64,000 nt of DNA from Microvirga arabica (GTDB taxonomy: Bacteria > Pseudomonadota > Alphaproteobacteria > Rhizobiales > Beijerinckiaceae): assembly GCF_016811235.1 (NCBI RefSeq), contig NZ_JAFBID010000018.1:1-64000 (forward strand). The letters run 5' to 3'. Positions 1-64,000 of the stretch are shown piece after piece; within the stretch, counting starts at the first letter, position 1; every line of letters starts with the position of its first letter. The position numbers and the translations under genes were made by a program. The notes under the pieces were generated by a model. It had not been told where the DNA came from. It did no database searches and saw only the letters and a program-made list of their open reading frames with translations.

Positions 1-980
1 GCTGGATCTTCTTCATCAACATCCCGATCGGGATTCTCGGGATCGTGTGCGCCTTGATGTTCGTGCCGAACATCAAGGAGGACGATACCCCGCCGCTCGA
101 CTTCATCGGCTTCCTGCTCACCGGGGTGGGATTCTCCCTGCTGATGCTCGGCTTCTCCACCACCGGGCAGCACCTCGTGCCGACCGAGATCTCGATCGGT
201 TGCATGGCGGTCGGAGCCATCAGCCTGATTCTCTACGTCTTTCACGCAAGGCGCGCCCCCTACCCGGTGCTGCATCTGAGTCTGCTCAAGGTGCCGACCT
301 TTCGCGTCAGCGTGGTTGGCGGCTCGCTCTTCCGCATCGGCATCGGGGCGATCCCGTTCCTGCTGCCGCTGATGCTGCAGGTGGGCTTCGGGCTGGGTCC
401 CCTGGCGTCGGGCTCGCTTACTTTCATTGCGGCGGTCGGCGCGCTGTTCATGAAGACCATGGCCAAGCGCATCCTCGAACGCACGGGCTTCCGCCGACTG
501 CTCACCATCAACGCCTTCATCGGGGCGGCTTTTGTTGCGGCCAATGGATTCTTCACCCCCGAGACGCCGCACTGGATCATCATGATTTTTCTGCTGGTCG
601 GCGGTTGCTTCCGCTCGCTGCAGTTCACCAGCCTCAACGCCATCGGCTATGCGGAGATCTCCAACCGCGAGATGAGCTACGCCACGAGCTTGTCGAGCGC
701 CGTGCAGCAGGTCTCGCTCAGCATCGGCGTGGCGTTCGGCGCCTTGGTGCTGGAAATGGCCTCCACCTACGACGGCACGCCCGGGATCACGGCGGCTGAT
801 TTCGGGCCCGCCTTCTGGGCGGTTGCCGCCATCTCGGCCCTGTCCGGCTTCATCTTCGTTCGCTTGTCGCCAACGGCCGGCGCCGAGATGTCCGGGCACC
901 GCGCCGTGGAGCGGAAGCCCGCCGCAACGGGCCTCGGCGACGGCACTACAAATCTCGGTGAAGAGGTAGAACGGCGATAG
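1..980 (+). CDS. MFS drug exporter, EmrB/QacA (DHA2) type, 5' truncated
   Basis: The reading frame is already open at the window edge (first full codon at base 3) and runs 325 residues to a TAG stop. The first visible residues, WIFFINIPIG, are the conserved motif around transmembrane segment 6 of the 14-helix DHA2 drug:proton antiporters, so roughly the N-terminal 40% lies outside the window. The rest is a string of hydrophobic helices and a hydrophilic C-terminal tail. The family exports hydrophobic toxic compounds using the proton gradient at the inner membrane. The substrate cannot be read from sequence. An internal ATG at 45 is not the true start, because homology continues upstream of it. 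Confidence 0.85.
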   Translation, partial: WIFFINIPIGILGIVCALMFVPNIKEDDTPPLDFIGFLLTGVGFSLLMLGFSTTGQHLVPTEISIGCMAVGAISLILYVFHARRAPYPVLHLSLLKVPTFRVSVVGGSLFRIGIGAIPFLLPLMLQVGFGLGPLASGSLTFIAAVGALFMKTMAKRILERTGFRRLLTINAFIGAAFVAANGFFTPETPHWIIMIFLLVGGCFRSLQFTSLNAIGYAEISNREMSYATSLSSAVQQVSLSIGVAFGALVLEMASTYDGTPGITAADFGPAFWAVAAISALSGFIFVRLSPTAGAEMSGHRAVERKPAATGLGDGTTNLGEEVERR

Positions 981-1017
981 GATTGCCTTACCATGAGCCT
1001 CGGACCAGGAGGCCACC

Positions 1018-1878
1018 ATGGATCAGCGCATCATCGACCTCTACGACGACTTCACCCATGGCGGCATGAGCCGCCGCTCCTTCCTCGACAAGCTCGCGGC
1101 GCTCGCCGGCAGCGCAGCCGGCGCAGCGGCCATCCTGCCGATCCTGCAGAACAACTACGCCCACGCCCAGACCGTGCCGGAGACCGACCCGCGGATCGCC
1201 GCCGAGACCGTGGACATCCCCGGCGGGCAGCCCGGCCTCAAGGGCTATCTGGTGAAGCCGAAGGAAGTCTCCGGCAAGCTCCCGACCGTGATCGTCATCC
1301 ACGAGAACCGGGGCCTCAACCCGCACATCAAGGATGTGACCCGCCGCATGGCCACGGAAGGCTTCATCGCGCTCGGCGTCGACTACCTCTCGCCCATGGG
1401 CGGCACGCCCGCCGACGAGGACAAGGGCCGCGAGATGATCGGCCAGCTGAAGCAGCCCGATGTGATTGCCAACGGCAAGGCGGTGGTGGCCTACCTGAAG
1501 GGCCGCCCCGACGGCAACGGCAAGGTCGGCGCCATCGGCTTCTGCTGGGGCGGCGGCGCGGTGAACAACCTCGCGGTCAACGAACCGGACCTCGATGCCG
1601 GCGTGGCCTACTACGGCGGCCAGCCGAAGGCGGAAGACGTGCCGAAGATCGAGGCCGCGATCATGCTGCACTATGCCAGCATGGACGAGCGCATCAATGC
1701 CGGCATGCCGGCCTACGAGGCGGCCTTGAAGCAGGCGGGCAAGACCTACGAGATCCACATGTATGAGGGAGTCAACCACGCCTTCAACAACGACACCAAC
1801 GCGGCGCGGTACGACAAGACAGCGGCGGATCAGGCATGGCAGCGGACGGTGGCGTTCTTGAAGAAGAATTTGGGTTAG
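1018..1878 (+). CDS. Tat-exported dienelactone hydrolase family protein
   Basis: 286 residues. The ATG follows a perfect AGGAGG (1007-1012). A twin-arginine motif (SRRSFL, residues 18-23) and an alanine-rich hydrophobic stretch form a Tat signal ending near AHA, so the folded enzyme is probably periplasmic. The mature part is an alpha/beta hydrolase of the dienelactone hydrolase family. The nucleophile is Cys176 in GFCWGG and the catalytic His is near 254 (GVNHAF). The family hydrolyses lactone or ester bonds, classically in chloroaromatic breakdown. Exported YghX-like members have no settled substrate. No degradation genes lie nearby, so I infer only a periplasmic hydrolase. Confidence 0.87.
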   Translation: MDQRIIDLYDDFTHGGMSRRSFLDKLAALAGSAAGAAAILPILQNNYAHAQTVPETDPRIAAETVDIPGGQPGLKGYLVKPKEVSGKLPTVIVIHENRGLNPHIKDVTRRMATEGFIALGVDYLSPMGGTPADEDKGREMIGQLKQPDVIANGKAVVAYLKGRPDGNGKVGAIGFCWGGGAVNNLAVNEPDLDAGVAYYGGQPKAEDVPKIEAAIMLHYASMDERINAGMPAYEAALKQAGKTYEIHMYEGVNHAFNNDTNAARYDKTAADQAWQRTVAFLKKNLG

Positions 1879-1888
1879 GACCGAACAG

Positions 1889-2036
1889 CACTGTCATTCC
1901 GGGGCGGCTCGCAAGAGCCGAGCCCGGAATCCATAACCGCTAACGGTGCAAGAAGAGGTGAAACGCTACTCGCTTCTTCCTGAGACCTCGTGATTATGGA
2001 TTCCGGGCTCCGCTGCGCGGCCCCGGAATGACAGTG
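1889..2036. repeat. Dispersed palindromic repeat, type A, copy 1
   Basis: Two arms (1889-1934 and 1994-2036) are inverted copies of each other. Both carry the outer words TGTCATTCCGGGGC and GAGCCCGGAATCCATAA, and each arm is itself a hairpin. The right arm, read in reverse complement, matches the left arm of the copy at 25556 almost base for base over about 40 bases. It fills the gap between two convergent genes. Elements of this form are scattered in Rhizobiales genomes. It may also stop transcription, but it has no T-tract. Confidence 0.8.
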
Positions 2037-2046
2037 GAGCCGTCGA

Positions 2047-2982
2047 TCAATCCTCGAACGCCTCCACCTGAACCCGCTTGCCGACCATGAATGCATCGGC
2101 CACGAGGCGGAAGGGGGCGTCGTCGACTTCGGAATGTCCGATTGTCAGCAGCGCGTCGAAACGCCGGTAGATGCCCTGGTATTCGGCGGGCTCCTCCTGC
2201 ACCATCAGCCGCCCATTGAGCTCAAGACAGCTGCCGCCATGGGTGAGCTTGAGGGTCAGGCCAGCCTCGGTCTCCACCTCGATATCCCAGGTCTGCGGGC
2301 CTGTTTGGCGCCAGTCGAACACCGCCTGGAGATCCCCCTGCCCATGACTTATGGAGAAGGCGAGGTTCGCGGCAATAGGAGCGTCGCGGTTGGCCGGGAA
2401 TTCCAGGCTCGATGACTTGATGAACACGGGCTCCGGCATGATGCGGGTGACGATCGAGAGGGCGTTGATGCCGGGATCGAAGACCCCGAAGCCGCCTGCT
2501 TCCCAAATCCATTGTTGGCCCGGATGCCAGTGCCGCACATCCTCTTTCCAGGTCACCAGAAGACGCTTGATCGACCAGCCGGCGAGCGCCTTCTTCGCCT
2601 CCTCGACAGCCTTGTTGTACTGGGCATGCCAGGTGGTGAAGACCACCTTGCCGGTCTTCGCGGCCAGCGCCCTCAGATCCTCAAGCTCGCTCAATGTGGC
2701 GGCCGGAGGCTTTTCCAGCAGTACGCTCTTGCCGGCGAGCAGCGCCTCGCGGGCGATCTGGTGCCGGACCTGCGGCGGCGTGCAGATCGAGACCGCATCC
2801 AGGTCCGGAAGCTTCAGAAGCTCGCGATAGTCCTGGAAGGTGTATTTGGCATCCTCGTGCGAGAGCCCGCGTGTGCTCGACACGGCGAGAAGCTCGAAAT
2901 CCGGATTGGCCTGGATCACGGGCAGATGCTGATCCTGCGCGATCTTGCCGAGACCGATGATCCCGATGCGGTGCACTGCCAT
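2047..2982 (-). CDS. Gfo/Idh/MocA sugar 1-dehydrogenase (L-arabinose/D-galactose type)
   Basis: 311 residues. The N-terminal Rossmann fold has the motif GIIGLGKIAQDQH, and the EKPPAATL segment carries the conserved lysine. The segment WKEDVRHWHPGQQWIWE and the following GGFGVFDPGINAL closely resemble, from memory, the Azospirillum NAD(P)-dependent L-arabinose 1-dehydrogenase and Pseudomonas D-galactose 1-dehydrogenase. These oxidise the aldose to its lactone in non-phosphorylating pentose/hexose breakdown. No lactonase or dehydratase gene is adjacent, so sugar preference is open. It stands alone on the minus strand. Confidence 0.82.
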   Translation of the reverse strand: MAVHRIGIIGLGKIAQDQHLPVIQANPDFELLAVSSTRGLSHEDAKYTFQDYRELLKLPDLDAVSICTPPQVRHQIAREALLAGKSVLLEKPPAATLSELEDLRALAAKTGKVVFTTWHAQYNKAVEEAKKALAGWSIKRLLVTWKEDVRHWHPGQQWIWEAGGFGVFDPGINALSIVTRIMPEPVFIKSSSLEFPANRDAPIAANLAFSISHGQGDLQAVFDWRQTGPQTWDIEVETEAGLTLKLTHGGSCLELNGRLMVQEEPAEYQGIYRRFDALLTIGHSEVDDAPFRLVADAFMVGKRVQVEAFED

Positions 2983-3022
2983 GATCGTGGCTCCCTATAG
3001 TCCAAGGATTGAGTAGAAGCCG

Positions 3023-3733
3023 TCAGGCTTCAGGCGTTTCGTCCGCCCGTCCCCGGAAACCTGTCGCCATCACATAGAGTTCCGCCGAATCGGCCCGGCT
3101 CGCGGCCGGCTTCACGTGGCGAACCACGGCGAAGTCGCGCTTGAGATCGGCGAGAAGCTGGTTCTCGGTGCCGCCCTGGAACACCTTGGCGATGAAGGCG
3201 CCGCCGGGGGCCAGGATCTCGCGAGCGAAGTAGATCGCCGCCTCGGCAAGGCCGATGATCCGCAGGTGATCGGTCTTCTTGTGTCCGGTGGTGTTGGCCG
3301 CCATGTCGGACATGACCACGTCGGCGGGCCCGCCCAGCATCTCGATCAGACGGCCTGGAGCGCTCTCGTCCAGGAAGTCGAGCTCGATGAACTCGACGCC
3401 GGGCATCGGGTCGATGGGAAGAAGATCGATGCCCACCACCTTGCCCTTCGGCCCCACCACCTTGGCGGCGATCTGGGACCAACCGCCCGGTGCGGCGCCG
3501 AGATCGACCACCCTCTGACCGGGCTTGAGAATGCGGTACTTCTCGTCGATCTCCAAAAGCTTGAAGGCCGCGCGCGAGCGGTAGCCCTCGCGCTTGGCGC
3601 GGGCAACGTAAGGGTCGTTGAGCTGGCGCTCCAGCCATTTCTGGGAAGAGAGGGACCGCTTGTTGGCGGTTTTCACGCGCTGCTTGAGATTGCGGACACC
3701 CGAACCGGACCCCGAACTGGACTTGGCACTCAC
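3023..3733 (-). CDS. rlmE: 23S rRNA (uridine-2'-O-)-methyltransferase RlmE/FtsJ
   Basis: 236 residues from a GTG start at 3733. That start overlaps the ppx stop in the sequence GTGA, which argues for translational coupling and against the longer upstream open frame. The SAM-binding loop is [13 protein letters not shown]. The K-D-K-E catalytic set is visible in [36 protein letters not shown] and AELYVMATG. RlmE methylates the 2'-O of U2552 in the ribosomal A-loop during late 50S assembly. The N-terminal 40 residues are basic and Ser/Gly-rich, which is usual in alphaproteobacteria. Confidence 0.92.
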
Positions 3734-4848
3734 CGTGGGCTGCCCCCTCGCCACACGGAATCCTCTCGCATCATGTTCATCAAAATTCCTTCGCGCAGTC
3801 CGCGATCCGCGATGCGCAGGCGTTCCGACGGGAAGGCCCGCCGGATCGCTTCCAAGATGGCGCAGCCGGCCAGAACCAGATCGGCCCGTTCCTTGCCGAT
3901 GCAGGGGTTCGCCGCCCGCTGACTGAAGTCGGAATGCAGCAGGCGGTCCATCACTGTCGAGATCTCGCCGTTGCGCATCCACATCCCATCGACCCGGCGC
4001 CGGTCGTAGCGCGCCAGCCCCAAGTGAATGCCGCCAACCGTGGTGACGGTTCCCGAGGTACCGAGGAGATGGAAGTTGTGGGCCCGTCCCGCCGGAGCCG
4101 CCACGAGGGCGAAGTCCATAAGGAGTTCGGACACTTCCTCGACCATGCCCTCGAAGATCTTGGGTGTCACGTCGATTCCGCCGTGGCGCTCGGCAAGCGT
4201 CACCACGCCGACGGGCAGCGAATCCCATGCGCGGATGCGCTTGCACGGATCGGCGAAGGCATGCGGCGCTCGGCCATCGAGCCAGGCGATCTCGGTGGAC
4301 CCGCCGCCGATGTCGAACACGATGACGGATTGTGCCTTGGGATCGACGAGCGACGCGCAGCCGGTGACCGCGAGATAAGCCTCAGTCTTGCGGTCGACGA
4401 TCTCAAGGTCGAGGTCGAGTTCCTCACGGACACGCTCGATAAAGGCCGGGCCGTTCTCGGCGAGTCGGCATGCTTCCGTTGCCACGAGTCGCGCGCGCCG
4501 CACGTCCTTCGCGGCCATCTTCTCGCGGCACACGCGCAGGGCATCGAGGGTGCGATGGATAGCCCCGTCGCTCAGCCGGTTTCCGAGACCGAGGCCTTCG
4601 CCCAGCCGCACGATCCGTGAGAAGGCATCCACGACCCGGAAACCGAAATGCGCAGGTTCAGCAATGAGAAGGCGGCAGTTGTTCGTGCCGAGATCGAGGG
4701 CAGCATAGCTTCGCGACGAGCGCCGCCGCGACTCCATCCTGGCCGCCGGCGCAGGAGCGTCAGCCACCCAGGAGGGGCCGTTTGTCGAGCCGCTGAGCGG
4801 TTCGGCAAGCCGGTCACCTTCTGCTGTCACGTCCGCTTTGACGGTCAA
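3730..4848 (-). CDS. Ppx/GppA exopolyphosphatase family phosphatase
   Basis: 372 residues. It has the ASKHA-fold phosphate-binding loops: [13 protein letters not shown] near residue 50 and [10 protein letters not shown] near 180. This is the short, two-domain form of Ppx/GppA without the C-terminal HD domain. Members hydrolyse polyphosphate and/or pppGpp, linking phosphate storage to the stringent response. It is the first gene of a two-gene operon with rlmE (4-base overlap), an arrangement seen in other Rhizobiales. Activity on polyphosphate versus pppGpp cannot be decided from sequence. Confidence 0.87.
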
Positions 4849-4965
4849 AACCTAAGTCCCCGCAGCACCCGGTTCGGGCGCCTGTTTGACCAAGAGAGTA
4901 ACCATCGCCCCACCCTCCTGCCAAGGGTGCCCCCCGGAGTTTATGGTTTTGCCTCCAACGAGGTA

Positions 4966-6150
4966 CTAGAGCGACAGGCCGCGAAAGCGCTCTGTCAGAG
5001 TGCTTAAAACGTCCGTGCCCACATTGGCGATCGCCACCCGCAGATGCCCTTCCTGACCAGGGCCGAAATAGCTTCCGGGCAGGCACAGGACGCCGCGCTC
5101 CGTCGCAAGCTTCTCGGCGACCTGCTGTGCTTGGCGGCCAAGGAACGGATGGCGCAGGTAGGCGAAATAGGCGCCGACCGACTCGATTGTCCAATCCGGC
5201 AGCGGCGCGAGCGCGTCCTGAAAAACCTGTGCACGGCGGTTGATCTCCGCCCGGTTGCTCTCACGCCAGTCACGCAGGCCGTCGATGGCCCAGGGCAGCG
5301 CGCCTTGGGCGGTACGCGGAGCGCAGATCTGGATGCAATCGAGAATCTTGGCGATCTGCTCGATCAGTTCCACATCCGCAGTGATCGCGCCCGTACGGTG
5401 GCCCGGGATCGCGTAGGATTTTGAGAAGGAATAGAGCTGGATGACGGTGCTGCGCCAGTCCTCGCGGGTGAAGAGCCCATGGGCGCGGTTCATGCCTTGC
5501 GGCAGGAAGTCCCGGTAAGTCTCGTCAATCACGAGGTAAATGCCACGCTTGGCGCAGAGCTGCGCGAAACTGTCGATCACATGCGCCGGGTAGACGGCGC
5601 CGGTCGGGTTGTTGGGTGTGACGAGAACGACGGCCCGGACCTTCTCGTCGATCAGCGCCTCCGCATCCTCGATCCGCGGCACGAACCCGTTCTCCGCCCG
5701 GCAGGGCAGCGGACGCGGCTCGATGCCCAGCATGTCGAGACTCATCTGGTGATTGAAGTACCAGGGCGTCGGCAGCAGCACCCTCTCACCGCGATGGGCA
5801 AGCAGCATCATGGCGGCGAAAAAGGCCATGTTGCAGCCGGCCGTCACCGCCGTATCCTCGGGCTCGATCCGGCCTTCATAGACGCGGGACAGGTCGGCCG
5901 CATAGGCTTCCTTAAGCGAGGCATCGCCATTGATCGGGCCGTATTGCGAGCCTGCGGGTGAGCCGGCGATGGCGGCCATCCGCTCCAGCAGCTCCGCATG
6001 AGGCGCATTGCCCGGCACGGCCTGGGAGAGGTTGATCAGCGGTCCGTACGACCCGTCATAGCGCCTGGTCCAGGCCTGCGCCTCCGGGATCGGAGGGCTG
6101 CCCACATCGGCGACCAGAGGGTTGATGGGATGGGCAGGACCGCTCGTCAT
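4966..6150 (-). CDS. PLP-dependent aminotransferase, class I/II
   Basis: 394 residues if started at the ATG at 6150 (MTSGPAHPINP). The open frame extends 34 codons further up, but that part resembles no family and enters repeat B. Fold-type-I features are the substrate loop NNPTGAVYP, DETYRDF, and the PLP lysine in YSFSKSYAIPGHRTG, followed by the arginine that binds the PLP phosphate. The C-terminal small domain ends normally. The family moves amino groups between amino acids and 2-oxo acids. Specificity (aspartate, aromatic or alanine) is not clear, and the gene is isolated. Confidence 0.82.
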   Translation of the reverse strand: MTSGPAHPINPLVADVGSPPIPEAQAWTRRYDGSYGPLINLSQAVPGNAPHAELLERMAAIAGSPAGSQYGPINGDASLKEAYAADLSRVYEGRIEPEDTAVTAGCNMAFFAAMMLLAHRGERVLLPTPWYFNHQMSLDMLGIEPRPLPCRAENGFVPRIEDAEALIDEKVRAVVLVTPNNPTGAVYPAHVIDSFAQLCAKRGIYLVIDETYRDFLPQGMNRAHGLFTREDWRSTVIQLYSFSKSYAIPGHRTGAITADVELIEQIAKILDCIQICAPRTAQGALPWAIDGLRDWRESNRAEINRRAQVFQDALAPLPDWTIESVGAYFAYLRHPFLGRQAQQVAEKLATERGVLCLPGSYFGPGQEGHLRVAIANVGTDVLSTLTERFRGLSL

Positions 6151-6255
6151 GAAACCGCTCGACTTCGTAAGAATGAGAAAGGGCAGGACGCCCGGTGAGC
6201 CTTCACCGAAACCGCCTGCCCTGCAAGGTGTGTTGTGCCATCTCACTTGCACCAG

Positions 6256-6364
6256 CCTAATCCTGAGGAGCAGACGAAGTCTGCGTCTCGAAGGAGGGTC
6301 CAGAGACCGCTGGAGACGCCCTCGTCCTTCGAGACGCGAGCAAGCTCGCTCCTCAGGATGAGGG
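6256..6364. repeat. Dispersed palindromic repeat, type B
   Basis: A ~109-base interrupted inverted repeat. The left arm reads CCTAATCCTGAGGAGCAGAC and continues with GTCTCGAAGGA; the right arm is its reverse complement with a few changes. The centre holds a second inverted pair built on CAGAGACC/GGAGACG. It sits between the aminotransferase start and the efp stop. The words CTCAGGATGAGG and TCCTTCGAGACGC are typical of dispersed intergenic elements in Rhizobiales (recalled, not searched). Confidence 0.78.
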
Positions 6365-6388
6365 CTTTGTGGTGTTGTGTAAGGACCG

Positions 6389-6955
6389 TCAGTCCTTCGC
6401 GCGCTCCACGTAGGAGCCGTCTTCGGTCATGATCACCACGCGGGTGCCGGCCTGGATGTGGGGCGGCACCAGGGTGCGCACGCCATTCGACAGCATGGCG
6501 GGTTTGTAGGACGAGGACGCCGTCTGGCCCTTCACGACCGGCTCGGTCTCGGTGATCTCGAGGGTCACGCGGGCCGGCAGCTCGATGGCAATGGCGATGC
6601 CGTTGTGGATCGAAAGCATCACGGCCATGCCTTCCTGAAGGTAGGCCTTCTGGTCGCCGATGATGTCGTCGGGAACCACGACCTGATCGTAGGTCTCGGG
6701 GTTCATGAAGTGGAAGCCTTCGCCGTCCTGGTAGAGGAAGGTGTGCTCGCGGTCCTCGACGAAGGCGCGCTCGACCTGCTCGGTGGTGCGGTAGCGCTCG
6801 GAGACCTTCACGCCGTCGGAGATGCGGCGCATGTCGAGCTGGGTGACCGGCGTGCCCTTGCCGGGGTGGATGTTCTGGGCGGTGAGAACCACATAGAGCT
6901 TGCCGTCCATATCGACGACGTTGCCTTTGCGGAGCGTAGAGGCGATGACCTTCAC
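6389..6955 (-). CDS. efp: Elongation factor P
   Basis: 188 residues from a GTG start at 6955, preceded by AAGGAAAG at good spacing. This equals the usual EF-P length. A much longer frame upstream is an artefact antisense to epmA. The KOW-like N-terminal domain presents the loop HPGKGTPV with the modifiable lysine at residue 33 (E. coli Lys34). Two OB domains follow. EF-P enters the ribosomal E site and rescues ribosomes stalled at polyprolines. The divergent epmA and epmB genes encode the enzymes that make and attach (R)-beta-lysine to this residue, so the factor is almost certainly lysylated. Confidence 0.96.
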
Positions 6956-7017
6956 GGGAGGCTTTCCTTGTGACAGATAGAGGCGCGTCGTGAGGGTCGG
7001 GTCGCCCGAGCCCCAGT

Positions 7018-7041
7018 GGCACCGAAAACGCTTTCGGTGCC
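7018..7041. promoter_or_regulatory. Perfect 10-bp inverted repeat between efp and epmA
   Basis: GGCACCGAAA and TTTCGGTGCC flank a four-base loop in the 141-base gap between the divergent efp and epmA genes. It has no T-tract. It could be an operator serving both promoters or a hairpin in a leader. I know of no matching consensus. Confidence 0.5.
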
Positions 7042-7096
7042 GCAAGTAGCCTATCTTGGCGCAAATCGCCAGCCCGACCTCGCGGAACCCTTTGGA

Positions 7097-8161
7097 ATGG
7101 ATAAGCCTCTGCCCGCTCCCTCGCCCTGGTGGACACCTCATGTCCACGCGGACCGCCGACCCTTCCTCATGCGGCGGAACTGGATCCAGGCGGCCCTGCG
7201 CGGCTTTTTGTCGGAAAGGGACTTCATTGAGGTCGACACGGCCACCCTCCAGACCTCGCCGGGCAACGAGGCCCACCTCCATGCCTTCGCCACGGAGGCC
7301 GTCGGCCTCGACGGGTCGCGGACGCCCCTCTACCTCCACACCTCCCCAGAATTCGCCTGCAAGAAGCTGCTGGCGGCAGGCGAGCTCAGGATCGCGTGCT
7401 TCGCCCATGTCTACCGCAACCGGGAGCGCGGCCCCCTGCACCATCCGGAATTCACCATGCTCGAATGGTACCGGGCCGGCGAGAGTTACGAGACGCTGAT
7501 GAAGGATTGCGGGGAGATTTTGGGCCTTGCCGCCGAGACGGCCGGCAGCCGTACACTCACCTTCCGTGGTCGCGAAACCGACCCGTTCCGGGAGCCCGAA
7601 CGCCTGAGTGTGGCGGAAGCCTTCGAGCGTTTCGCCGGCATCGAGCTCCTCGCCTCCATCGACCGGAATGGCGAAACCGACCGGGCGCACTTGGCTGCCA
7701 GCCTGAAAGCGGCGGGCCTGCGGGTGGCGGAGGACGACACCTGGGCGGACCTGTTCAGCCGCATCATCGTGGAGCGGGTGGAGCCCAATCTCGGTCTCGG
7801 CCGCGCCACGATCCTGGACGAGTACCCGGTGGCGGAAGCGGCGCTGGCCCGCCCGACTGCCAGCGATCCGCGCGTGGCCGAGCGGTTCGAGCTTTATGCC
7901 TGCGGGGTGGAACTCGCCAACGCCTTCGGCGAGCTGACGGATGCAGCCGAGCAGCGCCGCCGCTTTGAAGGAGAGATGGCGGAAAAGATGCGGGTCTATG
8001 GAGAAAGCTATCCGGTGGACGAGGATTTCCTGGCGGCGCTCGCCCAGATGCCGGAGGCGAGCGGCATCGCGCTCGGCTTCGACCGGCTGGTGATGCTCGC
8101 CACGGGCGCCTCCCGTATCGACCAGGTGCTCTGGGCGCCGGTGCCGGAGACTGGCCGGTGA
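7097..8161 (+). CDS. epmA: EF-P--(R)-beta-lysine ligase EpmA
   Basis: 354 residues from the ATG at 7097; the open frame starts 27 codons earlier without family support. It resembles the catalytic core of class II lysyl-tRNA synthetase without the anticodon-binding domain. Motif 2 is [20 protein letters not shown] and motif 3 is [12 protein letters not shown]. EpmA activates (R)-beta-lysine with ATP and joins it to EF-P, not to tRNA. Its stop overlaps the next gene's start as GTGA (8158-8161), so epmA and epmB are coupled. The target efp is divergent at 6955. Confidence 0.94.
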
Positions 8162-9207
8162 ACGCCCTGCGCCCTCTGCGGACCCCGGCCGAGCTGGCCG
8201 AAGCCGGCTTCGTCGCGCCTGAACGACTTGCGGGCATTGAGGCGGTCGCCGAGCGCTACGCCATCGCCATCAGCCCCGCCATGGCCGCACTCATCGACCA
8301 CAACGATCCAAACGACCCTATCGCCCGCCAGTTTGTGCCCGACGCGGCTGAGCTGACCACCACGCCCGAAGAGCGGGACGATCCCATTGGTGATCTGGCG
8401 CACAGCCCGGTGGAGGGCATCGTCCACCGCTATCCCGACCGGGTGCTGCTCAAGGCCGTGCATGTCTGCCCGGTCTATTGCCGCTTCTGCTTCCGCCGCG
8501 AGATGGTGGGACCGCAGGGGCTCGGCACCCTTTCAGCCCCTGCTATGGACAAAGCGTTCGCCTATATCGCCGCTCATCCGGAGATCTGGGAGGTGATCCT
8601 CACCGGAGGCGATCCGCTGGTGCTGTCCCCGCGCCGGCTCACCGAGATCATGCAGCGGCTCGCCGCCATCGACCACGTGAAGATCGTCCGTTTTCACACC
8701 CGCGTGCCCGTCGTAGAGCCGGAGCGGGTGGACCAAGACCTGATCGCGGCCTTGAAGGCGAGCGGCAAGACCGCCTATGTGGCGCTTCACGCCAACCATC
8801 CACGCGAGCTGACGCCCGAGGCACGGGCAGCCTGCGCGCGCCTCGTGGATTCAGGCATCGTGATGATCAGCCAGTCGGTGCTGCTCAAAGGGGTCAATGA
8901 CGATCCCGACACATTGGCCACCCTGATGCGCGCTTTCGTGGAGACGCGGGTGAAGCCCTATTATCTGCACCATCCCGATCTTGCGCCGGGCACAAGCCAT
9001 TTCCGCCTGTCCATCGAAGAAGGCCGCACCCTCGTGGCGAGCCTGCGCGGGCGGATCTCAGGGCTGTGCCAGCCGACCTACATCCTCGACATTCCGGGCG
9101 GGCACGGAAAGGCAGTGATCGGCCCGGATGCCATCCGGGAGAACGGAGGCTGCCACACGGTGTCGGATTTCAGGGGCGGCGAGCACACCTACCCACCGGC
9201 TGGATAA
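8158..9207 (+). CDS. epmB: EF-P (R)-beta-lysine synthase EpmB, radical-SAM 2,3-aminomutase
   Basis: 349 residues, GTG start overlapping the epmA stop. The radical-SAM cluster motif is CPVYCRFC (Cys104, Cys108, Cys111), followed by the aminomutase segment FRREMVG. The GGDPL and [10 protein letters not shown] segments are typical of lysine 2,3-aminomutase-like proteins. At ~350 residues it is the short EpmB form, lacking the C-terminal multimerisation part of catabolic KamA. It converts (S)-alpha-lysine to (R)-beta-lysine using SAM and PLP, and its location next to epmA fixes the assignment. Confidence 0.94.
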
Positions 9208-9265
9208 CATAAGTTAAGCCCAAGACTTGATTGAACAATTCCTGCCGGTGAAAGCCCTAATAAGG

Positions 9266-9291
9266 GGAACATTGTCCTCAGGCTGAGCTTT
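9266..9291 (+). promoter_or_regulatory. EcfG-like promoter near-match upstream of SPW gene 1
   Basis: GGAAC at 9266-9270, a 17-base spacer, then CTTT at 9288-9291. The alphaproteobacterial EcfG consensus is GGAAC-N16/17-CGTT, so the -10 half has one mismatch. The predicted RNA would start near 9298, about 40 bases before the SPW start codon. On its own this is weak. Confidence 0.35.
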
Positions 9292-9339
9292 GACTGATGC
9301 GCTCCCGCGCGTCACCAACCATGCCGGATGAGGATCGTT

Positions 9340-9720
9340 ATGCGTTTCATTCCAACCCGTACCCACGGCGTTATAGACTACCTGACCGGGCTTCTCCTGA
9401 TCGTGGCCCCGTTCGTGCTCGGCTTCGCCGATGGCGGTGCGGCCCAGTGGGTGCCCATCATCCTTGGCGCGGCCATCCTGCTCATGAGCATCATGACGGA
9501 TTACGAACTGTCGCTCGCCAAGGTGATCCCGATGCCGTTGCATCTCGGCGTCGATGCGGCCGGCGGCCTGCTGCTCGCGGCCTCGCCCTGGCTCTTCGGC
9601 TTTGCCGACCAGGTGTTCTGGCCGCACCTGATCATCGGCCTGATGGAGATCGGGGTCTCCCTGATGACCCACACGACCCCCCACACGTCGGATGCTGGCG
9701 TGGGAGGGACTTACAGCTGA
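9340..9720 (+). CDS. SPW repeat membrane protein (copy 1)
   Basis: 126 residues from the ATG at 9340, chosen because GAGG at 9330-9333 lies six bases before it and because it aligns with the start of the paralogue at 29174. Four transmembrane segments form two repeats, each with the SPW-type motif: the second is exact (ASPWLFGFAD), the first reads VAPFVLGFAD. A conserved N-terminus (MRFIPTRTHGVIDYL) precedes them. The family is inner-membrane and of unknown function. A degenerate EcfG-type promoter lies upstream, and the paralogue sits in a putative EcfG operon, which suggests a stress role. Confidence 0.85.
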   Translation: MRFIPTRTHGVIDYLTGLLLIVAPFVLGFADGGAAQWVPIILGAAILLMSIMTDYELSLAKVIPMPLHLGVDAAGGLLLAASPWLFGFADQVFWPHLIIGLMEIGVSLMTHTTPHTSDAGVGGTYS

Positions 9721-9756
9721 TCCCGATGATCCAGTCAGCCAAGCCGGCGCTGCACT

Positions 9757-10179
9757 TCATTCGAAAGCAGGCTTGCCGCTGCGGCCCTTCTTGATCTCGG
9801 CGCGCCGCCCTTTCGACTCCAGCCTGCGCTTCTTGGAAGCCAGCGTCGGCCGCGTCGGCCGGCGGGGCTTCGGCCGCTCCGTGGCCTGCCGCACCAGCTC
9901 CACGAGGCGCTCCACCGCATCCTCCCGGTTGCGCTCCTGCGAGCGGAATCGCTGCGCCGTGATGATGAGCACGCCGTCATTGGTCATGCGGCTGCCCGCG
10001 AGCCGCTCCAGCTTTTCCTTCACGTAGTCCGGCAGCGAGGGCGAGTTGCGCACGTCGAAGCGCAGCTGGACGGCGGTTTCCACCTTGTTGACGTTCTGCC
10101 CGCCCGGGCCGGAGGCGCGGATGAAGCTTTCCTGGAGTTCCGCTTCATCGAGCGCGATGGAGTTCGTCACCTGGATCAT
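9757..10179 (-). CDS. arfB: Alternative ribosome-rescue factor / peptidyl-tRNA hydrolase ArfB
   Basis: 140 residues, the usual size. The catalytic GGQ motif is at residues 26-28 within ASGPGGQNVNK, homologous to class I release-factor domain 3. The C-terminal 35 residues are strongly basic (ASKKRRLESKGRRAEIKKGR), the tail that enters the empty mRNA channel. ArfB releases peptides from ribosomes stalled without a stop codon, as a backup to trans-translation. It is convergent with the SPW gene and stands alone. Confidence 0.94.
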   Translation of the reverse strand: MIQVTNSIALDEAELQESFIRASGPGGQNVNKVETAVQLRFDVRNSPSLPDYVKEKLERLAGSRMTNDGVLIITAQRFRSQERNREDAVERLVELVRQATERPKPRRPTRPTLASKKRRLESKGRRAEIKKGRSGKPAFE

Positions 10180-10336
10180 GGGGCCTCTGGCGGAGCGCGA
10201 ACAAAGACAAGTGGAGTATCGGGACCGGATTCCAATGCAGGCTCATCCGGCGCTTGTCGATGGCTGCGATCCGCCTTAAGCGCATCATGCACGCCGCTTT
10301 TGCCGGATTGCCCGCTCCCTCCTGCTCCGGCTCCCC

Positions 10337-11263
10337 ATGTCCGCCGTTCTCGCCAGCCTGATCCCGACCTTCCTGATCATCGCCACCGGCTGGCTGTGCC
10401 GGGCCACAAATTTCGTGGGCGAGCAGCAATGGTCGGGGCTGGAGCGCGTCACCTATGTGATCTTCTTTCCGGCGCTGATCATCGACACCCTGTCGCGGGC
10501 CGACCTCTCCTCCGTGCCGGTGCTCGGCGTGGGCGGTGCTCTGGTCGGAGCGATCCTCACCATGGCGGTGCTGGTGCTGGCGCTACGCCCCGTGCTGGAG
10601 CGCCATTTCGGCATCGACGGTCCGAGCTTCACGTCGGTCTTCCAGGGCGCAACGCGCTGGAATACCTTCGTGGGCCTCGCCGTCGCCGGCAGTCTGTTCG
10701 GACAGCGCGGCATTGCGCTGATCGCGGTGGCCATCGCCGCCATGGTGCCGCTCCTCAACCTGCTCGCCTTCTATGTGTTCATCCGATTTGCCGGCCAGCC
10801 CCGGCGCAGTCCTCTCGACATCCTGCGCTCATTCGTGACCAACCCGTTCATCTGGTCCTGCGCGGTGGGGCTTGCCCTCAATCTTCTGGCGCCGCCGCTG
10901 CCGAAGCCGATGGCCGCCTATATCGAGGTGATCGGCCGTGCGGCGCTGGCGGCGGGCCTCCTGATCGTCGGCGCCGGGCTCGACATCCGGCGCTTGGCCC
11001 GCCCCGGCCTGCCCCACGCCCTGTCGGCAGGCCTCAAGCTTGTCCTCCTGCCGGTCATAGCCGGAACCCTCGCGGGCTTCATGGGTGTCACCGGCAGCGA
11101 CATGACGGTGACCATCATCGCCGCCTCCGTGCCCTCCGCCAGCGCCGCCTACGTGCTCGCCCGCCAGATGGGCGGTAATGCCGGGCTCATGGCCGAGATC
11201 CTGACGCTCCAGACCCTGCTCGCTTTGCTCTCTATGCCAGTCCTGATCTCTCTTCTCGGTTGA
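10337..11263 (+). CDS. AEC (auxin efflux carrier) family transporter
   Basis: 308 residues, almost entirely hydrophobic, with about ten transmembrane segments in two inverted halves. Typical features are the N-terminal PTFLIIATGWL, the central GATRWNTFVGL in the first half, and the asparagine/serine-rich C-terminal segment ASVPSASAAYVLARQMGG. The family moves organic anions (for example malate or malonate) across the inner membrane. No metabolic gene is adjacent, so the substrate is unknown. Confidence 0.85.
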   Translation: MSAVLASLIPTFLIIATGWLCRATNFVGEQQWSGLERVTYVIFFPALIIDTLSRADLSSVPVLGVGGALVGAILTMAVLVLALRPVLERHFGIDGPSFTSVFQGATRWNTFVGLAVAGSLFGQRGIALIAVAIAAMVPLLNLLAFYVFIRFAGQPRRSPLDILRSFVTNPFIWSCAVGLALNLLAPPLPKPMAAYIEVIGRAALAAGLLIVGAGLDIRRLARPGLPHALSAGLKLVLLPVIAGTLAGFMGVTGSDMTVTIIAASVPSASAAYVLARQMGGNAGLMAEILTLQTLLALLSMPVLISLLG

Positions 11264-11294
11264 TCACGGACGGCGATAATGCAATTTCAGGTGC

Positions 11295-11315
11295 AATAAG
11301 ATCACTTGTCTTATT
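11295..11315. promoter_or_regulatory. Palindrome AATAAGA-N7-TCTTATT, candidate operator
   Basis: A perfect 7+7 inverted repeat with a 7-base spacer in the A/T-rich gap upstream of the small gene at 11370. Its size suits a dimeric regulator. Placement about 55 bases before the start codon puts it in a promoter region. I cannot assign a regulator. Confidence 0.45.
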
Positions 11316-11369
11316 AATAGTTGTGCTGCTAACTAGGCGAATTGCAACACTGAGACAGCTTGATCCCTC

Positions 11370-11612
11370 ATGACCAAAGCCCTGCGCCCCTCCGGAAAAG
11401 CCCCATCCGCGAAAGACGTCTCGGGCGCTGAGGACAGCGTCCATTCCGGCAGCAGCATGAATCCGCTGGAAACGGCCCAGTATGTGGCCGAGTTCTCGGC
11501 GGAGCTGTCTTATTTCGCCCGCAAGGCCAATCTCGATCTCCTTGCCTATCTGCTCGACATGGCTCGGCTGGAGGCCATCCGGACGGTTCAGTCCGGCGAC
11601 AAGGACGATTAA
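11370..11612 (+). CDS. Small conserved hypothetical protein
   Basis: 80 residues, soluble, with no signal peptide. The first ~30 residues are Ser/Lys/Pro-rich and likely disordered. The last ~50 (from [20 protein letters not shown]) form an amphipathic helical domain that I recall as conserved in alphaproteobacteria without a known function. The stop codon overlaps the dprA stop on the other strand in the four bases TTAA (11609-11612). A palindromic operator candidate lies upstream. Confidence 0.7.
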
Positions 11613-12793
11613 ATCTTCAGCAGCGACACCGCATTGCCGCCGTGACGCTCGAGCCGCCCGGCGATCTCAAGTTCAAGCAAGGCCGTCTGGACCGAGCGGA
11701 TCGACAGGCCGGATTGCCGGACGAGATCGTCGATGGCGACCGGCGACGGGCCAAGGAGCGTGATCAGATCGGCCTGGCCCTCCTCCGCCTCATCCTCAAT
11801 GCCGGCATCGGGCATGACGGGCCGTATCGGCGCACGGGCGATGTCGGGCAGGTCGAGCTCGTCCCAGAGCTCTTCCGAGCCAAGGGTGTAGTGCGGCTCC
11901 TCGGCGCTCCGGTCGAGGCGCGGACCCGAGGCGATCACCGGCTCCAGAACGCTCGTCACATGCTCGATTCCGGCACACAGTGTGGCGCCGTCACGGATGA
12001 GATCGCTGGTGCCCTCGGCGCGTGGATCAAGCGGTGAGCCCGGCACGGCAAAAACCTCGCGTCCCTGCTCCAAGGCGAAGCGCGCGGTGATCAGCGAGCC
12101 GGAGCGCCGCGCCGCCTCCACCACGACGACTCCATAGGACAGGCCGGAGACGATGCGGTTGCGGCGCGGGGAGTCGCGGCCGCGCGGTTCCCGGCCTATG
12201 TGCATCTCGGAGATCACCGCCCCGCCCTGCTCCAGGATGGACTGCAGCAGCGGCTCGTTCTGGGCCGGATAGATCCGGTCGTGCCCGCCGGCGAGCACCG
12301 CGACCGTGCCTGTCTCGAGCGTCGCCTTATGAGCCCTTGTGTCGATGCCCCGCGCCAGACCCGACACAACCACATAGCCTGCCTCGCCCAGCTGGCGCGC
12401 GAGGCGCTCCGCGAAGGTCAAGCCGGACGCGGAGGCGTTGCGCGAGCCCACAATGGCGACGGAAGGCTTGGCCAGCACCGCCGCATTGCCGCGAAGCGCA
12501 ATCAGCGGAGGAGCGGTATCGATGGCCTGGAGGGTCTTGGGGTAGTCCGGCTCGCCCATGGCGATGAAGCGCACGCCGAGGCGCGCGGCTGCCGCCATCT
12601 CCTTCTCGGCCTCGGCCCGGCTGCAAACTTTCAGCAGCAGGCGCCCGCCACGGCGGGCGAGATCCGGCAAGGCGTCCAGCGCGGCTCCGGCTCCGCCATA
12701 CTGGTTGATCAGAGCGCGGAAGGTGCGCGGGCCCACGTTTTCCGAACGGATGAGGCGAAGCCAGTCGAGACGCTGCTCATCCGTCAGGATCAT
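11609..12793 (-). CDS. dprA: DNA-processing protein DprA
   Basis: 394 residues from the ATG at 12793 ([11 protein letters not shown]). The longer frame upstream overlaps plsY and lacks family support. An N-terminal SAM-like domain is followed by the Rossmann-like DprA fold with [31 protein letters not shown] and [14 protein letters not shown]-terminal winged-helix domain (last ~70 residues, [27 protein letters not shown]) follows. DprA loads RecA on incoming single-stranded DNA in transformation. It is the last gene of the pyrB-pyrC-plsY-dprA operon, five bases after plsY. Confidence 0.94.
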
Positions 12794-12797
12794 GGGA

Positions 12798-13400
12798 TCA
12801 TCCCTTCTGCCCGATCTTGCCTTCGGTTCCGGCAAGGAGGCGGCTGATGTTCTGGCCGTGCTTCCACCACAGCAGCGCCACGAGCACCACGGCGATCCCG
12901 GCCATGCCTGGTTCGCCCAGCAGCCACAGAACGATCGGTGACGCTGCGCTGGCGACCAAGGCCGAGAGCGAGGAATACTTCGACGCGAAAGCAACCCCGA
13001 GCCAGATCAGGCAGAAGATCAGCGCCGCTAAGGGCTTCAGGCCGATCAGCACGCCGATGAAGGTGGCAACACCCTTGCCGCCCTTGAACCCGAGCCAGAC
13101 CGGAAAGAGGTGGCCCAGGAAAGCCCCGAGGGCGGCCATGGTCGCGAATTGCGGGCCCCACTGCGCGGCGATGAGCACTGCCGTCGTGCCCTTCAGGGCA
13201 TCGGCCAGGAGCGTTGCGGCGGCGAGCCCCTTGCGGCCGGTGCGCAGCACGTTGGTGGCGCCGATATTGCCGGACCCGATCTTCCGCACGTCGCCAAGGC
13301 CCGCCATGCGGGTGAAGATCAACCCGAACGGGATCGAGCCCAGGAGATAGCCGAAAAGCAGAGCCGCCAGCAGGTACAGGAGATTGGCCTCGTCAGACAT
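12798..13400 (-). CDS. plsY: Acyl-phosphate glycerol-3-phosphate acyltransferase PlsY
   Basis: 200 residues with about five transmembrane helices. The three signature motifs are present: GSIPFG near residue 21, the phosphate-binding SGNIGATN near 43, and the glycine-rich KGGKGVAT near 105. PlsY transfers an acyl group from acyl-phosphate to glycerol-3-phosphate, the first step of phospholipid synthesis, at the inner membrane. It lies between pyrC and dprA in one minus-strand operon with gaps of 4-10 bases. A short basic tail ends the protein. Confidence 0.95.
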
Positions 13401-13410
13401 TCACTTCTCG

Positions 13411-14703
13411 TTACATCGTTTCGCGTTGAAAAACCACCCGGCCCGCCACCATGGTGATGGTCACCTGGCCTTCGAGGCGCGCTTCGTCGAAGGGCGTGTT
13501 CTTGGACAGGGACTTGAGGTGGCGCTTGTCGAGCACGTAAGGCGCATCCGGATCGAAAACGATCAGGTCGGCGGGAGCGCCGACAGCAAGGCGTCCACCC
13601 GGCAAGCCTAAGATTTCCGCGGGTTTCGTGGACAGGGCCCGCAGGAGCCGCGGCAGGGAAATGCGATCAGAATGGACAAGGCGCAGGGCTGCCGAGAGCA
13701 GAGTCTCGAGCCCCACGGCCCCGTCGGCGGCTTCTGCGAAGGGCAGGCGCTTGTTCTCAACATCCTGTGGATTGTGGTCCGACACGATCACGTCGATGGT
13801 GCCGTCCGCCAGCGCCTCGATCACCGCCTGCCGGTCGTCCTCGTGACGCAACGGCGGGGAGAGCTTCAGGAAGGTGCGGTAATCGCCGATGTCGTTCTCG
13901 TTGAGCGCCAGATGGTTGATGGAGACGCCGCAGGTGACCGGCAACCCTTTTCCCTTCGCGGCCCGCACGATCTCGGCCGAGTCGGCGCAGGAGATCATCG
14001 CCGCGTGGTAGCGCCCGCCGGTGAGGCGCACGAGGCGGATGTCGCGCTCGAGCATTACCGTCTCGGCCTCGCGCGGGATGCCGGGCAGGCCAAGCCGGGA
14101 GGCGAACTCACCCTCGTTCATCACGCCCTGCCCGACGAGATCCGGGTCCTCCACGTGATGGATGATGAGCGCGTCGAAATCGCGGGCATAGGTGAGCGCC
14201 CGGCGCATCACCTGGGCGTTCGTGACCGGGCGCGCGCCGTCCGTGAAGGCGATGGCGCCAGCCTCCTTCAGGCGGCCGATCTCCGCCATCTCGGCGCCCT
14301 GCAGTCCCTTGGTCAGCGCCGCAGCCGGGCGGATGTTGACCATGGAGGTGTCGCGGGCGCGGCGCACGATGAAGTCGATCACCGCCGGATCGTCGAGGGC
14401 CGGGCTTGTGTCGGGCATCGACACGACGGTGGTGACGCCACCCGCCGCGGCCGCTTCGCCGGCGCTCTTCAGGGTCTCGCGATAGGGCCCGCCCGGCTCG
14501 CCGATGAAGGCGCGCATGTCGATGAGGCCCGGGGCCAGCACCTGGCCGCCGCAATCGATCACCTGGGTGTCCTCAGCGACAGGAACCTGCGGTCCAATGG
14601 CCTGGATGACACCATCGCGCACCAGCACGCTTCCGCGCTCCTCGCGGTCGCTGGTGGGGTCGATTAGGCGGGCGTTCTTGAAGAGGATGGGTTGGTTGCT
14701 CAT
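13411..14703 (-). CDS. pyrC: Dihydroorotase-like protein paired with PyrB, metal HxH motif missing
   Basis: 430 residues from the ATG at 14703, preceded by GAGAGG; a GTG at 14715 overlaps the pyrB stop as an alternative. It is a class I dihydroorotase/amidohydrolase. Instead of the metal-binding DxHxH after the first strand it reads DMRAF, so both zinc histidines are absent. Later ligand positions (HHVED, RYHAAMIS, VSDHNPQ) are largely kept. In Pseudomonas a similarly defective PyrC' is a structural partner of aspartate transcarbamoylase. I infer the same role here, with the active dihydroorotase encoded elsewhere. Confidence 0.88.
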   Translation of the reverse strand: MSNQPILFKNARLIDPTSDREERGSVLVRDGVIQAIGPQVPVAEDTQVIDCGGQVLAPGLIDMRAFIGEPGGPYRETLKSAGEAAAAGGVTTVVSMPDTSPALDDPAVIDFIVRRARDTSMVNIRPAAALTKGLQGAEMAEIGRLKEAGAIAFTDGARPVTNAQVMRRALTYARDFDALIIHHVEDPDLVGQGVMNEGEFASRLGLPGIPREAETVMLERDIRLVRLTGGRYHAAMISCADSAEIVRAAKGKGLPVTCGVSINHLALNENDIGDYRTFLKLSPPLRHEDDRQAVIEALADGTIDVIVSDHNPQDVENKRLPFAEAADGAVGLETLLSAALRLVHSDRISLPRLLRALSTKPAEILGLPGGRLAVGAPADLIVFDPDAPYVLDKRHLKSLSKNTPFDEARLEGQVTITMVAGRVVFQRETM

Positions 14704-14711
14704 GACGCCTC

Positions 14712-15659
14712 TCACCGGTTCGGCAGATGGCTCGCCAGAGCCTCCAGCACCGCCATGCGCACGGCGACGCCCATTTCGACCTGTTCGCGGATGAGCGACT
14801 GCGCGCCGTCCGCCACGTCGGAGGAGATCTCCACGCCCCGGTTCATGGGGCCGGGATGCATGACCAGCGCGTCGGGCTTGGCGAAGCTGAGCTTCTCCTG
14901 GTCGAGGCCGTAGAAGCGGAAATACTCCTTCACGGAGGGCACGAAGGAGCCGTTCATGCGCTCGCGCTGGAGGCGCAGCATCATGACGATGTCGGCGTCC
15001 TTCAGGCCTTCCTTCATGCTGGTGAAGGTCTCGAAGCCCAGCCGCGCGATGCCCGGCGGGATCAGGGTCGAGGGCGCCACGAGCCGCACCCGCGCGCCCA
15101 TGGCGGCGAGCAGGATCATGTTGGAGCGCGCCACCCGCGAATGCAGGATGTCGCCGCAGATCGCCACGGTAAGGCCTTCGATGCGGCCCTTGTTGCGACG
15201 GATGGTGAGCGCGTCGAGGAGCGCCTGGGTCGGGTGCTCGTGCGCGCCGTCGCCGGCATTCACCACCGAGCAGTCGACCTTTTGCGCCAGGAGATGCACG
15301 GCGCCCGCCGCATGATGGCGCACGACGATGATGTCGGGCCTCATGGCGTTGAGGGTCACGGCGGTGTCGATCAGGGTTTCGCCCTTCTTCACCGAGGACG
15401 ATCCGACCTGCATGTTCATCACGTCGGCGCCAAGCCGCTTGCCGGCGATCTCGAAGGACGATTGCGTGCGGGTGGAGGCTTCGAAGAAGAGGTTGATCTG
15501 GGTGCGGCCCCTGAGGGTCGTCTTCCGCTTCTCGACCTGCCGGCTCACCTCGACCTGTTCGTCGGCAAGGTCGAGCAGCGCCTGAATGTCCAAGGGAGAC
15601 AGCCCCTCGATGCCGAGGAGATGCCGGTGGGGAAAAACGGATCGGGGGGCGTCTGTCAT
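14712..15659 (-). CDS. pyrB: Aspartate carbamoyltransferase catalytic subunit
   Basis: 315 residues from the ATG at 15659; the open frame begins 15 codons earlier with no family match. The carbamoyl-phosphate loop [12 protein letters not shown] is near residue 60, followed by [14 protein letters not shown] near 140 and [12 protein letters not shown] near 270. It joins carbamoyl phosphate and aspartate in the second step of pyrimidine synthesis. There is no pyrI, and the next gene is the defective dihydroorotase, pointing to a PyrB-PyrC' complex. It is the first gene of its operon, divergent from topA. Confidence 0.95.
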
Positions 15660-15942
15660 CTTAAAGCGATGGCTATAGGCGCTCCGGGAAACGGCGGCAA
15701 GCAAGGGATTTGGCTGCCGGCCATCTTATGCCCAGCCGCCGCGCCGGCAACCTTGGCCATGGACTTAATCCCTTGCTGGAGCGAACCGTCGTGGCCATAT
15801 AGTAAGGAGCATGCCGACGGGGTCGATTTGACTTGTCGGCCATCATCACCCACTTATCGCGCCCTGCGGCGGTCAGCCTCTGGCCGCCGTCTGTCGTCTG
15901 GGCAGAGGGCACCGGTCCGCTGCCGCTTTTAGGAAGCTGTTC

Positions 15943-18651
15943 ATGAAAGTCCTCGTCGTCGAGTCGCCTGCCAAGGCCAAGACGATCAACAAATATCTCG
16001 GCAAGGATTACGAGGTCCTGGCCTCCTTCGGGCATATCCGCGATCTGCCCGCGAAGGACGGCTCGGTTGACCCGGATGCCGATTTCCGCATGATCTGGAC
16101 GCTTGAGGACAGGGGCTCGAAGCGGGTTTCCGACATCGCCAAGGCGATCAAGGGGGCCGAAAAGCTCATCCTGGCCACCGACCCGGACCGCGAGGGCGAG
16201 GCGATTTCCTGGCACGTTCTAGAGGCGCTGCGCGAAAAGCGCGTGCTCAAGGACTTGCCCGTCGAGCGCGTGACCTTCAACGCCATCACCAAGGATGCCG
16301 TCCAGGCGGCACTCCGCCAGCCGCGCCAGATCGACCAGGCGCTGGTGGATGCGTATCTCGCCCGCCGGGCCCTCGATTATCTCGTAGGCTTCACCCTCTC
16401 GCCCGTGCTGTGGCGCAAGCTCCCCGGCGCTCGCTCGGCCGGCCGTGTGCAGTCGGTGGCGCTTCGCCTTGTCTGCGACCGCGAACTCGAGATCGAGACC
16501 TTCAAGCCGCGCGAATACTGGTCGCTGATCGCAACCCTCGCCACGAAGGACGGCGGCGTGTTCGACGCGCGGCTCGTGGGCGCCGACGGCAAGAAGATCA
16601 CGCGCCTCGACATCGGCAACGGCAAGGACGCCGAGGCCTTCAAGAAGGACCTGGAACTCGCGACCTTCTCGGTGGCGAACATCGAGGCCAAGCCCGCCAA
16701 GCGCCACCCCTACCCGCCCTTCACCACCTCGACCCTGCAGCAGGAGGCCTCGCGCAAGCTGGGGCTGGCCCCGGCTCAGACCATGCGCATCGCGCAGCGC
16801 CTTTATGAGGGCGTGGACATCGGCGGCGAGACGGTTGGAATCATCACTTATATGCGAACCGACGGCGTCGACATGGCGCCCGAGGCCGTGCAGGCCGCCC
16901 GCCGGGTGATCGGCAAGGAATACGGCGACCGCTATGTGCCCGGCGCGCCGCGCAAGTACACCACCAAGGCCAAGAATGCCCAGGAGGCCCACGAGGCCGT
17001 GCGCCCCACGGACATGAGCCGCCTACCGAAGCACGTGGCCAAATACCTGGAGCCCGAGCAGGCCCGCCTCTACGACCTGATCTGGACCCGCACCATCGCG
17101 AGCCAGATGGAATCGGCCGAGCTGGAGCGCACCACGGCCGACATCACGGCCCAGGTAGGCCCGCGCAAGCTGGATCTTCGCGCCACCGGCCAGGTGATCA
17201 AGTTCGACGGCTTCCTGACCCTCTATAACGAGAGCAAGGACGACGATGCGGACGAGGACGAGGGCCGCCTGCCGCCGATGAAGGCGGGCGATTCCCTGGA
17301 GCGCCGCCGCATCGCTGCCACCCAGCACTTCACAGAACCGCCGCCGCGCTTTTCGGAGGCCTCGCTGGTCAAGCGCATGGAAGAGCTCGGCATCGGCCGG
17401 CCTTCGACCTACGCGGCCGTGCTCCAAACCCTGCGCGACCGCGAATACGTGAAGATCGAGAAGAAGCGGCTTGTTCCCGAGGACAAGGGCCGCATCGTCA
17501 CCGCCTTCCTGGAGAGCTTCTTCCGCCGCTACGTGGAATACGATTTCACCGCGGACCTGGAGGAGCAGCTCGACCGGGTCTCGAACAACGAGATCGACTG
17601 GAAGCAGGTGATGCGCGAGTTCTGGCAGCACTTCTCGGCCGCCGTTGGCGAGACCAAGGAGCTGCGCACCACGGAGGTGCTCGATGCGCTCAACGAGCTG
17701 CTCGGGCCGCATATCTTCCCGGATAAGGGCGACGGCTCCAACCCGCGCACCTGCCCGACCTGCGGCACGGGCCAGCTGTCGCTGAAGCTCGGCAAGTTCG
17801 GTTCCTTCATCGGCTGCTCGAACTACCCGGAGTGCAAGTTCACCCGTCAGCTCGCCGCCACCGGCGTCGATGGCGACGGCGAGGGCTCGTCCGAGAATGG
17901 CGGCCAGCCGGGCGTGAAGGTGCTGGGCACGGATCCGGATACGGGCCTGGAGGTCACCCTGCGCGATGGCCGCTTCGGCCCCTTCGTGCAGCTCGGCGAA
18001 GGCGAGAAGCCCAAGCGCTCATCCCTGCCGAAGGGCTTGACGCCGGCGCAGGTCGATCTGGAGAAGGCCTTAAAGCTGCTGGCGCTGCCGCGGCAAGTGG
18101 CGACCCATCCTGAATCGGGCGAACCGATCCTGGCGAGCATCGGCCGCTACGGGCCTTACGTGCAGCACGGCAAGACCTATGCCAATCTGGGCGCCGGCGA
18201 CGACGTGCTGGAGATCGGCGCCAACCGGGCCATCGACCTGATCGTCACCAAGGAAAGCGGCGGAGGCGGCGCCCGTCGTGGCGCGGCCGATCCGGGCCGG
18301 CCCCTGGGTGAGGATCCGGAATCGGGCAAGCCCATCGTGGTGAAGGCTGGCCGCTTCGGCCCCTACGTGACGGATGGCGAGACCAACGCGACCCTGCCGC
18401 GCTCCATGGCTGCGGAGGCGGTGACGCTGGCCGATGCGGTGGAGCTTCTGAAGGCGCGCCGGGCAGCCGGCCCGTCGAAGAAGCCGGCGCGGAGCCGCAA
18501 GGCTGCTGCCAAGAAAGCTGCAGCCAAGGCTCCTGCTGCCAAGAAGGCTGCGACCAAGACCGCGGCTAAGAAGAGCACCGCCAAGAAGGCGGCTCCGAAG
18601 AAGGCCGCCACCAAGACGGCTGCCGCAAAGAAGACCGCCGAGGCAGGCTGA
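15943..18651 (+). CDS. topA: DNA topoisomerase I
   Basis: 902 residues. The N-terminal TOPRIM domain starts MKVLVVESPAKAKTI and has the acidic motif TDPDREGE. The active-site tyrosine is Tyr303 in ITYMRTDG. One four-cysteine zinc finger follows (CPTCG...CSNYPEC, about residue 605-630). Three C-terminal glycine/aromatic repeats come next (RFGPFVQLG, RYGPYVQHG, RFGPYVTDG), then a ~50-residue Lys/Ala-rich tail, probably for DNA contact. TopA relaxes negative supercoils. The gene is divergent from pyrB, with a 283-base gap holding both promoters. Confidence 0.97.
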   Translation: MKVLVVESPAKAKTINKYLGKDYEVLASFGHIRDLPAKDGSVDPDADFRMIWTLEDRGSKRVSDIAKAIKGAEKLILATDPDREGEAISWHVLEALREKRVLKDLPVERVTFNAITKDAVQAALRQPRQIDQALVDAYLARRALDYLVGFTLSPVLWRKLPGARSAGRVQSVALRLVCDRELEIETFKPREYWSLIATLATKDGGVFDARLVGADGKKITRLDIGNGKDAEAFKKDLELATFSVANIEAKPAKRHPYPPFTTSTLQQEASRKLGLAPAQTMRIAQRLYEGVDIGGETVGIITYMRTDGVDMAPEAVQAARRVIGKEYGDRYVPGAPRKYTTKAKNAQEAHEAVRPTDMSRLPKHVAKYLEPEQARLYDLIWTRTIASQMESAELERTTADITAQVGPRKLDLRATGQVIKFDGFLTLYNESKDDDADEDEGRLPPMKAGDSLERRRIAATQHFTEPPPRFSEASLVKRMEELGIGRPSTYAAVLQTLRDREYVKIEKKRLVPEDKGRIVTAFLESFFRRYVEYDFTADLEEQLDRVSNNEIDWKQVMREFWQHFSAAVGETKELRTTEVLDALNELLGPHIFPDKGDGSNPRTCPTCGTGQLSLKLGKFGSFIGCSNYPECKFTRQLAATGVDGDGEGSSENGGQPGVKVLGTDPDTGLEVTLRDGRFGPFVQLGEGEKPKRSSLPKGLTPAQVDLEKALKLLALPRQVATHPESGEPILASIGRYGPYVQHGKTYANLGAGDDVLEIGANRAIDLIVTKESGGGGARRGAADPGRPLGEDPESGKPIVVKAGRFGPYVTDGETNATLPRSMAAEAVTLADAVELLKARRAAGPSKKPARSRKAAAKKAAAKAPAAKKAATKTAAKKSTAKKAAPKKAATKTAAAKKTAEAG

Positions 18652-18656
18652 GCGCA

Positions 18657-19163
18657 ATGGACGAGTGGGTGTTCTGGCTCTGGGAAGAGTACAGCGACCA
18701 GATTGAGATCACCACGCGGCTCCTCGGAGCGGCTCTCGCCGGCATGGTCATCGGGATCAACCGGGACATTCACAACAAGCCGATCGGGATGAGGACACTG
18801 GCCCTCGTCTCCCTCGGATCAGCCATCGTGATCCTGTCCGGCTCGGTCTATGAAGGCCTGCACTTCGGGCAGGATGCGGTCAGCCGCGTCGTGCAGGGCA
18901 TCCTGACGGGGTTGGGCTTTCTCGGTGCTGGATCGATCCTGCGGGCAAAGGACGGAACAGAGGTTCAGGGGCTGACGACGGCTTCCACGGTCTGGATCGC
19001 GGCCGCCCTCGGGGTAACCGCAGGCTTGGGCGCGTGGTTCATCACCGTCGCGGGCACCCTCGTCACCCTCTTCCTGCTGACCTACGGAACCCGGCTCGAG
19101 AAAAGGCTCATCCGGATCTTCAGCGACAACAAGGATCCTCAGGGAGCGGACTTAGAAGACTAG
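18657..19163 (+). CDS. MgtC/SapB family membrane protein
   Basis: 168 residues, four N-terminal transmembrane segments. The family signature is seen in LGAALAGMVIGINRD, GMRTLALVSLGSA, GLGFLGAGSILR and LTTASTVWIAAALGV. It lacks the C-terminal cytoplasmic ACT-like domain of Salmonella MgtC, so it is the short SapB form. Members support growth in low magnesium, and some modulate the F-ATPase. It begins six bases after the topA stop, so it is probably co-transcribed with it; no magnesium riboswitch is possible in that gap. Confidence 0.87.
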   Translation: MDEWVFWLWEEYSDQIEITTRLLGAALAGMVIGINRDIHNKPIGMRTLALVSLGSAIVILSGSVYEGLHFGQDAVSRVVQGILTGLGFLGAGSILRAKDGTEVQGLTTASTVWIAAALGVTAGLGAWFITVAGTLVTLFLLTYGTRLEKRLIRIFSDNKDPQGADLED

Positions 19164-19340
19164 GCTGAGCCCTGCTAAGGCGACTGCGGCCATGCCGAGC
19201 CAGATCAGGCTCGATCCGTAGGAGCGCGACGCAACCGGGGCGGTGTCCGGCTCGTCGAAGGCGAAGGCCTCGCCCGCATTGCGCGCGGCGCGGTCGAGGT
19301 GAAGCTTCCGTGCCGGTGCCAAAGTCGTCCGCGTCGTCAC
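19152..19340 (-). CDS. Small membrane protein under an EcfG-type promoter
   Basis: 62 residues from the GTG at 19340. I prefer this to the ATG at 19364 because GGGAG lies seven bases before the GTG and because the EcfG-type promoter at 19377-19402 would start RNA near 19368, leaving the ATG almost leaderless. A polar N-terminal part (about 40 residues, with DEPDTAPVASRSYGSS) is followed by one transmembrane segment (LIWLGMAAVALAGLSLVF) at the very C-terminus, a tail-anchored layout. I do not recognise the family. It is convergent with mgtC and overlaps its last codons. Confidence 0.6.
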   Translation of the reverse strand: MTTRTTLAPARKLHLDRAARNAGEAFAFDEPDTAPVASRSYGSSLIWLGMAAVALAGLSLVF

Positions 19341-19376
19341 ACCCGTATCTCCCGTTAAGCTCATGCTTAACCATCC

Positions 19377-19402
19377 AACGTGAACAAGATTTAAACAGTT
19401 CC
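19377..19402 (-). promoter_or_regulatory. EcfG-type promoter, exact GGAAC-N17-CGTT
   Basis: On the minus strand GGAAC (19402-19398) and CGTT (19380-19377) are separated by exactly 17 bases. This is the published consensus for the alphaproteobacterial general-stress sigma factor EcfG. The predicted start is about 28 bases before the GTG of the small membrane protein gene at 19340. The match is full on both halves. Confidence 0.65.
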
Positions 19403-19585
19403 GGATGACACGCGTAAGACAGCCTTTAGGGGGAATTCGTTGGTAACCTTTACAGGGTAACGTGCCGCAGACATTTATGCCGACCAGCCGAAAATCAACT
19501 TCATGTTTCCGTTTTGTTCTCGTATAAAAACGGGATGAGACATAGTCTAAAGAAGCGCGAATCATCATCCCGGACCAAGGTCCCA

Positions 19586-21646
19586 ATGACAGACAACGAC
19601 GATCTCTTCGGGGGCGCCGCGGCCAAGCGTGCCGCGCCTGCCATGACCCGCAACGCCGCCGTCAAGGTCTCCCGTCAGGCGCCCTCACAGGGCACCCCGG
19701 ACGAGGCCGGATATGACGCGTCGGCCATCGAGGTGCTGGAGGGGCTGGAGCCCGTCCGGCGCCGGCCGGGCATGTATATCGGCGGCACGGACGAGAAGGC
19801 CCTGCACCACCTCTTCGCCGAGGTGATCGACAATTCCATGGACGAGGCGGTCGCCGGTCACGCGACCTTCATCGAGGTGGAGCTGGAGGAAGGTGGCTGG
19901 CTGTCCGTGACCGACAACGGGCGCGGCATCCCGGTCGATCCGCATCCCAAGTTCCCGAAGAAGTCGGCGCTCGAAGTGATCATGACCACCCTGCACGCGG
20001 GCGGCAAGTTCGACTCGAAGGTCTATGAGACCTCGGGCGGCCTGCACGGCGTCGGCGTCTCGGTGGTGAACGCCCTGTCCGAGATCCTCGAGGTCGAGGT
20101 CGCCCGCGGCCAGACCCTGTACCGGCAGATCTTCTCCCGCGGCATCCCGCAGGGGAAGATCGAGACCGTGGGCCGCGTTCTCAACCGGCGCGGCACCAAG
20201 GTGCGCTTCAAGCCCGACTGGCAGATCTTCGGCAAAGAGGCTCATTTCCAACCCCGCCGCCTGTTCAAGATGGCCCGCTCCAAGGCCTATCTGTTCGGCG
20301 GCGTCGAGATCCGCTGGAAATGCGCCCCGGCGCTGGTCGAGGGCGTCGCCAACGTTCCGGCGGAGGCGACCTTCAAGTTCCCGAACGGTTTGAAGGATTA
20401 CCTGCTCCACGACATCGACGGGAAAGAACTGGTCACGGACCAGATCTTCTCCGGTAAGATCACCAAGCCCGGCAGCCACGGTTCGCTCGAATGGGCGGTC
20501 GCCTGGATGACGAACGAGGATGGGTTCTCCACCTCGTATTGCAACACGGTGCCCACCCCTGAGGGCGGCACCCACGAGAACGGCCTGCGCATCGCCCTGC
20601 TGCGCGGGTTGCGCGAGCACGCCGAGCGCGTGAACCAAGCCAAGCGCATGGCGGCAGTGACCACCGACGACGTGATGGCCACCTGCGCATCCATGCTCTC
20701 GGTGTTCATCCGCGAGCCGGAATTCCAGGGTCAGACCAAGGATAAGCTCGCCACGGTCGAGGCCGGCCGCATCGTCGAGAACGCGATCCGCGACACCTTC
20801 GACCACTGGCTCGCGGCCTCCCCTCAGCAGGCCAACAAGCTGCTCGACTGGGTGATCGACCGGGCCGAGGAGCGCCTGCGCCGGCGCCAGGAGAAGGAGG
20901 TCGCCCGCAAGACCGCGACCCGCAAGCTGCGCCTGCCGGGCAAGCTGGCAGACTGCTCGAACGCCGGCGCCAAGGGCTCCGAGCTCTTCCTGGTCGAGGG
21001 CGACTCGGCCGGCGGCTCCGCCAAGCAGGCCCGCGACCGTGCCACACAGGCCGTGCTGCCGTTGCGCGGAAAAATCCTGAACGTAGCCTCGGCCGGAAAG
21101 GACAAGCTGCACCAGAACCAGCAGATCTCCGATCTCGTCCAGGCGCTCGGCTGCGGCCAGGGCTCGCAGTTCCGGGAAGCCGATCTCCGCTACGAGAAGG
21201 TCATCATCATGACCGACGCGGATGTGGACGGTGCCCACATTGCGACTCTTCTGATCACGTTCTTCTACCGGCAGATGCCCAAGCTTATCGATAACGGGCA
21301 CCTGTACCTGGCGGTCCCGCCGCTCTACCGGCTGACCCAAGGGGCGAAATCGGCCTATGCCCGCGACGAGGCCGACCGGGAGCGCCTCATGAAGACGGTG
21401 TTCAAGGGCAGCGGCAAGGTCGAAGTCAGCCGCTTCAAAGGCCTGGGCGAGATGCTGCCGGGCCAGCTCAAGGAGACCACCATGGACCCGAAGAAGCGCC
21501 TGCTTCTGAAGGTAGTGGTAGCCGACGAGGAGCGGCCCGAGGCCAGCGATGTTGTGGAGCGCCTGATGGGCAACAAGCCCGAAGCCCGCTTCGCCTTCAT
21601 CCAGGAACGCGCCGCCTTCGCCGACGAGGCGGACCTGGATATCTGA
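19586..21646 (+). CDS. parE: DNA topoisomerase IV subunit B
   Basis: 686 residues from the ATG at 19586 (MTDNDDLFGG). The GHKL ATPase motifs are EVIDNSMDEAVAG, VTDNGRGIPV and TSGGLHGVGVSVVNAL. The TOPRIM domain shows LVEGDSAGGSAKQARDR and IMTDADVDGAHIATLL. The sequence EGDSAGG and the absence of the GyrB-type C-terminal insertion favour ParE over GyrB, as does the length. With ParC (not in this window) it separates linked daughter chromosomes. The gene is single, with an A/T-rich promoter region (TTGTTCTCGTATAAAA) about 50-80 bases upstream. Confidence 0.95.
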   Translation: MTDNDDLFGGAAAKRAAPAMTRNAAVKVSRQAPSQGTPDEAGYDASAIEVLEGLEPVRRRPGMYIGGTDEKALHHLFAEVIDNSMDEAVAGHATFIEVELEEGGWLSVTDNGRGIPVDPHPKFPKKSALEVIMTTLHAGGKFDSKVYETSGGLHGVGVSVVNALSEILEVEVARGQTLYRQIFSRGIPQGKIETVGRVLNRRGTKVRFKPDWQIFGKEAHFQPRRLFKMARSKAYLFGGVEIRWKCAPALVEGVANVPAEATFKFPNGLKDYLLHDIDGKELVTDQIFSGKITKPGSHGSLEWAVAWMTNEDGFSTSYCNTVPTPEGGTHENGLRIALLRGLREHAERVNQAKRMAAVTTDDVMATCASMLSVFIREPEFQGQTKDKLATVEAGRIVENAIRDTFDHWLAASPQQANKLLDWVIDRAEERLRRRQEKEVARKTATRKLRLPGKLADCSNAGAKGSELFLVEGDSAGGSAKQARDRATQAVLPLRGKILNVASAGKDKLHQNQQISDLVQALGCGQGSQFREADLRYEKVIIMTDADVDGAHIATLLITFFYRQMPKLIDNGHLYLAVPPLYRLTQGAKSAYARDEADRERLMKTVFKGSGKVEVSRFKGLGEMLPGQLKETTMDPKKRLLLKVVVADEERPEASDVVERLMGNKPEARFAFIQERAAFADEADLDI

Positions 21647-21680
21647 GGAAAACCGTCGGGTAGATGCTCCTTTTCGACGT

Positions 21681-21761
21681 ATCACCGGCCTTGTGCCGGT
21701 GATCTCGGTGCCTGAAGCGCCGTGCTTTTCGGATCGGGATAGCCGGGACAAGCCCGGCTAT
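21681..21761. repeat. Dispersed palindromic repeat, type C (two hairpins)
   Basis: Downstream of parE, a hairpin ATCACCGGCC-TTG-TGCCGGTGAT (21681-21703) is followed by ATAGCCGGGACAAGCCCGGCTAT (21739-21761). The second hairpin belongs to the CCGGGCTTGTCCCGG class scattered through Rhizobiales genomes. No open reading frame crosses it. Confidence 0.65.
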
Positions 21762-21814
21762 GACGTTGAGTTTGGCAGCCTTGAAAGTTTTTTCGATTTC
21801 TTCCAGAAAATTTT

Positions 21815-21839
21815 GGAACCATCTTCCCGTCGGCTAGTT
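21815..21839 (+). promoter_or_regulatory. EcfG-like near-match (GGAAC-N16-AGTT)
   Basis: GGAAC at 21815-21819 and AGTT at 21836-21839, one mismatch from the consensus -10 (CGTT). Transcription would start near 21847 and meet the terminator at 21884-21912 after about 40 bases. The match is weak alone. Confidence 0.28.
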
Positions 21840-21883
21840 ATACAAGCTCACCGGCTCATTCTGCCCCCACGGGCCGGTCCCTC

Positions 21884-21912
21884 AAGGCTCCCTCGCGGGG
21901 GCCTTATTTTTT
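21884..21912 (+). terminator. Rho-independent terminator between parE and rnr
   Basis: AAGGCTCCC-TCGC-GGGGGCCTT forms a nine-pair stem (one G-U), followed by ATTTTTT. It lies 240 bases beyond the parE stop and 130 bases before rnr, so it ends parE read-through or a short separate RNA. Confidence 0.8.
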
Positions 21913-22041
21913 GCCTGAACGGCCCATTGTCTCCACATGGATCTCTTGGCGCTCCCGTGCGTCATGACAATGACAGCCGCCGGGCTGGTCGCGGCCAAGC
22001 TTGCGTGCGACAAGGCCCCGTCAACCGAACGAGTTCCTCCC

Positions 22042-24354
22042 TTGGCGAAACGCACCGACACCCAGACCAACCTGCCCTCCCGCGAGGAGGTCGTGTCCTT
22101 CATCACCCAGGCTCAGGGCAAGGTGGGCAAGCGGGAGATCGCCCATCACTTCAACATCAAGGGCAACGACCGCATCTGGCTGAAGCAGATCCTCAAGGAC
22201 CTGGAGATCGAGGGCGTCGTCGATCGTCGCGGCAAGACCATGCACAAGGCCGGCCAGCTGCCGCCTGTGGTGCTTGCCGACATCACGAAGCGGGATCGGG
22301 ACGGCGAACTGATTGCCGTACCGACGGAATGGGACGAGGAGGAGCGCGGCTCCATCCCGACGATCATCATCGTGTCGCCGCGCAAGCCACGGCCGGGGAT
22401 GCCCGTGGCTGGTGTCGGGGACCGGGCGCTTCTGCGGGTCGATCCGCTGAAACCCGGGGACATTCACCGCTATTCCGGCCGCGTCACCAAGATTATCGCC
22501 AAGAAGCAGGCCCAGGTGCTCGGCATCTTCCGGAGCCTGCCCGAAGGCGGCGGAAGGCTGATTCCGGTCGACAAGAAAGCGCGTGATCAGGAACTCCAGA
22601 TCAGGCCAAGCGACGAGGGCGAGGCGCAGGACGGCGACCTGATTGCCGTATCCATCGTCAAGCACGGCCGCTTCGGCCTGCCGACCGCGAAGGTGAAGGA
22701 GCGCCTCGGCTCGGTCAAATCCGAGAAGGCCGTGAGCCTCATCGCGATCTTCGCTCACAACATTCCCAACGAGTTCCCGAAGGCAGTGCTGGACGAGGCC
22801 GCGGCTGCGAAGCCCGCCACCCTGGAGGGTCGCGAGGATTGGCGCTCCCTGCCCCTCGTGACCATCGACCCGCCGGATGCCAAGGATCACGACGACGCCG
22901 TCCATGCGGTGCCGGATGAGGACCCGAATAACGCCGGCGGCTTCATCGTCACCGTGGCGATTGCCGACGTGTCGGCCTATGTGCGCCCCGGCTCCGCCAT
23001 GGACGGGCAAGCGCAGGAGCGCGGCAACTCGGTCTATTTCCCCGACCGGGTCGTGCCCATGCTGCCGGAGCGCATCTCCAATGATCTCTGCTCCTTACGG
23101 CCGCGGGAGGACCGCCCGGCACTCGCTGTGCGCATGGTGATCGGCCCCGACGGGCGGAAGATCCGCCACAGCTTCCATCGCATCATGATGCGGTCGGCGG
23201 AAAAGCTCTCTTATCAACAGGCGCAGGCAGCCATCGACGGCCGCCCGGACGAGGTCACGACGCCGATCCTCGACACGATCCTGAAACCCCTCTGGGCTGC
23301 CTATGAGCTGGTGAAGAAGGCCCGTGACATCCGCGAGCCGCTCTTCCTCGATCTGCCCGAGCGCAAGATCGTGCTGAAACCCGATGGTACCGTAGATAGG
23401 GTTTATGTCCCCGAGCGCCTGGAGGCGCACAAGCTCATCGAGGAGTTCATGATCCTCGCCAACGTGGCGGCGGCGGAAGCCTTGGAGCAAGCGCAGTCCG
23501 ACCTGATCTACCGGGTTCACGACGAGCCTTCGCTGGAGAAGATGCGCTCCTTGAGCGAGGTGCTCGCCTCCATCGGCCTCAAGATTCCCGGACAGGGGCC
23601 GATCAGGCCGGAGCTGTTCAACCGGATCCTGCGCAGCGTTGACGGCTCCGAGCACCAGCTCTTCATCAACGAGGTGGTGCTGCGCTCCCAATCCCAGGCT
23701 GAATATGCGGCGGAGAATTACGGCCATTTCGGCTTGAACCTGAAGCGCTATGCTCACTTCACTTCGCCCATCCGGCGCTATGCGGACCTCATCGTCCACC
23801 GAGCGATCGTCTCGGCCCTGAAATTCGGCGAGGACGGGCTGCCTGCCAGCAATACCCGGGCGGAGCTGATCGAGATCAGCGCCAAGATCTCGGCCGCCGA
23901 GCGGCGGGCTATGGCGGCTGAGCGTGAGACAATCGACCGCCTGATCGCGCACTTCCTGGCTGACCGCATCGGGGCCACATTCCATGGACAGATCTCGGGC
24001 GTGTCGAAGGCCGGACTCTTCATCAAACTGAACGAGACCGGCGCCGACGGCTTCGTCCCGGCGGCCACCATCGGCAACGACTATTACCGTTACGATGAGG
24101 TGACCCACTCGATGCGCGGCGAGGATACCGGCGAGACCTACCGCCTCGGCGACAAGGTGGAGGTGAAGCTGGTGGAGGCGGCGCCCGTAGCAGGGGCGCT
24201 CCGCTTCGAGCTGCTCACCACGGGCCGGGTCACGGGCAAGACCGGTGGCGGTGGCCGGAAGGGGGGCAAGCGGCCGGCCCGCCGGGCCAAGGCCGCGGAA
24301 GCCTCAGCCCGCTCCCCGACCAGGGTGAAGGTCAAGCGGCGCGGGCGCGTCTGA
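22042..24354 (+). CDS. rnr: Ribonuclease R
   Basis: 770 residues from a TTG at 22042 giving (M)AKRTDTQTNLPSREEV. The open frame extends to an ATG at 21937, but no ribosome site precedes either, and family homology begins at the TTG; the start is uncertain. An N-terminal helix-turn-helix (LPSREEVVSFI...KREIAHHFNIKG) is followed by cold-shock domains. The RNB catalytic domain has DPPDAKDHDDAV with the metal aspartates. An S1 domain and a Lys/Arg-rich tail follow. RNase R degrades structured RNA from 3' to 5'. Confidence 0.93.
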   Translation: MAKRTDTQTNLPSREEVVSFITQAQGKVGKREIAHHFNIKGNDRIWLKQILKDLEIEGVVDRRGKTMHKAGQLPPVVLADITKRDRDGELIAVPTEWDEEERGSIPTIIIVSPRKPRPGMPVAGVGDRALLRVDPLKPGDIHRYSGRVTKIIAKKQAQVLGIFRSLPEGGGRLIPVDKKARDQELQIRPSDEGEAQDGDLIAVSIVKHGRFGLPTAKVKERLGSVKSEKAVSLIAIFAHNIPNEFPKAVLDEAAAAKPATLEGREDWRSLPLVTIDPPDAKDHDDAVHAVPDEDPNNAGGFIVTVAIADVSAYVRPGSAMDGQAQERGNSVYFPDRVVPMLPERISNDLCSLRPREDRPALAVRMVIGPDGRKIRHSFHRIMMRSAEKLSYQQAQAAIDGRPDEVTTPILDTILKPLWAAYELVKKARDIREPLFLDLPERKIVLKPDGTVDRVYVPERLEAHKLIEEFMILANVAAAEALEQAQSDLIYRVHDEPSLEKMRSLSEVLASIGLKIPGQGPIRPELFNRILRSVDGSEHQLFINEVVLRSQSQAEYAAENYGHFGLNLKRYAHFTSPIRRYADLIVHRAIVSALKFGEDGLPASNTRAELIEISAKISAAERRAMAAERETIDRLIAHFLADRIGATFHGQISGVSKAGLFIKLNETGADGFVPAATIGNDYYRYDEVTHSMRGEDTGETYRLGDKVEVKLVEAAPVAGALRFELLTTGRVTGKTGGGGRKGGKRPARRAKAAEASARSPTRVKVKRRGRV

Positions 24355-24369
24355 CAGAAGGATTGGGGC

Positions 24370-24843
24370 ATGTCTTTGACGATCAAGACCGCAGCGGATG
24401 CGGAAGAGGTGAAGGTCATCCCGGCCATGCGGCGCGGCTTCCTGAACCACTGTCCGGCCTGCAACCGCGGCCGCCTGTTCGGACGCTTCCTCAAGGTGGT
24501 CGATCATTGCGAGGCGTGCGGCACGGAGTTTCACCACCACCGGGCCGACGACCTGCCGCCCTATCTGGTGATCTTCATCGTCGGCCACCTGATCGGATAC
24601 GGCATCCTCATGACCGAGACCAAGATGGAGGTGCCGATGTGGGTGCATCTGGCCACGTGGCCGGCGCTCACCCTCATCCTGTGCCTTGCCCTGCTCCAGC
24701 CGGTGAAAGGCGCTGTCGTGGGGCTGCAATACGCGCTAGGTATGCATGGCTTCGGGGCGGCCCGGGCCAAGAAAGCCGATGAGGACAACGCACGTGACGG
24801 ATATCGAAACCCTGGCGAAGATGGATCGCCTCGTTTCCGCTGA
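24370..24843 (+). CDS. DUF983 family membrane protein
   Basis: 157 residues. The N-terminal part has a zinc-ribbon pattern, CPACNRGRLF then CEACGTEF, matching the DUF983 signature. Two transmembrane segments follow (YLVIFIVGHLIGYGILM and a second around WPALTLILCLALLQPV). The C-terminal tail is polar. The function is unknown; in Rhizobiales it commonly follows rnr, as here (15-base gap). The 3' end overlaps the NUDIX gene by about 50 bases in another frame. Confidence 0.87.
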   Translation: MSLTIKTAADAEEVKVIPAMRRGFLNHCPACNRGRLFGRFLKVVDHCEACGTEFHHHRADDLPPYLVIFIVGHLIGYGILMTETKMEVPMWVHLATWPALTLILCLALLQPVKGAVVGLQYALGMHGFGAARAKKADEDNARDGYRNPGEDGSPRFR

Positions 24844-25546
24844 GACCAACCCCAAAGCTCCTGCCCTCCGCCCCGTCGACGCCGCAACCCTCATCATCAT
24901 CGATCGCAAAACGAAGACCCCGAAGGTTCTCATGGGCAAGCGCCATGCGGGGCTCAAGTTCATGCCGGGCAAGTTCGTGTTCCCCGGCGGGCGCATCGAG
25001 GCCGGCGACCGCTCCATGACGGTGACGGGAGCGCTCCACCCCCGCGCCGAGCAGGCGCTCATGGCCCGCGTCACCCGCCCCTCCGCCCAGCGCTGCCGGG
25101 CGCTGGCGCTCGCCGCCATCCGTGAAACCTTCGAGGAGACGGGCCTGATGCTCGGCACCAAGGAATACGGCAGCCCGGAGCGTGCCCCCGCGGGCACGGC
25201 CTGGACGGCTTTTCACGAGCGGGGCGTTCATCCGGATCTCGAATCCCTGCACTTCATCGGCCGGGCGATTACCCCGCCGAAGCGGGTGAGGCGCTTCGAC
25301 ACCCGATTCTTCGCCGTGGACCGCACCGCTATCGCGGATGAGGTTGGCGGCGTCATCGGGCCGGAGGCCGAGCTTGTGGAACTGGCCTGGGTGACCATCG
25401 ATCAGGCCAAGGCCTTGGACCTGCCGCCGATCACCACGGTGATCCTCGGCGAACTGGAGGCCCGGATTTCCGCCGGATTCGCTCAACAGCTCCCGGTCCC
25501 CTTCTTCCACCAGCAGCGCGGTCGGTTCGTCAGGGAATTACTGTGA
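24794..25546 (+). CDS. NUDIX hydrolase
   Basis: 250 residues from a GTG at 24794, chosen because GAGGA lies eight bases upstream; an ATG at 24779 is possible. The start lies inside the DUF983 gene, implying coupled translation. A variant Nudix box is visible: GRIEAGD early, then RETFEETGLMLG carrying the metal-binding REx2EE core. A ~40-residue insertion lies between the two glycine parts, as in the coenzyme-A-type/NUDT19-like proteins. The family hydrolyses nucleoside diphosphates linked to another group. The exact substrate is not evident. Confidence 0.85.
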   Translation: MTDIETLAKMDRLVSAETNPKAPALRPVDAATLIIIDRKTKTPKVLMGKRHAGLKFMPGKFVFPGGRIEAGDRSMTVTGALHPRAEQALMARVTRPSAQRCRALALAAIRETFEETGLMLGTKEYGSPERAPAGTAWTAFHERGVHPDLESLHFIGRAITPPKRVRRFDTRFFAVDRTAIADEVGGVIGPEAELVELAWVTIDQAKALDLPPITTVILGELEARISAGFAQQLPVPFFHQQRGRFVRELL

Positions 25547-25555
25547 TCCCTCCAC

Positions 25556-25688
25556 CTGTCATTCCGGGGCCGCGCAGCGGAGCCCGGAATCCATAATTGC
25601 TGGGACAACAGAACGGGGCAGTGGGAGCCGCGGCGCTCTGCCTTCAATTGTTGAGTTTATGGATCCCCGCCTTCGCGGGGATGACAAT
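25556..25688. repeat. Dispersed palindromic repeat, type A, copy 2
   Basis: The left arm (25556-25597) reads CTGTCATTCCGGGGC ... GAGCCCGGAATCCATAAT and matches the right arm of the 1889-2036 copy in reverse complement over about 40 bases. The right arm (25655-25688) is a related but different hairpin, TTATGGATCCCCGC-CTTC-GCGGGGATGACA. It fills most of the gap between the NUDIX gene and rpmG, which otherwise holds only the rpmG leader. Confidence 0.8.
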
Positions 25689-25846
25689 GGGTTCGCGATG
25701 GTGATTTTGATCCCCTACCCTTGACGAGAGAGGGAATATGGGGCATGGGAACCGCACGATTTTCCGGCCGGGTTCGCCCGGCCTTTGCGTTTCGGCGATG
25801 CCTTAAGGCCACCCGAACCGCCGAAACGAACAAGAGGTCCTGAACC

Positions 25847-26014
25847 ATGGCCAAAGCCGCAACGATCAAAGTGAAGCTCGTCTCCACCGCCGACACGGGC
25901 TATTTCTACGTGACGAAGAAGAACTCGCGCACGATGACCGAGAAGATGTCGTTCAAGAAGTACGACCCGGTCGCGAAGAAGCACGTCGAGTTCAAGGAAG
26001 CCAAGATCAAGTAA
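25847..26014 (+). CDS. rpmG: 50S ribosomal protein L33
   Basis: 55 residues, starting [14 protein letters not shown] and containing [15 protein letters not shown], the clear L33 signature of proteobacteria. It has no CxxC pairs, so it is the zinc-free form. GAGGT lies 8-12 bases before the ATG. TTGACG at 25721 is a likely -35 element. A hairpin CCGGCCGGGTTCGCCCGGCC (around 25763-25782) sits in the leader. A strong terminator follows immediately. L33 binds 23S rRNA near the E site. Confidence 0.96.
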
Positions 26015-26040
26015 TCGGCTTCTAGCAGAACTGCTCAGAT

Positions 26041-26067
26041 AAAAACCGCCCTTTCGGGCGGTTTTTT
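26041..26067 (+). terminator. Rho-independent terminator of rpmG
   Basis: AAAACCGCCC-TTTC-GGGCGGTTTTTT: a strong stem with six Ts, 27 bases after the rpmG stop. The A-run on the other side makes it potentially bidirectional for the minus-strand gene at 26116. Confidence 0.93.
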
Positions 26068-26115
26068 CGTCTCTGCGCGATGAGAGGGCAGCCCGGTCGG
26101 GCAGTCCTTCGTTGC

Positions 26116-26703
26116 TTAGCGGCTGGAGCGGGTATCCTCCCACCGGCGGATCCGGTCCATCTCGCGGTTATGGCGCCGGAGCGAGCCGGTGACGACCACG
26201 TCCCCGCGGGTGGTTCGATAGTAGGCCGCACGGTCGCGGTCACGATACACGACGCGGGAGCGACTGCGTGGCTCGCGGTAGACGACGCGGGTTGCCACGC
26301 GCGGCTGACGATAGACCACGCGAGGCTCGCGGTAGACGACACGGGTCCGGTAGACGGGGGCCGGCTGGTAGACGACGCGGGTCACGGGAGCCGAGTAATA
26401 GCCGTAAGCCGGATAGCTGTAGGCCGGATAGGCCGCAGGATAACCGTAGCCGTAGCTATAGGTGGAGCGATAGCCGTAGGCCGGAGCGCTGTACGGATAA
26501 TAGCCGTAGCCGGGATAAGCATAGGACGGCGTGGCCGCCGCGGTGAGCAGACCGCCGAGGACGGCGCCGCCGATCAATCCGGCGGCAACCGCGCCGCCAT
26601 TGTTCCAACCGCCCCGGTGATGGCGCCGGTACTGAGCATCAGCGGTTCCGACGCTTCCGACAGTGATGACGGCGACACTCGCCAGTATTGCTAACTTCTT
26701 CAT
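26116..26703 (-). CDS. Secreted Tyr/Arg-rich repeat protein
   Basis: 195 residues from the ATG at 26703 (MKKLAILASVAVI). A typical signal peptide ends near TADAQ. A short glycine-rich hydrophobic stretch (AVAAGLIGGAVLGGLL) comes next, then a Tyr/Pro/Gly-rich region (PGYGYYPYSAPAYGY). Then come at least five copies of VVYRxPR or VVYRD. The C-terminus is basic. The pattern suggests an envelope or surface protein, part of a loosely defined family in Rhizobiales; I cannot name a function. The C-terminal end resembles small 'RR-box' tails (MDRIRRWEDTRSSR). Confidence 0.75.
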   Translation of the reverse strand: MKKLAILASVAVITVGSVGTADAQYRRHHRGGWNNGGAVAAGLIGGAVLGGLLTAAATPSYAYPGYGYYPYSAPAYGYRSTYSYGYGYPAAYPAYSYPAYGYYSAPVTRVVYQPAPVYRTRVVYREPRVVYRQPRVATRVVYREPRSRSRVVYRDRDRAAYYRTTRGDVVVTGSLRRHNREMDRIRRWEDTRSSR

Positions 26704-26928
26704 GGTCAACCTCGTGAGAAGTGGCAAAGACCCTTCGATGCAAAATCAATTCAACACCTGCAGAATGGTTCGCAGCTTGGCTGCCGAACACTCATATTTT
26801 CTTTTGAAAACAACGATTTCTGAAGATTTGTTCAGGATCGTGCACATACAGGGAAGCAAAGGCAGCTGCGAATGCCCCCAGGCGCCGCAGGGAGGTCGTG
26901 CGGCTCCCCCCCGCCCTCATGGGGCCGT
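26704..26928. other. Intergenic stretch with no recognised feature
   Basis: 225 bases between two minus-strand genes. It is A/T-richer than its surroundings and should hold the promoter of the repeat-protein gene. I see no convincing promoter, terminator or open frame. Confidence 0.5.
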
Positions 26929-27564
26929 TCATTGAGCATAGACCTGCGAGCGCGGAAAAATGGTGTTTCCGGCTACCACTTGGGCAATCACGCCGGCGAT
27001 CTTGTCGCCGCCCTTCGCCGAGGGTTCGATGGGATTGGCGTAGTCGTCCGGCTCGTCGCAGATGAGGCGCAGGTCGATAAGGGGGAGCCGTCGGGCAAAA
27101 GCCTCGCGTGTGATGACGTCGTTGAAGATGGACAAGGCCGTCACCACGAGACGCTGCTCCTGGGGATCGGGAAAGCGGGCATCGTAGATCGTGCAGACGG
27201 CAGTCGGCAGGCGCTGGTCGAGAATGCGGTCCAGCATGGCGCGGTAGTTGCGGGCGAATTCATCCTGCACGGCCGCGAATTTCCCGATCACCTCGGCAAC
27301 GGACCTTGCCCCCTCGCGCAGGATCCCGCTGTGCCGCAGGGCGTCGTTACCGCCGACGCTCACGACGAGATGGGTCGCGTCCGAAGGCAGGCGGGACAGC
27401 TGGCTCAGAACCCCGGTCGTGACGGCGCCGTCGACCGCGCAGAGCGTTGCCCTCCAGCCCCCCGGCAGCTTCGCCTGGACCTGCCTGTTCACGTCCGGCT
27501 CGCCGCGCCGCACATAGGCGCCGTTGTCGAAGATGCTGTCGCCGAGCAGAACCACGTGGGTCAT
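26929..27564 (-). CDS. SGNH/GDSL hydrolase family protein
   Basis: 211 residues from the ATG at 27564. The catalytic serine block is VLLGDSIFDNGAY at the N-terminus, the glycine/asparagine block is VVSVGGNDAL, and the C-terminal Asp/His block is weak (DYANPIEPSAKGG), so the catalytic His is not obvious. There is no signal peptide; it is predicted cytoplasmic. The family are esterases/lipases with broad substrates. Its ATG overlaps the stop of the upstream receiver-domain gene (ATGA, 27561-27564), which indicates a two-gene operon. Confidence 0.8.
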   Translation of the reverse strand: MTHVVLLGDSIFDNGAYVRRGEPDVNRQVQAKLPGGWRATLCAVDGAVTTGVLSQLSRLPSDATHLVVSVGGNDALRHSGILREGARSVAEVIGKFAAVQDEFARNYRAMLDRILDQRLPTAVCTIYDARFPDPQEQRLVVTALSIFNDVITREAFARRLPLIDLRLICDEPDDYANPIEPSAKGGDKIAGVIAQVVAGNTIFPRSQVYAQ

Positions 27565-27941
27565 GAGCCTCTCCCGAGCAGCCGGTTCAAGGTTGGAACG
27601 AGATGAGTGGTCAGATAGGGCTTGGCCACGAATTCGGCGCCCGTCGGCACAGGACCCGAGGTGGCATCGGAATGCCCGGACATCATCACCACCGCGAGGT
27701 CGGGCCAACGCCTGCGCGCCAGACCGGCGAGCTCGTGCCCGTCGACTCTGCCGGGAAGATGCGCATCAGTCACGAGGCCATGGATCGCGGATGAGCTCTC
27801 AAGATGCTTCAAGGCCTCGTCCGAATCCGCGGCCTCCACCACCTCGTAGGACGCCTCCCGCAGATGGCGGGCGGTCGCCTGCCGGATGGTCGGCTCCTCG
27901 TCCACCAGAACGATCACCGGAGAAGGGTTTTGTGAAGGCAC
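27561..27941 (-). CDS. Single-domain response regulator (receiver)
   Basis: 126 residues from a GTG at 27941; a TTG at 27983 would give 140 but sits at the predicted transcription start of the promoter at 27982-28007. It is one receiver domain: acidic pair VDEEP near residue 14, phosphoryl aspartate Asp59 in LVTDAHLPG, Thr/Ser near VVMMSGHSD and lysine in AKPY. No output domain. No histidine kinase is adjacent. It is translationally coupled to the SGNH hydrolase gene, an unusual pairing that may place the hydrolase under phosphorelay or stress control. Confidence 0.78.
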   Translation of the reverse strand: MPSQNPSPVIVLVDEEPTIRQATARHLREASYEVVEAADSDEALKHLESSSAIHGLVTDAHLPGRVDGHELAGLARRRWPDLAVVMMSGHSDATSGPVPTGAEFVAKPYLTTHLVPTLNRLLGRGS

Positions 27942-27981
27942 CTGTCCGTCCCCGAATCCCAAGAAGACTGCGTGTCGCGAC

Positions 27982-28007
27982 AACTGAGGCGGAGTTGCCC
28001 TTGTTCC
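27982..28007 (-). promoter_or_regulatory. EcfG-like promoter near-match (GGAAC-N17-AGTT)
   Basis: On the minus strand GGAAC (28007-28003), 17 bases, then AGTT (27985-27982). One -10 base differs from the consensus. It points into the response regulator-hydrolase pair and sits back to back with an exact EcfG match on the other strand. Confidence 0.42.
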
Positions 28008-28030
28008 GGAGCAGCCTCCGCATGCGATCC

Positions 28031-28056
28031 GGAACGGGGTGTCACAGGCGGACGTT
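28031..28056 (+). promoter_or_regulatory. EcfG-type promoter, exact GGAAC-N17-CGTT
   Basis: GGAAC at 28031-28035, 17 bases, CGTT at 28053-28056. RNA would begin near 28064, about 17 bases before the ribosome site and 29 before the ATG of the small secreted/membrane protein gene at 28093. Full consensus match, correct distance and orientation. Confidence 0.7.
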
Positions 28057-28092
28057 GATCCTAGGCCCGATCTCGGGCCAAGGAGAGATCAG

Positions 28093-28353
28093 ATGATCGA
28101 GACGCTCAAGGTATCCCTGTTGACGATGATGCTGACGGTCTGGAGCGCCATCGCCATGGCCCAGACAGCGCCGGGCGGCACGCCCGGAACACCGGGCGGC
28201 GGAACGACCTCGCCGTCGGGAACGACCACGGGCGCCAATCCCGGCGGTGCCGCAGGCGAAGGCATGGACTGGGTCTGGATCATCGTGGCGGTCGTCGTAA
28301 TCGCGGCCCTGTTGTTCTACTTCCTCGGCCGCGGCCGCAGCACGCGCGTCTGA
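28093..28353 (+). CDS. Small exported Gly/Pro/Thr-rich membrane protein
   Basis: 86 residues. AGGAGAG lies six bases before the ATG. A cleavable signal peptide (ends near AMAQ) is followed by a ~35-residue low-complexity linker of Gly, Pro, Thr and Ser (PGGTPGTPGGG, SPSGTTTGANPGG). One transmembrane segment (WVWIIVAVVVIAALLFYFL) and a basic end (GRGRSTRV) follow. This gives an extracytoplasmic flexible linker anchored by its C-terminal helix. The family is not recognised. An exact EcfG-type promoter directly upstream argues for induction by general stress. Confidence 0.72.
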   Translation: MIETLKVSLLTMMLTVWSAIAMAQTAPGGTPGTPGGGTTSPSGTTTGANPGGAAGEGMDWVWIIVAVVVIAALLFYFLGRGRSTRV

Positions 28354-28373
28354 CGACGCACCCTCAGCATCGT

Positions 28374-28640
28374 TCAGGCTGGCGGCGGCTCGCTGCCGGC
28401 CTGGAAGAATGGCCGGAAGTTCTCCAGCCAGGATGCAAGCCACAATTCGAGGGCTGTCCTGGCGGCTTGTTCCGTGGGTCCATAGCCCCATACGTCCTCC
28501 TGCAGGGGCGTCGACCAGATCCAGAACCGGTTGCTGCCGTCATAGGCCACGCTGCCCACCTCGACGGACCCCACGAAGCCGACATGGCGGTTGAGGGGCA
28601 CGCCGGCCACCCGATCCTGACGCCATTCGATCCTGCTCAT
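28374..28640 (-). CDS. Small conserved hypothetical protein
   Basis: 88 residues, soluble, rich in Trp (IEWRQDR, RFWIWSTPLQEDVWGYG, LELWLASWLENF). No signal peptide or transmembrane segment. GGAGG lies upstream of the ATG (GGCAGGAGGACGCGGCGGCGC before the start). The middle GPTEQAARTALELWLASWL is helical. I do not recognise a named family. It is convergent with the small secreted gene, 20 bases apart. It has no EcfG-type promoter that I can see. Confidence 0.62.
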   Translation of the reverse strand: MSRIEWRQDRVAGVPLNRHVGFVGSVEVGSVAYDGSNRFWIWSTPLQEDVWGYGPTEQAARTALELWLASWLENFRPFFQAGSEPPPA

Positions 28641-28712
28641 GCGCCGCCGCGTCCTCCTGCCGATGACCGCGAACTAGCGCGGATGGGGGCCCGCACAAGG
28701 CCGGCTTGTCGC

Positions 28713-28737
28713 GGAACAGGCACGCGCCCCCGACGTT
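28713..28737 (+). promoter_or_regulatory. EcfG-type promoter, exact GGAAC-N16-CGTT
   Basis: GGAAC at 28713-28717, 16 bases, CGTT at 28734-28737. RNA would start near 28745, just before the GAGGGAGAG ribosome site of the 36-residue gene at 28766. The short downstream gaps suggest it also drives the thioredoxin-fold gene and SPW copy 2. Confidence 0.7.
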
Positions 28738-28765
28738 GGCGAACAGACCCTGAGGGAGAGATCCG

Positions 28766-28876
28766 ATGGAAGGCGGCGCCATCTGGCTGATGACGATCGG
28801 CACAATCATCGTGCTGTCCGGCCTCATTGTCGGGATCGCCACGCTGCTCCGCCGCCGGCGCCGCTCCCTCAAGTGA
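28766..28876 (+). CDS. 36-residue single-span membrane protein
   Basis: Very small gene: ATG at 28766, a strong ribosome site GAGGGAGAG (28752-28760), TGA at 28876. The protein starts MEGGAIWLMTIGTIIV and is nearly all one transmembrane helix ending in a block of five arginines and a lysine, so the C-terminus should be cytoplasmic. It is too short for family recognition. The ribosome site, the exact EcfG promoter 29 bases upstream, and the 22-base gap to the next gene all support it as the first gene of a small operon. Confidence 0.6.
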   Translation: MEGGAIWLMTIGTIIVLSGLIVGIATLLRRRRRSLK

Positions 28877-28898
28877 TAGGCCTCGAAAGGACGCGATC

Positions 28899-29162
28899 TT
28901 GAAGCTCGAACTCATCCACAAATGGGCCTGCCCCTATTCGGCCCGCGTCCGCGACTTCATTGAGGAGCGCGGCCTGCAGGACCGGATCGCGTACCTGGAG
29001 GTCAACGAGACGGAGGGCGCGAAGGACAGGCTCACGCAGCTGACCGGAAAGACCCAGGTGCCCTGCCTTGTCGCCGACGGAGAGCCGATCCTGGAGAGCC
29101 GTGACATCATCCAGTGGCTCGAGCACAACCTCGGTGGTGCGCAAGGCGCGGCACAGGCCTAA
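28899..29162 (+). CDS. Glutaredoxin-like / GST N-terminal domain protein
   Basis: 87 residues from a TTG at 28899, with AAAGGA 7 bases upstream; the longer frame runs back into the previous gene. It is a single thioredoxin fold: beta-strand KLELIHKWACPYSARVRDF with the CPYS active-site cysteine, the cis-proline VPCLV, and the glutathione-binding segment LESRDIIQWLE. This is the glutathione S-transferase N-terminal domain without the helical domain, a glutaredoxin-like redox protein. It lies in the proposed stress operon between the 36-residue membrane protein and SPW copy 2. Confidence 0.82.
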   Translation: MKLELIHKWACPYSARVRDFIEERGLQDRIAYLEVNETEGAKDRLTQLTGKTQVPCLVADGEPILESRDIIQWLEHNLGGAQGAAQA

Positions 29163-29173
29163 AGAACACCACC

Positions 29174-29548
29174 ATGCGCTTCCTTCCCACCCGCGCCCAC
29201 GGCGTGATCGACTACCTCTGGGGCATCGCCCTCATGGCAAGCCCATGGCTCTTCGGCTTTGCGGATGTGGCGGCCGCCACATGGGTGGCCATCGTGTTCG
29301 GCGTAGGAGCGATCCTGTATTCCGTCGTGACAGCCTATGAGCTCGGCCTCCTGAAAATCCTGCCGATGCCCATGCATCTGATCCTCGACGGGATCGGCGG
29401 GATCGTGCTGGCGGCCTCGCCATTCCTGTTCGGCTTCGCAGATCGGGTGCTCTGGCCGCATGTTCTCTTCGGCCTGTTCTCCGTCATGGCGTGCTTCGTC
29501 ACACGTCTCGAACCGATGCTGACGACAGGCCACCGGGAACCGGCCTGA
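29174..29548 (+). CDS. SPW repeat membrane protein (copy 2)
   Basis: 124 residues, 11 bases after the redox gene. Four transmembrane helices carry the motifs ASPWLFGFAD and ASPFLFGFAD, and the conserved N-terminus MRFLPTRAHGVIDYL is shared with the copy at 9340. It is the third gene of the putative EcfG operon starting at 28766. The function of the family is unknown. Two paralogues near EcfG-like promoters make a stress-related envelope role plausible. Confidence 0.87.
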   Translation: MRFLPTRAHGVIDYLWGIALMASPWLFGFADVAAATWVAIVFGVGAILYSVVTAYELGLLKILPMPMHLILDGIGGIVLAASPFLFGFADRVLWPHVLFGLFSVMACFVTRLEPMLTTGHREPA

Positions 29549-29618
29549 ATACCCAGAAAGCTTCGTTGACGAGCCTGCCGGCGAGGCGCAGCATCTTGGC
29601 GCCACAAGGGAGGCAGCC

Positions 29619-29801
29619 ATGTTCGAGAGCATCGTCCAGGCAAGTGAGGCCCATCGCGAAAGTGCCCATCGGATGGTGGGATCCCTCAGGATGGCCCTGA
29701 AGGGCTGCCCGGAATGCGGCACGTCACAGATGATCGCGTCGCCCAGCCTCGGCGTCTGCGACGATTGCGGATCGAGCCTCGTGGTTCTTCCGCACGAATA
29801 G
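29619..29801 (+). CDS. Small zinc-ribbon-like protein
   Basis: 60 residues with an excellent ribosome site (AAGGGAGG, 29606-29613). The C-terminal half has two CxxC pairs, CPECGTSQM and CDDCGSSLV, spaced 14 residues apart, a probable single zinc ribbon. The N-terminal half (MFESIVQASEAHRESAHRMV) is an amphipathic helix. No name can be given. It follows SPW copy 2 by 70 bases and could be the last gene of that operon. GGAAC and CGTT words upstream are 23 bases apart, which is too far for an EcfG promoter. Confidence 0.65.
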   Translation: MFESIVQASEAHRESAHRMVGSLRMALKGCPECGTSQMIASPSLGVCDDCGSSLVVLPHE

Positions 29802-29875
29802 TCTCGCCCCGCCAACCGCTATTCCCGTAGGCGATCCTGCGAACCACGCTCTATGCTCCGCTTTCGGAGAATCGC

Positions 29876-30997
29876 ATGGCATTGTCTGGGTGGATCGAGC
29901 GGGCAGGCGAACGCCTCGGCACACGGGGCGCGGAGCTGAGGCTGGCATTGCGTGTCACCATCGCGGGTGTGCTGGCTTATGCAGTCACCCGCTTCTTCGA
30001 CATGCCGCAGGGCTATTGGGCGGTGATCACGGCTGTCGTTGTTATGCAAGCGAGCGTCGGCGGCTCCCTCAAGGCTGCCGTGGAGCGCTTTAGCGGCACG
30101 CTCGCGGGGGCCGTTTATGGCGGCGTGATTGCTGCCCTCATTCCGCATGGCTCGGCTGTCACCCTCGGGCTCGCCATTACCGCGGCTCTGCTCCCGCTGG
30201 CGCTGCTTGCGGCCGTCAGACCGGCTTTCCGCGTGGCACCGATCACGTCGCTGATCATGCTGCTGCCGCCCACGGGGCAGACCATCGGCCCTCTCGCCTC
30301 GGCCATGGACCGGGTGCTGGAGATCACGCTCGGCAACGTGGTGGGCGTGCTCGTTGCCGTGTTCGTGCTGCCCGCGCGGGCCCATAATCTGATGACGGAC
30401 GCGGCCGCCAAAGTCGTGTCGCTCAACGCGGACCTCGTCACCGTGTTCATCGACGAGCTGACTGACGCCCAGACCGGCCGCTCGGCCCTACAAAAAATAC
30501 ACCCTCAGATCCGCTCGGCCCTGAAGAAGGCGGAAGCCGCCGCCGAGGAAGCGGCGCGGGAGCGCCGGACCCACCTCACCGAGGCGCCCGATCCCGAGCC
30601 GCTCATTCGCACGCTCTACCGGGTGCGTCATGACCTCGTGATGATCGGCCGCGCGGCGTCCGCTCCCCTGCCCGCTCCGGTTCTGGACAGGCTCAGGCCC
30701 TCGCTCACGACGCTGCATCAGACTACGCGTGCGTTGCTCCTGAACTTGGCTGACGCGCTGCGACATCACACGAAGCCGCCGGACGCCGAAGCCTTCCGCG
30801 CAGCCCTGGAGGCTTTCACCAGAGATGCGGACGCGCTGCGCGCCGATGCACTCGTTCGCGAGCTACCGGGTCATGCATTCGGACAGGTCTTCGCCCTGGG
30901 TTTCGCCTTCGAGCAGTTCCAGAAAAACCTCGGCGATCTGCTCGCCCGCACCGATGAACTCGCTGCGGAGCGCACCAAAACGCCTCCGGGGAGTTGA
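29876..30997 (+). CDS. FUSC family (aromatic acid exporter-like) membrane protein
   Basis: 373 residues. Five or six transmembrane helices lie in the first 170 residues, including the family segment PQGYWAVITAVVVMQASVGGSL. A long, soluble, helical C-terminal half follows (ALKKAEAAAEEAARERRTH and beyond). This matches the half-size FUSC proteins related to AaeB/YccS, inner-membrane exporters of aromatic acids or amphiphiles. The typical MFP partner gene is absent. The following hydrolase gene begins one base after its stop, so the two are co-transcribed. Confidence 0.82.
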   Translation: MALSGWIERAGERLGTRGAELRLALRVTIAGVLAYAVTRFFDMPQGYWAVITAVVVMQASVGGSLKAAVERFSGTLAGAVYGGVIAALIPHGSAVTLGLAITAALLPLALLAAVRPAFRVAPITSLIMLLPPTGQTIGPLASAMDRVLEITLGNVVGVLVAVFVLPARAHNLMTDAAAKVVSLNADLVTVFIDELTDAQTGRSALQKIHPQIRSALKKAEAAAEEAARERRTHLTEAPDPEPLIRTLYRVRHDLVMIGRAASAPLPAPVLDRLRPSLTTLHQTTRALLLNLADALRHHTKPPDAEAFRAALEAFTRDADALRADALVRELPGHAFGQVFALGFAFEQFQKNLGDLLARTDELAAERTKTPPGS

Positions 30998-30998
30998 C

Positions 30999-31841
30999 GT
31001 GCCTGTGGCTCCAACATCCAGGTCGGCACCGATGTGGCTTCTTACCCTCGTCCTCGGCATAGCCCTGCTCTACGCTGGCTTCATTCTTGTGACGGCCTTG
31101 TTTCAGACCAGGATGCTGTTCCCGGCACAGATGGCGGCCGCCAATCGCCCTCCACTGCCATCATCCGCGGAGAGACTTGAACTGACCACGCCCGATGGCG
31201 ATCGCCTCATCGGTGTGCGGCTTGGAAAGGCATCTGGCGAGAAGCCGCTCGTGCTCGGCTTCGGCGGCAATGCCTGGAATGCGGATGCCGTTGCGCTCAC
31301 CCTGCATGGGCTCTTTCCCGATCATGAGGTGATGGCCTTCCATTATCGCGGCTATCCGCCGAGCAGCGGAGAGCCCAGCGCGAAGGCGCTGCTCGCGGAT
31401 GCGCTGACGATCTTCGATCACCTGCAACAGGAGCGCCCTCGGAAAGTGGTTGCGGTCGGCTTCAGCATCGGCAGCGGTGTCGCGGCCAATCTCGCACACC
31501 ACCGGGAACTCGCAGGCCTGATCCTCGTCACGCCGTTCGACTCGTTAAAGGCTTTGGCGCGGGAGCACTTCTCCTGGGCGCCGACGGGCCTTCTCCTGCG
31601 CCATCACATGCCGACCATCGATCTGGTGAAGGATCGGCCGACGCCTACGGCACTGATTGCAGCAGGCCGCGACACTATCGTCCCGCCGCGTCGGACTGTG
31701 CCCTTGCGGAGCGCCATTCCCAATCTTGTTCTTGATCGCACGATCATGGATGCGGGACACAACGAACTTTACCAGCATCCCGCCTTCGTGGCCGCGATGC
31801 GTGAGGCGGTCGCTGCTTTCGACGCCACCGCCCCCCGCTGA
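30999..31841 (+). CDS. Membrane-anchored alpha/beta hydrolase
   Basis: 280 residues from a GTG at 30999, preceded by GGGGAG; the open frame extends far back into the FUSC gene. An N-terminal signal anchor (LLTLVLGIALLYAGFILVTALF) is followed by an alpha/beta-hydrolase fold: oxyanion strand LVLGFGGNAWNA, nucleophile elbow GFSIGSG, acid in AAGRDTIVPP and histidine in DAGHNELY. It resembles the YfhR/BEM46 family of membrane-bound esterases with unknown substrates. It is coupled to the FUSC gene and convergent with ade. Confidence 0.82.
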   Translation: MPVAPTSRSAPMWLLTLVLGIALLYAGFILVTALFQTRMLFPAQMAAANRPPLPSSAERLELTTPDGDRLIGVRLGKASGEKPLVLGFGGNAWNADAVALTLHGLFPDHEVMAFHYRGYPPSSGEPSAKALLADALTIFDHLQQERPRKVVAVGFSIGSGVAANLAHHRELAGLILVTPFDSLKALAREHFSWAPTGLLLRHHMPTIDLVKDRPTPTALIAAGRDTIVPPRRTVPLRSAIPNLVLDRTIMDAGHNELYQHPAFVAAMREAVAAFDATAPR

Positions 31842-31845
31842 GAAC

Positions 31846-33687
31846 TTACCCCTCGTAAAGCGGCACCAGCTCCATCTCCGGCACCAGTACCAAACCCTTG
31901 TCGGTAATGCGGATCTCCGGGATCACCGAGAGCGGGATCAGGTTGAAGCCCATATAGGGAATCTTGCAGCCGGCCTTCTTCCACGCAACTTTCAGCGCAC
32001 GCGTTTCTTCCGCCACTTCCGTCACGCGCTTGTCGGAGAGAAGACCCGCGATGGGCAGCGGCACCATGGCGACGACATGGCCCTGATCGACCACGCAGAC
32101 GCCACCCTGGCTCTCGATCAGCGTCTCGAGCGCCACGCGCATATCGGCCTCGTTGGTACCGGCCACAATGACATTGTGCGAGTCGTGCCCGACGCTGCTC
32201 GCGACCGCGCCGCTCTTGAGGCCGAAATCCTTGAGCAGCCCAAGCGCCACACCCTTGCCGCCCGTGCGGCCGTGGCGCTCGATCACCGTCACGAAGGTGA
32301 GGTCGTTCTTGGAGAGCAGAGCGTCCCAGTTCTCCTCCTTCTGCAACTGCACTTTGTCATGGAACAGCACAATGCCCGGCAGCGCCACGCGGATCACGTT
32401 GGCGGTGCAGGCCTCCTTCGGCAGATCCGGGATCAGCTTCGGTACGCTCGGGATATGAACCGTGCGATAGGCCTCGCCTGGGTAGCGGTAGCGGTTCGAG
32501 AGGGCCTGATCGAGCATGGGCGTGATCCTCTTCGCCTCGACCACGAGCTCGCCCCCATACCAGGTGTTCTGCACGTCGAGGTCGTCGTTGAGCAGCACGA
32601 GGTCGGCGCGGCGTCCGCCGCCGAGGCCGCCGATCTCTCCGTCCATCCCAAAGCGTGTGGCGGGATGAAGCGATCCCATGCTCCAGGCCTGCTCGCGGTT
32701 CATGCCTGAGCGGCGGGCTTCGCGCGTCACCCAGTCCATGCCGAACATCATCAGGTCGTCGGCATCGCGGTCGTCGGTGCAGACGCAGATGCGCTTGTGG
32801 GAGGAGCCAAGGTCCGTGATCGTCTTGATGGCCTCAGGCAGCGAATGCCACGGCGTCGTGGGCGGGCCGCCGCGCAGGAAGATCCACACGCCGGCATCGA
32901 GCAGATCGTCGGCGATGTCCCGGTCTATGGCCTCGTGCGTGTCGGTGACGCCGCTCGCCGCATAGGCCGCCACGAACTCGCGCCCGTAGATGTGACCCGA
33001 CACGGGCTTACCGCGCTCCAGCGCCGCCGCGAGGATCGCGTGGCTGCGCTCGTCGCCCATGGTGACGGGCACGAAATCCATCTTCTCGCCGAGCGCCGCG
33101 GCTTCCGGCCAGCGATCGAAGAGCGCCGCGATCTTCTCAGGAGTCAGGTCGCCGCCCGCCGTCTCGAGATCCGGCGTGGTGGCAGGGACCGTGCTGGGAA
33201 CCGTGAGGAAGATGGAGAGCGGCGCATGGCGCGCATCCTCCAGCATCATCTCGATGCCAGCTGCATCCATCACGTTGCCGATCTCGTGGCTGTCGCAGAA
33301 GATCGTGGTGGTGCCGTTGAGCAGCGCTGCCTCGGCATAGGCGCAGGCGGTGATCATGCTGCTCTCGATATGGATATGCGGGTCGACGAGTCCCGGGGCG
33401 ATGATGCCGCCCCTGGCGTCGTAGACCATGCCAGGAGAGCCCGCGACCTGCCGGTAGGAACCGGCCGGCTTCACGGCGGCGATCCGTCCGCCGGCGATCC
33501 AGACCTCACGCTCGGAAGTGATGCGCTCGCTGTAGGTGGAGAGCACCCGGGCGCCGGTGATCACGAGGTCGGCCGGCGCCCGGCCGGACGCCACATCGGC
33601 GAGGCGCCGGGTCATGGTGGACAGGGGAGAGACGGAGAAGCGGGTCAGCGCGGTCTTGGGCGGCAAGGAAGGTGTGCGGTGGTCCAT
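31846..33687 (-). CDS. ade: Adenine deaminase
   Basis: 613 residues. The amidohydrolase metal motif [13 protein letters not shown] is near residue 105. The conserved segments [11 protein letters not shown] and [17 protein letters not shown] are characteristic of bacterial adenine deaminase (Ade). The start [10 protein letters not shown] is supported by GAGGG a few bases upstream. The enzyme converts adenine to hypoxanthine and ammonia in purine salvage. The gene is single. Its upstream gap contains a separate structured-RNA candidate that ends in its own terminator about 200 bases before the ATG. Confidence 0.93.
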
Positions 33688-33884
33688 GATCCCTCATCCC
33701 GTTTGTAAAAGCGTCGGCTTAAGCTAGCAGGGCAGGATCGGAATCGCATCCCGCATCGCGCGGGAAGCAGATTGACCTAAGGGCATATTTCCTTACGGCC
33801 AAGCTTGGCGTAAACAGGTATGTAGCTGATTCGCTTGGAGAAACAGGAGGTTCGATCCGAACCCGCTTGAGAGCTCAGCTGGCC

Positions 33885-33911
33885 AAAACAAAAGGCGCCT
33901 TGCGGCGCCTT
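33885..33911 (-). terminator. Rho-independent terminator of the RNA candidate
   Basis: On the minus strand an eight-pair G/C stem AAGGCGCC/GGCGCCTT with loop GCAA, followed by TTGTTTT. It ends transcription 200 bases before ade, which separates the RNA candidate from that gene. Confidence 0.85.
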
Positions 33912-34054
33912 ATTGGAAAAAGTTGGTGGCCAGCCGGGAGCAGCGTTGAGGAGGCAACATCTGCTCCCAGGCTGGCCGAGCCCACGAAGTCCCAGGAGAT
34001 GCGGCGGACCTGAGCATCCGTAGGGCATTTCTTCCGCTCACGGCGGAAACTATG
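33885..34054 (-). ncRNA. Candidate structured small RNA, about 170 nt
   Basis: Reading the minus strand: a promoter-like CTTGCA...CTATACG around 34087-34061, then in order a small hairpin (TTCCGC-CGTGA-GCGGAA), a compound stem closed by GCCCTACG/CGTGGGC with an inner GATGC/GCATC, and a long, almost perfect hairpin opening GGCCAGCC and closing GGCTGGCC with an inner GGGAGCAG/CTGCTCCC. It ends in the terminator AAGGCGCC-GCAA-GGCGCCTTTTGTTTT. No convincing protein frame fits. Length and layout suit a stable regulatory RNA. I could not match it to SRP RNA, tmRNA or, with confidence, 6S RNA. Confidence 0.6.
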
Positions 34055-34202
34055 GTCGAACGTATAGGAAACATGAGGCGTTGCAAGCGCCCATGTGGCC
34101 AAAAAGCGGCATTTTCCCAAAAAATTTAAAGCGAAGGTATCTCAAGGAGATGAATCCGCTTGCTCAGCCGTCGGATTCACCCCGACTAAGGATTTGGTCA
34201 AA

Positions 34203-34586
34203 TCATGCCGGCTTCGTATCGGCCTCAAGGTAAGTCTTCACGGTCGCGATAAACTTGGCCACCGAGATCGGCTTGGACATATAGGCTTCGCAGCCGCCTT
34301 CCCGAATCCTCTCTTCGTCGCCCTTCATGGCGAATGCCGTGATGGCGATGACGGGAATCGACTTGAGCTCTTCGTCGGCCTTGAGCCAGCGGGTCACCTC
34401 GAGACCGGAGACCTCGGGCAGCTGGATGTCCATGAGGATCAGGTCCGGCTTGTGAGCCCGGGCCAGTTCCATGGCCTCGATGCCATGGCTGGTCTTGAGG
34501 GTCGCATAGCCATGGGCCTCGAGGAGATCGTTGAAGAGCTTCATGTTGAGTTCGTTATCCTCAACAATGAGTACGGTCTTCTTCAT
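34203..34586 (-). CDS. divK: Cell-cycle response regulator DivK
   Basis: 127 residues from the ATG at 34586. Single receiver domain, [17 protein letters not shown], with acidic pair Glu9-Asp10, phosphoryl Asp53 in [12 protein letters not shown], Thr in AITAFAM and Lys in MSKPIS. This closely matches Caulobacter and Brucella DivK, which controls the PleC/DivJ-DivL-CckA relay that sets CtrA activity and polarity. In most Rhizobiales divK is followed by pleD, but here the next minus-strand feature is the RNA candidate. It is divergent from the DUF3572 gene, an arrangement common in the order. Confidence 0.9.
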
Positions 34587-34685
34587 TGGCGCTATCCCGG
34601 GGCCCAAAACGCACTTCACCGGCCCGAATTTTCGTCTGATGGTATAGTTAGGTCCAAACCTATTGATGAAATGCAAACTGACAGC

Positions 34686-34976
34686 ATGAACACACCCTTA
34701 AAAAGAGTTACCCGCGAGGAGGCCGAAAATGTCGCAGTGGGGGCTTTCGCCTTCATCACGAGCGACGAGGAGCGCCTTGGACGGTTTCTCGCCGTCTCGG
34801 GCCTGGGGCCGGATAATATCCGCTCGGCCGCCTCGTCGCCCGGCTTCTTCGCCGGGATCCTCGACTACGTGGTCTCCGACGAGCCGCTGCTGATCGCCCT
34901 GGCCCAGGAGCTGAACACCAAGCCGGAGCACATCATGAGCGCCCGCTGGACCCTGTCCCCCTCCGAGTTCGAATAG
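34686..34976 (+). CDS. DUF3572 family protein
   Basis: 96 residues from the ATG at 34686; an in-frame ATG at 34671 is possible. The sequence [17 protein letters not shown]-like start ([17 protein letters not shown]), [15 protein letters not shown] and [18 protein letters not shown] are the signature of this alphaproteobacterial family of soluble helical proteins with unknown function. It is divergent from divK and 12 bases upstream of dinB, so it is probably in an operon with the polymerase. The divK-DUF3572 neighbourhood is conserved in related bacteria. Confidence 0.88.
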
Positions 34977-34988
34977 CCGCACTGTCCC

Positions 34989-36257
34989 ATGAGCGACGCA
35001 CCCTTCTGCCGTGACTGCCTGACACTGTCTGCCAGCCCCCTGGCGGCGCGGTGCACGGCCTGCGGGTCCCCTCGCCTGCTGCGGCACAAGGAGCGCGACA
35101 GCCTCTCCATCGCCCATGTGGATTGCGACGCCTTCTTCGCCGCCGTGGAGAAGCGGGACGATCCGAGCCTCGCCGACAAGCCGGTGATCATCGGCGGTGG
35201 CAAGCGCGGGGTCGTCTCGACCGCCTGCTACATGGCGCGCATCTATGGGGTGCGCTCCGCCATGCCCATGTTCCAGGCGCTCAAGCTCTGCCCGCATGCG
35301 ACGGTCATCAAGCCGAACGGCGAGAAGTACAGCAAGGCGGGCCGCGAGGTGCGTCAGCTCATGTTGGAACTGACGCCGCTGGTGGAGCCCGTCTCCATCG
35401 ACGAAGCCTTCCTGGACCTCACCGGCACGGAGCGCCTGCACCACGGCAGCCCTGCCCTGACGCTGGCGCGCTTCGCCCGCAAGGTGGAGATCGAGATCGG
35501 GATCTCGATCTCCGTCGGTCTGTCCTACAACAAGTTCCTGGCCAAGATCGCCTCCGACCTCCAGAAGCCGCGCGGCTTCTCGATCATCGGCCGGGAGGAA
35601 GCCGCCGACTTCCTGGCCGACAAGGCGGTCGGGATCATTCCCGGAATCGGCGCCTCGGCTCAAGCCCGGCTCGCCAAGGTGGGCGTGACACAGATCGCGC
35701 ATCTGCGCACCGTCGAGCTGAAGACACTGTTCGAGGCGCTCGGTCGCGACTCGCAGCGACTGTCACGGCTCGCCTGGGGCGAGGATCATCGGAAGGTGAC
35801 GCCGGAGCGGGAGACCAAGAGCATCTCGGCGGAAACCACCTTCGAGACGGACCTTCGCTCGTTCGACGAACTCGAGCCGATCCTCTGGCGGCTCTCCGAG
35901 AAAGTCTCGCGCCGCCTCAAGAAATCGGGCCTGGCCGGGCGCAGCGTGACCCTGAAATTGAAAGACAAGGACTTCCGGCTGATCACCCGCACCCGCTCGG
36001 GCTTTGCGCCGACACAGCTTGCCGCCCGGCTGTTCGACCCGGCGCGGCAGCTCCTCAAGGCCTCCTGCGACGGCACGGCCTTCCGCCTCATCGGCATCGG
36101 CGCCGCCGATCTGTGCGATGCGGCGGACGCGGATAAAGGCGATCTTGCGGACCAGTCCGTAGTGCGGCAGGCCCATATGGAAGCCGCCATCGACAAGATC
36201 CGCGACAAGTTCGGCGTGGGCGCCCTGCAGAAGGGAATCGTGCTGCGCAAGCCTTAG
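34989..36257 (+). CDS. dinB: DNA polymerase IV (Y-family) with N-terminal zinc-knuckle extension
   Basis: 422 residues. The catalytic palm begins at residue ~38 with IAHVDCDAFFAAVEKRDDP and continues with SIDEAFLDLTG, carrying the metal-binding acidic residues. The finger, thumb and little-finger domains follow. The first 35 residues have CRDC...CTAC, a zinc-binding pair not present in E. coli DinB but seen in some alphaproteobacterial copies. Pol IV performs error-prone bypass of damaged DNA. No LexA box (GAAC-N7-GTTC) is visible upstream. The C-terminus does not show a clear clamp-binding QxxLF. Confidence 0.93.
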   Translation: MSDAPFCRDCLTLSASPLAARCTACGSPRLLRHKERDSLSIAHVDCDAFFAAVEKRDDPSLADKPVIIGGGKRGVVSTACYMARIYGVRSAMPMFQALKLCPHATVIKPNGEKYSKAGREVRQLMLELTPLVEPVSIDEAFLDLTGTERLHHGSPALTLARFARKVEIEIGISISVGLSYNKFLAKIASDLQKPRGFSIIGREEAADFLADKAVGIIPGIGASAQARLAKVGVTQIAHLRTVELKTLFEALGRDSQRLSRLAWGEDHRKVTPERETKSISAETTFETDLRSFDELEPILWRLSEKVSRRLKKSGLAGRSVTLKLKDKDFRLITRTRSGFAPTQLAARLFDPARQLLKASCDGTAFRLIGIGAADLCDAADADKGDLADQSVVRQAHMEAAIDKIRDKFGVGALQKGIVLRKP

Positions 36258-36274
36258 CCGGCAGAGACCATGCT

Positions 36275-37114
36275 CTAGCGCTGGCAGGGGCTCGGCTTCT
36301 GGACGTCGAGGCTCTTCAGCTCGCCCTTAAGGGCGAAATCGCCGTAATCGAGCTTGAGGTCCCGGCTGATGCCGTTCTCGAAGAGCTCGAAGGAGATCCG
36401 GTAGACCGGGGTCCGGTCGCCCTTGCCTTCCTCAAAATAGCTGATGGTGATCGGCCAGCGCGCCAGCGAGGCGAGATCGTCCTTCCGGACGGGCTCCTCC
36501 AGGGACGCCAGGGCCGTTCCGGGCTCGATCTTGCGGCCGATCAGCCCGAGGGTGTCGTAGACCTTGTCCCCCTTGTTGGAGCCGTCATAGACCTTCACCG
36601 ACAGGGTCGTATCGCCCCGGCGCCCAGCTTCGATGAGGCGTTTGAGGTGCTCGGTCGGGAACACCGTCTCGCCGGAGGAGCCGAACGCGGTCTTCTTCGG
36701 TTGCTTGAGATCCACGTTGAGCATGCCGTCCGGGGTGATCTTGGCGTCGCCGTCGACCTCGCTGTCCTTGATCATACCCTGCCGGAACGACGTGGACTTG
36801 AAATGCATGGAGCGGCCGTCGCCGGTCTCATAGGTGGCGGTCTGAACATCCATGGTATTGGCGCCGGACTCGCTGCTGTTGAGGATCGTCACCTGGCGGT
36901 ACTTGAGGGTGTAGCCATCGCAGGCATCGCCGCCGAATTCCATGGCGATGCGCCCCCTCGCGCTCTCGACCCCGTTGGAGCCGCCCGCCCGCAGGAGCGA
37001 CAGATCGTAGACGGCCCGATGGGGCGCGAGTTGAACCGGGGCCTTGGCTGTCTCCGCGAAGGCGGGCATCAGCGAGGCGATGGACAGGCCGAAGGCCATA
37101 ACGAACAAACGCAT
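36275..37114 (-). CDS. eipB: Cell-envelope integrity protein EipB (DUF1849)
   Basis: 279 residues from the ATG at 37114. A signal peptide ends near AFAE, so the protein is periplasmic. The N-terminal APHRAVYDLSLL and central ARGRIAMEF, GDACDGYTLKYRQ are EipB hallmarks. The two cysteines that form the conserved disulfide in Brucella EipB are present (GDACDG and the C-terminal SPCQR). EipB folds as a beta spiral and supports outer-envelope integrity. The gene is single, convergent with dinB and divergent from the RidA gene. Confidence 0.9.
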   Translation of the reverse strand: MRLFVMAFGLSIASLMPAFAETAKAPVQLAPHRAVYDLSLLRAGGSNGVESARGRIAMEFGGDACDGYTLKYRQVTILNSSESGANTMDVQTATYETGDGRSMHFKSTSFRQGMIKDSEVDGDAKITPDGMLNVDLKQPKKTAFGSSGETVFPTEHLKRLIEAGRRGDTTLSVKVYDGSNKGDKVYDTLGLIGRKIEPGTALASLEEPVRKDDLASLARWPITISYFEEGKGDRTPVYRISFELFENGISRDLKLDYGDFALKGELKSLDVQKPSPCQR

Positions 37115-37241
37115 ATCTTCTCCCGACGCAACGGCAGCCAAGATAGGCCGCTCCTGCCCACAGGGCAATGTTCCCGCTTGCGTCCTTCCGGCTCATCCGC
37201 CACTACTCCGTCCGGATGATGTCACACCGATCGAGGCTTCC

Positions 37242-37712
37242 ATGAGCAAAGTCGACAAGAAACTTCAGGAACTGGGGATCACCCTGCCGACCCCGGCGGC
37301 CCCGGTGGCAAATTATGTGCCGTTCGTCCGAACCGGCAACCTCGTCATCATCTCCGGGCAGCTCTGCCTCGGGCTCGACGGCAAGATGGCCGACGCCCAC
37401 AAGGGCAAGGTCGGCGCCGAGGTCTCGCCTGAGGTCGGCCAGGAGGCCGCGCGGCTCTGCGCTATCAATCTTCTCGCCCAGCTGAAGGCCGCCGTCGGCG
37501 ACCTCGACAAGGTCACGCGCTGCGTGCGCCTCGGCGGCTTCATCAACGCGGTGCCCACGTTTGCCGCTCTTGCCCCGGTCATGAACGGCGCCTCGGACCT
37601 GATGGTCGAAGTGCTGGGCGATGCCGGGCGCCACGCCCGCTCCACCGTCGGCGTCGCCGAGCTGCCGCTCGATGCCTGCGTCGAAGTCGAAGGGATGTTC
37701 GAAGTCCAATGA
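37242..37712 (+). CDS. RidA-like protein
   Basis: 156 residues. A YjgF/YER057c/UK114-fold member of the longer subfamily: YVPFVRTGNLVIISGQLCLGLDGKMA at the N-terminus, RLGGFINAVPTF, and the C-terminal RSTVGVAELPLDACVEVEGMFEV with the conserved arginine and glutamate that bind the carboxylate in RidA. RidA hydrolyses reactive enamine/imine intermediates. This subfamily often accompanies a glycerophosphodiesterase gene, as here, where its stop overlaps the next start by ATGA. Confidence 0.88.
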   Translation: MSKVDKKLQELGITLPTPAAPVANYVPFVRTGNLVIISGQLCLGLDGKMADAHKGKVGAEVSPEVGQEAARLCAINLLAQLKAAVGDLDKVTRCVRLGGFINAVPTFAALAPVMNGASDLMVEVLGDAGRHARSTVGVAELPLDACVEVEGMFEVQ

Positions 37713-38461
37713 GCATCCCCGGCTGGCTCGTCGCGAAGCCCATCGCCCATCGCGGCCTTCACAATAAACCCGAGGGCATCATCGAGAACACGGTCTCGGC
37801 CGCGGAAGCCGCCATCGCGCGCGGCTTTCCTATCGAGCTCGACGTTCAACTGACCGCCGACAATGAAGCCATCGTCTTCCACGATTTCGAGCTCGACCGC
37901 CTCACCGGCCAGACCGGCCTGGTGGCCGAGCGGAAGCTCTCCGATCTGACCCGGATCGACATCGCCGGCGCCAAAGGCGGAGACAAGATTCCCTCGTTCA
38001 AGGATTATCTCGGCACCATCGCCGGCCGCACGTCGCTGGTCATCGAGATCAAGAGCCAATTCAACGGGGACATGCGGCTGACGAAGCGGGTTATTGAGAT
38101 CATCAAGGATTACGACGGCCCGCTCGTCATCAAATCCTTCGATCCGGACATCGTCACCCACCTGCGCGAGCATGCCCCGAACATCACACGCGGGTTCATC
38201 GGCGAGTTGGAATACGCGTCCAAGGCCGACAACTTCCTGACGCCCGAGAAGAAGCACCGGATGGCGAACCTGCTCCATTTCGGGGAGTCGCAGCCGCACT
38301 TCCTGTCCTGGCGCGTGAAGGACATCCCCTGCGCTTCGACCCATCTCAGCAGGCTCCTCGGGAACCTGCCGGTCATGACCTGGACGGTGCGGACGCCTGA
38401 GGAACGCGCTCACGCGGAGAAGCACGCGGATCAGATGGTCTTCGAGGGCTTTCTGCCCTAA
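37709..38461 (+). CDS. Glycerophosphodiester phosphodiesterase family protein
   Basis: 250 residues. The GDPD motif is IAHRGLHN ... IENTVSAAEAAIARG, with ELDVQLTADNEAIVFHDFELDR carrying the metal-binding Glu-x-Asp and the catalytic histidine. The TIM barrel ends around WTVRTPEERAHA. No signal peptide, so cytoplasmic. The family releases glycerol-3-phosphate from glycerophosphodiesters. The gene overlaps the RidA stop by four bases and lies 63 bases before the FemAB-like gene, giving a likely three-gene operon. Confidence 0.9.
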   Translation: MSIPGWLVAKPIAHRGLHNKPEGIIENTVSAAEAAIARGFPIELDVQLTADNEAIVFHDFELDRLTGQTGLVAERKLSDLTRIDIAGAKGGDKIPSFKDYLGTIAGRTSLVIEIKSQFNGDMRLTKRVIEIIKDYDGPLVIKSFDPDIVTHLREHAPNITRGFIGELEYASKADNFLTPEKKHRMANLLHFGESQPHFLSWRVKDIPCASTHLSRLLGNLPVMTWTVRTPEERAHAEKHADQMVFEGFLP

Positions 38462-38524
38462 CGGTTGCAAGGATCCCGTCCAGTGATTAGCTCTTAATCC
38501 CTAACGGCGGGGTCCTTCCACCCA

Positions 38525-39700
38525 GTGAACGTCCAAGTCAAAATTGCCCAGGGCCTGAAGGCCGTTCCTGCCGCCCAATGGGATGCCTGTGCCTTCGGCA
38601 CAGGATCCGGCGACGACGAACCGTTCAACCCGTTCGTGTCTCATGCCTTCCTCTCGGCGCTTGAGGATTCTGCTTGCGTTGGCGCCAAGACCGGTTGGGC
38701 ACCCCTGCATATCCTTGTCGAGGACGAAGCTGAGACAATCCTGGGCGCCGCGCCCTGCTACCTGAAATCCCATTCTCAGGGCGAATACGTGTTCGACCAT
38801 TCCTGGGCGGATGCCTATTCACGGGCCGGTGGGCGGTACTATCCCAAGCTCCAGGTGGCAGTGCCGTTCACGCCCGCCACCGGCCCTCGCCTCCTCGTGC
38901 CGAACGGCCCTCAGGCGGCGGAGACCCGCTCCTACCTCATCGCCGGCCTGCGGGCGCTGCGGGATCAGACCGGCGCCTCGTCCATCCATGCGACCTTCCT
39001 GCAGCAGGACGATCTCGAAGCCTTTACGTCCGAGGAGTTCCTGCTCAGAAACGACCAGCAGTTTCACTGGTTCAACGACGGCTACGGGAGCTTCGACGGC
39101 TTCCTGGCGGCGCTTGCCTCGCGCAAGCGCAAGGCCATCCGGCGCGAGCGGCGTGATGCTCTGGCCAACGGCATCACGGTCGAATGGGTGACGGGCAAGG
39201 ACATCACCGAGGCGCATTGGGACGCGTTCTTCGCCTTCTACATGGACACGGGCTCCCGCAAATGGGGCCGGCCCTATCTCAACCGCCTCTTCTTCTCGCA
39301 CATCGGCGAGCGCATGGCGGACCGGGTGCTGCTCGTGATGGCAAAGCGCGATGGCCGTTATATCGCAGGCGCCATCAACTTCATCGGCGACAAACGCCTC
39401 TACGGGCGCAATTGGGGCTGCATCGAGGATCACCCGTTTCTGCATTTCGAGGTCTGCTACTACCAGGCCATCGCATTCGCCATCGAACGCGGCCTCGACC
39501 GGGTCGAGGCGGGAGCGCAGGGCGAGCACAAGCTGGCGCGGGGCTACAGGCCCGTGCTCACCTCATCGGCGCACGACATCGCCGATCCTGGACTGCGCCG
39601 GGCCGTGCAGGCCTATCTCGATCAGGAGCGCCTCTACGTATCGGAGGCGGCCGAGGAACTGGAAGAAGCGACCCCGTTCAAGCATCGGGAAGAGGATTAG
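38525..39700 (+). CDS. FemAB-like GNAT acetyltransferase (peptidoglycan-recognition family)
   Basis: 391 residues from a GTG at 38525. It belongs to the family often annotated 'GNAT family N-acetyltransferase / peptidogalycan biosynthesis' (PF04339). Visible features are FVSHAFLSALEDSACVG, YVFDHSWADAYSRAGGRYYPKLQVAVPFTPATG and RKRKAIRRERR, then the acetyltransferase core AGAINFIGDKRLYGRNWG and HFEVCYYQAIAFAI. The substrate is unknown; a wall-precursor or amino-acyl transfer is only inferred. Its stop overlaps the stop of the reductase on the other strand (TTAG, 39697-39700). Confidence 0.85.
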   Translation: MNVQVKIAQGLKAVPAAQWDACAFGTGSGDDEPFNPFVSHAFLSALEDSACVGAKTGWAPLHILVEDEAETILGAAPCYLKSHSQGEYVFDHSWADAYSRAGGRYYPKLQVAVPFTPATGPRLLVPNGPQAAETRSYLIAGLRALRDQTGASSIHATFLQQDDLEAFTSEEFLLRNDQQFHWFNDGYGSFDGFLAALASRKRKAIRRERRDALANGITVEWVTGKDITEAHWDAFFAFYMDTGSRKWGRPYLNRLFFSHIGERMADRVLLVMAKRDGRYIAGAINFIGDKRLYGRNWGCIEDHPFLHFEVCYYQAIAFAIERGLDRVEAGAQGEHKLARGYRPVLTSSAHDIADPGLRRAVQAYLDQERLYVSEAAEELEEATPFKHREED

Positions 39701-40278
39701 GCGCTGGCCGCAGGCGCACCTTGCCGGGCCGCACGCGCAAAGGCGACGAAGCCCTCAAGAAATTTCCGAAGCTGGTCCTCGATCTTCTGATCGGCCAGGG
39801 TGCCGTCCTGATTGAACACCGTCCCGGCCCGCGACACCATCAGGCGGCCGCCGGACCAGAAATCGGCTTTCAAGGTGCGCAGGATCGGGAGCCATGCATT
39901 CTGGGACAGAATTGTGCCGAACCCGCCAGGTGAGGCACCGATCACGGCCACGGGCTTGTTTCCGAAAACACGCTTGATGTCGGAGTCCGGGCGCGAGAGC
40001 CAGTCGATGGCGTTCTTGAACACGCCCGGGATCGAGTTGTTGTATTCCGGCGTCACCAGGAGCAGACCATCCGCAGCCGCGATGGCATCCTTCAGTGCCG
40101 TCACCTTCTCCGGGATTCCTTCTGATGCCTCCAGATCCGCATCGTAGAGCGGAATGCCGCGAATGGTCTCGACGACGAGTTCCGAACCTGCCGGCATTAT
40201 GCCGGCAGCGCCGCGAAGGAGCGCAGAATTGTAGGATGCCTGCCGCAAGCTGCCTGACAGGCCGATCAATGTCGTCAT
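39697..40278 (-). CDS. NADPH-dependent FMN reductase family protein
   Basis: 193 residues from the ATG at 40278. A flavodoxin-like fold with the phosphate loop GLSGSLRQASYNSALL at the N-terminus, and TPEYNNSIPGVFKNAIDWLSR and ASPGGFGTI as the flavin-binding loops. The family includes ChrR, YieF and azoreductase-like quinone/chromate reductases. It uses NAD(P)H to reduce FMN-linked substrates in the cytoplasm. It is a single gene. The upstream frame of 30 codons has no homology. Confidence 0.88.
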   Translation of the reverse strand: MTTLIGLSGSLRQASYNSALLRGAAGIMPAGSELVVETIRGIPLYDADLEASEGIPEKVTALKDAIAAADGLLLVTPEYNNSIPGVFKNAIDWLSRPDSDIKRVFGNKPVAVIGASPGGFGTILSQNAWLPILRTLKADFWSGGRLMVSRAGTVFNQDGTLADQKIEDQLRKFLEGFVAFARAARQGAPAASA

Positions 40279-40511
40279 GGGGACCTCGCGTTCGTCCGAG
40301 CCGCCAAGAAAGTGCCGTTGCGGATTCGCAATCTCATTGAGGCTAGGAGGCACCTTAAACAAGGTCAAACCAGCAAGGTAGGAAGAGGAGACCGCCCTTG
40401 GTCTAAAAGCGCCGACAAGTCGATATCAGAGTCCTAGAAATCATGGGATGACGGTTCATATGTGTCTTGCTGACCTCAAACCCTCCTTCCATCCCGTCGA
40501 AACTTCATGGA

Positions 40512-42962
40512 ATGGTCTCCTTACAATCCCCGGTGCGGCCCAACAGAGACGAATTTCTGCCGTTTCAGGTTTCTCGATTCTTGGATGACTTCAAACCCGA
40601 CCTGCTGGTAGCCCCCGTGATGCAACATCGTCTCGCACCTCTGCCGGACTTCCTTGCCAAGGGCGGCACCATGGGCGAGCGCGTCCGCCAGTACGATTGG
40701 TCGTCGACTCCGGTCGGCCCCATCGAGACATGGCCACACTCCCTGCGCACGGCCGTGAGCATGATGCTCCATTCGAAGTTTCCGACCTTCATGGTCTGGG
40801 GGCCGGAGCTGACTGCCTTCTACAACGACGCCTACCGGCCGATGCTGGGCACGAAGCCCGAGGCTCTCGGCCGTACCTTTCGCGAGATCTGGTCGGAAGC
40901 CTGGGATGTCATGGGGCCCATTGCGGAGCGCGCTCTCGCCGGCGAAGCCAGCTATTTCGAGGATCTGCCGATTACCCTTCAACGGAAAGGGTTTCCGGAG
41001 CAGACATGGTGGACCTTCTCCTACAGCCCCGTCCATGACGAGGCGGGCGATGTGGCGGGCGTTCTCTGCATCGTGCATGAAACGACTTCAAAAGCCCTGA
41101 GCGAGCAGCGGCTTGAGTTTCTTGTCCGCTTAAGCGACCGCCTGCGCGGCCTCAACGAGCCGATCGAGGTGATCACAGCAGCCCAGGAGATGCTGGGTGC
41201 CCATCTCGCAACCAGCCGCGTCGGCTATGGAGAGGTGGAAGAGACGGCTCGTTATTTCACCACGGAACGCAACTGGACCGACCGTACCGTCGCGCATCAC
41301 ACCGGAACCCATGATCTCGCAGCCTTTGGACCCGAGATCCAGGGCGCCCTCAAACGAGGGGAGACTCTTGCAGTCCACGACGTTTCGGTCGATTCACGCA
41401 CCAATTCACCGGAGCATCTGGCAGCGTTCGCATACTTGGAAACGTCCGCCGTGGTCACGGTGAGCCTGATCAAGCAGGGACGCATGGTGGCGGCCCTCTA
41501 CGTCCACAATCGTACCCCTCGCCTCTGGAACGAGAATGAAGTCAAACTCATCGAAGACGTTGCGGAGCGAACGTGGGATGCCGTCGAGCGCGCCCGCGCA
41601 GAAACCGCATTGCGGGGCAGCCAGGATCGCCTGCAGCTGGCCATCGACGCAGGCCGCATGGCCGTCTGGGAACATGAAACGGCGACCGACCGCATCACGG
41701 CAAGCCCCGAGCTCAACCGGATGCTCGGATATGCGGCGGATGCGGAACTAGACATCGCCGAGGTCCGAACCCGCTATTACCCCGGAGACCGTGAGCGGCT
41801 GAGTGCCACCGCGATGGGTGCCCTCAAAAAGGGAGAGCGGTTCTTCGAGGTCGAGTATCGCTTCTACAGAGTGGACGGGGCGCTGCGCTGGTTCCTGATG
41901 CGCGCCGAGATGCTGCTTGGTCCCGACGGTTTTCCGACCAGAACGATCGGCGTTCTTCTGGATATCACCGACCGCAAGGAAGCCGAGGAGACGCTGATCG
42001 AGAGAGAAGCGGAACTGATGGCTGCCCTTGAGGCCGGCTCGCTCGCCATCTTCGACTTCGATCACATCAAGGGCAGGATGAACCCCTCACCGCGTCTCAG
42101 CGAGCTTTATGGCTACCCGCCCGATCATGTGCTGACGATTGCGGATATCCGGGCCCGCTATCACCCCGATGATGTCTCAAAGATCATCGATAAGCGCGAC
42201 AGGGAGCAGGAGGATACCAGCTTCCGCAACTTCGAATGGACGCTCCGTCTGATGATGCCCGACGGCGCGATCCGCTGGGTGAATGGGCGGGGTGAATACG
42301 TGCGGGACGAGGAGGACCGCATCATCAGATCCCGTGGCGTTGTCATGGACATCACCGAGCGCAAGCGCTGGGAGGAGCACCAGCAGCTGCTGATCAATGA
42401 GTTGAACCACCGGGTCAAGAATACCCTGGCGACCGTTCAATCCATCGCTTCCCAGACGCTGCGCAATGCCGGCACCGTGGAAGGCGCCCGCTCCGCCATG
42501 GAGGCGCGCCTGCTCGCCCTCTCCCGCGCTCATGATGTGCTGACGCGGGAAAACTGGGAAGGCGCCGGTCTCCTTGAAATCGTCCGCGAGGCCATGGCCC
42601 CCTATCGGCACGAGCGTGAGAGGCGCATCCACATGGATGGGCCGGATGTCCGCCTTTCGCCGCGCATGGCGCTGGCCATCGCCATGGCCCTGCAGGAACT
42701 CGCCACGAACGCGGTGAAGTATGGCGCCTTGTCCAATGAGCGCGGCGAGGTGCGGATTGCCTGGTCTATAAGTGATGGGTCGGACAAGCGCCTGCATCTG
42801 ACCTGGTCCGAGACGAACGGGCCGGCGGTCGAAGTTCCCAAACGTCGCGGCTTCGGCATCAGGCTCATCGAGCGCAGCCTCGCTCAGGATCTTCACGGGA
42901 AAGCGACCATCGACTTCGCCCTCACCGGGATCATCTGTACTGTCGACGCCCCGATCGCCTGA
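40512..42962 (+). CDS. PAS/GAF sensor histidine kinase, HWE family
   Basis: 816 residues from the ATG at 40512; a TTG at 40467 and ATG codons further down are possible. No transmembrane segment, so soluble. Order: PAS (about 50-200, MVWGPELTAFYNDAYRP), GAF (about 205-360), PAS (about 370-490), PAS (about 500-625), then the HWE kinase with H-box LNHRVKNTLATVQSIA (His633) and N-box QELATNAVKYGALS. HWE kinases include partners of PhyR in alphaproteobacterial stress signalling. No response regulator gene is adjacent, so the output is unknown. Confidence 0.9.
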   Translation: MVSLQSPVRPNRDEFLPFQVSRFLDDFKPDLLVAPVMQHRLAPLPDFLAKGGTMGERVRQYDWSSTPVGPIETWPHSLRTAVSMMLHSKFPTFMVWGPELTAFYNDAYRPMLGTKPEALGRTFREIWSEAWDVMGPIAERALAGEASYFEDLPITLQRKGFPEQTWWTFSYSPVHDEAGDVAGVLCIVHETTSKALSEQRLEFLVRLSDRLRGLNEPIEVITAAQEMLGAHLATSRVGYGEVEETARYFTTERNWTDRTVAHHTGTHDLAAFGPEIQGALKRGETLAVHDVSVDSRTNSPEHLAAFAYLETSAVVTVSLIKQGRMVAALYVHNRTPRLWNENEVKLIEDVAERTWDAVERARAETALRGSQDRLQLAIDAGRMAVWEHETATDRITASPELNRMLGYAADAELDIAEVRTRYYPGDRERLSATAMGALKKGERFFEVEYRFYRVDGALRWFLMRAEMLLGPDGFPTRTIGVLLDITDRKEAEETLIEREAELMAALEAGSLAIFDFDHIKGRMNPSPRLSELYGYPPDHVLTIADIRARYHPDDVSKIIDKRDREQEDTSFRNFEWTLRLMMPDGAIRWVNGRGEYVRDEEDRIIRSRGVVMDITERKRWEEHQQLLINELNHRVKNTLATVQSIASQTLRNAGTVEGARSAMEARLLALSRAHDVLTRENWEGAGLLEIVREAMAPYRHERERRIHMDGPDVRLSPRMALAIAMALQELATNAVKYGALSNERGEVRIAWSISDGSDKRLHLTWSETNGPAVEVPKRRGFGIRLIERSLAQDLHGKATIDFALTGIICTVDAPIA

Positions 42963-42972
42963 GGGAACAAAG

Positions 42973-43010
42973 AAAAGCCGTACCGGACGGTGATCCGGTA
43001 CGGCTTTGTT
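42973..43010. terminator. Bidirectional Rho-independent terminator
   Basis: AAAAGCCGTACCGGA and TCCGGTACGGCTTTGTT form an 11-pair or longer stem with loop CGGTGA. On the minus strand it ends TTTTCTTTG. It lies 10 bases after the kinase stop and 24 after the stop of the clpA-linked small gene, so it serves both convergent units. Confidence 0.9.
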
Positions 43011-43033
43011 CAGGCTCGGCCGAGGATTGGGCT

Positions 43034-43285
43034 TCAGAGAGTGGCTATGATGGCCTCGATGCCTTCCATGATCGCCGCCGGCGAGGTGCCGAGAGCATTC
43101 AGGCCCACTTCAAGAAACCAGTAGCAGCCAAGAATGATCACCGGCACGAGGATCCAGCCGAGAATTTCCTCGAACCAGACGCGCCGACGACGGCGCTGGT
43201 AGCGCTTCTCGCGCCACGAGACCTTCGCCGGAGCATCCAGGGTGCGGGAGGCCTGTAGCGGCCCCTCGTGAATTTCAGACGTCAT
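43034..43285 (-). CDS. Small basic membrane protein coupled to clpA
   Basis: 83 residues. The N-terminal 40 residues are soluble and very basic (WREKRYQRRRRRVWFEE); one or two hydrophobic segments follow (ILGWILVPVIILGCYWFLEV and a C-terminal amphipathic stretch). No named family. Its ATG overlaps the clpA stop as ATGA (43282-43285), so it is translated with ClpA. This makes a role linked to the ClpAP protease possible but unproven. It ends at a strong shared terminator. Confidence 0.72.
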   Translation of the reverse strand: MTSEIHEGPLQASRTLDAPAKVSWREKRYQRRRRRVWFEEILGWILVPVIILGCYWFLEVGLNALGTSPAAIMEGIEAIIATL

Positions 43286-45744
43286 GCTCTAACCAATGGA
43301 ACCTTCGGAACGGTGCGGACACCTCCGCCTCCATTACCATCGGAGCCCTTCGGCTTCACCGACTTTTTCGCCTTCGTGGACGCGGACTTCGCCTTGGGCT
43401 TCTTCTTGGCGTTGGTCACGACCTTCTCGGGCTTCGGCTTTACCGGGCCTTCGACATACTCGAAGCCTAAGCTCTGCAGGCCGATCTCGTCGGTCTTGAC
43501 CACGACCTTGACGGCCCCGCCCTCTTTGAGGCGCCCGAAGAGCACCTCGTCGGCGAGCGGCGTCTTGATGGTGGTCTGGATCAGACGGCCCATCGGGCGG
43601 GCGCCCATGGCCTCGTCGTATCCATGCTCGACCAGCCACTCGCGGGCCTCATCAGTGAGCTCGATCGACACGTTGCGGTCGGCGAGCTGGGCATCCAGCT
43701 GCATGACGAACTTGTCGACAACCTTCTGGACCACTTCCTTGGGCAGGTGACCGAAGGAGATGATGGCATCGAGGCGGTTGCGGAACTCCGGCGTGAACAG
43801 CTTGTTCACGGCCTCTGTGTCGTCACCCTCCCGCTTGGTGCGGGTGAAGCCGTAGGCCGGGCGGGCCATGTCGGCGGCGCCCGCATTCGTGGTCATGATG
43901 ATGATCACGTTGCGGAAGTCGACCTGCTTGCCGTTGTGATCCGTCAGCTTCCCGTGGTCCATGACCTGGAGCAGGATATTGAACAGATCCGGATGAGCCT
44001 TCTCGATCTCGTCAAGCAGGAGCACGCAGTGCGGATGCTGGTCGATGCCGTCAGTCAGGAGACCGCCCTGGTCGAAGCCCACATAGCCGGGAGGCGCGCC
44101 TATCAGGCGGCTGACCGTATGTCGCTCCATGTATTCCGACATGTCGAAGCGCAGGAGTTCGACGCCAAGCGACGTGGCAAGCTGCTTGGCAACCTCGGTC
44201 TTGCCGACGCCCGTGGGGCCGGCGAAGAGGTAGGAGCCGATGGGCTTTTCCGCGTCGCGCAGGCCGGCACGGGCTAGCTTGATCGCTGAGGACAGCGCCT
44301 CGATGGCCTTGTCCTGCCCGTAGACGACCCGCTTGAGGGTGTCCTGCAGGTGCGCGAGCACCTCCGCGTCGTCTTTCGACACGGTCTTGGGCGGGATCCG
44401 GGCCATGGTGGCGATGGTGGCCTCGATCTCCTTGATGCCGATGGTTTTCTTGCGACGGCCCTCGGGCAGGAGCATCTGCGATGCGCCGGTCTCGTCGATC
44501 ACGTCGATCGCCTTGTCCGGCAGCTTCCGGTCATTGATGTAGCGGGCCGACAGCTCCACCGCCGCCTTCACGGCGTCGTTGGTGTACTTGAGCTTGTGGA
44601 AGTCCTCGAAATAAGGCTTCAGGCCCTTCACGATCTCGATTGCATCCGGCACGGACGGCTCGTTCACGTCAATCTTCTGGAAGCGACGCACGAGGGCCCG
44701 GTCCTTCTCGAAATACTGGCGGTATTCCTTGTAGGTGGTCGAGCCGATGCAGCGGAGGCTGCCCTGAGCGAGGGCGGGCTTCAGGAGGTTGGAGGCATCC
44801 ATGGCGCCGCCCGAGGTGGCACCGGCGCCGATCACCGTATGAATTTCATCGATGAACATGATGGCGTTCGGATGGGCCTCGATCTCCTTCATCACCTGCT
44901 TGAGGCGCTCTTCGAAGTCGCCGCGGTAGCGGGTGCCGGCGAGCAGCGTGCCCATGTCGAGGGAGAAGACGGTCGCGCCCTTCAGAACCTCCGGCACCTG
45001 ACCCTGGACGATCTTGCGGGCAAGGCCTTCCGCGATGGCGGTCTTGCCGACGCCGGGATCGCCGACGAGGAGCGGGTTGTTCTTCTGGCGGCGGCACAGG
45101 ACCTGAATGGTACGCTGGACTTCGGACTCGCGGCCGATGAGCGGATCGATCCGGCCTTCCTTCGCCTTCTTGTTGAGGTTGACGCAGTAAGCCTCGAGGG
45201 CGTCGCCCTTTTTCTTGGCCCGTGCGTCGCCCTCGTCCTGGGTCGGACGCTCGTTCGACGACTCCTCCTCGGACCCGCGCGGAGAGCGGCTCTCCGTAAG
45301 ACCCGGGCGCTTGGCGATGCCGTGGCTGATGTAGTTGACCGCGTCGTAGCGGGTCATGTCCTGCTCCTGCAGGAAATAAGCCGCATGGCTCTCCCGCTCG
45401 GCGAAGATGGCGACCAGCACGTTGGCGCCCGTCACTTCATCCCGCCCCGAGGACTGGACATGGATCACCGCCCGCTGGATCACGCGCTGGAAGCCGGCCG
45501 TCGGCTTGGAATCCTGGCGCCCGTCCGCGACGAGATTGGCGAGTTCGCTGTCGACATAATCCACCAGGTTGCGGCGGAGAACGTCGAGATCGACATTGCA
45601 GGCCCGCATGACGGCAGCCGCATCCTGGTCGTCGATCAGGGCCAGGAGAAGGTGTTCGAGGGTTGCGTATTCGTGGCGGCGCTCGCCGGCAAGAGCGAGG
45701 GCTCGGTGAAGGGCTTGTTCAAGACTGCGAGAAAAGCTCGGCAA
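43282..45744 (-). CDS. clpA: ATP-dependent Clp protease ATP-binding subunit ClpA
   Basis: 820 residues, longer than E. coli ClpA (758). The N-domain ([20 protein letters not shown]) is followed by an acidic/polar linker of ~40 residues ([20 protein letters not shown]). Two AAA+ modules carry Walker A lysines at Lys234 (GDPGVGKTA) and Lys515 (GPTGVGKTE). The C-terminus has a Lys-rich tail of about 50 residues ending in glycines. ClpA unfolds substrates for ClpP. The gene is 28 bases after clpS and overlaps the small membrane gene. Confidence 0.96.
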
Positions 45745-45772
45745 CGGCTTGTCCTTTATGAGCGGGGCTCGG

Positions 45773-46153
45773 CTAATTCTTTTCCATTACACATTGCAGA
45801 GGGTGCTGGTGCTTGCGGGCGAAATCCATCACCTGGGTCACCTTGGTCTCGGCAATCTCGTAGGTAAAAACTCCACATTCCCCGACGCCGTTCTGGTGTA
45901 CGTGCAGCATGATCCGGGTCGCATCTTCCCGGTTCTTGTTGAAGAACCGCTCCAGCACATGCACCACGAACTCCATCGGGGTGTAATCATCGTTCAAGAG
46001 GAGAACGCGGTAAAGGTTCGGCCGTTTCGTGCGCGGCTTGGTTTTCGTGATGATGGCCGTGTTGGAGCGACCGCCATCATCTCCTCCAGGATCTCTCCCG
46101 GGAGGCTCCGACCCGCCGGCAGCCGAAATCGGAGACTGCCTCAACAGAGTCAT
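45773..46153 (-). CDS. clpS: ATP-dependent Clp protease adaptor ClpS
   Basis: 126 residues from the ATG at 46153; ATG codons at 46177 and 46225 are also in frame. A variable N-terminal extension ([22 protein letters not shown]) is followed by the ClpS core: [26 protein letters not shown] with the N-degron pocket, [24 protein letters not shown], and the C-terminal [11 protein letters not shown]. ClpS delivers N-end-rule substrates to ClpAP. The order clpS-clpA is the standard one. Alphaproteobacteria often have a second ClpS; it is not in this window. Confidence 0.95.
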
Positions 46154-46395
46154 AGTACCGTAAGCTAACCGCAGCATCGTCGGACGACCGCCCCTTGTTC
46201 TCGTCTGGCCCTGCCCGTGGCTCACATCCCGGTTCGAGCCACATCACACAGCCAAATCTATAGTCGCTCCATTCAGTTCGCCAGATCAACCAGATGGGTG
46301 GTCGCAGGACAGATGAAAAGAGCGACATGTTGGTCACGCCTTCGCGACCGGCCAACCGGCAGCTGGGCCTCTGGGGCGCTCAGCCCCTCAACGCA

Positions 46396-46422
46396 GAACG
46401 CCCGGCACGAGGCCGGGCGTTC
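46396..46422. terminator. Perfect 11-bp hairpin downstream of the phasin gene
   Basis: GAACGCCCGGC and GCCGGGCGTTC flank the loop ACGAG, 28 bases after the phasin stop. The stem is strong, but no T-tract follows on either strand, so termination is likely but not certain. The rest of the 296-base gap up to clpS shows no gene. Confidence 0.55.
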
Positions 46423-46449
46423 ATCCTAAAGGATAGGAGACTGCTTGCG

Positions 46450-46782
46450 TCAGGCAGCGGTCTTGGACAGGAGGCCCTCGTAGGGCTTCATGGTCTCGGT
46501 GGCGAGGTTCGAGTAGAGCGAGCCCATTTTGGTCGACTGGCTGACCAGATTGTCATAGGCGCCCTTCACGTAGGCAGTCTGGATCTCGACCGCCTTGTCC
46601 AGGGTCTTTACGCCGAGCAGCTTCTCGACCGTGGATGAGGTGTGCTCGAACGACTTGCGGGCGAACTCGGCCACCTCGGTGGCGATCGCCTGGGAGGTGC
46701 TGGAGAAAGCACCGAGCGCCTTCATGGTGGCATCCAGGTTGTCCTGGCCGAGCTTCTGAATCTGGTTGAACGGCTGAAGCAT
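46450..46782 (-). CDS. Phasin family protein
   Basis: 110 residues from the ATG at 46782 (MLQPFNQIQKLGQDNLDATMKAL). It is a fully helical, amphipathic protein with the phasin_2 pattern: SSTSQAIATEVAEFARKSFEHTSS, a LLGVKTLDKAVEIQTAYVKGAYD segment, and a C-terminal METMKPYEG-like end. Phasins coat polyhydroxybutyrate granules. Two PhaR-type palindromes lie 67 and 97 bases upstream, supporting control by the PHB-responsive repressor PhaR. No PHB synthase gene is nearby. Confidence 0.92.
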   Translation of the reverse strand: MLQPFNQIQKLGQDNLDATMKALGAFSSTSQAIATEVAEFARKSFEHTSSTVEKLLGVKTLDKAVEIQTAYVKGAYDNLVSQSTKMGSLYSNLATETMKPYEGLLSKTAA

Positions 46783-46848
46783 TGTGAACCTCGACAATAA
46801 GTCGTTTAATGATGGTCGGCGCCGCTGAGCAGCTGACGGAGCTTTATA

Positions 46849-46861
46849 TGTGCAGTGCACA
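46849..46861. promoter_or_regulatory. PhaR-type palindrome 1 (TGTGC-N3-GCACA)
   Basis: TGTGCAGTGCACA, a 5+5 palindrome with a 3-base spacer, followed by A. It fits TGCRNYGCASMA, the PhaR consensus I recall for Bradyrhizobium. Located in the phasin promoter region. Confidence 0.6.
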
Positions 46862-46878
46862 ATTTCTGTCAAGTTTTA

Positions 46879-46893
46879 TTGTGCAACGCACAA
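46879..46893. promoter_or_regulatory. PhaR-type palindrome 2 (TTGTGC-N3-GCACAA)
   Basis: TTGTGCAACGCACAA, a perfect 6+6 palindrome. Its centre is 31 bases from that of palindrome 1, three helical turns, so two repressor dimers could bind on the same face. It lies between the phasin gene and the divergent DD-carboxypeptidase gene. Confidence 0.62.
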
Positions 46894-47037
46894 CAAGCCA
46901 TGCAGGCGAATCGTCCCTGTTAACCCCCCCGTAACCGCAACCCCTTACCGTCAGAGCATGTGTTGCGCCGGCAACGGTTCCTTTCAGAGAGCCGGGCGCA
47001 AGGGCCTAAGAACCAAACGAAACAGGGATTTTTCAGC

Positions 47038-48636
47038 ATGAATTCGGTTTGGACAGGACACCGAAAGGCATGGGCTCTCGTTGGTATTGTCGCGTCGTTT
47101 GCCATTACGGTCACGTCTCCCGCTGAGGCAGCCCGCCGCAAGGCTCCGGCCGGCGGCGGCTACGGTCCTCCCACCGCTTCCATCGTCGTCGATGCCAAGA
47201 CCGGCAAGATTCTGCAGGGCGAGAACATCGATGCGCCGCGCATTCCCGCCTCTATCACGAAGGTCATGAGCCTTTATCTGCTATTCGAGCAGCTCGAGCG
47301 GGGCCGGATCAGCCTCAACACCCCCCTGACGGTGTCGTCCTATGCCGCCAGCCAGCCGCCGACCAAGCTCGGCCTGCGACCCGGCTCGACCATCGATGTC
47401 GATGACGCCATCAAGGCGATGGTCACCCTCTCGGCCAACGACGTGTCCGTTGTGGTGGCCGAGAACGTGTCCGGCTCGGAAGAGGCCTTTGCCCAGATGA
47501 TGACCCGCAAGGCCCGGGAACTCGGCATGAGCTCCACGGCCTTCTACAACCCGCACGGCCTGCCTCACAATCCGCCGAACATCACCACGGCACGGGATCT
47601 CTCGATCCTCGGCCGAGCAATCCAGGACCGCTTCCCGAAGTACTTCGCCTATTTCGAGACCCGCTCCTTCCAGTACGGCAAGCGCACGATCCGGGGACAT
47701 AACCGGCTCTTGGGCAAGGTCGAGGGCGTGGACGGTATCAAGACCGGCTATACCCGCCTGTCCGGCTTCAACCTGCTGACCTCGGTCAACACCGCCAACC
47801 GCAGCATCGTCGCCGTGGTGCTCGGCGGCCGTTCCGGCGCCTCCCGCGACCAGAAGATGGCCGGCCTGATCGACGATCATCTGCCCCGCGCCTATGCCGG
47901 CGCCCGCATCGCCCCGCCGGTGGTCGAAGGCTCGGCCCAGCCGACCATGGTGGCCGAAGCTCCCGCTCCCCGTCCGGTCGAGCCGGCTCCCGTCCAGGCT
48001 CCGGTCAGGGTTGCGTCCGCCACCCCGGAGGCTCCGATGGCCCAGGCGACGACGCCGCAGCCCGCCCCGGAGCGCAAGCCGCTCGACCTGAACACCCTGC
48101 GCCCGGTGGTGGCATCCGCAGCCGGTGCAAGCTCCACCACGACGCCCTCCTCCACCTCCTCGGTGCGCTGGCAAAAGGGTCAGGAGCCACTGCCGCTGAA
48201 CGCCCAGGCCTATGCCGCCCTGCCCCCGCAGGCCGCTCCTGCCCAGATCCCGGCCTCGCAGAAGGCTGCTCTGGTGGCCAAGATCGAGGCAAAGCCCGTC
48301 GAGGCGGCGCCTGCCGCCCAGGCTCCGACGAAAACCGCTTCGCTCAAGGTCGAAGCCCCCGAGCCGAAGAAGGTCGAGCGTCCGGCGGTGACCGGCTGGG
48401 TGATCCAGCTCGGCGCCACGGATGACGAGTCCAAGGCCAAGGAGATGCTCGACTCTGCGCGCAACCGCTTCGGCAAGCTTCTGGGCAAGGCCTCACCCTT
48501 CACCGAGAAGGTGACCGTCGACGGAAGCACCCTCTACCGGGCCCGCTTCTCCGGCTTCTCGGAGTCGGATGATGCTGCGAAGGCCTGCAAGCAGCTCAAG
48601 AAGAACGGCGTGAACTGCTTCGCCTCCCGCGCCTGA
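47038..48636 (+). CDS. D-alanyl-D-alanine carboxypeptidase with C-terminal SPOR domain
   Basis: 532 residues from the ATG at 47038. A signal peptide ends near AEAAR. The S11 transpeptidase-like domain has the three active-site motifs: Ser72-I-T-Lys75, SAN (132-134) and KTG (235-237). A ~170-residue Pro/Ala-rich linker follows (VEPAPVQAPVRVAS and TPSSTSSVRW). A SPOR domain occupies the last ~80 residues (GWVIQLGATDDESKAKEML), which binds denuded septal peptidoglycan. So it probably trims pentapeptides at the division site. It is divergent from the phasin gene. Confidence 0.93.
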   Translation: MNSVWTGHRKAWALVGIVASFAITVTSPAEAARRKAPAGGGYGPPTASIVVDAKTGKILQGENIDAPRIPASITKVMSLYLLFEQLERGRISLNTPLTVSSYAASQPPTKLGLRPGSTIDVDDAIKAMVTLSANDVSVVVAENVSGSEEAFAQMMTRKARELGMSSTAFYNPHGLPHNPPNITTARDLSILGRAIQDRFPKYFAYFETRSFQYGKRTIRGHNRLLGKVEGVDGIKTGYTRLSGFNLLTSVNTANRSIVAVVLGGRSGASRDQKMAGLIDDHLPRAYAGARIAPPVVEGSAQPTMVAEAPAPRPVEPAPVQAPVRVASATPEAPMAQATTPQPAPERKPLDLNTLRPVVASAAGASSTTTPSSTSSVRWQKGQEPLPLNAQAYAALPPQAAPAQIPASQKAALVAKIEAKPVEAAPAAQAPTKTASLKVEAPEPKKVERPAVTGWVIQLGATDDESKAKEMLDSARNRFGKLLGKASPFTEKVTVDGSTLYRARFSGFSESDDAAKACKQLKKNGVNCFASRA

Positions 48637-48655
48637 GGCAGGATTGAAGAACCCT

Positions 48656-48683
48656 GAGACGGTGCGTGTGCTTGCACCGTCTC
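48656..48683. terminator. Hairpin after the DD-carboxypeptidase gene
   Basis: GAGACGGTGC and GCACCGTCTC (10+10, loop GTGTGCTT) lie 20 bases after the stop and 31 before the end of the convergent DnaJ-domain gene. It lacks a T-tract. It probably serves both genes as a weak terminator. Confidence 0.55.
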
Positions 48684-48713
48684 GGCTAAGATCACCGGAT
48701 CGCGCGTGGAGTA

Positions 48714-49424
48714 TCAGCGATGTCGGCCCAGCAGGACTTCTCGCGCCTCGTTCACACGAGCCGCAAGATACGCCGTGCCTCCATGGTCGGGATGGAGCCT
48801 CTTAATCAAGGTTCGATGCGCTTTTCGGACCTCGTCGAGGCTCGCACCCGGCTGAAGCCCCAGGATCTGATAGGCTTCTTCTTTCGTCATTACGCCCGAC
48901 TGCGCATGAGTGCGCGTCCGCGTGTCACGATCTCCCTGAGCGTTTTCACGCCAGCCGGCAAACCGGCGATCAAGATACGCTTCTAGGAGGGGGACACCCT
49001 GCGGGTCGTGGGCGCTGCATTCGTCATAGAGGCGGCGCAGGCTCCCAGGGTCGAGACTGGACAGGCGCCGTCCCGCGAAGGCCCCGACCAGAACGCTGCC
49101 CTCGACGGCACCCGTCGCATGGTCGATCTCCATCTCGATTATGGCCGAGCGGATGCGGGAGAAGCGGCCCGGCTGGGGCTGAAACCGGCTCCAGGGACCA
49201 GGGAGCTTGAGGACGTTCCATCCCAGCGCCCAGGCGCCGAGCCCGCCGATGAGGAAGGCCATGCCGGGCTGGCCCTTGGCCCCCACCCACGCGGCCGCGC
49301 CGAGGGCGGCTACGCCGCCGACGGTCCTGACGGCCTTCGCCAGCGCCTTCGGGTCGGTGCGCGTGTAAGTCTTGCCCAGCCACCACAGAAGGGCGACTGC
49401 GGCGATTCCGAAAAGAAGCATCAT
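48714..49424 (-). CDS. Membrane-anchored DnaJ-domain protein
   Basis: 236 residues from the ATG at about 49424. An N-terminal transmembrane segment (LLFGIAAVALLWWLG) and a second one (PGMAFLIGGLGAWALGW) are followed by a soluble middle part. A J-domain is at the C-terminus (KEEAYQILGLQPGASLDEVRKAHRTLIKRLHPDHGG, with the HPD motif). This layout resembles DjlA-like/TIM14-like membrane J-proteins that stimulate DnaK at the membrane. The middle segment (AFAGRRLSSLDPGSLRRLYDEC) is conserved in alphaproteobacterial relatives. Confidence 0.87.
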   Translation of the reverse strand: MMLLFGIAAVALLWWLGKTYTRTDPKALAKAVRTVGGVAALGAAAWVGAKGQPGMAFLIGGLGAWALGWNVLKLPGPWSRFQPQPGRFSRIRSAIIEMEIDHATGAVEGSVLVGAFAGRRLSSLDPGSLRRLYDECSAHDPQGVPLLEAYLDRRFAGWRENAQGDRDTRTRTHAQSGVMTKEEAYQILGLQPGASLDEVRKAHRTLIKRLHPDHGGTAYLAARVNEAREVLLGRHR

Positions 49425-49503
49425 GGTTCTATGTCCCCACCCCAACATGTGGGCCGGGATGGGGCGGATGTAAATCGCCGGCTGGAAGAATGCGGCGGCA
49501 GGC

Positions 49504-50211
49504 TCAGGCCGGACGCGCCGGAATGGTGAGACCGCGCTGAACCGCCGGACGGGCCAAGCCCCGCTCCAGCCATGCGGGCACCCGCTTAAGGCTGTCGAAC
49601 TCGACCAGGTCCCCCGCGCCGTAGAAGCCGATCAGGTTGCGCACCCAGCCCAGCAGGGAGATGTCAGCGATGGTGTAATCCTCGCCCATGATCCAGTCGC
49701 GCCCTTCGAGCCGGGTCTCAAGCACGCCCAGCAGGCGCTTGGATTCGTTGCGGTACCGCTCCAGCGGCCGCTTGTCCTCGATCTCGCGGCCGGCGAACTT
49801 ATGGAAGAAGCCGAGTTGGCCGAACATTGGGCCGACCGAGGCCATCTGGAAGAACACCCACTGGATTGTCTCGTAGCGGCGCGCTGAATCGGAGGGCAGA
49901 AGCTGGCCGGTCTTCTCGGCGAGGTACAGGAGGATGGCGCCCGACTCGAACAGACCGAACGGCTTGCCGCCCGGTCCATCTGGATCAATGATCGCCGGGA
50001 TCTTGCCGTTCGGGTTCAGGGAAAGGAATTCCGGACCCCAGGTCTCGTTTTCGCCGATGTTGATGAAGTGCGGCTCGTAAGCCAGCCCGGTCTCCTCCAG
50101 CATTATGGAGACCTTCACGCCGTTCGGCGTGGGTGTGGAATAGAGCTGAATGCGGTCGGGGGCTTTAGCCGGCCACCGGCTGGTGATCGGGAAGGCGGAG
50201 AGATCGGCCAT
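49504..50211 (-). CDS. Glutathione S-transferase, YfcG/YghU (Nu-class-like)
   Basis: 235 residues. The thioredoxin-like N-domain starts IQLYSTPTPNGVKVSIMLEE, lacking a catalytic Ser/Cys at the usual site but having the Thr/Asn of Nu-class enzymes. It continues with NPNGKIPAIIDPDG, FESGAILLYLAEKTG and the helical C-domain with DYTIADISLLGWV (the N-capping aspartate). Nu-class enzymes reduce disulfides and peroxides using glutathione. It is a single gene, independent of the neighbouring small genes. Confidence 0.92.
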   Translation of the reverse strand: MADLSAFPITSRWPAKAPDRIQLYSTPTPNGVKVSIMLEETGLAYEPHFINIGENETWGPEFLSLNPNGKIPAIIDPDGPGGKPFGLFESGAILLYLAEKTGQLLPSDSARRYETIQWVFFQMASVGPMFGQLGFFHKFAGREIEDKRPLERYRNESKRLLGVLETRLEGRDWIMGEDYTIADISLLGWVRNLIGFYGAGDLVEFDSLKRVPAWLERGLARPAVQRGLTIPARPA

Positions 50212-50304
50212 GGGAACTCCATCATCGACGTGAGTCGTGGTGGAGCGATGCTAGAGGGGCGGCAACGGCTTGCAAATGCGAAGCCGCTGCCGTCCGATCA
50301 AGTT

Positions 50305-50661
50305 TCAGTGCAGAAGGCGAACGGCGCCGCGCTGGCTTTCGCGCTCCCAGGCCTGGACGACCACGCCGTTGATGCCCGAATCGTGCAGTCTGTCGCTCAG
50401 ATCGATGAAGTGACGCTCGGTGGCTTCCACGTCGAACTCGATCTGCTCGTCCTCCGACTGCTCCAGCTCGCAGGCCGCATAGCGCTCATAAGCCGCCGAC
50501 ATCTCGGCGTAGGCAAACGCAACCGGCAGGGTGCGGAAGATGGTGGAGAATTCTTCATCCAGCTCTCCGGTCGTCAGGTCGCGCATTTGGACGAGATAAC
50601 CGTCGTCATGCTCACAGACCTCGTAACGCCAGTGCCGGCCTTCGGATGCACACATCAGCAT
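50305..50661 (-). CDS. Hypothetical protein, acidic
   Basis: 118 residues from the ATG at 50661. GGAGG (50667-50671) sits five bases before it, which decides against the GTG at 50673. The protein is acidic, especially ACELEQSEDEQIEFDVEATE, with a beta-rich N-terminal half (RHWRYEVCEHDDGYLVQMRDL). No transmembrane segment. I do not recognise the family. GGAAC-N17-CATT upstream on the minus strand (50718-50693 region) is a one-mismatch EcfG-like sequence and is weak. Confidence 0.65.
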   Translation of the reverse strand: MLMCASEGRHWRYEVCEHDDGYLVQMRDLTTGELDEEFSTIFRTLPVAFAYAEMSAAYERYAACELEQSEDEQIEFDVEATERHFIDLSDRLHDSGINGVVVQAWERESQRGAVRLLH

Positions 50662-50741
50662 CGGAACCTCCACTCAACTGAACTGCTGAGCCAATGCGAA
50701 TCGCGGCAGCGAGGTTCCAGGAAGTTCCCCAGCAAAAAAGT

Positions 50742-51002
50742 CTAACGGCTGAACCCATATTCGGCCCGGACGCGGCCGCTGATCCGCACCTGCGTGCCGT
50801 TGCCGAGATTGATAAAACCCTGGTCTGCCCTGAGGCCGTCACGCCTTTCCGCCTTTGAGCGGCTTGCCGGCAACGGCTCCTCGCAGCCTGGCGGCAGCCT
50901 GACCTCCATGCCGGGCGGCAGGTTAGGCGTGCGGCAATCCTTCGCAAGCGCTGAACCGGCTGAGGCAATCAGCAGCAGGGAGAATATGATCGGGAGCTTC
51001 AT
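50742..51002 (-). CDS. Small secreted hypothetical protein
   Basis: 86 residues with a clear signal peptide (MKLPIIFSLLLIASAGSALA). The mature 66 residues have two cysteines (KDCRTPN and PGCEEP) that may form a disulfide, and end ISGRVRAEYGFSR. Probably periplasmic. GGAGG lies upstream of the ATG (CGCGGAGGCGTTGCG). It is 27 bases after the DUF1489 stop on the same strand, so an operon is possible. The ending resembles short beta-barrel-like closing strands, but it is too small to be one. Confidence 0.68.
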   Translation of the reverse strand: MKLPIIFSLLLIASAGSALAKDCRTPNLPPGMEVRLPPGCEEPLPASRSKAERRDGLRADQGFINLGNGTQVRISGRVRAEYGFSR

Positions 51003-51029
51003 CGCAACGCCTCCGCGGATTCACATAAG

Positions 51030-51467
51030 TTAGAGAAGCCCGAGTTCAGCCAGTTCTCTGCGCATGTCTTCGGGCATCTTGGCGAGATCGCCCGCCTTTC
51101 CATCGATATCACGCGGAGCGTCCTTGGCAACGAGATAGCGCCAGCCCTGGAACGGCCGGTAGGGCCTCGGCTCCACGGCGACAACCTTCGGATCCAGCAC
51201 CAGCCGGCAGCGTCCGATGCCGTCACCGTCGGTGAAGGGGCGGACATCGAGAAGCGCCTGCCGGGCCGCTACATGGCCCTTGATGACCCAGTACAGCGAC
51301 CCGCCGCCCAAAAGCTCGTCCACGCGCTTGGGCACCATGCGGGTCGTGTGCGTCTGCTCGTAGTCGCGCCCGAGCCGACGGTGAGTCGCGCGGTTCTCCT
51401 CAATCCATTCTTCAAGATCGGTGATCGAGTCGCAGCCGACGCAGAGTTTGATCAGGTGAAGGGCCAT
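51030..51467 (-). CDS. DUF1489 family protein
   Basis: 145 residues from the ATG at 51467 (MALHLIKLCVGCDSI). The motif set LIKLCVGCDSITDLEEW, GGGSLYWVIKGHVAARQ, FQGWRYLVAKDAPRD is the signature of this alphaproteobacterial family. It is soluble, of unknown function; the fold is related to the ASCH/PUA-like group by my recollection, so an RNA-linked role is possible. It lies 54 bases after the carboxylase gene on the same strand. Confidence 0.88.
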   Translation of the reverse strand: MALHLIKLCVGCDSITDLEEWIEENRATHRRLGRDYEQTHTTRMVPKRVDELLGGGSLYWVIKGHVAARQALLDVRPFTDGDGIGRCRLVLDPKVVAVEPRPYRPFQGWRYLVAKDAPRDIDGKAGDLAKMPEDMRRELAELGLL

Positions 51468-51521
51468 GTCTGCTTTCAACCATGGGCATCGCGGATCGGA
51501 CATCCGGCGATGCGCCGCAGG

Positions 51522-53498
51522 CTATTCCTCCGTCTTGAGCACGATCAGGCGCGCACCTTCCGCCACCTGCGCACCCGGCTCGGCGGCGATCTCAGTCACC
51601 TCCGCATCGGAGGGCGCCACCAGCACGTGCTCCATCTTCATCGCTTCCACAACCGCGAGCCGTTGTCCCTTCTCGACCTTGTCCCCCGGCTGCACGAACA
51701 CCGCAATCAGCTTGCCATGCATCGGCGCTTTCACCGAGCCGCCCTCGTCCATGTGTTCGAGATCCACATCGAAGGGATCGTAAGGCTGCACCAGCGTCTG
51801 GCGTCCGTTGCGCAGGATATAGACGCCATGCGGCGCTTCGACCTCCTGGTCGATCTCCTCGTCAGCCCAGGGGTCGCTCTCGCCGAAAGCCACAGTGCTC
51901 GCGCCCTGATGCTCCGGGCTGAACACCTCACGGGCATCGACCCGCTCGCCATCCACGAGAAGCGGCACGCCGACGCTGCGGGCTCCGAGCAACTGAAAGC
52001 CATCCGGATTCGACCAGGGCGAGGACGGCTCATCGCTCTTCTGCAGTTCGGTCATGCGCAGCCGCTCGATCTCCCGCGAGATGAGCGCCGCCGCACCGAA
52101 CGACACGGCGACATCGTCGCGTGGCTGGGGCCCGACACCGAGCGCGTGGAGGTTGCGGTCGATGAAGCCGGTGTCGAACTGCCCTGCCCTGAAGCCTTCT
52201 GCCTCGCAGAGCTTTTTCAGGAAAGCCGCATTAGTCTTCGGGCCGGCGACGATGGTCTGCCCGAGCGCCTCGGCCAACCGGTCCAGCGCCTCCTCGCGGG
52301 TCGCGCCATGCGCGATGACCTTGGCGATCATCGGGTCGTAATAGGGCGTGACCTCCGCTCCGGCCTCGACGCCGGTATCGATGCGGATGCCCTCGCCTTC
52401 CGGAAACTCCAGGGCCCAGAGCTTTCCGGTCGACGGCAGGAACTCCTTCTCCGGATCCTCCGCGTAAAGCCGCGCCTCGACCGCGTGGCCGTCGATGGCA
52501 ATATCCTCTTGTGAGAACGGCAGCGTCTCGCCGGACGCTGCCCGGAACTGCAGTTCCACGAGGTCGAGCCCCGTGATCAACTCGGTCACGGGATGCTCCA
52601 CCTGCAGACGGGTGTTCATCTCCATGAAATAGAATCGGTCCGGGCGCAGGCCCTCGCGGCCGTCGGCGATGAACTCGACCGTGCCGGCGCCCACATAGCC
52701 CACCGCCCGGGCGGCCTCGACGGCGGCCCGGCCCATCACGTCGCGCATCTCGGGCGGCATACCGGGAGCCGGCGCCTCCTCGATCACCTTCTGGTGGCGG
52801 CGCTGGAGCGAGCAGTCGCGCTCGAAAAGATGCACCACGTTGCCGTGGCTGTCGGCGAAGACCTGGATCTCGATGTGGCGCGGCGAGAGGATGTATTTCT
52901 CCACCAGCACGCGCGGATCGCCGAAAGCGCTCGCAGCCTCGCGCTGGGCACTCTCGAGAGCGGCGTCGAAATCGGCCGCCTTCTCGACGCGCCGCATGCC
53001 CTTGCCGCCGCCGCCTGCAACCGCCTTGATGAGAACGGGATAGCCGATCTCATAAGCCTTCTGGCGCAGGAAATCCGGATCCTGCTTGGCGCCGTGATAG
53101 CCCGGCACCACCGGCACACCGGCCTGCTGCACAAGGGCCTTGGCGGCATCCTTCAGGCCCATGGCCTTGATAGCGGAGGCCGGCGGGCCGACGAACACGA
53201 TGCCGTTTGCCGCGCAGGCCTCGGCAAACTCAGCGCGCTCGGACAGGAAGCCATAGCCGGGATGGATGGAGGCCGCCTTCGTGCGCTTGGCGACCTCGAT
53301 GATCCGGTCGATCTGAAGATAGCTCTCGCGGGCGGGCGGCGGGCCGATGAGATGGGCCTCGTCGGCCATCTGCACGAAAAGTGCCTCCGCATCGGCTTCC
53401 GAGTAGACCGCGATGGTGCGCATGCCCAGCCGCTGGGCGGTGCGGATGATGCGGCACGCGATCTCGCCGCGATTGGCAATCAGGACGCTCTCGAGCAT
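51522..53498 (-). CDS. Acyl-CoA carboxylase biotin-carrying alpha subunit (probably methylcrotonyl-CoA)
   Basis: 658 residues from the ATG at 53498, chosen because AAGGGA lies at correct distance; an ATG two codons earlier has no room for one. The biotin carboxylase part has the ATP-grasp loop KAVAGGGGKGMRR and EMNTRLQVEHPVTE. The C-terminal biotinyl domain has VVEAMKMEHV with the biotinylated lysine at Lys621. MKMEH favours methylcrotonyl- or geranyl-CoA carboxylase over propionyl-CoA carboxylase. The carboxyltransferase partner is not adjacent, so the acyl substrate remains inferred. Confidence 0.88.
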   Translation of the reverse strand: MLESVLIANRGEIACRIIRTAQRLGMRTIAVYSEADAEALFVQMADEAHLIGPPPARESYLQIDRIIEVAKRTKAASIHPGYGFLSERAEFAEACAANGIVFVGPPASAIKAMGLKDAAKALVQQAGVPVVPGYHGAKQDPDFLRQKAYEIGYPVLIKAVAGGGGKGMRRVEKAADFDAALESAQREAASAFGDPRVLVEKYILSPRHIEIQVFADSHGNVVHLFERDCSLQRRHQKVIEEAPAPGMPPEMRDVMGRAAVEAARAVGYVGAGTVEFIADGREGLRPDRFYFMEMNTRLQVEHPVTELITGLDLVELQFRAASGETLPFSQEDIAIDGHAVEARLYAEDPEKEFLPSTGKLWALEFPEGEGIRIDTGVEAGAEVTPYYDPMIAKVIAHGATREEALDRLAEALGQTIVAGPKTNAAFLKKLCEAEGFRAGQFDTGFIDRNLHALGVGPQPRDDVAVSFGAAALISREIERLRMTELQKSDEPSSPWSNPDGFQLLGARSVGVPLLVDGERVDAREVFSPEHQGASTVAFGESDPWADEEIDQEVEAPHGVYILRNGRQTLVQPYDPFDVDLEHMDEGGSVKAPMHGKLIAVFVQPGDKVEKGQRLAVVEAMKMEHVLVAPSDAEVTEIAAEPGAQVAEGARLIVLKTEE

Positions 53499-53692
53499 GT
53501 CCATCCCTTAATCTGTATCCGTTCAGGTTTTGGGAAACCTAGAGCAAACCTCAAGGGACTTGTCACGCGGGAACCGTCCAGAGGCCTCCACCTCCAACAG
53601 GCTGGTAGTCCATTGGGGTTAAAGCGCCGATCCCGATGCAACTTTGTGCAACTCTCCTCTTGCCGGGACGTTTGTTCCACGCTAGCCTTCTA

Positions 53693-53709
53693 TTGCAAAT
53701 AATTTGCAA
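53693..53709. promoter_or_regulatory. Mur-type operator: TTGCAAAT-A-ATTTGCAA
   Basis: A perfect 17-base palindrome ending 15 bases before the mntH start codon. It matches the TGCAAAT/ATTTGCA pattern of manganese-responsive Mur (Fur-family) sites in Rhizobiales, as I recall it. Its position overlaps the expected transcription start or leader, as a repressor site would. Confidence 0.72.
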
Positions 53710-53724
53710 CTGCAGAAAGTGACC

Positions 53725-55071
53725 ATGGATCAGTCGGCTCCCGTCTCCCTTGTGCAGAAGGCCGCATGGCGGCGCTCTCCGGACATGCCCTCCCTGCCGG
53801 AGGTCAACCGCTCGATCGCCGTGCAGGCAGGTTCAACCTGGCGACGGGCAGCGGCCTTCCTCGGCCCGGGCTATCTGGTGGCCGTGGGCTACATGGACCC
53901 GGGCAACTGGGCGACGTCCCTCGCCGGCGGGTCGAAATACGGCTACGCCCTGCTGTCTGTGGCGCTGATCTCCAACATCATGGCGATCATCCTCCAGTCG
54001 CTCTGCGCAAGGCTTGCGGTCGCCACGGGCCGCGACCTAGCCCAGGCCTGCCGGGACGCGTATCCCAGGCCCGTCGCCTGGGGATTGTGGCTGCTGGCGG
54101 AACTCGCGATCTGCGCCACGGACCTCGCCGAGGTCATAGGCACGGCCATCGGCCTCAACCTGCTTTTCGGCATCCCGCTGGAGATCGGCGTCATCATCAC
54201 GGCGCTGGACGTGTTCCTGATCCTATACCTGCAGAATCTCGGCTTCCGCTGGGTTGAGGCCTTCATCATCACCCTGCTCGGCGTCATCGCGGTGTGCTTC
54301 GGCATTCAGATCGCCATGGCGGATCCGAACTGGGCCGGCGTGATCGCGGGCTTTGCGCCGACGACGGAGATCGTCACCAACCCGGACATGCTCTACCTCG
54401 CGCTCGGCATCCTCGGCGCGACGGTGATGCCGCATAATCTCTACCTACATTCCGGCATCGTGCAGACCCGCGCCTATGGCGAGACGCTCCCCGAAAAGCG
54501 CGAGGCCCTGCGCTTCGCCACCTGGGATTCCACCATTGCGCTGATGTTCGCCCTTACCATCAACGCATCGCTGCTCATCCTGGCGGCAGCCGCCTTCCAC
54601 CACACGGGACGCACGGAGATCGCTGAACTCGGCGAGGCGCACACCCTGCTCCAGCCGATCCTCGGGAGCGCCATTGCGCCGATGCTGTTCGGCCTGTCGC
54701 TCCTGTGCTGCGGCCTCAACTCGACGGTCACGGCCACCATGGCGGGCCAGATCGTCATGGAGGGCTTCATCAACTTCAAAATGGCGCCCTGGATGCGCCG
54801 CCTGATCACCCGCGGAATCGCGATCATTCCGGCCTCCATCGTCACCATCGCCTATGGCGAGAGCGGCACGGCGAAACTGCTGATCCTGAGCCAAGTCATC
54901 CTAAGCCTCCAGCTCCCGTTCGCTGTGATCCCGCTCGTGACGATGACCGCCTCGAAAGCCAAAATGGGCGCCCTCGTCACCCCGCGCTGGCTCACGGCCG
55001 TCGCAGGCATCATCGCGGCAGTGATCGTGGTGTTGAACGTGAAGCTCTTGGTGGATTTCGTGACAGGCTGA
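53725..55071 (+). CDS. mntH: Nramp divalent-metal transporter MntH
   Basis: 448 residues from the ATG at 53725. Eleven transmembrane segments. TM1 has the metal-binding DPGN in [16 protein letters not shown], and TM6 has [15 protein letters not shown], both diagnostic of Nramp. It imports Mn(II) with protons across the inner membrane. A perfect Mur-type palindrome just upstream suggests repression when manganese is plentiful. It is a single gene followed by a hairpin at 55089-55118. Confidence 0.95.
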
Positions 55072-55088
55072 AACGGATCTGACATAGG

Positions 55089-55118
55089 GGAGGAATAGGA
55101 TTATACCTCCATTCCTCC
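55089..55118 (+). terminator. Candidate terminator after mntH
   Basis: GGAGGAAT and ATTCCTCC form an eight-pair stem 18 bases after the mntH stop, followed by TGTCTTAG. It is weak as a terminator because the T-tract is broken and the loop is long. Confidence 0.4.
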
Positions 55119-55129
55119 TGTCTTAGATC

Positions 55130-55567
55130 ATGATCACCATTCGGCTTTCGAGACCATCCGACCTCCCTGCCCTATTCGCTATCTGGCAAGGTGCCGTTCG
55201 AGCCACGCACCTGTTTCTAACCGAACAAGACATCGCCTTCTATGCGCAGCAGGTTCGCGATCACTATCTACCGTCCTGCCCCTTCTGGGTCGCAACCGGC
55301 CGCAATGATCAGCCGAGAGGCTTCCTGGGCATGACGGATTCCAAGATCGATGCTCTGTTCATCGATCCCGCTCATCATGGCCAAGGCATCGGTCGAGCAT
55401 TGGTGGATCATGCCGCGTCTCTTTCAAGAAGCCTGACGGTCGATGTGAACGAGCAAAACGAAGGAGCATGCGGCTTCTACAAAAAGCTCGGTTTTCGGCA
55501 GGTTGGGCGCTCCGAACTCGACGACTCCGGCAAGCCGTTTCCAATTCTGCATCTGGAGCGGCCATGA
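55130..55567 (+). CDS. GNAT acetyltransferase, YjaB-like
   Basis: 145 residues. GNAT fold with the acetyl-CoA loop in FIDPAHHGQGIGRALVDHA and the C-terminal NVNEQNEGACGFYKKLGF-type segment (DVNEQNEGACGFYKKLGFRQVGRSELDD). By memory the sequence closely follows E. coli YjaB, an acetyltransferase of unknown physiological substrate. It starts 58 bases after mntH, beyond the hairpin, and is convergent with valS. Confidence 0.88.
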   Translation: MITIRLSRPSDLPALFAIWQGAVRATHLFLTEQDIAFYAQQVRDHYLPSCPFWVATGRNDQPRGFLGMTDSKIDALFIDPAHHGQGIGRALVDHAASLSRSLTVDVNEQNEGACGFYKKLGFRQVGRSELDDSGKPFPILHLERP

Positions 55568-55586
55568 GGGACAGGGATCTACCATC

Positions 55587-55617
55587 AAAAGAAAAGGGCC
55601 GCTGAAGAGCGGCCCTT
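55587..55617 (-). terminator. Rho-independent terminator of valS
   Basis: On the minus strand AGGGCCGCT-CTTC-AGCGGCCCT is followed by TTTCTTTTG. Seven bases after the valS stop. It also lies 28 bases beyond the acetyltransferase stop on the plus strand. Confidence 0.9.
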
Positions 55618-55623
55618 CGTGTC

Positions 55624-58332
55624 TTATGCGTCCTTCAGACGACCGAGCGCCTCTTCCATCTTCGCCTTGCGGGTCAGGGCTTGCTCGCGGCGCTCGCGCT
55701 GCTCGTCGACCACCTCTTCCGGCGCACGCTTGATGAAGTCGGCATTCCCGAGCTTGGCGTCGATCTTGGCCACCTCTACATCGAGCTTTTGGATTTCCTT
55801 GGCGAGGCGCGCGCGCTCGGCATCGAGATCAATCACGCCCTCGAGCGGAAGCGCCGCCACCTCACCACGGATGAGAAGCTGGATCGAGCTCTTCGGAGCA
55901 GCATCCGCGAAGGAGATCTCGGAGATGCGTGCGAGACGCTTCACGATATCGCCCCAGCGGCCGGCGCGGGCCTGCACGTCGGCGGAGGACGCCACGAGCA
56001 CCAGCGGGATCTGCGCGCCCGCCGGCACGTTCGTCTCAGAGCGGGCGGAGCGGATTTCATTGACGAGGTCCACCACCCAGCCGATCTCGGCCTCTGCCTG
56101 CCCGTCGATGAGGTGATCGAGGTTCGACCATGGGCTCAGCGCCAGAATCGCCTCCCGCCGCGGACCGTCCTCGCCCTTGATCGCCCACAGCTCTTCCGTA
56201 AGGAAGGGCATGAACGGATGCAGGAGCTTGCAGATCTCGTCGAAGATGCATGCAATGGTTGCCCGCGTTTCATTCTTCGCCGGAGAATCGACGCCCTGCA
56301 GCACCGGCTTGGCGAGTTCGAGGGTCCAGTCGCAGAACACGTTCCAGACGAAGCGGTAGGCCGAGAGCGCCGCCTCGTTGAACTTGTAGGCCTGGATACC
56401 CGCCGACACCTCGTTGATCGCCTTAGCGCACTCGCTGAGCGCCCACTTGTTGAGCGTCTCTGTCACAGCCTTCGGATCGAAGCCCTCGACGCGCCGGCAC
56501 TCGTTCATCTCGGCGAAGCGCGCCGCGTTCCAGATCTTCGTGGCGAAGTTCCGATAGTTCTCAACGCGCTGCACGGAGAGCTTGATGTCGCGTCCCTGGG
56601 CTGCCATCGACGCGAGCGTCATGCGCAGGGCATCGGCGCCGTACTGCTCCACCACATCGAGCGGATCGATGACGTTGCCTTTCGACTTCGACATCTTGGC
56701 GCCCTTCTCGTCGCGGACGAGGGCGTGGATGTAGACGGTGTCGAAGGGCACTTCGTCCATGAAGTGCAGGCCCATCATCATCATCCGGGCGACCCAGAAG
56801 AAGATGATGTCAAAGCCCGTGACCAGCGTGTTGGTCGGATAGTAGCGCTTCAGCTCCGGCGCATCTTCCGGCCAGCCGAGGGTCGAGAACGGCCACAGGG
56901 CCGACGAGAACCACGTGTCGAGCACGTCCTCGTCGCGTTTAAGCGCCACGTCCTTCCCGTGCTTGGCACGCGCCTCGGCCCGAGCCTCATCTTCGCTCAT
57001 GGCCACATAGGCGTTGCCTTGGTCGTCGTACCAGGCCGGGATCTGATGCCCCCACCAGAGCTGGCGCGAGACGCACCAGGGCTCGATGTTCTCGAGCCAC
57101 TGAAAGTAAGTCTTCTCCCAGTTCTCGGGCACGAACTTGGTCTGGCCCTTGCGCACCACGTCGAGGGCGCGGTCGGCGAGCGGCTTCACGTTCACGTACC
57201 ACTGGTCCGTGAGATAAGGCTCGATCACCACATTCGAGCGGTCGCCGTGCGGCACCACGTGGGTGTTCGGCTCGATCTGAACGAGGATCTCGCGCTCTTC
57301 GAGCATCGCGATGATGCGCTTGCGGGCCTCGAAGCGATCCAATCCATCGAGGGCGAGAACGGCTTTGAGGTCGTCCGTCTGGGCGAGCCCAGCGAGGAAG
57401 TCTTCGTTGCTGGCGAGCGCGAGCTGCGCTTCCGTGCCGAAGATGTTTATGAGCGGCAGCTTGTGGCGGCGTCCCACCTCGAAATCGTTGAAGTCGTGCG
57501 CCGGCGTGATCTTCACCGCGCCGGTGCCCTTCTCCGGATCGGAGTATTCATCCGCCACGATGGGAATGCGCCGGCCGACCAGCGGCAGGATCGCAAACTG
57601 TCCAATCAGGTCCTTGTAGCGCTCGTCCTCCGGGTGCACGGCCACGGCCACGTCGCCCAGCATGGTCTCAGGGCGGGTGGTGGCGACCGTGATCGAGCGG
57701 TCGGGCTGACCGTCGATGGCATAGCGGATGTGCCAGAGGTTGCCCTTCACCTCGACCTGCATGACTTCCAAGTCTGAGATCGCGGTCTGGAACTTGGGGT
57801 CCCAGTTCACGAGGCGCTTGTCCTTGTAGATCAGGCCCTGCTTGTAGAGGTCGACGAAGACCTTCAGCACGGCCTGGGACAGGCCCTCGTCCATGGTGAA
57901 TCGTTCTCGCGACCAGTCGCAGGAGGCGCCGAGGCGCTGGAGCTGGCTCTTGATCTTGCCACCCGACTCCTCTTTCCACTCCCAGACGCGCTTGATGAAT
58001 TCCTCACGGCCGAGGTCGCGGCGCTGGATCTGGCGCTCGGCCAGTTGGCGCTCCACCACCATTTGCGTGGCGATGCCGGCATGGTCCATGCCCGGCTGCC
58101 AGAGCACGTCCTTGCCCCGCATGCGCTCGAAGCGGCAGAGAATGTCCTGGATCGTGTTGTTGAGGGCATGCCCCATATGGAGCGAGCCGGTCACGTTCGG
58201 AGGCGGGATGACGATCGTGTAGGGTACGGCGTTCTTGCGATCCTCGCGGCCGGCCTTGAAGGCCTCGGCCTCCTCCCAGCGGGTGGAAATGCGTGCTTCG
58301 ACAGCGGAGGGATCGAACGTCTTGTCCATCAT
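55624..58332 (-). CDS. valS: Valyl-tRNA synthetase
   Basis: 902 residues from the first of two adjacent ATGs at 58332. Class Ia synthetase: the HIGH-type motif is HMGH in NVTGSLHMGHALN near residue 45, and KMSKS is in GAKMSKSKGNVIDP near 545. The editing domain lies between (TVATTRPETMLGDVAVAV). The C-terminal coiled-coil arm is visible (EIQKLDVEVAKIDAKLGN). It charges tRNA-Val and clears mischarged threonine. It follows popZ by 91 bases, a conserved order in Rhizobiales. Confidence 0.97.
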   Translation of the reverse strand: MMDKTFDPSAVEARISTRWEEAEAFKAGREDRKNAVPYTIVIPPPNVTGSLHMGHALNNTIQDILCRFERMRGKDVLWQPGMDHAGIATQMVVERQLAERQIQRRDLGREEFIKRVWEWKEESGGKIKSQLQRLGASCDWSRERFTMDEGLSQAVLKVFVDLYKQGLIYKDKRLVNWDPKFQTAISDLEVMQVEVKGNLWHIRYAIDGQPDRSITVATTRPETMLGDVAVAVHPEDERYKDLIGQFAILPLVGRRIPIVADEYSDPEKGTGAVKITPAHDFNDFEVGRRHKLPLINIFGTEAQLALASNEDFLAGLAQTDDLKAVLALDGLDRFEARKRIIAMLEEREILVQIEPNTHVVPHGDRSNVVIEPYLTDQWYVNVKPLADRALDVVRKGQTKFVPENWEKTYFQWLENIEPWCVSRQLWWGHQIPAWYDDQGNAYVAMSEDEARAEARAKHGKDVALKRDEDVLDTWFSSALWPFSTLGWPEDAPELKRYYPTNTLVTGFDIIFFWVARMMMMGLHFMDEVPFDTVYIHALVRDEKGAKMSKSKGNVIDPLDVVEQYGADALRMTLASMAAQGRDIKLSVQRVENYRNFATKIWNAARFAEMNECRRVEGFDPKAVTETLNKWALSECAKAINEVSAGIQAYKFNEAALSAYRFVWNVFCDWTLELAKPVLQGVDSPAKNETRATIACIFDEICKLLHPFMPFLTEELWAIKGEDGPRREAILALSPWSNLDHLIDGQAEAEIGWVVDLVNEIRSARSETNVPAGAQIPLVLVASSADVQARAGRWGDIVKRLARISEISFADAAPKSSIQLLIRGEVAALPLEGVIDLDAERARLAKEIQKLDVEVAKIDAKLGNADFIKRAPEEVVDEQRERREQALTRKAKMEEALGRLKDA

Positions 58333-58423
58333 GATAGATACCGGCCTGTTGGCGCGAACAACGCGCAAGCAAGACGGCTACAAACCGGACGGATCGAATG
58401 AAGTCAACAGAGGGGCTGAAATC

Positions 58424-59002
58424 TCAGCCCCGGCTGCGGGTGACACGCTCGATTTCGGTCCGGACCAAGCGCTCCACCAGGGAAGGAAGATTGTCGTCGA
58501 GCCACGTCTTCAGCATCGGCCGCAGCATCTCCTTCATCAGGTCCTCGACCGTCTGCGGCTGGGCAGGCTTGACCGTCTCGCTGAGGCGATCGAAGGCGCC
58601 TGACACCGACGCGCTGGTCTCGCGGGAGAGGAGGCTGTCGCCAGCGCTCGCAGCGGGCTTGGCCGCAGCCTTCAGGACGGGCTCAGGCACCACGATAGGC
58701 GCCGGCTCCTCGGACGCGTCGGGAGCCCTCCAATCCGGATAGGACCCGGCCTCGGAGCGGTTTTCGACGAAGGCGGCATCACCCCGGCTCCAGGGACCGA
58801 GAAGCGGCTCGTTGGGGCTCGTGCCTGCAAAGGGCGAGACATGGAGCTCCGCGATGTCCAGCACGCTCTTCAGGGATGAGGAATTCGGCTCTTGGGGCTC
58901 GGAGGGCGTTGGCACCTCCTGGTCGTCAGAGATGATCCGCCGGATGGAAGCCAAAATATCTTCCATTGATGGCTCGTTAACTTTCAGGCTCGATGAACCC
59001 AT
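58424..59002 (-). CDS. popZ: Polar organizing protein PopZ (DUF2497)
   Basis: 192 residues from the ATG at 59002 (MGSSSLKVNEPSMEDIL); an ATG at 59014 is possible. The N-terminal MEDILASIRRIISDD motif binds client proteins. A Pro/Glu/Ser-rich disordered centre of ~110 residues follows. The C-terminal helices VEDLMKEMLRPMLKTWLDDNLPSLVERLVRTEIERV drive oligomerisation. PopZ forms a polar matrix that anchors the chromosome origin and cell-cycle factors. The tolC-popZ-valS order is typical of the group. Confidence 0.93.
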   Translation of the reverse strand: MGSSSLKVNEPSMEDILASIRRIISDDQEVPTPSEPQEPNSSSLKSVLDIAELHVSPFAGTSPNEPLLGPWSRGDAAFVENRSEAGSYPDWRAPDASEEPAPIVVPEPVLKAAAKPAASAGDSLLSRETSASVSGAFDRLSETVKPAQPQTVEDLMKEMLRPMLKTWLDDNLPSLVERLVRTEIERVTRSRG

Positions 59003-59086
59003 AGCCGCATCCAAATCAAAGTACGCTAAGAATCACATTCTCAAGAATGTTCGTTAAGTATTTTACGCACGCTTCAAGAAAACAAG

Positions 59087-59116
59087 CGGGGCCAGAACTA
59101 AAAGGTTCCGGCCCCG
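59087..59116 (-). terminator. Rho-independent terminator of tolC
   Basis: On the minus strand CGGGGCCGGAAC-CTTTTA-GTTCTGGCCCCG forms a 12-pair stem with one mismatch, followed by CTTGTTTTC. It lies eight bases after the tolC stop and separates tolC from popZ. Confidence 0.85.
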
Positions 59117-59123
59117 AAACTTA

Positions 59124-60542
59124 TCAACGACCATCAGGCGTTGATGTCCCGATCCAAAGATCCTTGACCTGATCGTAATGGATCTTCGGGCTGTAGTGAT
59201 TCACCTTCAAGGCGAGGGCGCGGGAGTTGAGGCGGCCCATGGCATTGACGAGGCTGTAGGAGGCAACCACCCGGTCACGTTGTGCCTGGATGAGATTGAC
59301 GCGAGCCGTCAGGAGTTCCTGCTGGGCGTTCAGCACGTCGAGGGTCGTGCGCTGGCCAACGCGGGCCTCCTCGCGCACGCCGCTCAGCGCCGTTTCAGCC
59401 GCATCGATCTGCGCCTGCGCGGCCTCGATCTGTGCACGGGCTGCCTCCAGCCGTCCCCAGGATGACTGCACGGCAGCCCGGACCTGGTCACGAACCGAGT
59501 CGGCCTCGAGGCGACGCTGTCCGGCCTCTTCCTTAGCCTGACGGGTGGCCGCGTAAACCTGACCGCCCTCGTAGATCGGAACCGTCAAACGCGCGACAAC
59601 GGAAGCCGACAGAGCGCTGTCTCCAACCGCCTGGCGGTCATAGCGCTGGTCGACCGATCCCGCCACGCCCAGCTGCGGCGCCAGCGCACCCTGTGCGACC
59701 TTCACCTGCAGCTCGGCCACATCCACCGCATGCTGACGCGCCTTGATGGCCGGATGCTCATTCAGGGCGATCTTCAAGGCAGAATCGATCGAGCGCGGGG
59801 TCAGGCTGTCCAAAGGACGCCCGGGCGCAAGCTGCCGGGGCTCGACACCAACAACTTGGCGATAAACGGCGATGCTGTTGCGCAGGTTAGCCTCGGCCAA
59901 GCTGGCCTCGGACCGCGACGCCGCAAGGCGCGCTTCCGCCTGGGCCACGTCGGTCCGGGTCACCTCGCCGACATTGAAGCGATCACGCGTCTGGCGAAGC
60001 TGTTCGTCGATCACCTCGACGTTGTTGCGCTGCAGGTCGAGGATGGCCGTGTCCCGCAGGACATCCATGTAGGCGGTCGCGGCATCGAGCAGCACGCTCT
60101 GCTCGGTTGTGTTCAGCTGCTCCCTTGAGCCGAGCACACCGGACTCGGCTGCGCGGACGCGGTTGCTGGTCTGAAAGCCATCGAAGATGGGCTGAGTGAT
60201 CTCGACGCCGAAACCACGGGGCGTCAGTCGGCTGATGCTGCTTCCGCCGCCGAAAGCAGTTCTCGGCCTGCCGGTATCGGCCTCCGTGAAGGTCCGGCCG
60301 ATATCCGCAGTTCCATTGATCCGCGGCCGATAGCCCGACTTCGCCTGCGCAACGTCCTCGTCCCGCACCCGGACGCCGGCCCGTTGGGCATTCAGCTCGG
60401 GATTGTTGCCATAGGCGCGCGCCAGAGCGCTCTCCAAGGTTTCCGCAGACGCGCCGCAGGGCCCCATGAGCACAAGCACCGAGGTCATCGCCCCCAAGAG
60501 CAAGCGATACGTCTTTTTGGAATTCTTCTCGTTCACGCGCAC
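59124..60542 (-). CDS. tolC: TolC family outer-membrane efflux channel
   Basis: 472 residues. The signal peptide (LLLGAMTSVLVLMGPCGASAE) is followed by ETLESALARAYGNNPELNAQRAGVR, the classic TolC N-terminus. Two structural repeats of long coiled helices are visible (QARRTRDRFNVGEVTRTDVAQAEARLAAS in one, VREEARVGQRTTLDVLNAQQELLTARV in the other). It forms a trimeric channel across the outer membrane and periplasm for type I secretion and drug efflux. It lies 185 bases after pcm, with its own promoter region and a strong terminator. Confidence 0.94.
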   Translation of the reverse strand: MRVNEKNSKKTYRLLLGAMTSVLVLMGPCGASAETLESALARAYGNNPELNAQRAGVRVRDEDVAQAKSGYRPRINGTADIGRTFTEADTGRPRTAFGGGSSISRLTPRGFGVEITQPIFDGFQTSNRVRAAESGVLGSREQLNTTEQSVLLDAATAYMDVLRDTAILDLQRNNVEVIDEQLRQTRDRFNVGEVTRTDVAQAEARLAASRSEASLAEANLRNSIAVYRQVVGVEPRQLAPGRPLDSLTPRSIDSALKIALNEHPAIKARQHAVDVAELQVKVAQGALAPQLGVAGSVDQRYDRQAVGDSALSASVVARLTVPIYEGGQVYAATRQAKEEAGQRRLEADSVRDQVRAAVQSSWGRLEAARAQIEAAQAQIDAAETALSGVREEARVGQRTTLDVLNAQQELLTARVNLIQAQRDRVVASYSLVNAMGRLNSRALALKVNHYSPKIHYDQVKDLWIGTSTPDGR

Positions 60543-60727
60543 CTGCCTAGCGATTCAAGGCCACCGACCGCCATCGAGGCCATTCTAGAAATCGTTCCGA
60601 CTCAAAGCGCAACAATAATCATGGGAACCGAGTCGGCAACAACGCGCTGGGCTCAATTCCATTTTTGCGCCAGGGTGGCGCAAAAAAGCGACACTGCAAC
60701 CTTGAGAAATAAAGGAATCCGAAAGGA

Positions 60728-61390
60728 TTAGAACGTGAAGCCAGGGACTTGGACGAAGGGACCGAGCAGGGGAGCAGCCGCTTCGAACAGGGCGCGTTCG
60801 CCGATGGCATCTCCGGTGCGCACGTAGAGGGTCGCACGGGCTGCGCGCCCACGGCCCTTCACGCAGGCCAGACGCCCACCTTCGGCAAGCTGCTGGAGCA
60901 GCGCCTCCGGTCGAACCTCGACGGCGCCGTTGATGAGAATGGCGTCATAGGGAGCATTGCCAGCGTGGCCCTGCTCCAGAGGCCCCGTCACGACCGTGAC
61001 GTTTCCGGCGCCGGCCGCGCTCAGGCTCTGTCGCGCTGCGCCGGCCAGGGCTTCGTCGGCTTCGAGCGCCGTCACCCGGGCTCCAAGCTCATGGAACACC
61101 GCCGAGGCGTAACCGCGGCCGCAGGCCACGTCGAGGACGCGGTCGCCCGGCTCGATCGCGAGAGCCTGAACCAGGCGGCCCAGGATCATCGGGGAGAGCA
61201 TATAGCGCCGCTCAGGACCGTCGCTGACGAGAATATCCTGATCGATATAGGCGAGCTCTCCACGGCCCGGGAGCACAAACAGCTCGCGCGGAACGCTGTC
61301 CATAGCGTCGAGAAGAGGGATGTCGTTCACATCGAAAGTGCGCAGCTGGCCATCAACCATGATACGGCGCGCTTGAGCGAAATCGACCAT
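60728..61390 (-). CDS. Protein-L-isoaspartate O-methyltransferase family protein
   Basis: 220 residues from the ATG at 61390 (MVDFAQARRIMVDGQLRT); the frame continuing upstream is antisense to tRNA-Cys and not coding. The SAM motif is RVLDVACGRGYASAVFHELG. The family segment for the isoaspartyl substrate loop is degenerate, as in the alphaproteobacterial Pcm-like subfamily located upstream of tolC. It would repair isoaspartate damage in proteins, but activity is not certain in this subfamily. It lies 21 bases after tRNA-Cys on the same strand. Confidence 0.88.
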   Translation of the reverse strand: MVDFAQARRIMVDGQLRTFDVNDIPLLDAMDSVPRELFVLPGRGELAYIDQDILVSDGPERRYMLSPMILGRLVQALAIEPGDRVLDVACGRGYASAVFHELGARVTALEADEALAGAARQSLSAAGAGNVTVVTGPLEQGHAGNAPYDAILINGAVEVRPEALLQQLAEGGRLACVKGRGRAARATLYVRTGDAIGERALFEAAAPLLGPFVQVPGFTF

Positions 61391-61411
61391 CGACCATGCC
61401 TTCAGAAATGT

Positions 61412-61485
61412 TGGAGGCCTCGCCCGGAATCGAACCGGGGTGCAAGGATTTGCAGTCCTCTGCGTAACCACTCCGCCACGAGGCC
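61412..61485 (-). tRNA. tRNA-Cys (GCA)
   Basis: 74 bases on the minus strand. The acceptor stem GGCCTCG/CGAGGCC, discriminator U, encoded CCA, anticodon loop CTGCAAA (GCA) and T-arm GGTTCGATTCC are all present. U73 and GCA together identify cysteine. Confidence 0.97.
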
Positions 61486-61695
61486 ATCCGGGGCGTGCCG
61501 CGAACGCGACGGCTGCTCCATAGCAAGCGTCCCCCCAAAGAGCAACAGGGCCTTTTGAACTCACGTGCGCCAACAAGGGGGTTGCAACACTCAAAACCCG
61601 TGCTATATGCCTCCCACCTCGCCGGGGAACGGTCTTTGAAGACACCGCGGCGCTCGAGAAGCTCATGTTTCAGCTTCTCTGGAGGTTAGGCTTAT

Positions 61696-61770
61696 TCCGG
61701 CGTGGCGCAGCGGTAGCGCAGCGGACTGTTAATCCGTTGGTCGTAGGTTCGAATCCTACCGCCGGAGCCA
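61696..61770 (+). tRNA. tRNA-Asn (GTT)
   Basis: 75 bases. The acceptor stem TCCGGCG/CGCCGGA, D-arm GCGCAGCGGTAGCGC, anticodon loop CTGTTAA (GTT), T-arm GGTTCGAATCC, discriminator G and encoded CCA are present. The gene-poor accessory stretch begins right after it, so this tRNA is a plausible integration site. Confidence 0.97.
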
Positions 61771-62421
61771 ACCTTCCTGTGAGAAATCAAGCACTTAGAA
61801 AGCTCTGCTGAAACAGCGGTATCTAAGTTTTACACTTGGTTTTACACGCGGCGTTCCCCTGTTGATCAAGCAGTGTTCCTCATAGAGAAGATGCTTACGG
61901 CTACACTCATGGTTCGAACCCCCCTCCCCTATAAGCAACTAAGTGTCGAACTCATGATCTCCAACCTGCGGGATCAAACCCGCGATCTGTGGCTCCAGGA
62001 TACTCTTCAGAACCTCGTCCGGACGGGCACCGGCACACACGGCATGTCCGGTGGGACGCTCCTGGCGAAAAGGAGGGAAGACCGAAGTGAGCGGAGGTCA
62101 AGGACAGCTTGCCCATCTGCTTGACCAGTCCGCTCAGACGAGTAACCGGCCAGCGCATGTTCCCGGTGATTTGATATTGGGATGGTAGCGGAGGTCCGGT
62201 TCAGCCAGTTCCCCCGACACGAAGGAGCCTTGTTCTCCTTCAGATCGGACTGAGGAAAGCTCTGGTTGCGACCCAGACCACCAAGCACCGATAACGTGCA
62301 GGCAGGCAGTTGCACCCATAATCAACAAGCAAAGAAAAATATGGTTAATGATCGCCTACCCGCCTCTTTCTGAGCCGAATCACAGCTTCCAATCCGGGAG
62401 GCAGCAGGTTGGGAGGCGGCG
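61771..62421. other. 650-base gene-free stretch after tRNA-Asn
   Basis: No open frame here has both a ribosome site and family-like sequence. It contains the tandem GTTTTACAC-TTG-GTTTTACAC (61827-61847) and several short inverted repeats. Base composition is less G/C-rich than the housekeeping regions. I infer a decayed accessory insertion, but no transposase or integrase remnant can be recognised. Confidence 0.5.
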
Positions 62422-62622
62422 ATGGGGAGGGAGATCGGCCTTGGCAAGCAGCATCCGAGTGTTCCCGACGCGGAACTGTTGCGCCGGATTGCGCATGATA
62501 TGCGCTCCCTCTATGCCGAGGTGATCAGGCAACCCCTGCCCCGTAACATTGAGGTCGCTCTGTCGTGCATTGACCGGGAGCAGAGCCGTACTGTGTATCA
62601 AGGGCAGAGGTTTAGGGCCTGA
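62422..62622 (+). CDS. NepR-like anti-sigma factor (orphan)
   Basis: 66 residues. GGGAGG lies five bases before the ATG. The central ~35 residues, RRIAHDMRSLYAEVIRQPLPRNIEVAL, follow the NepR pattern (LRxLYxxVVxEPLPxRLxxLL), which binds the sigma factor EcfG and is titrated by phosphorylated PhyR in the general stress response. The N- and C-terminal tails are short, as in NepR. No ecfG or phyR gene is adjacent, so it would be a second, orphan copy. Assignment is from memory of the motif only. Confidence 0.6.
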   Translation: MGREIGLGKQHPSVPDAELLRRIAHDMRSLYAEVIRQPLPRNIEVALSCIDREQSRTVYQGQRFRA

Positions 62623-62642
62623 AGCCTCGTCTGATGGCCCAG

Positions 62643-62759
62643 TTAGAGAGTTGCCAGAAGCGCGAGTGCCAAGAAAACAGACCCCACAAGGACCGCAGCG
62701 CCGGTCCAAGCAGACCCTCGGGGACGGCTGTGGAAGTTAACTGCCTGGGGAACTGCCAT
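62643..62759 (-). CDS. Possible 38-residue membrane protein
   Basis: Starts MAVPQAVNFHSRPRGSAW at 62759 and ends in one transmembrane helix (GAAVLVGSVFLALALLATL). The ribosome site is poor (AAGGG directly next to the ATG). It has the same small, single-span layout as the stress-type proteins at 19152 and 28766. It could be a real small gene or a chance frame. It is convergent with the NepR-like gene. Confidence 0.35.
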   Translation of the reverse strand: MAVPQAVNFHSRPRGSAWTGAAVLVGSVFLALALLATL

Positions 62760-62861
62760 CCCTTGAATCCTATGGCTAAGGAATACTGTGGCCTGATGGC
62801 AATTTAATCCAACACCTGAGAGGCGTATTGGGTGCAAACGGAGTGCTACAAAAGGGTCTGA

Positions 62862-63074
62862 TCAAGTCGGGTGACCTTCCGTATCGTCGATCTCAGGTGA
62901 CTGCTCCACGGGTATCTGCTGATCCGGAACCTTTGCACTCTCAGTTGGGTCGTGCTCCCCATTCTGATGCGCTGGGTTGCCGATACCATCTTCCTTCACA
63001 CCGCTGCGGCGACTGCTGTTGACGCTCAGGTTCTCTAATCCTGTATCTTGGTTGGGCTGCTTTGGGCCTGCCAT
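62862..63074 (-). CDS. Small hydrophilic hypothetical protein
   Basis: 70 residues from the ATG at 63074 (MAGPKQPNQDTGLENLSVNS), with GGAG six bases upstream. Very polar and rich in Asn, Gln, Glu, Asp and Pro, with no hydrophobic core, so it is likely disordered. Such proteins occur among stress-induced genes, but that is inference only. No family recognised. Start and coding status rest on the ribosome site and the composition. Confidence 0.45.
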   Translation of the reverse strand: MAGPKQPNQDTGLENLSVNSSRRSGVKEDGIGNPAHQNGEHDPTESAKVPDQQIPVEQSPEIDDTEGHPT

Positions 63075-63138
63075 GGTCATCTCCAAAGGAAATGTCATCC
63101 GCTGGGAGAACGGTCATCACAGTGCTCGGTTGCCGACC

Positions 63139-63306
63139 TTACCTCGTCACCGCATCTCTGATACGAGCCGCAGCTTCTAAGGGCTCGATCCCATCGGTGT
63201 ACCAGTCCAAGACTGCCAAGTAGAGGCCATTGCGCAGAAGCTGGTGGTGCTCGGAGGGAAGGTGCTCCTCTACAGCCGTCAGATATCGCGAGAAAGGCTT
63301 TAGCAT
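63139..63306 (-). CDS. Small helical hypothetical protein
   Basis: 55 residues from the ATG at 63306 (MLKPFSRYLTAVEEHLPSEHH), with GGAGG nine bases upstream. The sequence is amphipathic and helical (LLRNGLYLAVLDWYTDGIEPLEAAARIRDAVTR) and looks like a compact folded domain. The frame extends upstream without further family-like sequence. No name. It shares the minus strand with the preceding small gene, 64 bases apart. Confidence 0.5.
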   Translation of the reverse strand: MLKPFSRYLTAVEEHLPSEHHQLLRNGLYLAVLDWYTDGIEPLEAAARIRDAVTR

Positions 63307-63498
63307 TGGGCCAGCCTCCGTTGATGGTCGCCGCTCCGGGACAGTGCTCTCCCAAGTAGGGCACCAATGGAGCAGGATTTTGTCTTTCACCCTCCATGGA
63401 AGCTCCGAGCATGATCCAATGTTACGAGAGGATAAGATACTGGAGTCGTGCACCGCTGCGCGCGGATTGGCGCTGGCGCGGTAACTTTTGAGCAGCAC

Positions 63499-63524
63499 GG
63501 AACCATCCCCTCACCTTCTGCGCT
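63499..63524 (+). promoter_or_regulatory. EcfG-like near-match (GGAAC-N17-CGCT)
   Basis: GGAAC at 63499-63503, 17 bases, CGCT at 63521-63524; one mismatch to CGTT. It lies 38 bases before the ATG of the small gene at 63562. The position is right, but the match is incomplete. Confidence 0.35.
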
Positions 63525-63561
63525 AATATCGATCCCTGTTCTCGCGGCTGAGGGATCAGCC

Positions 63562-63789
63562 ATGCCCGACGACCCTAATGAAGCCTTACAGGAGTTGCGT
63601 CAGCGAATAATCGGCGAGGGCTTGCCTAAGCTCTCGGCGGAAGCCCTACGGTCGTACAAGCGGGAGGAGCGGCGCGGTCCCAGGTTGGCCCAACCGACTG
63701 CGTCAAAGCCTCTGGTCAGCCTGTCTCCAGAAGCACTCCGATTGTTCCTCCAGAAAACCGATCCTGCGTGGCCGTGGAGGCGGCGGTAA
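63562..63789 (+). CDS. Small basic hypothetical protein
   Basis: 75 residues from the ATG at 63562 (MPDDPNEALQELRQRIIGEG), with TGAGGGAT about six bases upstream. Highly charged, with two similar short segments, KLSAEALRSYKRE and SLSPEALRLFLQK, which look like an internal duplication of a helix beginning S(A/P)EALR. It ends in a run of arginines. No transmembrane segment. Family unknown. An EcfG-like sequence precedes it. Confidence 0.6.
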   Translation: MPDDPNEALQELRQRIIGEGLPKLSAEALRSYKREERRGPRLAQPTASKPLVSLSPEALRLFLQKTDPAWPWRRR

Positions 63790-63804
63790 CCAGTGTCACA
63801 TAAA

Positions 63805-63842
63805 GCCGAGCGAGGGCTTGCGAGTGAAAACTCTCGCTCGGC
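63805..63842 (-). terminator. Probable terminator of the mucR-like gene
   Basis: GCCGAGCGAG and CTCGCTCGGC form a 10-pair stem with an 18-base loop, 9 bases after the stop of the minus-strand gene. On that strand TTTAT follows. It also lies 15 bases after the small plus-strand gene, so it may serve both. Confidence 0.65.
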
Positions 63843-63850
63843 GAGCCTGA

Positions 63851-64000
63851 TCAGGCGGCTTTCTTCGAGCGACGCCCCTTTGCGGGAGCGACATCATTGG
63901 CAACAGCCTCCACCGGAGCCTTGCCCTTCCTACGCTGCTGGCCGAGCCCCATGGTCTTGGCAAGCTCAGAGCGGGCCTTGGCGTAGTTCGGCGCAACCAT
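63851..64000 (-). CDS. MucR/Ros family regulator, 5' part outside the window
   Basis: The last 49 residues of a minus-strand gene, beginning at the window edge with MVAPNYAKARSELAKTMGLGQQRRK. That is the conserved C-terminal end of the Ros/MucR zinc-finger regulators (usually preceded by GLPxDYP), followed by a basic Ala/Lys tail (PAKGRRSKKAA). The first Met seen is internal to the family. MucR binds A/T-rich DNA and controls exopolysaccharide, motility and cell cycle in Rhizobiales. The DNA-binding part lies beyond the window. Confidence 0.82.
   Translation of the reverse strand: MVAPNYAKARSELAKTMGLGQQRRKGKAPVEAVANDVAPAKGRRSKKAA

Follow-up and report, generated by a model that had tools for sequence, protein, structure and literature searches.

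Do three small genes that follow a sigma-EcfG-type promoter box in Microvirga arabica form a stress-induced operon, and do their products act as one unit? The locus lies in a stretch of 64,000 nucleotides, here called the window, on contig C99 of a 6.67 Mb genome (G000). The initial annotation described an EcfG operon encoding a tiny single-span protein, a CPYS redox protein and a four-span SPW protein, and proposed that they make up a membrane stress module. The features of the region are as follows.

28031–28056, plus strand: second EcfG-type box, GGAAC-N17-CGTT, before p86
28093–28353, plus strand: p86, 86 residues, with a signal-like N terminus and a C-terminal span (by eye); a separate unit
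28374–28640, minus strand: p88, divergent flanking gene; PF23811 at E 0.079, below the cut-off
28713–28737, plus strand: sigma-EcfG-type promoter GGAAC-N16-CGTT, exact match, GGAACAGGCACGCGCCCCCGACGTT
28766–28876, plus strand: p36, ATG start, 36 residues, no Pfam family
28899–29162, plus strand: gst, TTG start, 87 residues, CPYS active site, glutaredoxin/GST N-domain
29174–29548, plus strand: SPW repeat protein, 124 residues, PF03779 at E 1.2e-18, four predicted helices
29619–29801, plus strand: zn60, 60 residues, zinc-ribbon-like (CPEC...CDDC), 70 bases after SPW

The promoter box and its conservation

The exact box at the head of the unit and the gaps of 22 bases (28877–28898) and 11 bases (29163–29173) between its three genes were both confirmed as originally described. 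Taken singly, such a box is weak evidence and could have arisen by chance, since 0.41 exact N16 boxes are expected in 64 kb (31 of 100 shuffled sequences contained at least one) and exact N16/17 boxes in the whole genome outnumber a reversed control pattern only 1.3-fold (162 vs 122). The third exact box in the window, GGAAC-N17-CGTT at 19402–19377 on the minus strand, may itself be a chance occurrence; an internal ATG shortly downstream of it would open a stretch of about 70 residues with a hydrophobic tail, possibly a tail-anchored protein.

It is the conserved position before the first gene that makes the box significant despite this chance level. Among the 101 genomes compared, 48 of them from Microvirga, we detected 25 intact SPW orthologs (66–100% identical). 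GGAAC-N16/17-[CT]GTT was retrieved within 130 nt upstream of the first gene in all 25 ortholog units, which, being related by descent, are not 25 independent tests. The 3′ element was CGTT in 23 units and TGTT in two. As a control, the opposite strand gave one match in 25, and shuffled sequence 0.001 per 130 nt. In 24 units, 22–34 nt separate the end of the box from the start codon of the leading gene, be it p36, gst or spw; the one exception is L008, where a shortened remnant of p36 persists. Across the 22 rows whose spacer is N16, the GGAAC and GTT columns were 100% conserved (rounded) and the C of CGTT 90%. Within the spacer, 12 of the 16 columns agreed at 40–70% and four at 80–90%, the first three bases being in the latter range, and the flanks also agree among the ortholog rows.

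A 26th, partial SPW ortholog in M. tunisiensis (L120) is likewise preceded by the box, and a 27th (G021, L029) combines CATT in place of CGTT with a frameshifted SPW gene, a frameshift that could be an assembly error. In the outgroups, GGAAC-N16/17-TGTT was found at an uncultured Methylobacteriaceae locus and an Enterovirga MAG locus, and GGAAC-N16-GGTT at a Methylobacterium oxalidis locus. The last of these fits the consensus GAAC-N16,17-C/GGTT given for M. extorquens in the accessible text of PMC4814048; for Sphingopyxis, the accessible text of PMC7083833 gives GGAAC-N16-CGTT.

Gene content and history of the unit

The 25 intact loci comprise eight with p36-gst-spw behind the box (L001, L002, L004, L005, L007, L009, L010 and L012), three with gst-spw (L003, L006 and L008) and 14 with spw alone. 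M. aerilata is among the species with the full unit. In L003 and L006, gst directly follows the box. Another combination occurs in G024, where box, p36 and gst are located between p88 and zn60 and SPW is gone; the gst frame there runs through 94 codons, and the TAG that was counted is the gene's own stop. In Microvirga lenta (G045), a lone p36 lies on another contig with an exact box of its own 30 nt upstream of its start; an spw gene that also has a box is encoded at a separate place.

Searched against 46 further SPW places, a gst profile built from the 11 orthologs matched nothing up to E 1. These are 36 loci of other genera, each representing a different genome (58 other genomes had an SPW match), and 10 Microvirga paralogs; they correspond to 47 numbered loci, L148 and L071 being the same paralog in the window. 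EcfG-type boxes were detected at one of the 47 (L145, with GGTT; about 1.4 expected by chance for the loose pattern, a hand estimate), several of which have approximate starts and four of which (L134, L145, L152 and L153) are weak SPW matches by profile. The expectation that a GST_N gene would lie directly upstream of SPW genes across the order fails in the genomes covered, as the small gst was found only in the genus among 397 genomes of the family and its profile found nothing at the 36 loci of other genera.

The history of the unit was reconstructed from a 30-row tree, rooted with the outgroups and built on four proteins encoded in the region; 10 rows have under half of the columns, and support for the node that unites the gst-bearing clades is 73/94. 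On the rooted tree, box-spw is basal, and the presence of gst requires two changes (one gain and one loss) and that of p36 five. The association of the box with SPW alone looks older, and it is seen in the three outgroup loci. In the simplest history under parsimony, p36 and gst would have been inserted between box and SPW a single time; afterwards the pair would have been lost once, in a clade of seven, p36 three times and SPW once. Horizontal transfer of the p36-gst pair is possible.

The CPYS protein

The product of gst aligned with two Pfam profiles, GST_N_2 (PF13409, E 2.1e-14) and Glutaredoxin (PF00462, E 7.8e-10). Residues C11, P12, Y13, S14, V54, P55, E66 and S67 are invariant in the 11 orthologs, and the TTG start is also present in L003 and L006. 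Its AF2 model, of moderate confidence (pLDDT 78), matched GST and glutaredoxin chains at Z 10–11, with GSTs as the best matches and E. coli glutaredoxin 3 at Z 10.2. By sequence, it matched human thioltransferase and E. coli glutaredoxin 1. The gene is under purifying selection (pN/pS 0.26). Small gst genes were found in 12 of the 101 genomes compared and in 12 of 397 genomes of the family, all of them in Microvirga (at most 13 candidates scored per genome).

The CPY[CS] site, the VP pair and the thioredoxin fold that characterize class I glutaredoxins are all found in this protein, and its VP and ES pairs are presumably involved in glutathione binding. A full glutathione S-transferase was also considered and rejected, as the reading frame ends at residue 87, few residues after the N-domain, and encodes no all-helical C-terminal domain. 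Judging by motif and fold model, the CPYS protein is most likely a cytosolic, glutathione-dependent, single-cysteine glutaredoxin.

The SPW protein and its paralogs

The SPW protein scored 67.8 bits with PF03779 (gathering score 31.5), and its AF2 model (pLDDT 92.9) contains helices at residues 6–26, 33–52, 65–86 and 94–109. The protein is made up of two units of two predicted transmembrane helices with an SPW motif, as is the family; the motifs of the two repeat units are ASPWLFGFAD and ASPFLFGFAD, and according to the accessible text of PMC8078820, the second motif of the family can be degenerate. The annotation of a four-span SPW protein alongside a CPYS redox protein holds. An H-x3-D pair opens each unit (H9/D13 and H68/D72); it is invariant in 28 aligned sequences, and the pairs are present in six of six remote relatives inspected. 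The gene is under purifying selection (pN/pS 0.21). Foldseek searches with the model retrieved no match at E ≤0.001, and sequence searches against solved structures retrieved nothing up to E 1. Fold matches to copper storage proteins and VKOR, at Z 6–10, were given no weight, these scores being within reach of helical bundles by chance. In open-licence papers, we found no function assigned to the SPW family.

The window contains an SPW paralog at 9340–9684 (53% identical; SPW domain at 9364–9660), with no EcfG box in the 3 kb read. The frame 9297–9794, which differs from that of the paralog, was assigned to no family. The paralog is encoded downstream of a radical-SAM gene (lysine-2,3-aminomutase match below the cut-off), and the same upstream protein end precedes seven of the 10 Microvirga SPW paralogs. 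SPW domains also occur in long open frames of 838 and 933 codons on contigs C202 and C194 of G000, which are possible fusion proteins.

The small protein p36 and the neighbouring genes

p36 contains one hydrophobic span, judged by eye, followed by a basic tail (RRRRRSLK), and aligned with no Pfam family above the cut-off. Matches at E <1e-7 were retrieved in 10 of the 101 genomes, and three weaker ones at E 0.03–0.07. It is a real coding gene, because its pooled pN/pS is 0.34 (10 sequences, whose pairs are not independent) while pN exceeds pS when this DNA is read in either of its other two frames (nine sequences).

Downstream of the unit, neither an EcfG box nor a terminator-like site was found in the interval between SPW and zn60; a match to the terminator-like consensus lies inside SPW (29409–29422). 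This conserved gene, like the second box at 28031, was missed in the initial annotation. zn60 was detected in 23 of 30 tree rows and persists where SPW has disappeared; it is a possible fourth gene of the transcript. On the other side, p88 occurs in 23 of the 30 rows and marks the syntenic place. All 17 of the p86-carrying loci among L001–L025 have an exact box ahead of that gene, whose product is predicted to be a small secreted or membrane protein.

The general stress response regulators

In the established pathway, PhyR sequesters the anti-sigma factor NepR and sigma-EcfG is released. All three proteins are encoded at one locus (L121) of the window's genome, as identified with Pfam, and exact boxes between phyR and nepR face both ways, before phyR and before nepR-ecfG. 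The unit has two features expected of a member of the sigma-EcfG regulon, a promoter near its first gene and the three regulators in the same genome. Since the box is conserved and the phyR-nepR-ecfG locus is present, we infer that the unit is transcribed by EcfG.

Ten NepR matches exceeded the Pfam cut-off in G000, one with an internal stop, suggesting many anti-sigma paralogs. Near ecfG, an exact box at position 4668 of L121 precedes a 67-residue membrane-like protein (L121 4668–4923). The accessible part of PMC12919014 does not treat this regulon, and that of PMC8103513 contributes nothing further. Among the main texts of open-licence papers, none was found that describes this unit or that connects SPW to EcfG or to the general stress response.

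Function of the unit

The unit is probably part of the general stress response, as an EcfG-controlled operon of co-induced, separately useful helpers that do not form an obligate complex. PhyR would sequester NepR, sigma-EcfG would be freed, and p36-gst-spw, possibly together with zn60, would be transcribed from the box at 28713. The old core would consist of the box and the SPW gene, whose product is a membrane protein of four helices. Placement of p36 and gst between the promoter and spw, in one Microvirga lineage, would have brought these two genes into the regulon. From the sequences compared, box and spw appear to be the stable pair, and p36 and gst later arrivals under selection. The CPYS protein, by its motif and fold, would deglutathionylate proteins following oxidative stress or desiccation. 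For SPW and p36, topology hints weakly at protection or tuning of the inner membrane as the most likely role.

The three genes are not kept or lost together: they occur in four combinations and as a lone p36. An obligate three-part machine is not supported because each gene is missing from some arrangement, and the same partial combinations (p36-gst, gst-spw, spw alone and lone p36) speak against the three-part membrane stress module first proposed. The suggested redox or proton-leak control unit is unsupported, and nothing found bears on a proton leak. What stands of the proposed EcfG operon for three proteins is the EcfG control and the co-transcribed layout, both well supported by the comparison, but not the fixed joint module.

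As a counterpoint, eight of the 11 gst-spw units keep all three genes in a fixed order, an arrangement compatible with a joint function too. Such a function could be a membrane redox module, in which p36 and SPW would form a platform that docks the CPYS protein, reducing or deglutathionylating membrane proteins. Fixed order and tight gaps in the eight full units speak for it, and according to the accessible text of PMC8078820, some SPW proteins also contain an epimerase domain or the domain of VKOR, which is a thiol-redox enzyme of membranes; the SPW model also has VKOR fold matches at Z ~6. We regard this explanation as unlikely, as that score is not above the background for a helical bundle, the SPW columns that are invariant, or nearly so, contain no cysteine, no gst-profile hit lies beside the 46 other SPW places and partial gene combinations exist. 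That p36 and gst were inserted behind a stress promoter by chance and have no stress role would agree with the repeated loss of p36, the single loss of the pair and the restriction of the small gst to the genus. Purifying selection on both genes, and the exact box that the lone p36 of M. lenta has of its own, make such a bystander operon quite unlikely. That a different promoter drives the operon, the box being no EcfG promoter at all, is highly improbable: chance alone makes exact boxes frequent in this genome, but the position is conserved in 25 of 25 units, adjoining whichever gene is first, and no E. coli sigma-70-type site was found at 27500–31200 in a scan confined to that promoter type.

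A further reading, which we consider doubtful, is that box and SPW, a stress promoter and the persistent last gene behind it, form a docking place at which small genes are inserted, tested and deleted; SPW, with its symmetric H-x3-D pairs, could be a new stress-induced membrane protein that handles metal or protons, and p36 its small regulator. If this is true, the regulon expands as genes are inserted downstream of a promoter that is already there. With the unit read as an operon of co-induced helpers, the comparison would tie the SPW family to the alphaproteobacterial general stress response, the promoter being conserved across Microvirga, and variants of it occurring at three loci from neighbouring genera. 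The natural series of spw, gst-spw, p36-gst-spw, p36-gst and p36 alone shows genes entering or leaving a stress regulon behind a fixed promoter, and p36 is a candidate 36-residue stress protein.

Comparison with known systems

The unit has the same promoter type as the PhyR-NepR-EcfG regulon of Alphaproteobacteria, and all three regulators are encoded in the same genome. Like the symmetric repeats of the SPW family model in the accessible text of PMC8078820, the SPW protein of the window consists of two units of two helices; its H-x3-D pairs, by eye, are absent from most of the canonical SPW starts compared. The product of gst resembles the N-terminal domains of GSTs, scoring better in Pfam as GST_N than as glutaredoxin, and differs from GSTs in its length of only 87 residues, without their helical C-terminal domain. 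With the CPYS class I glutaredoxins, such as yeast Grx7, it has in common the CPYS motif and the VP and ES pairs, and ScGrx7 is described in the accessible text of PMC7138851 as an enzymatically active member of the CPYS type.
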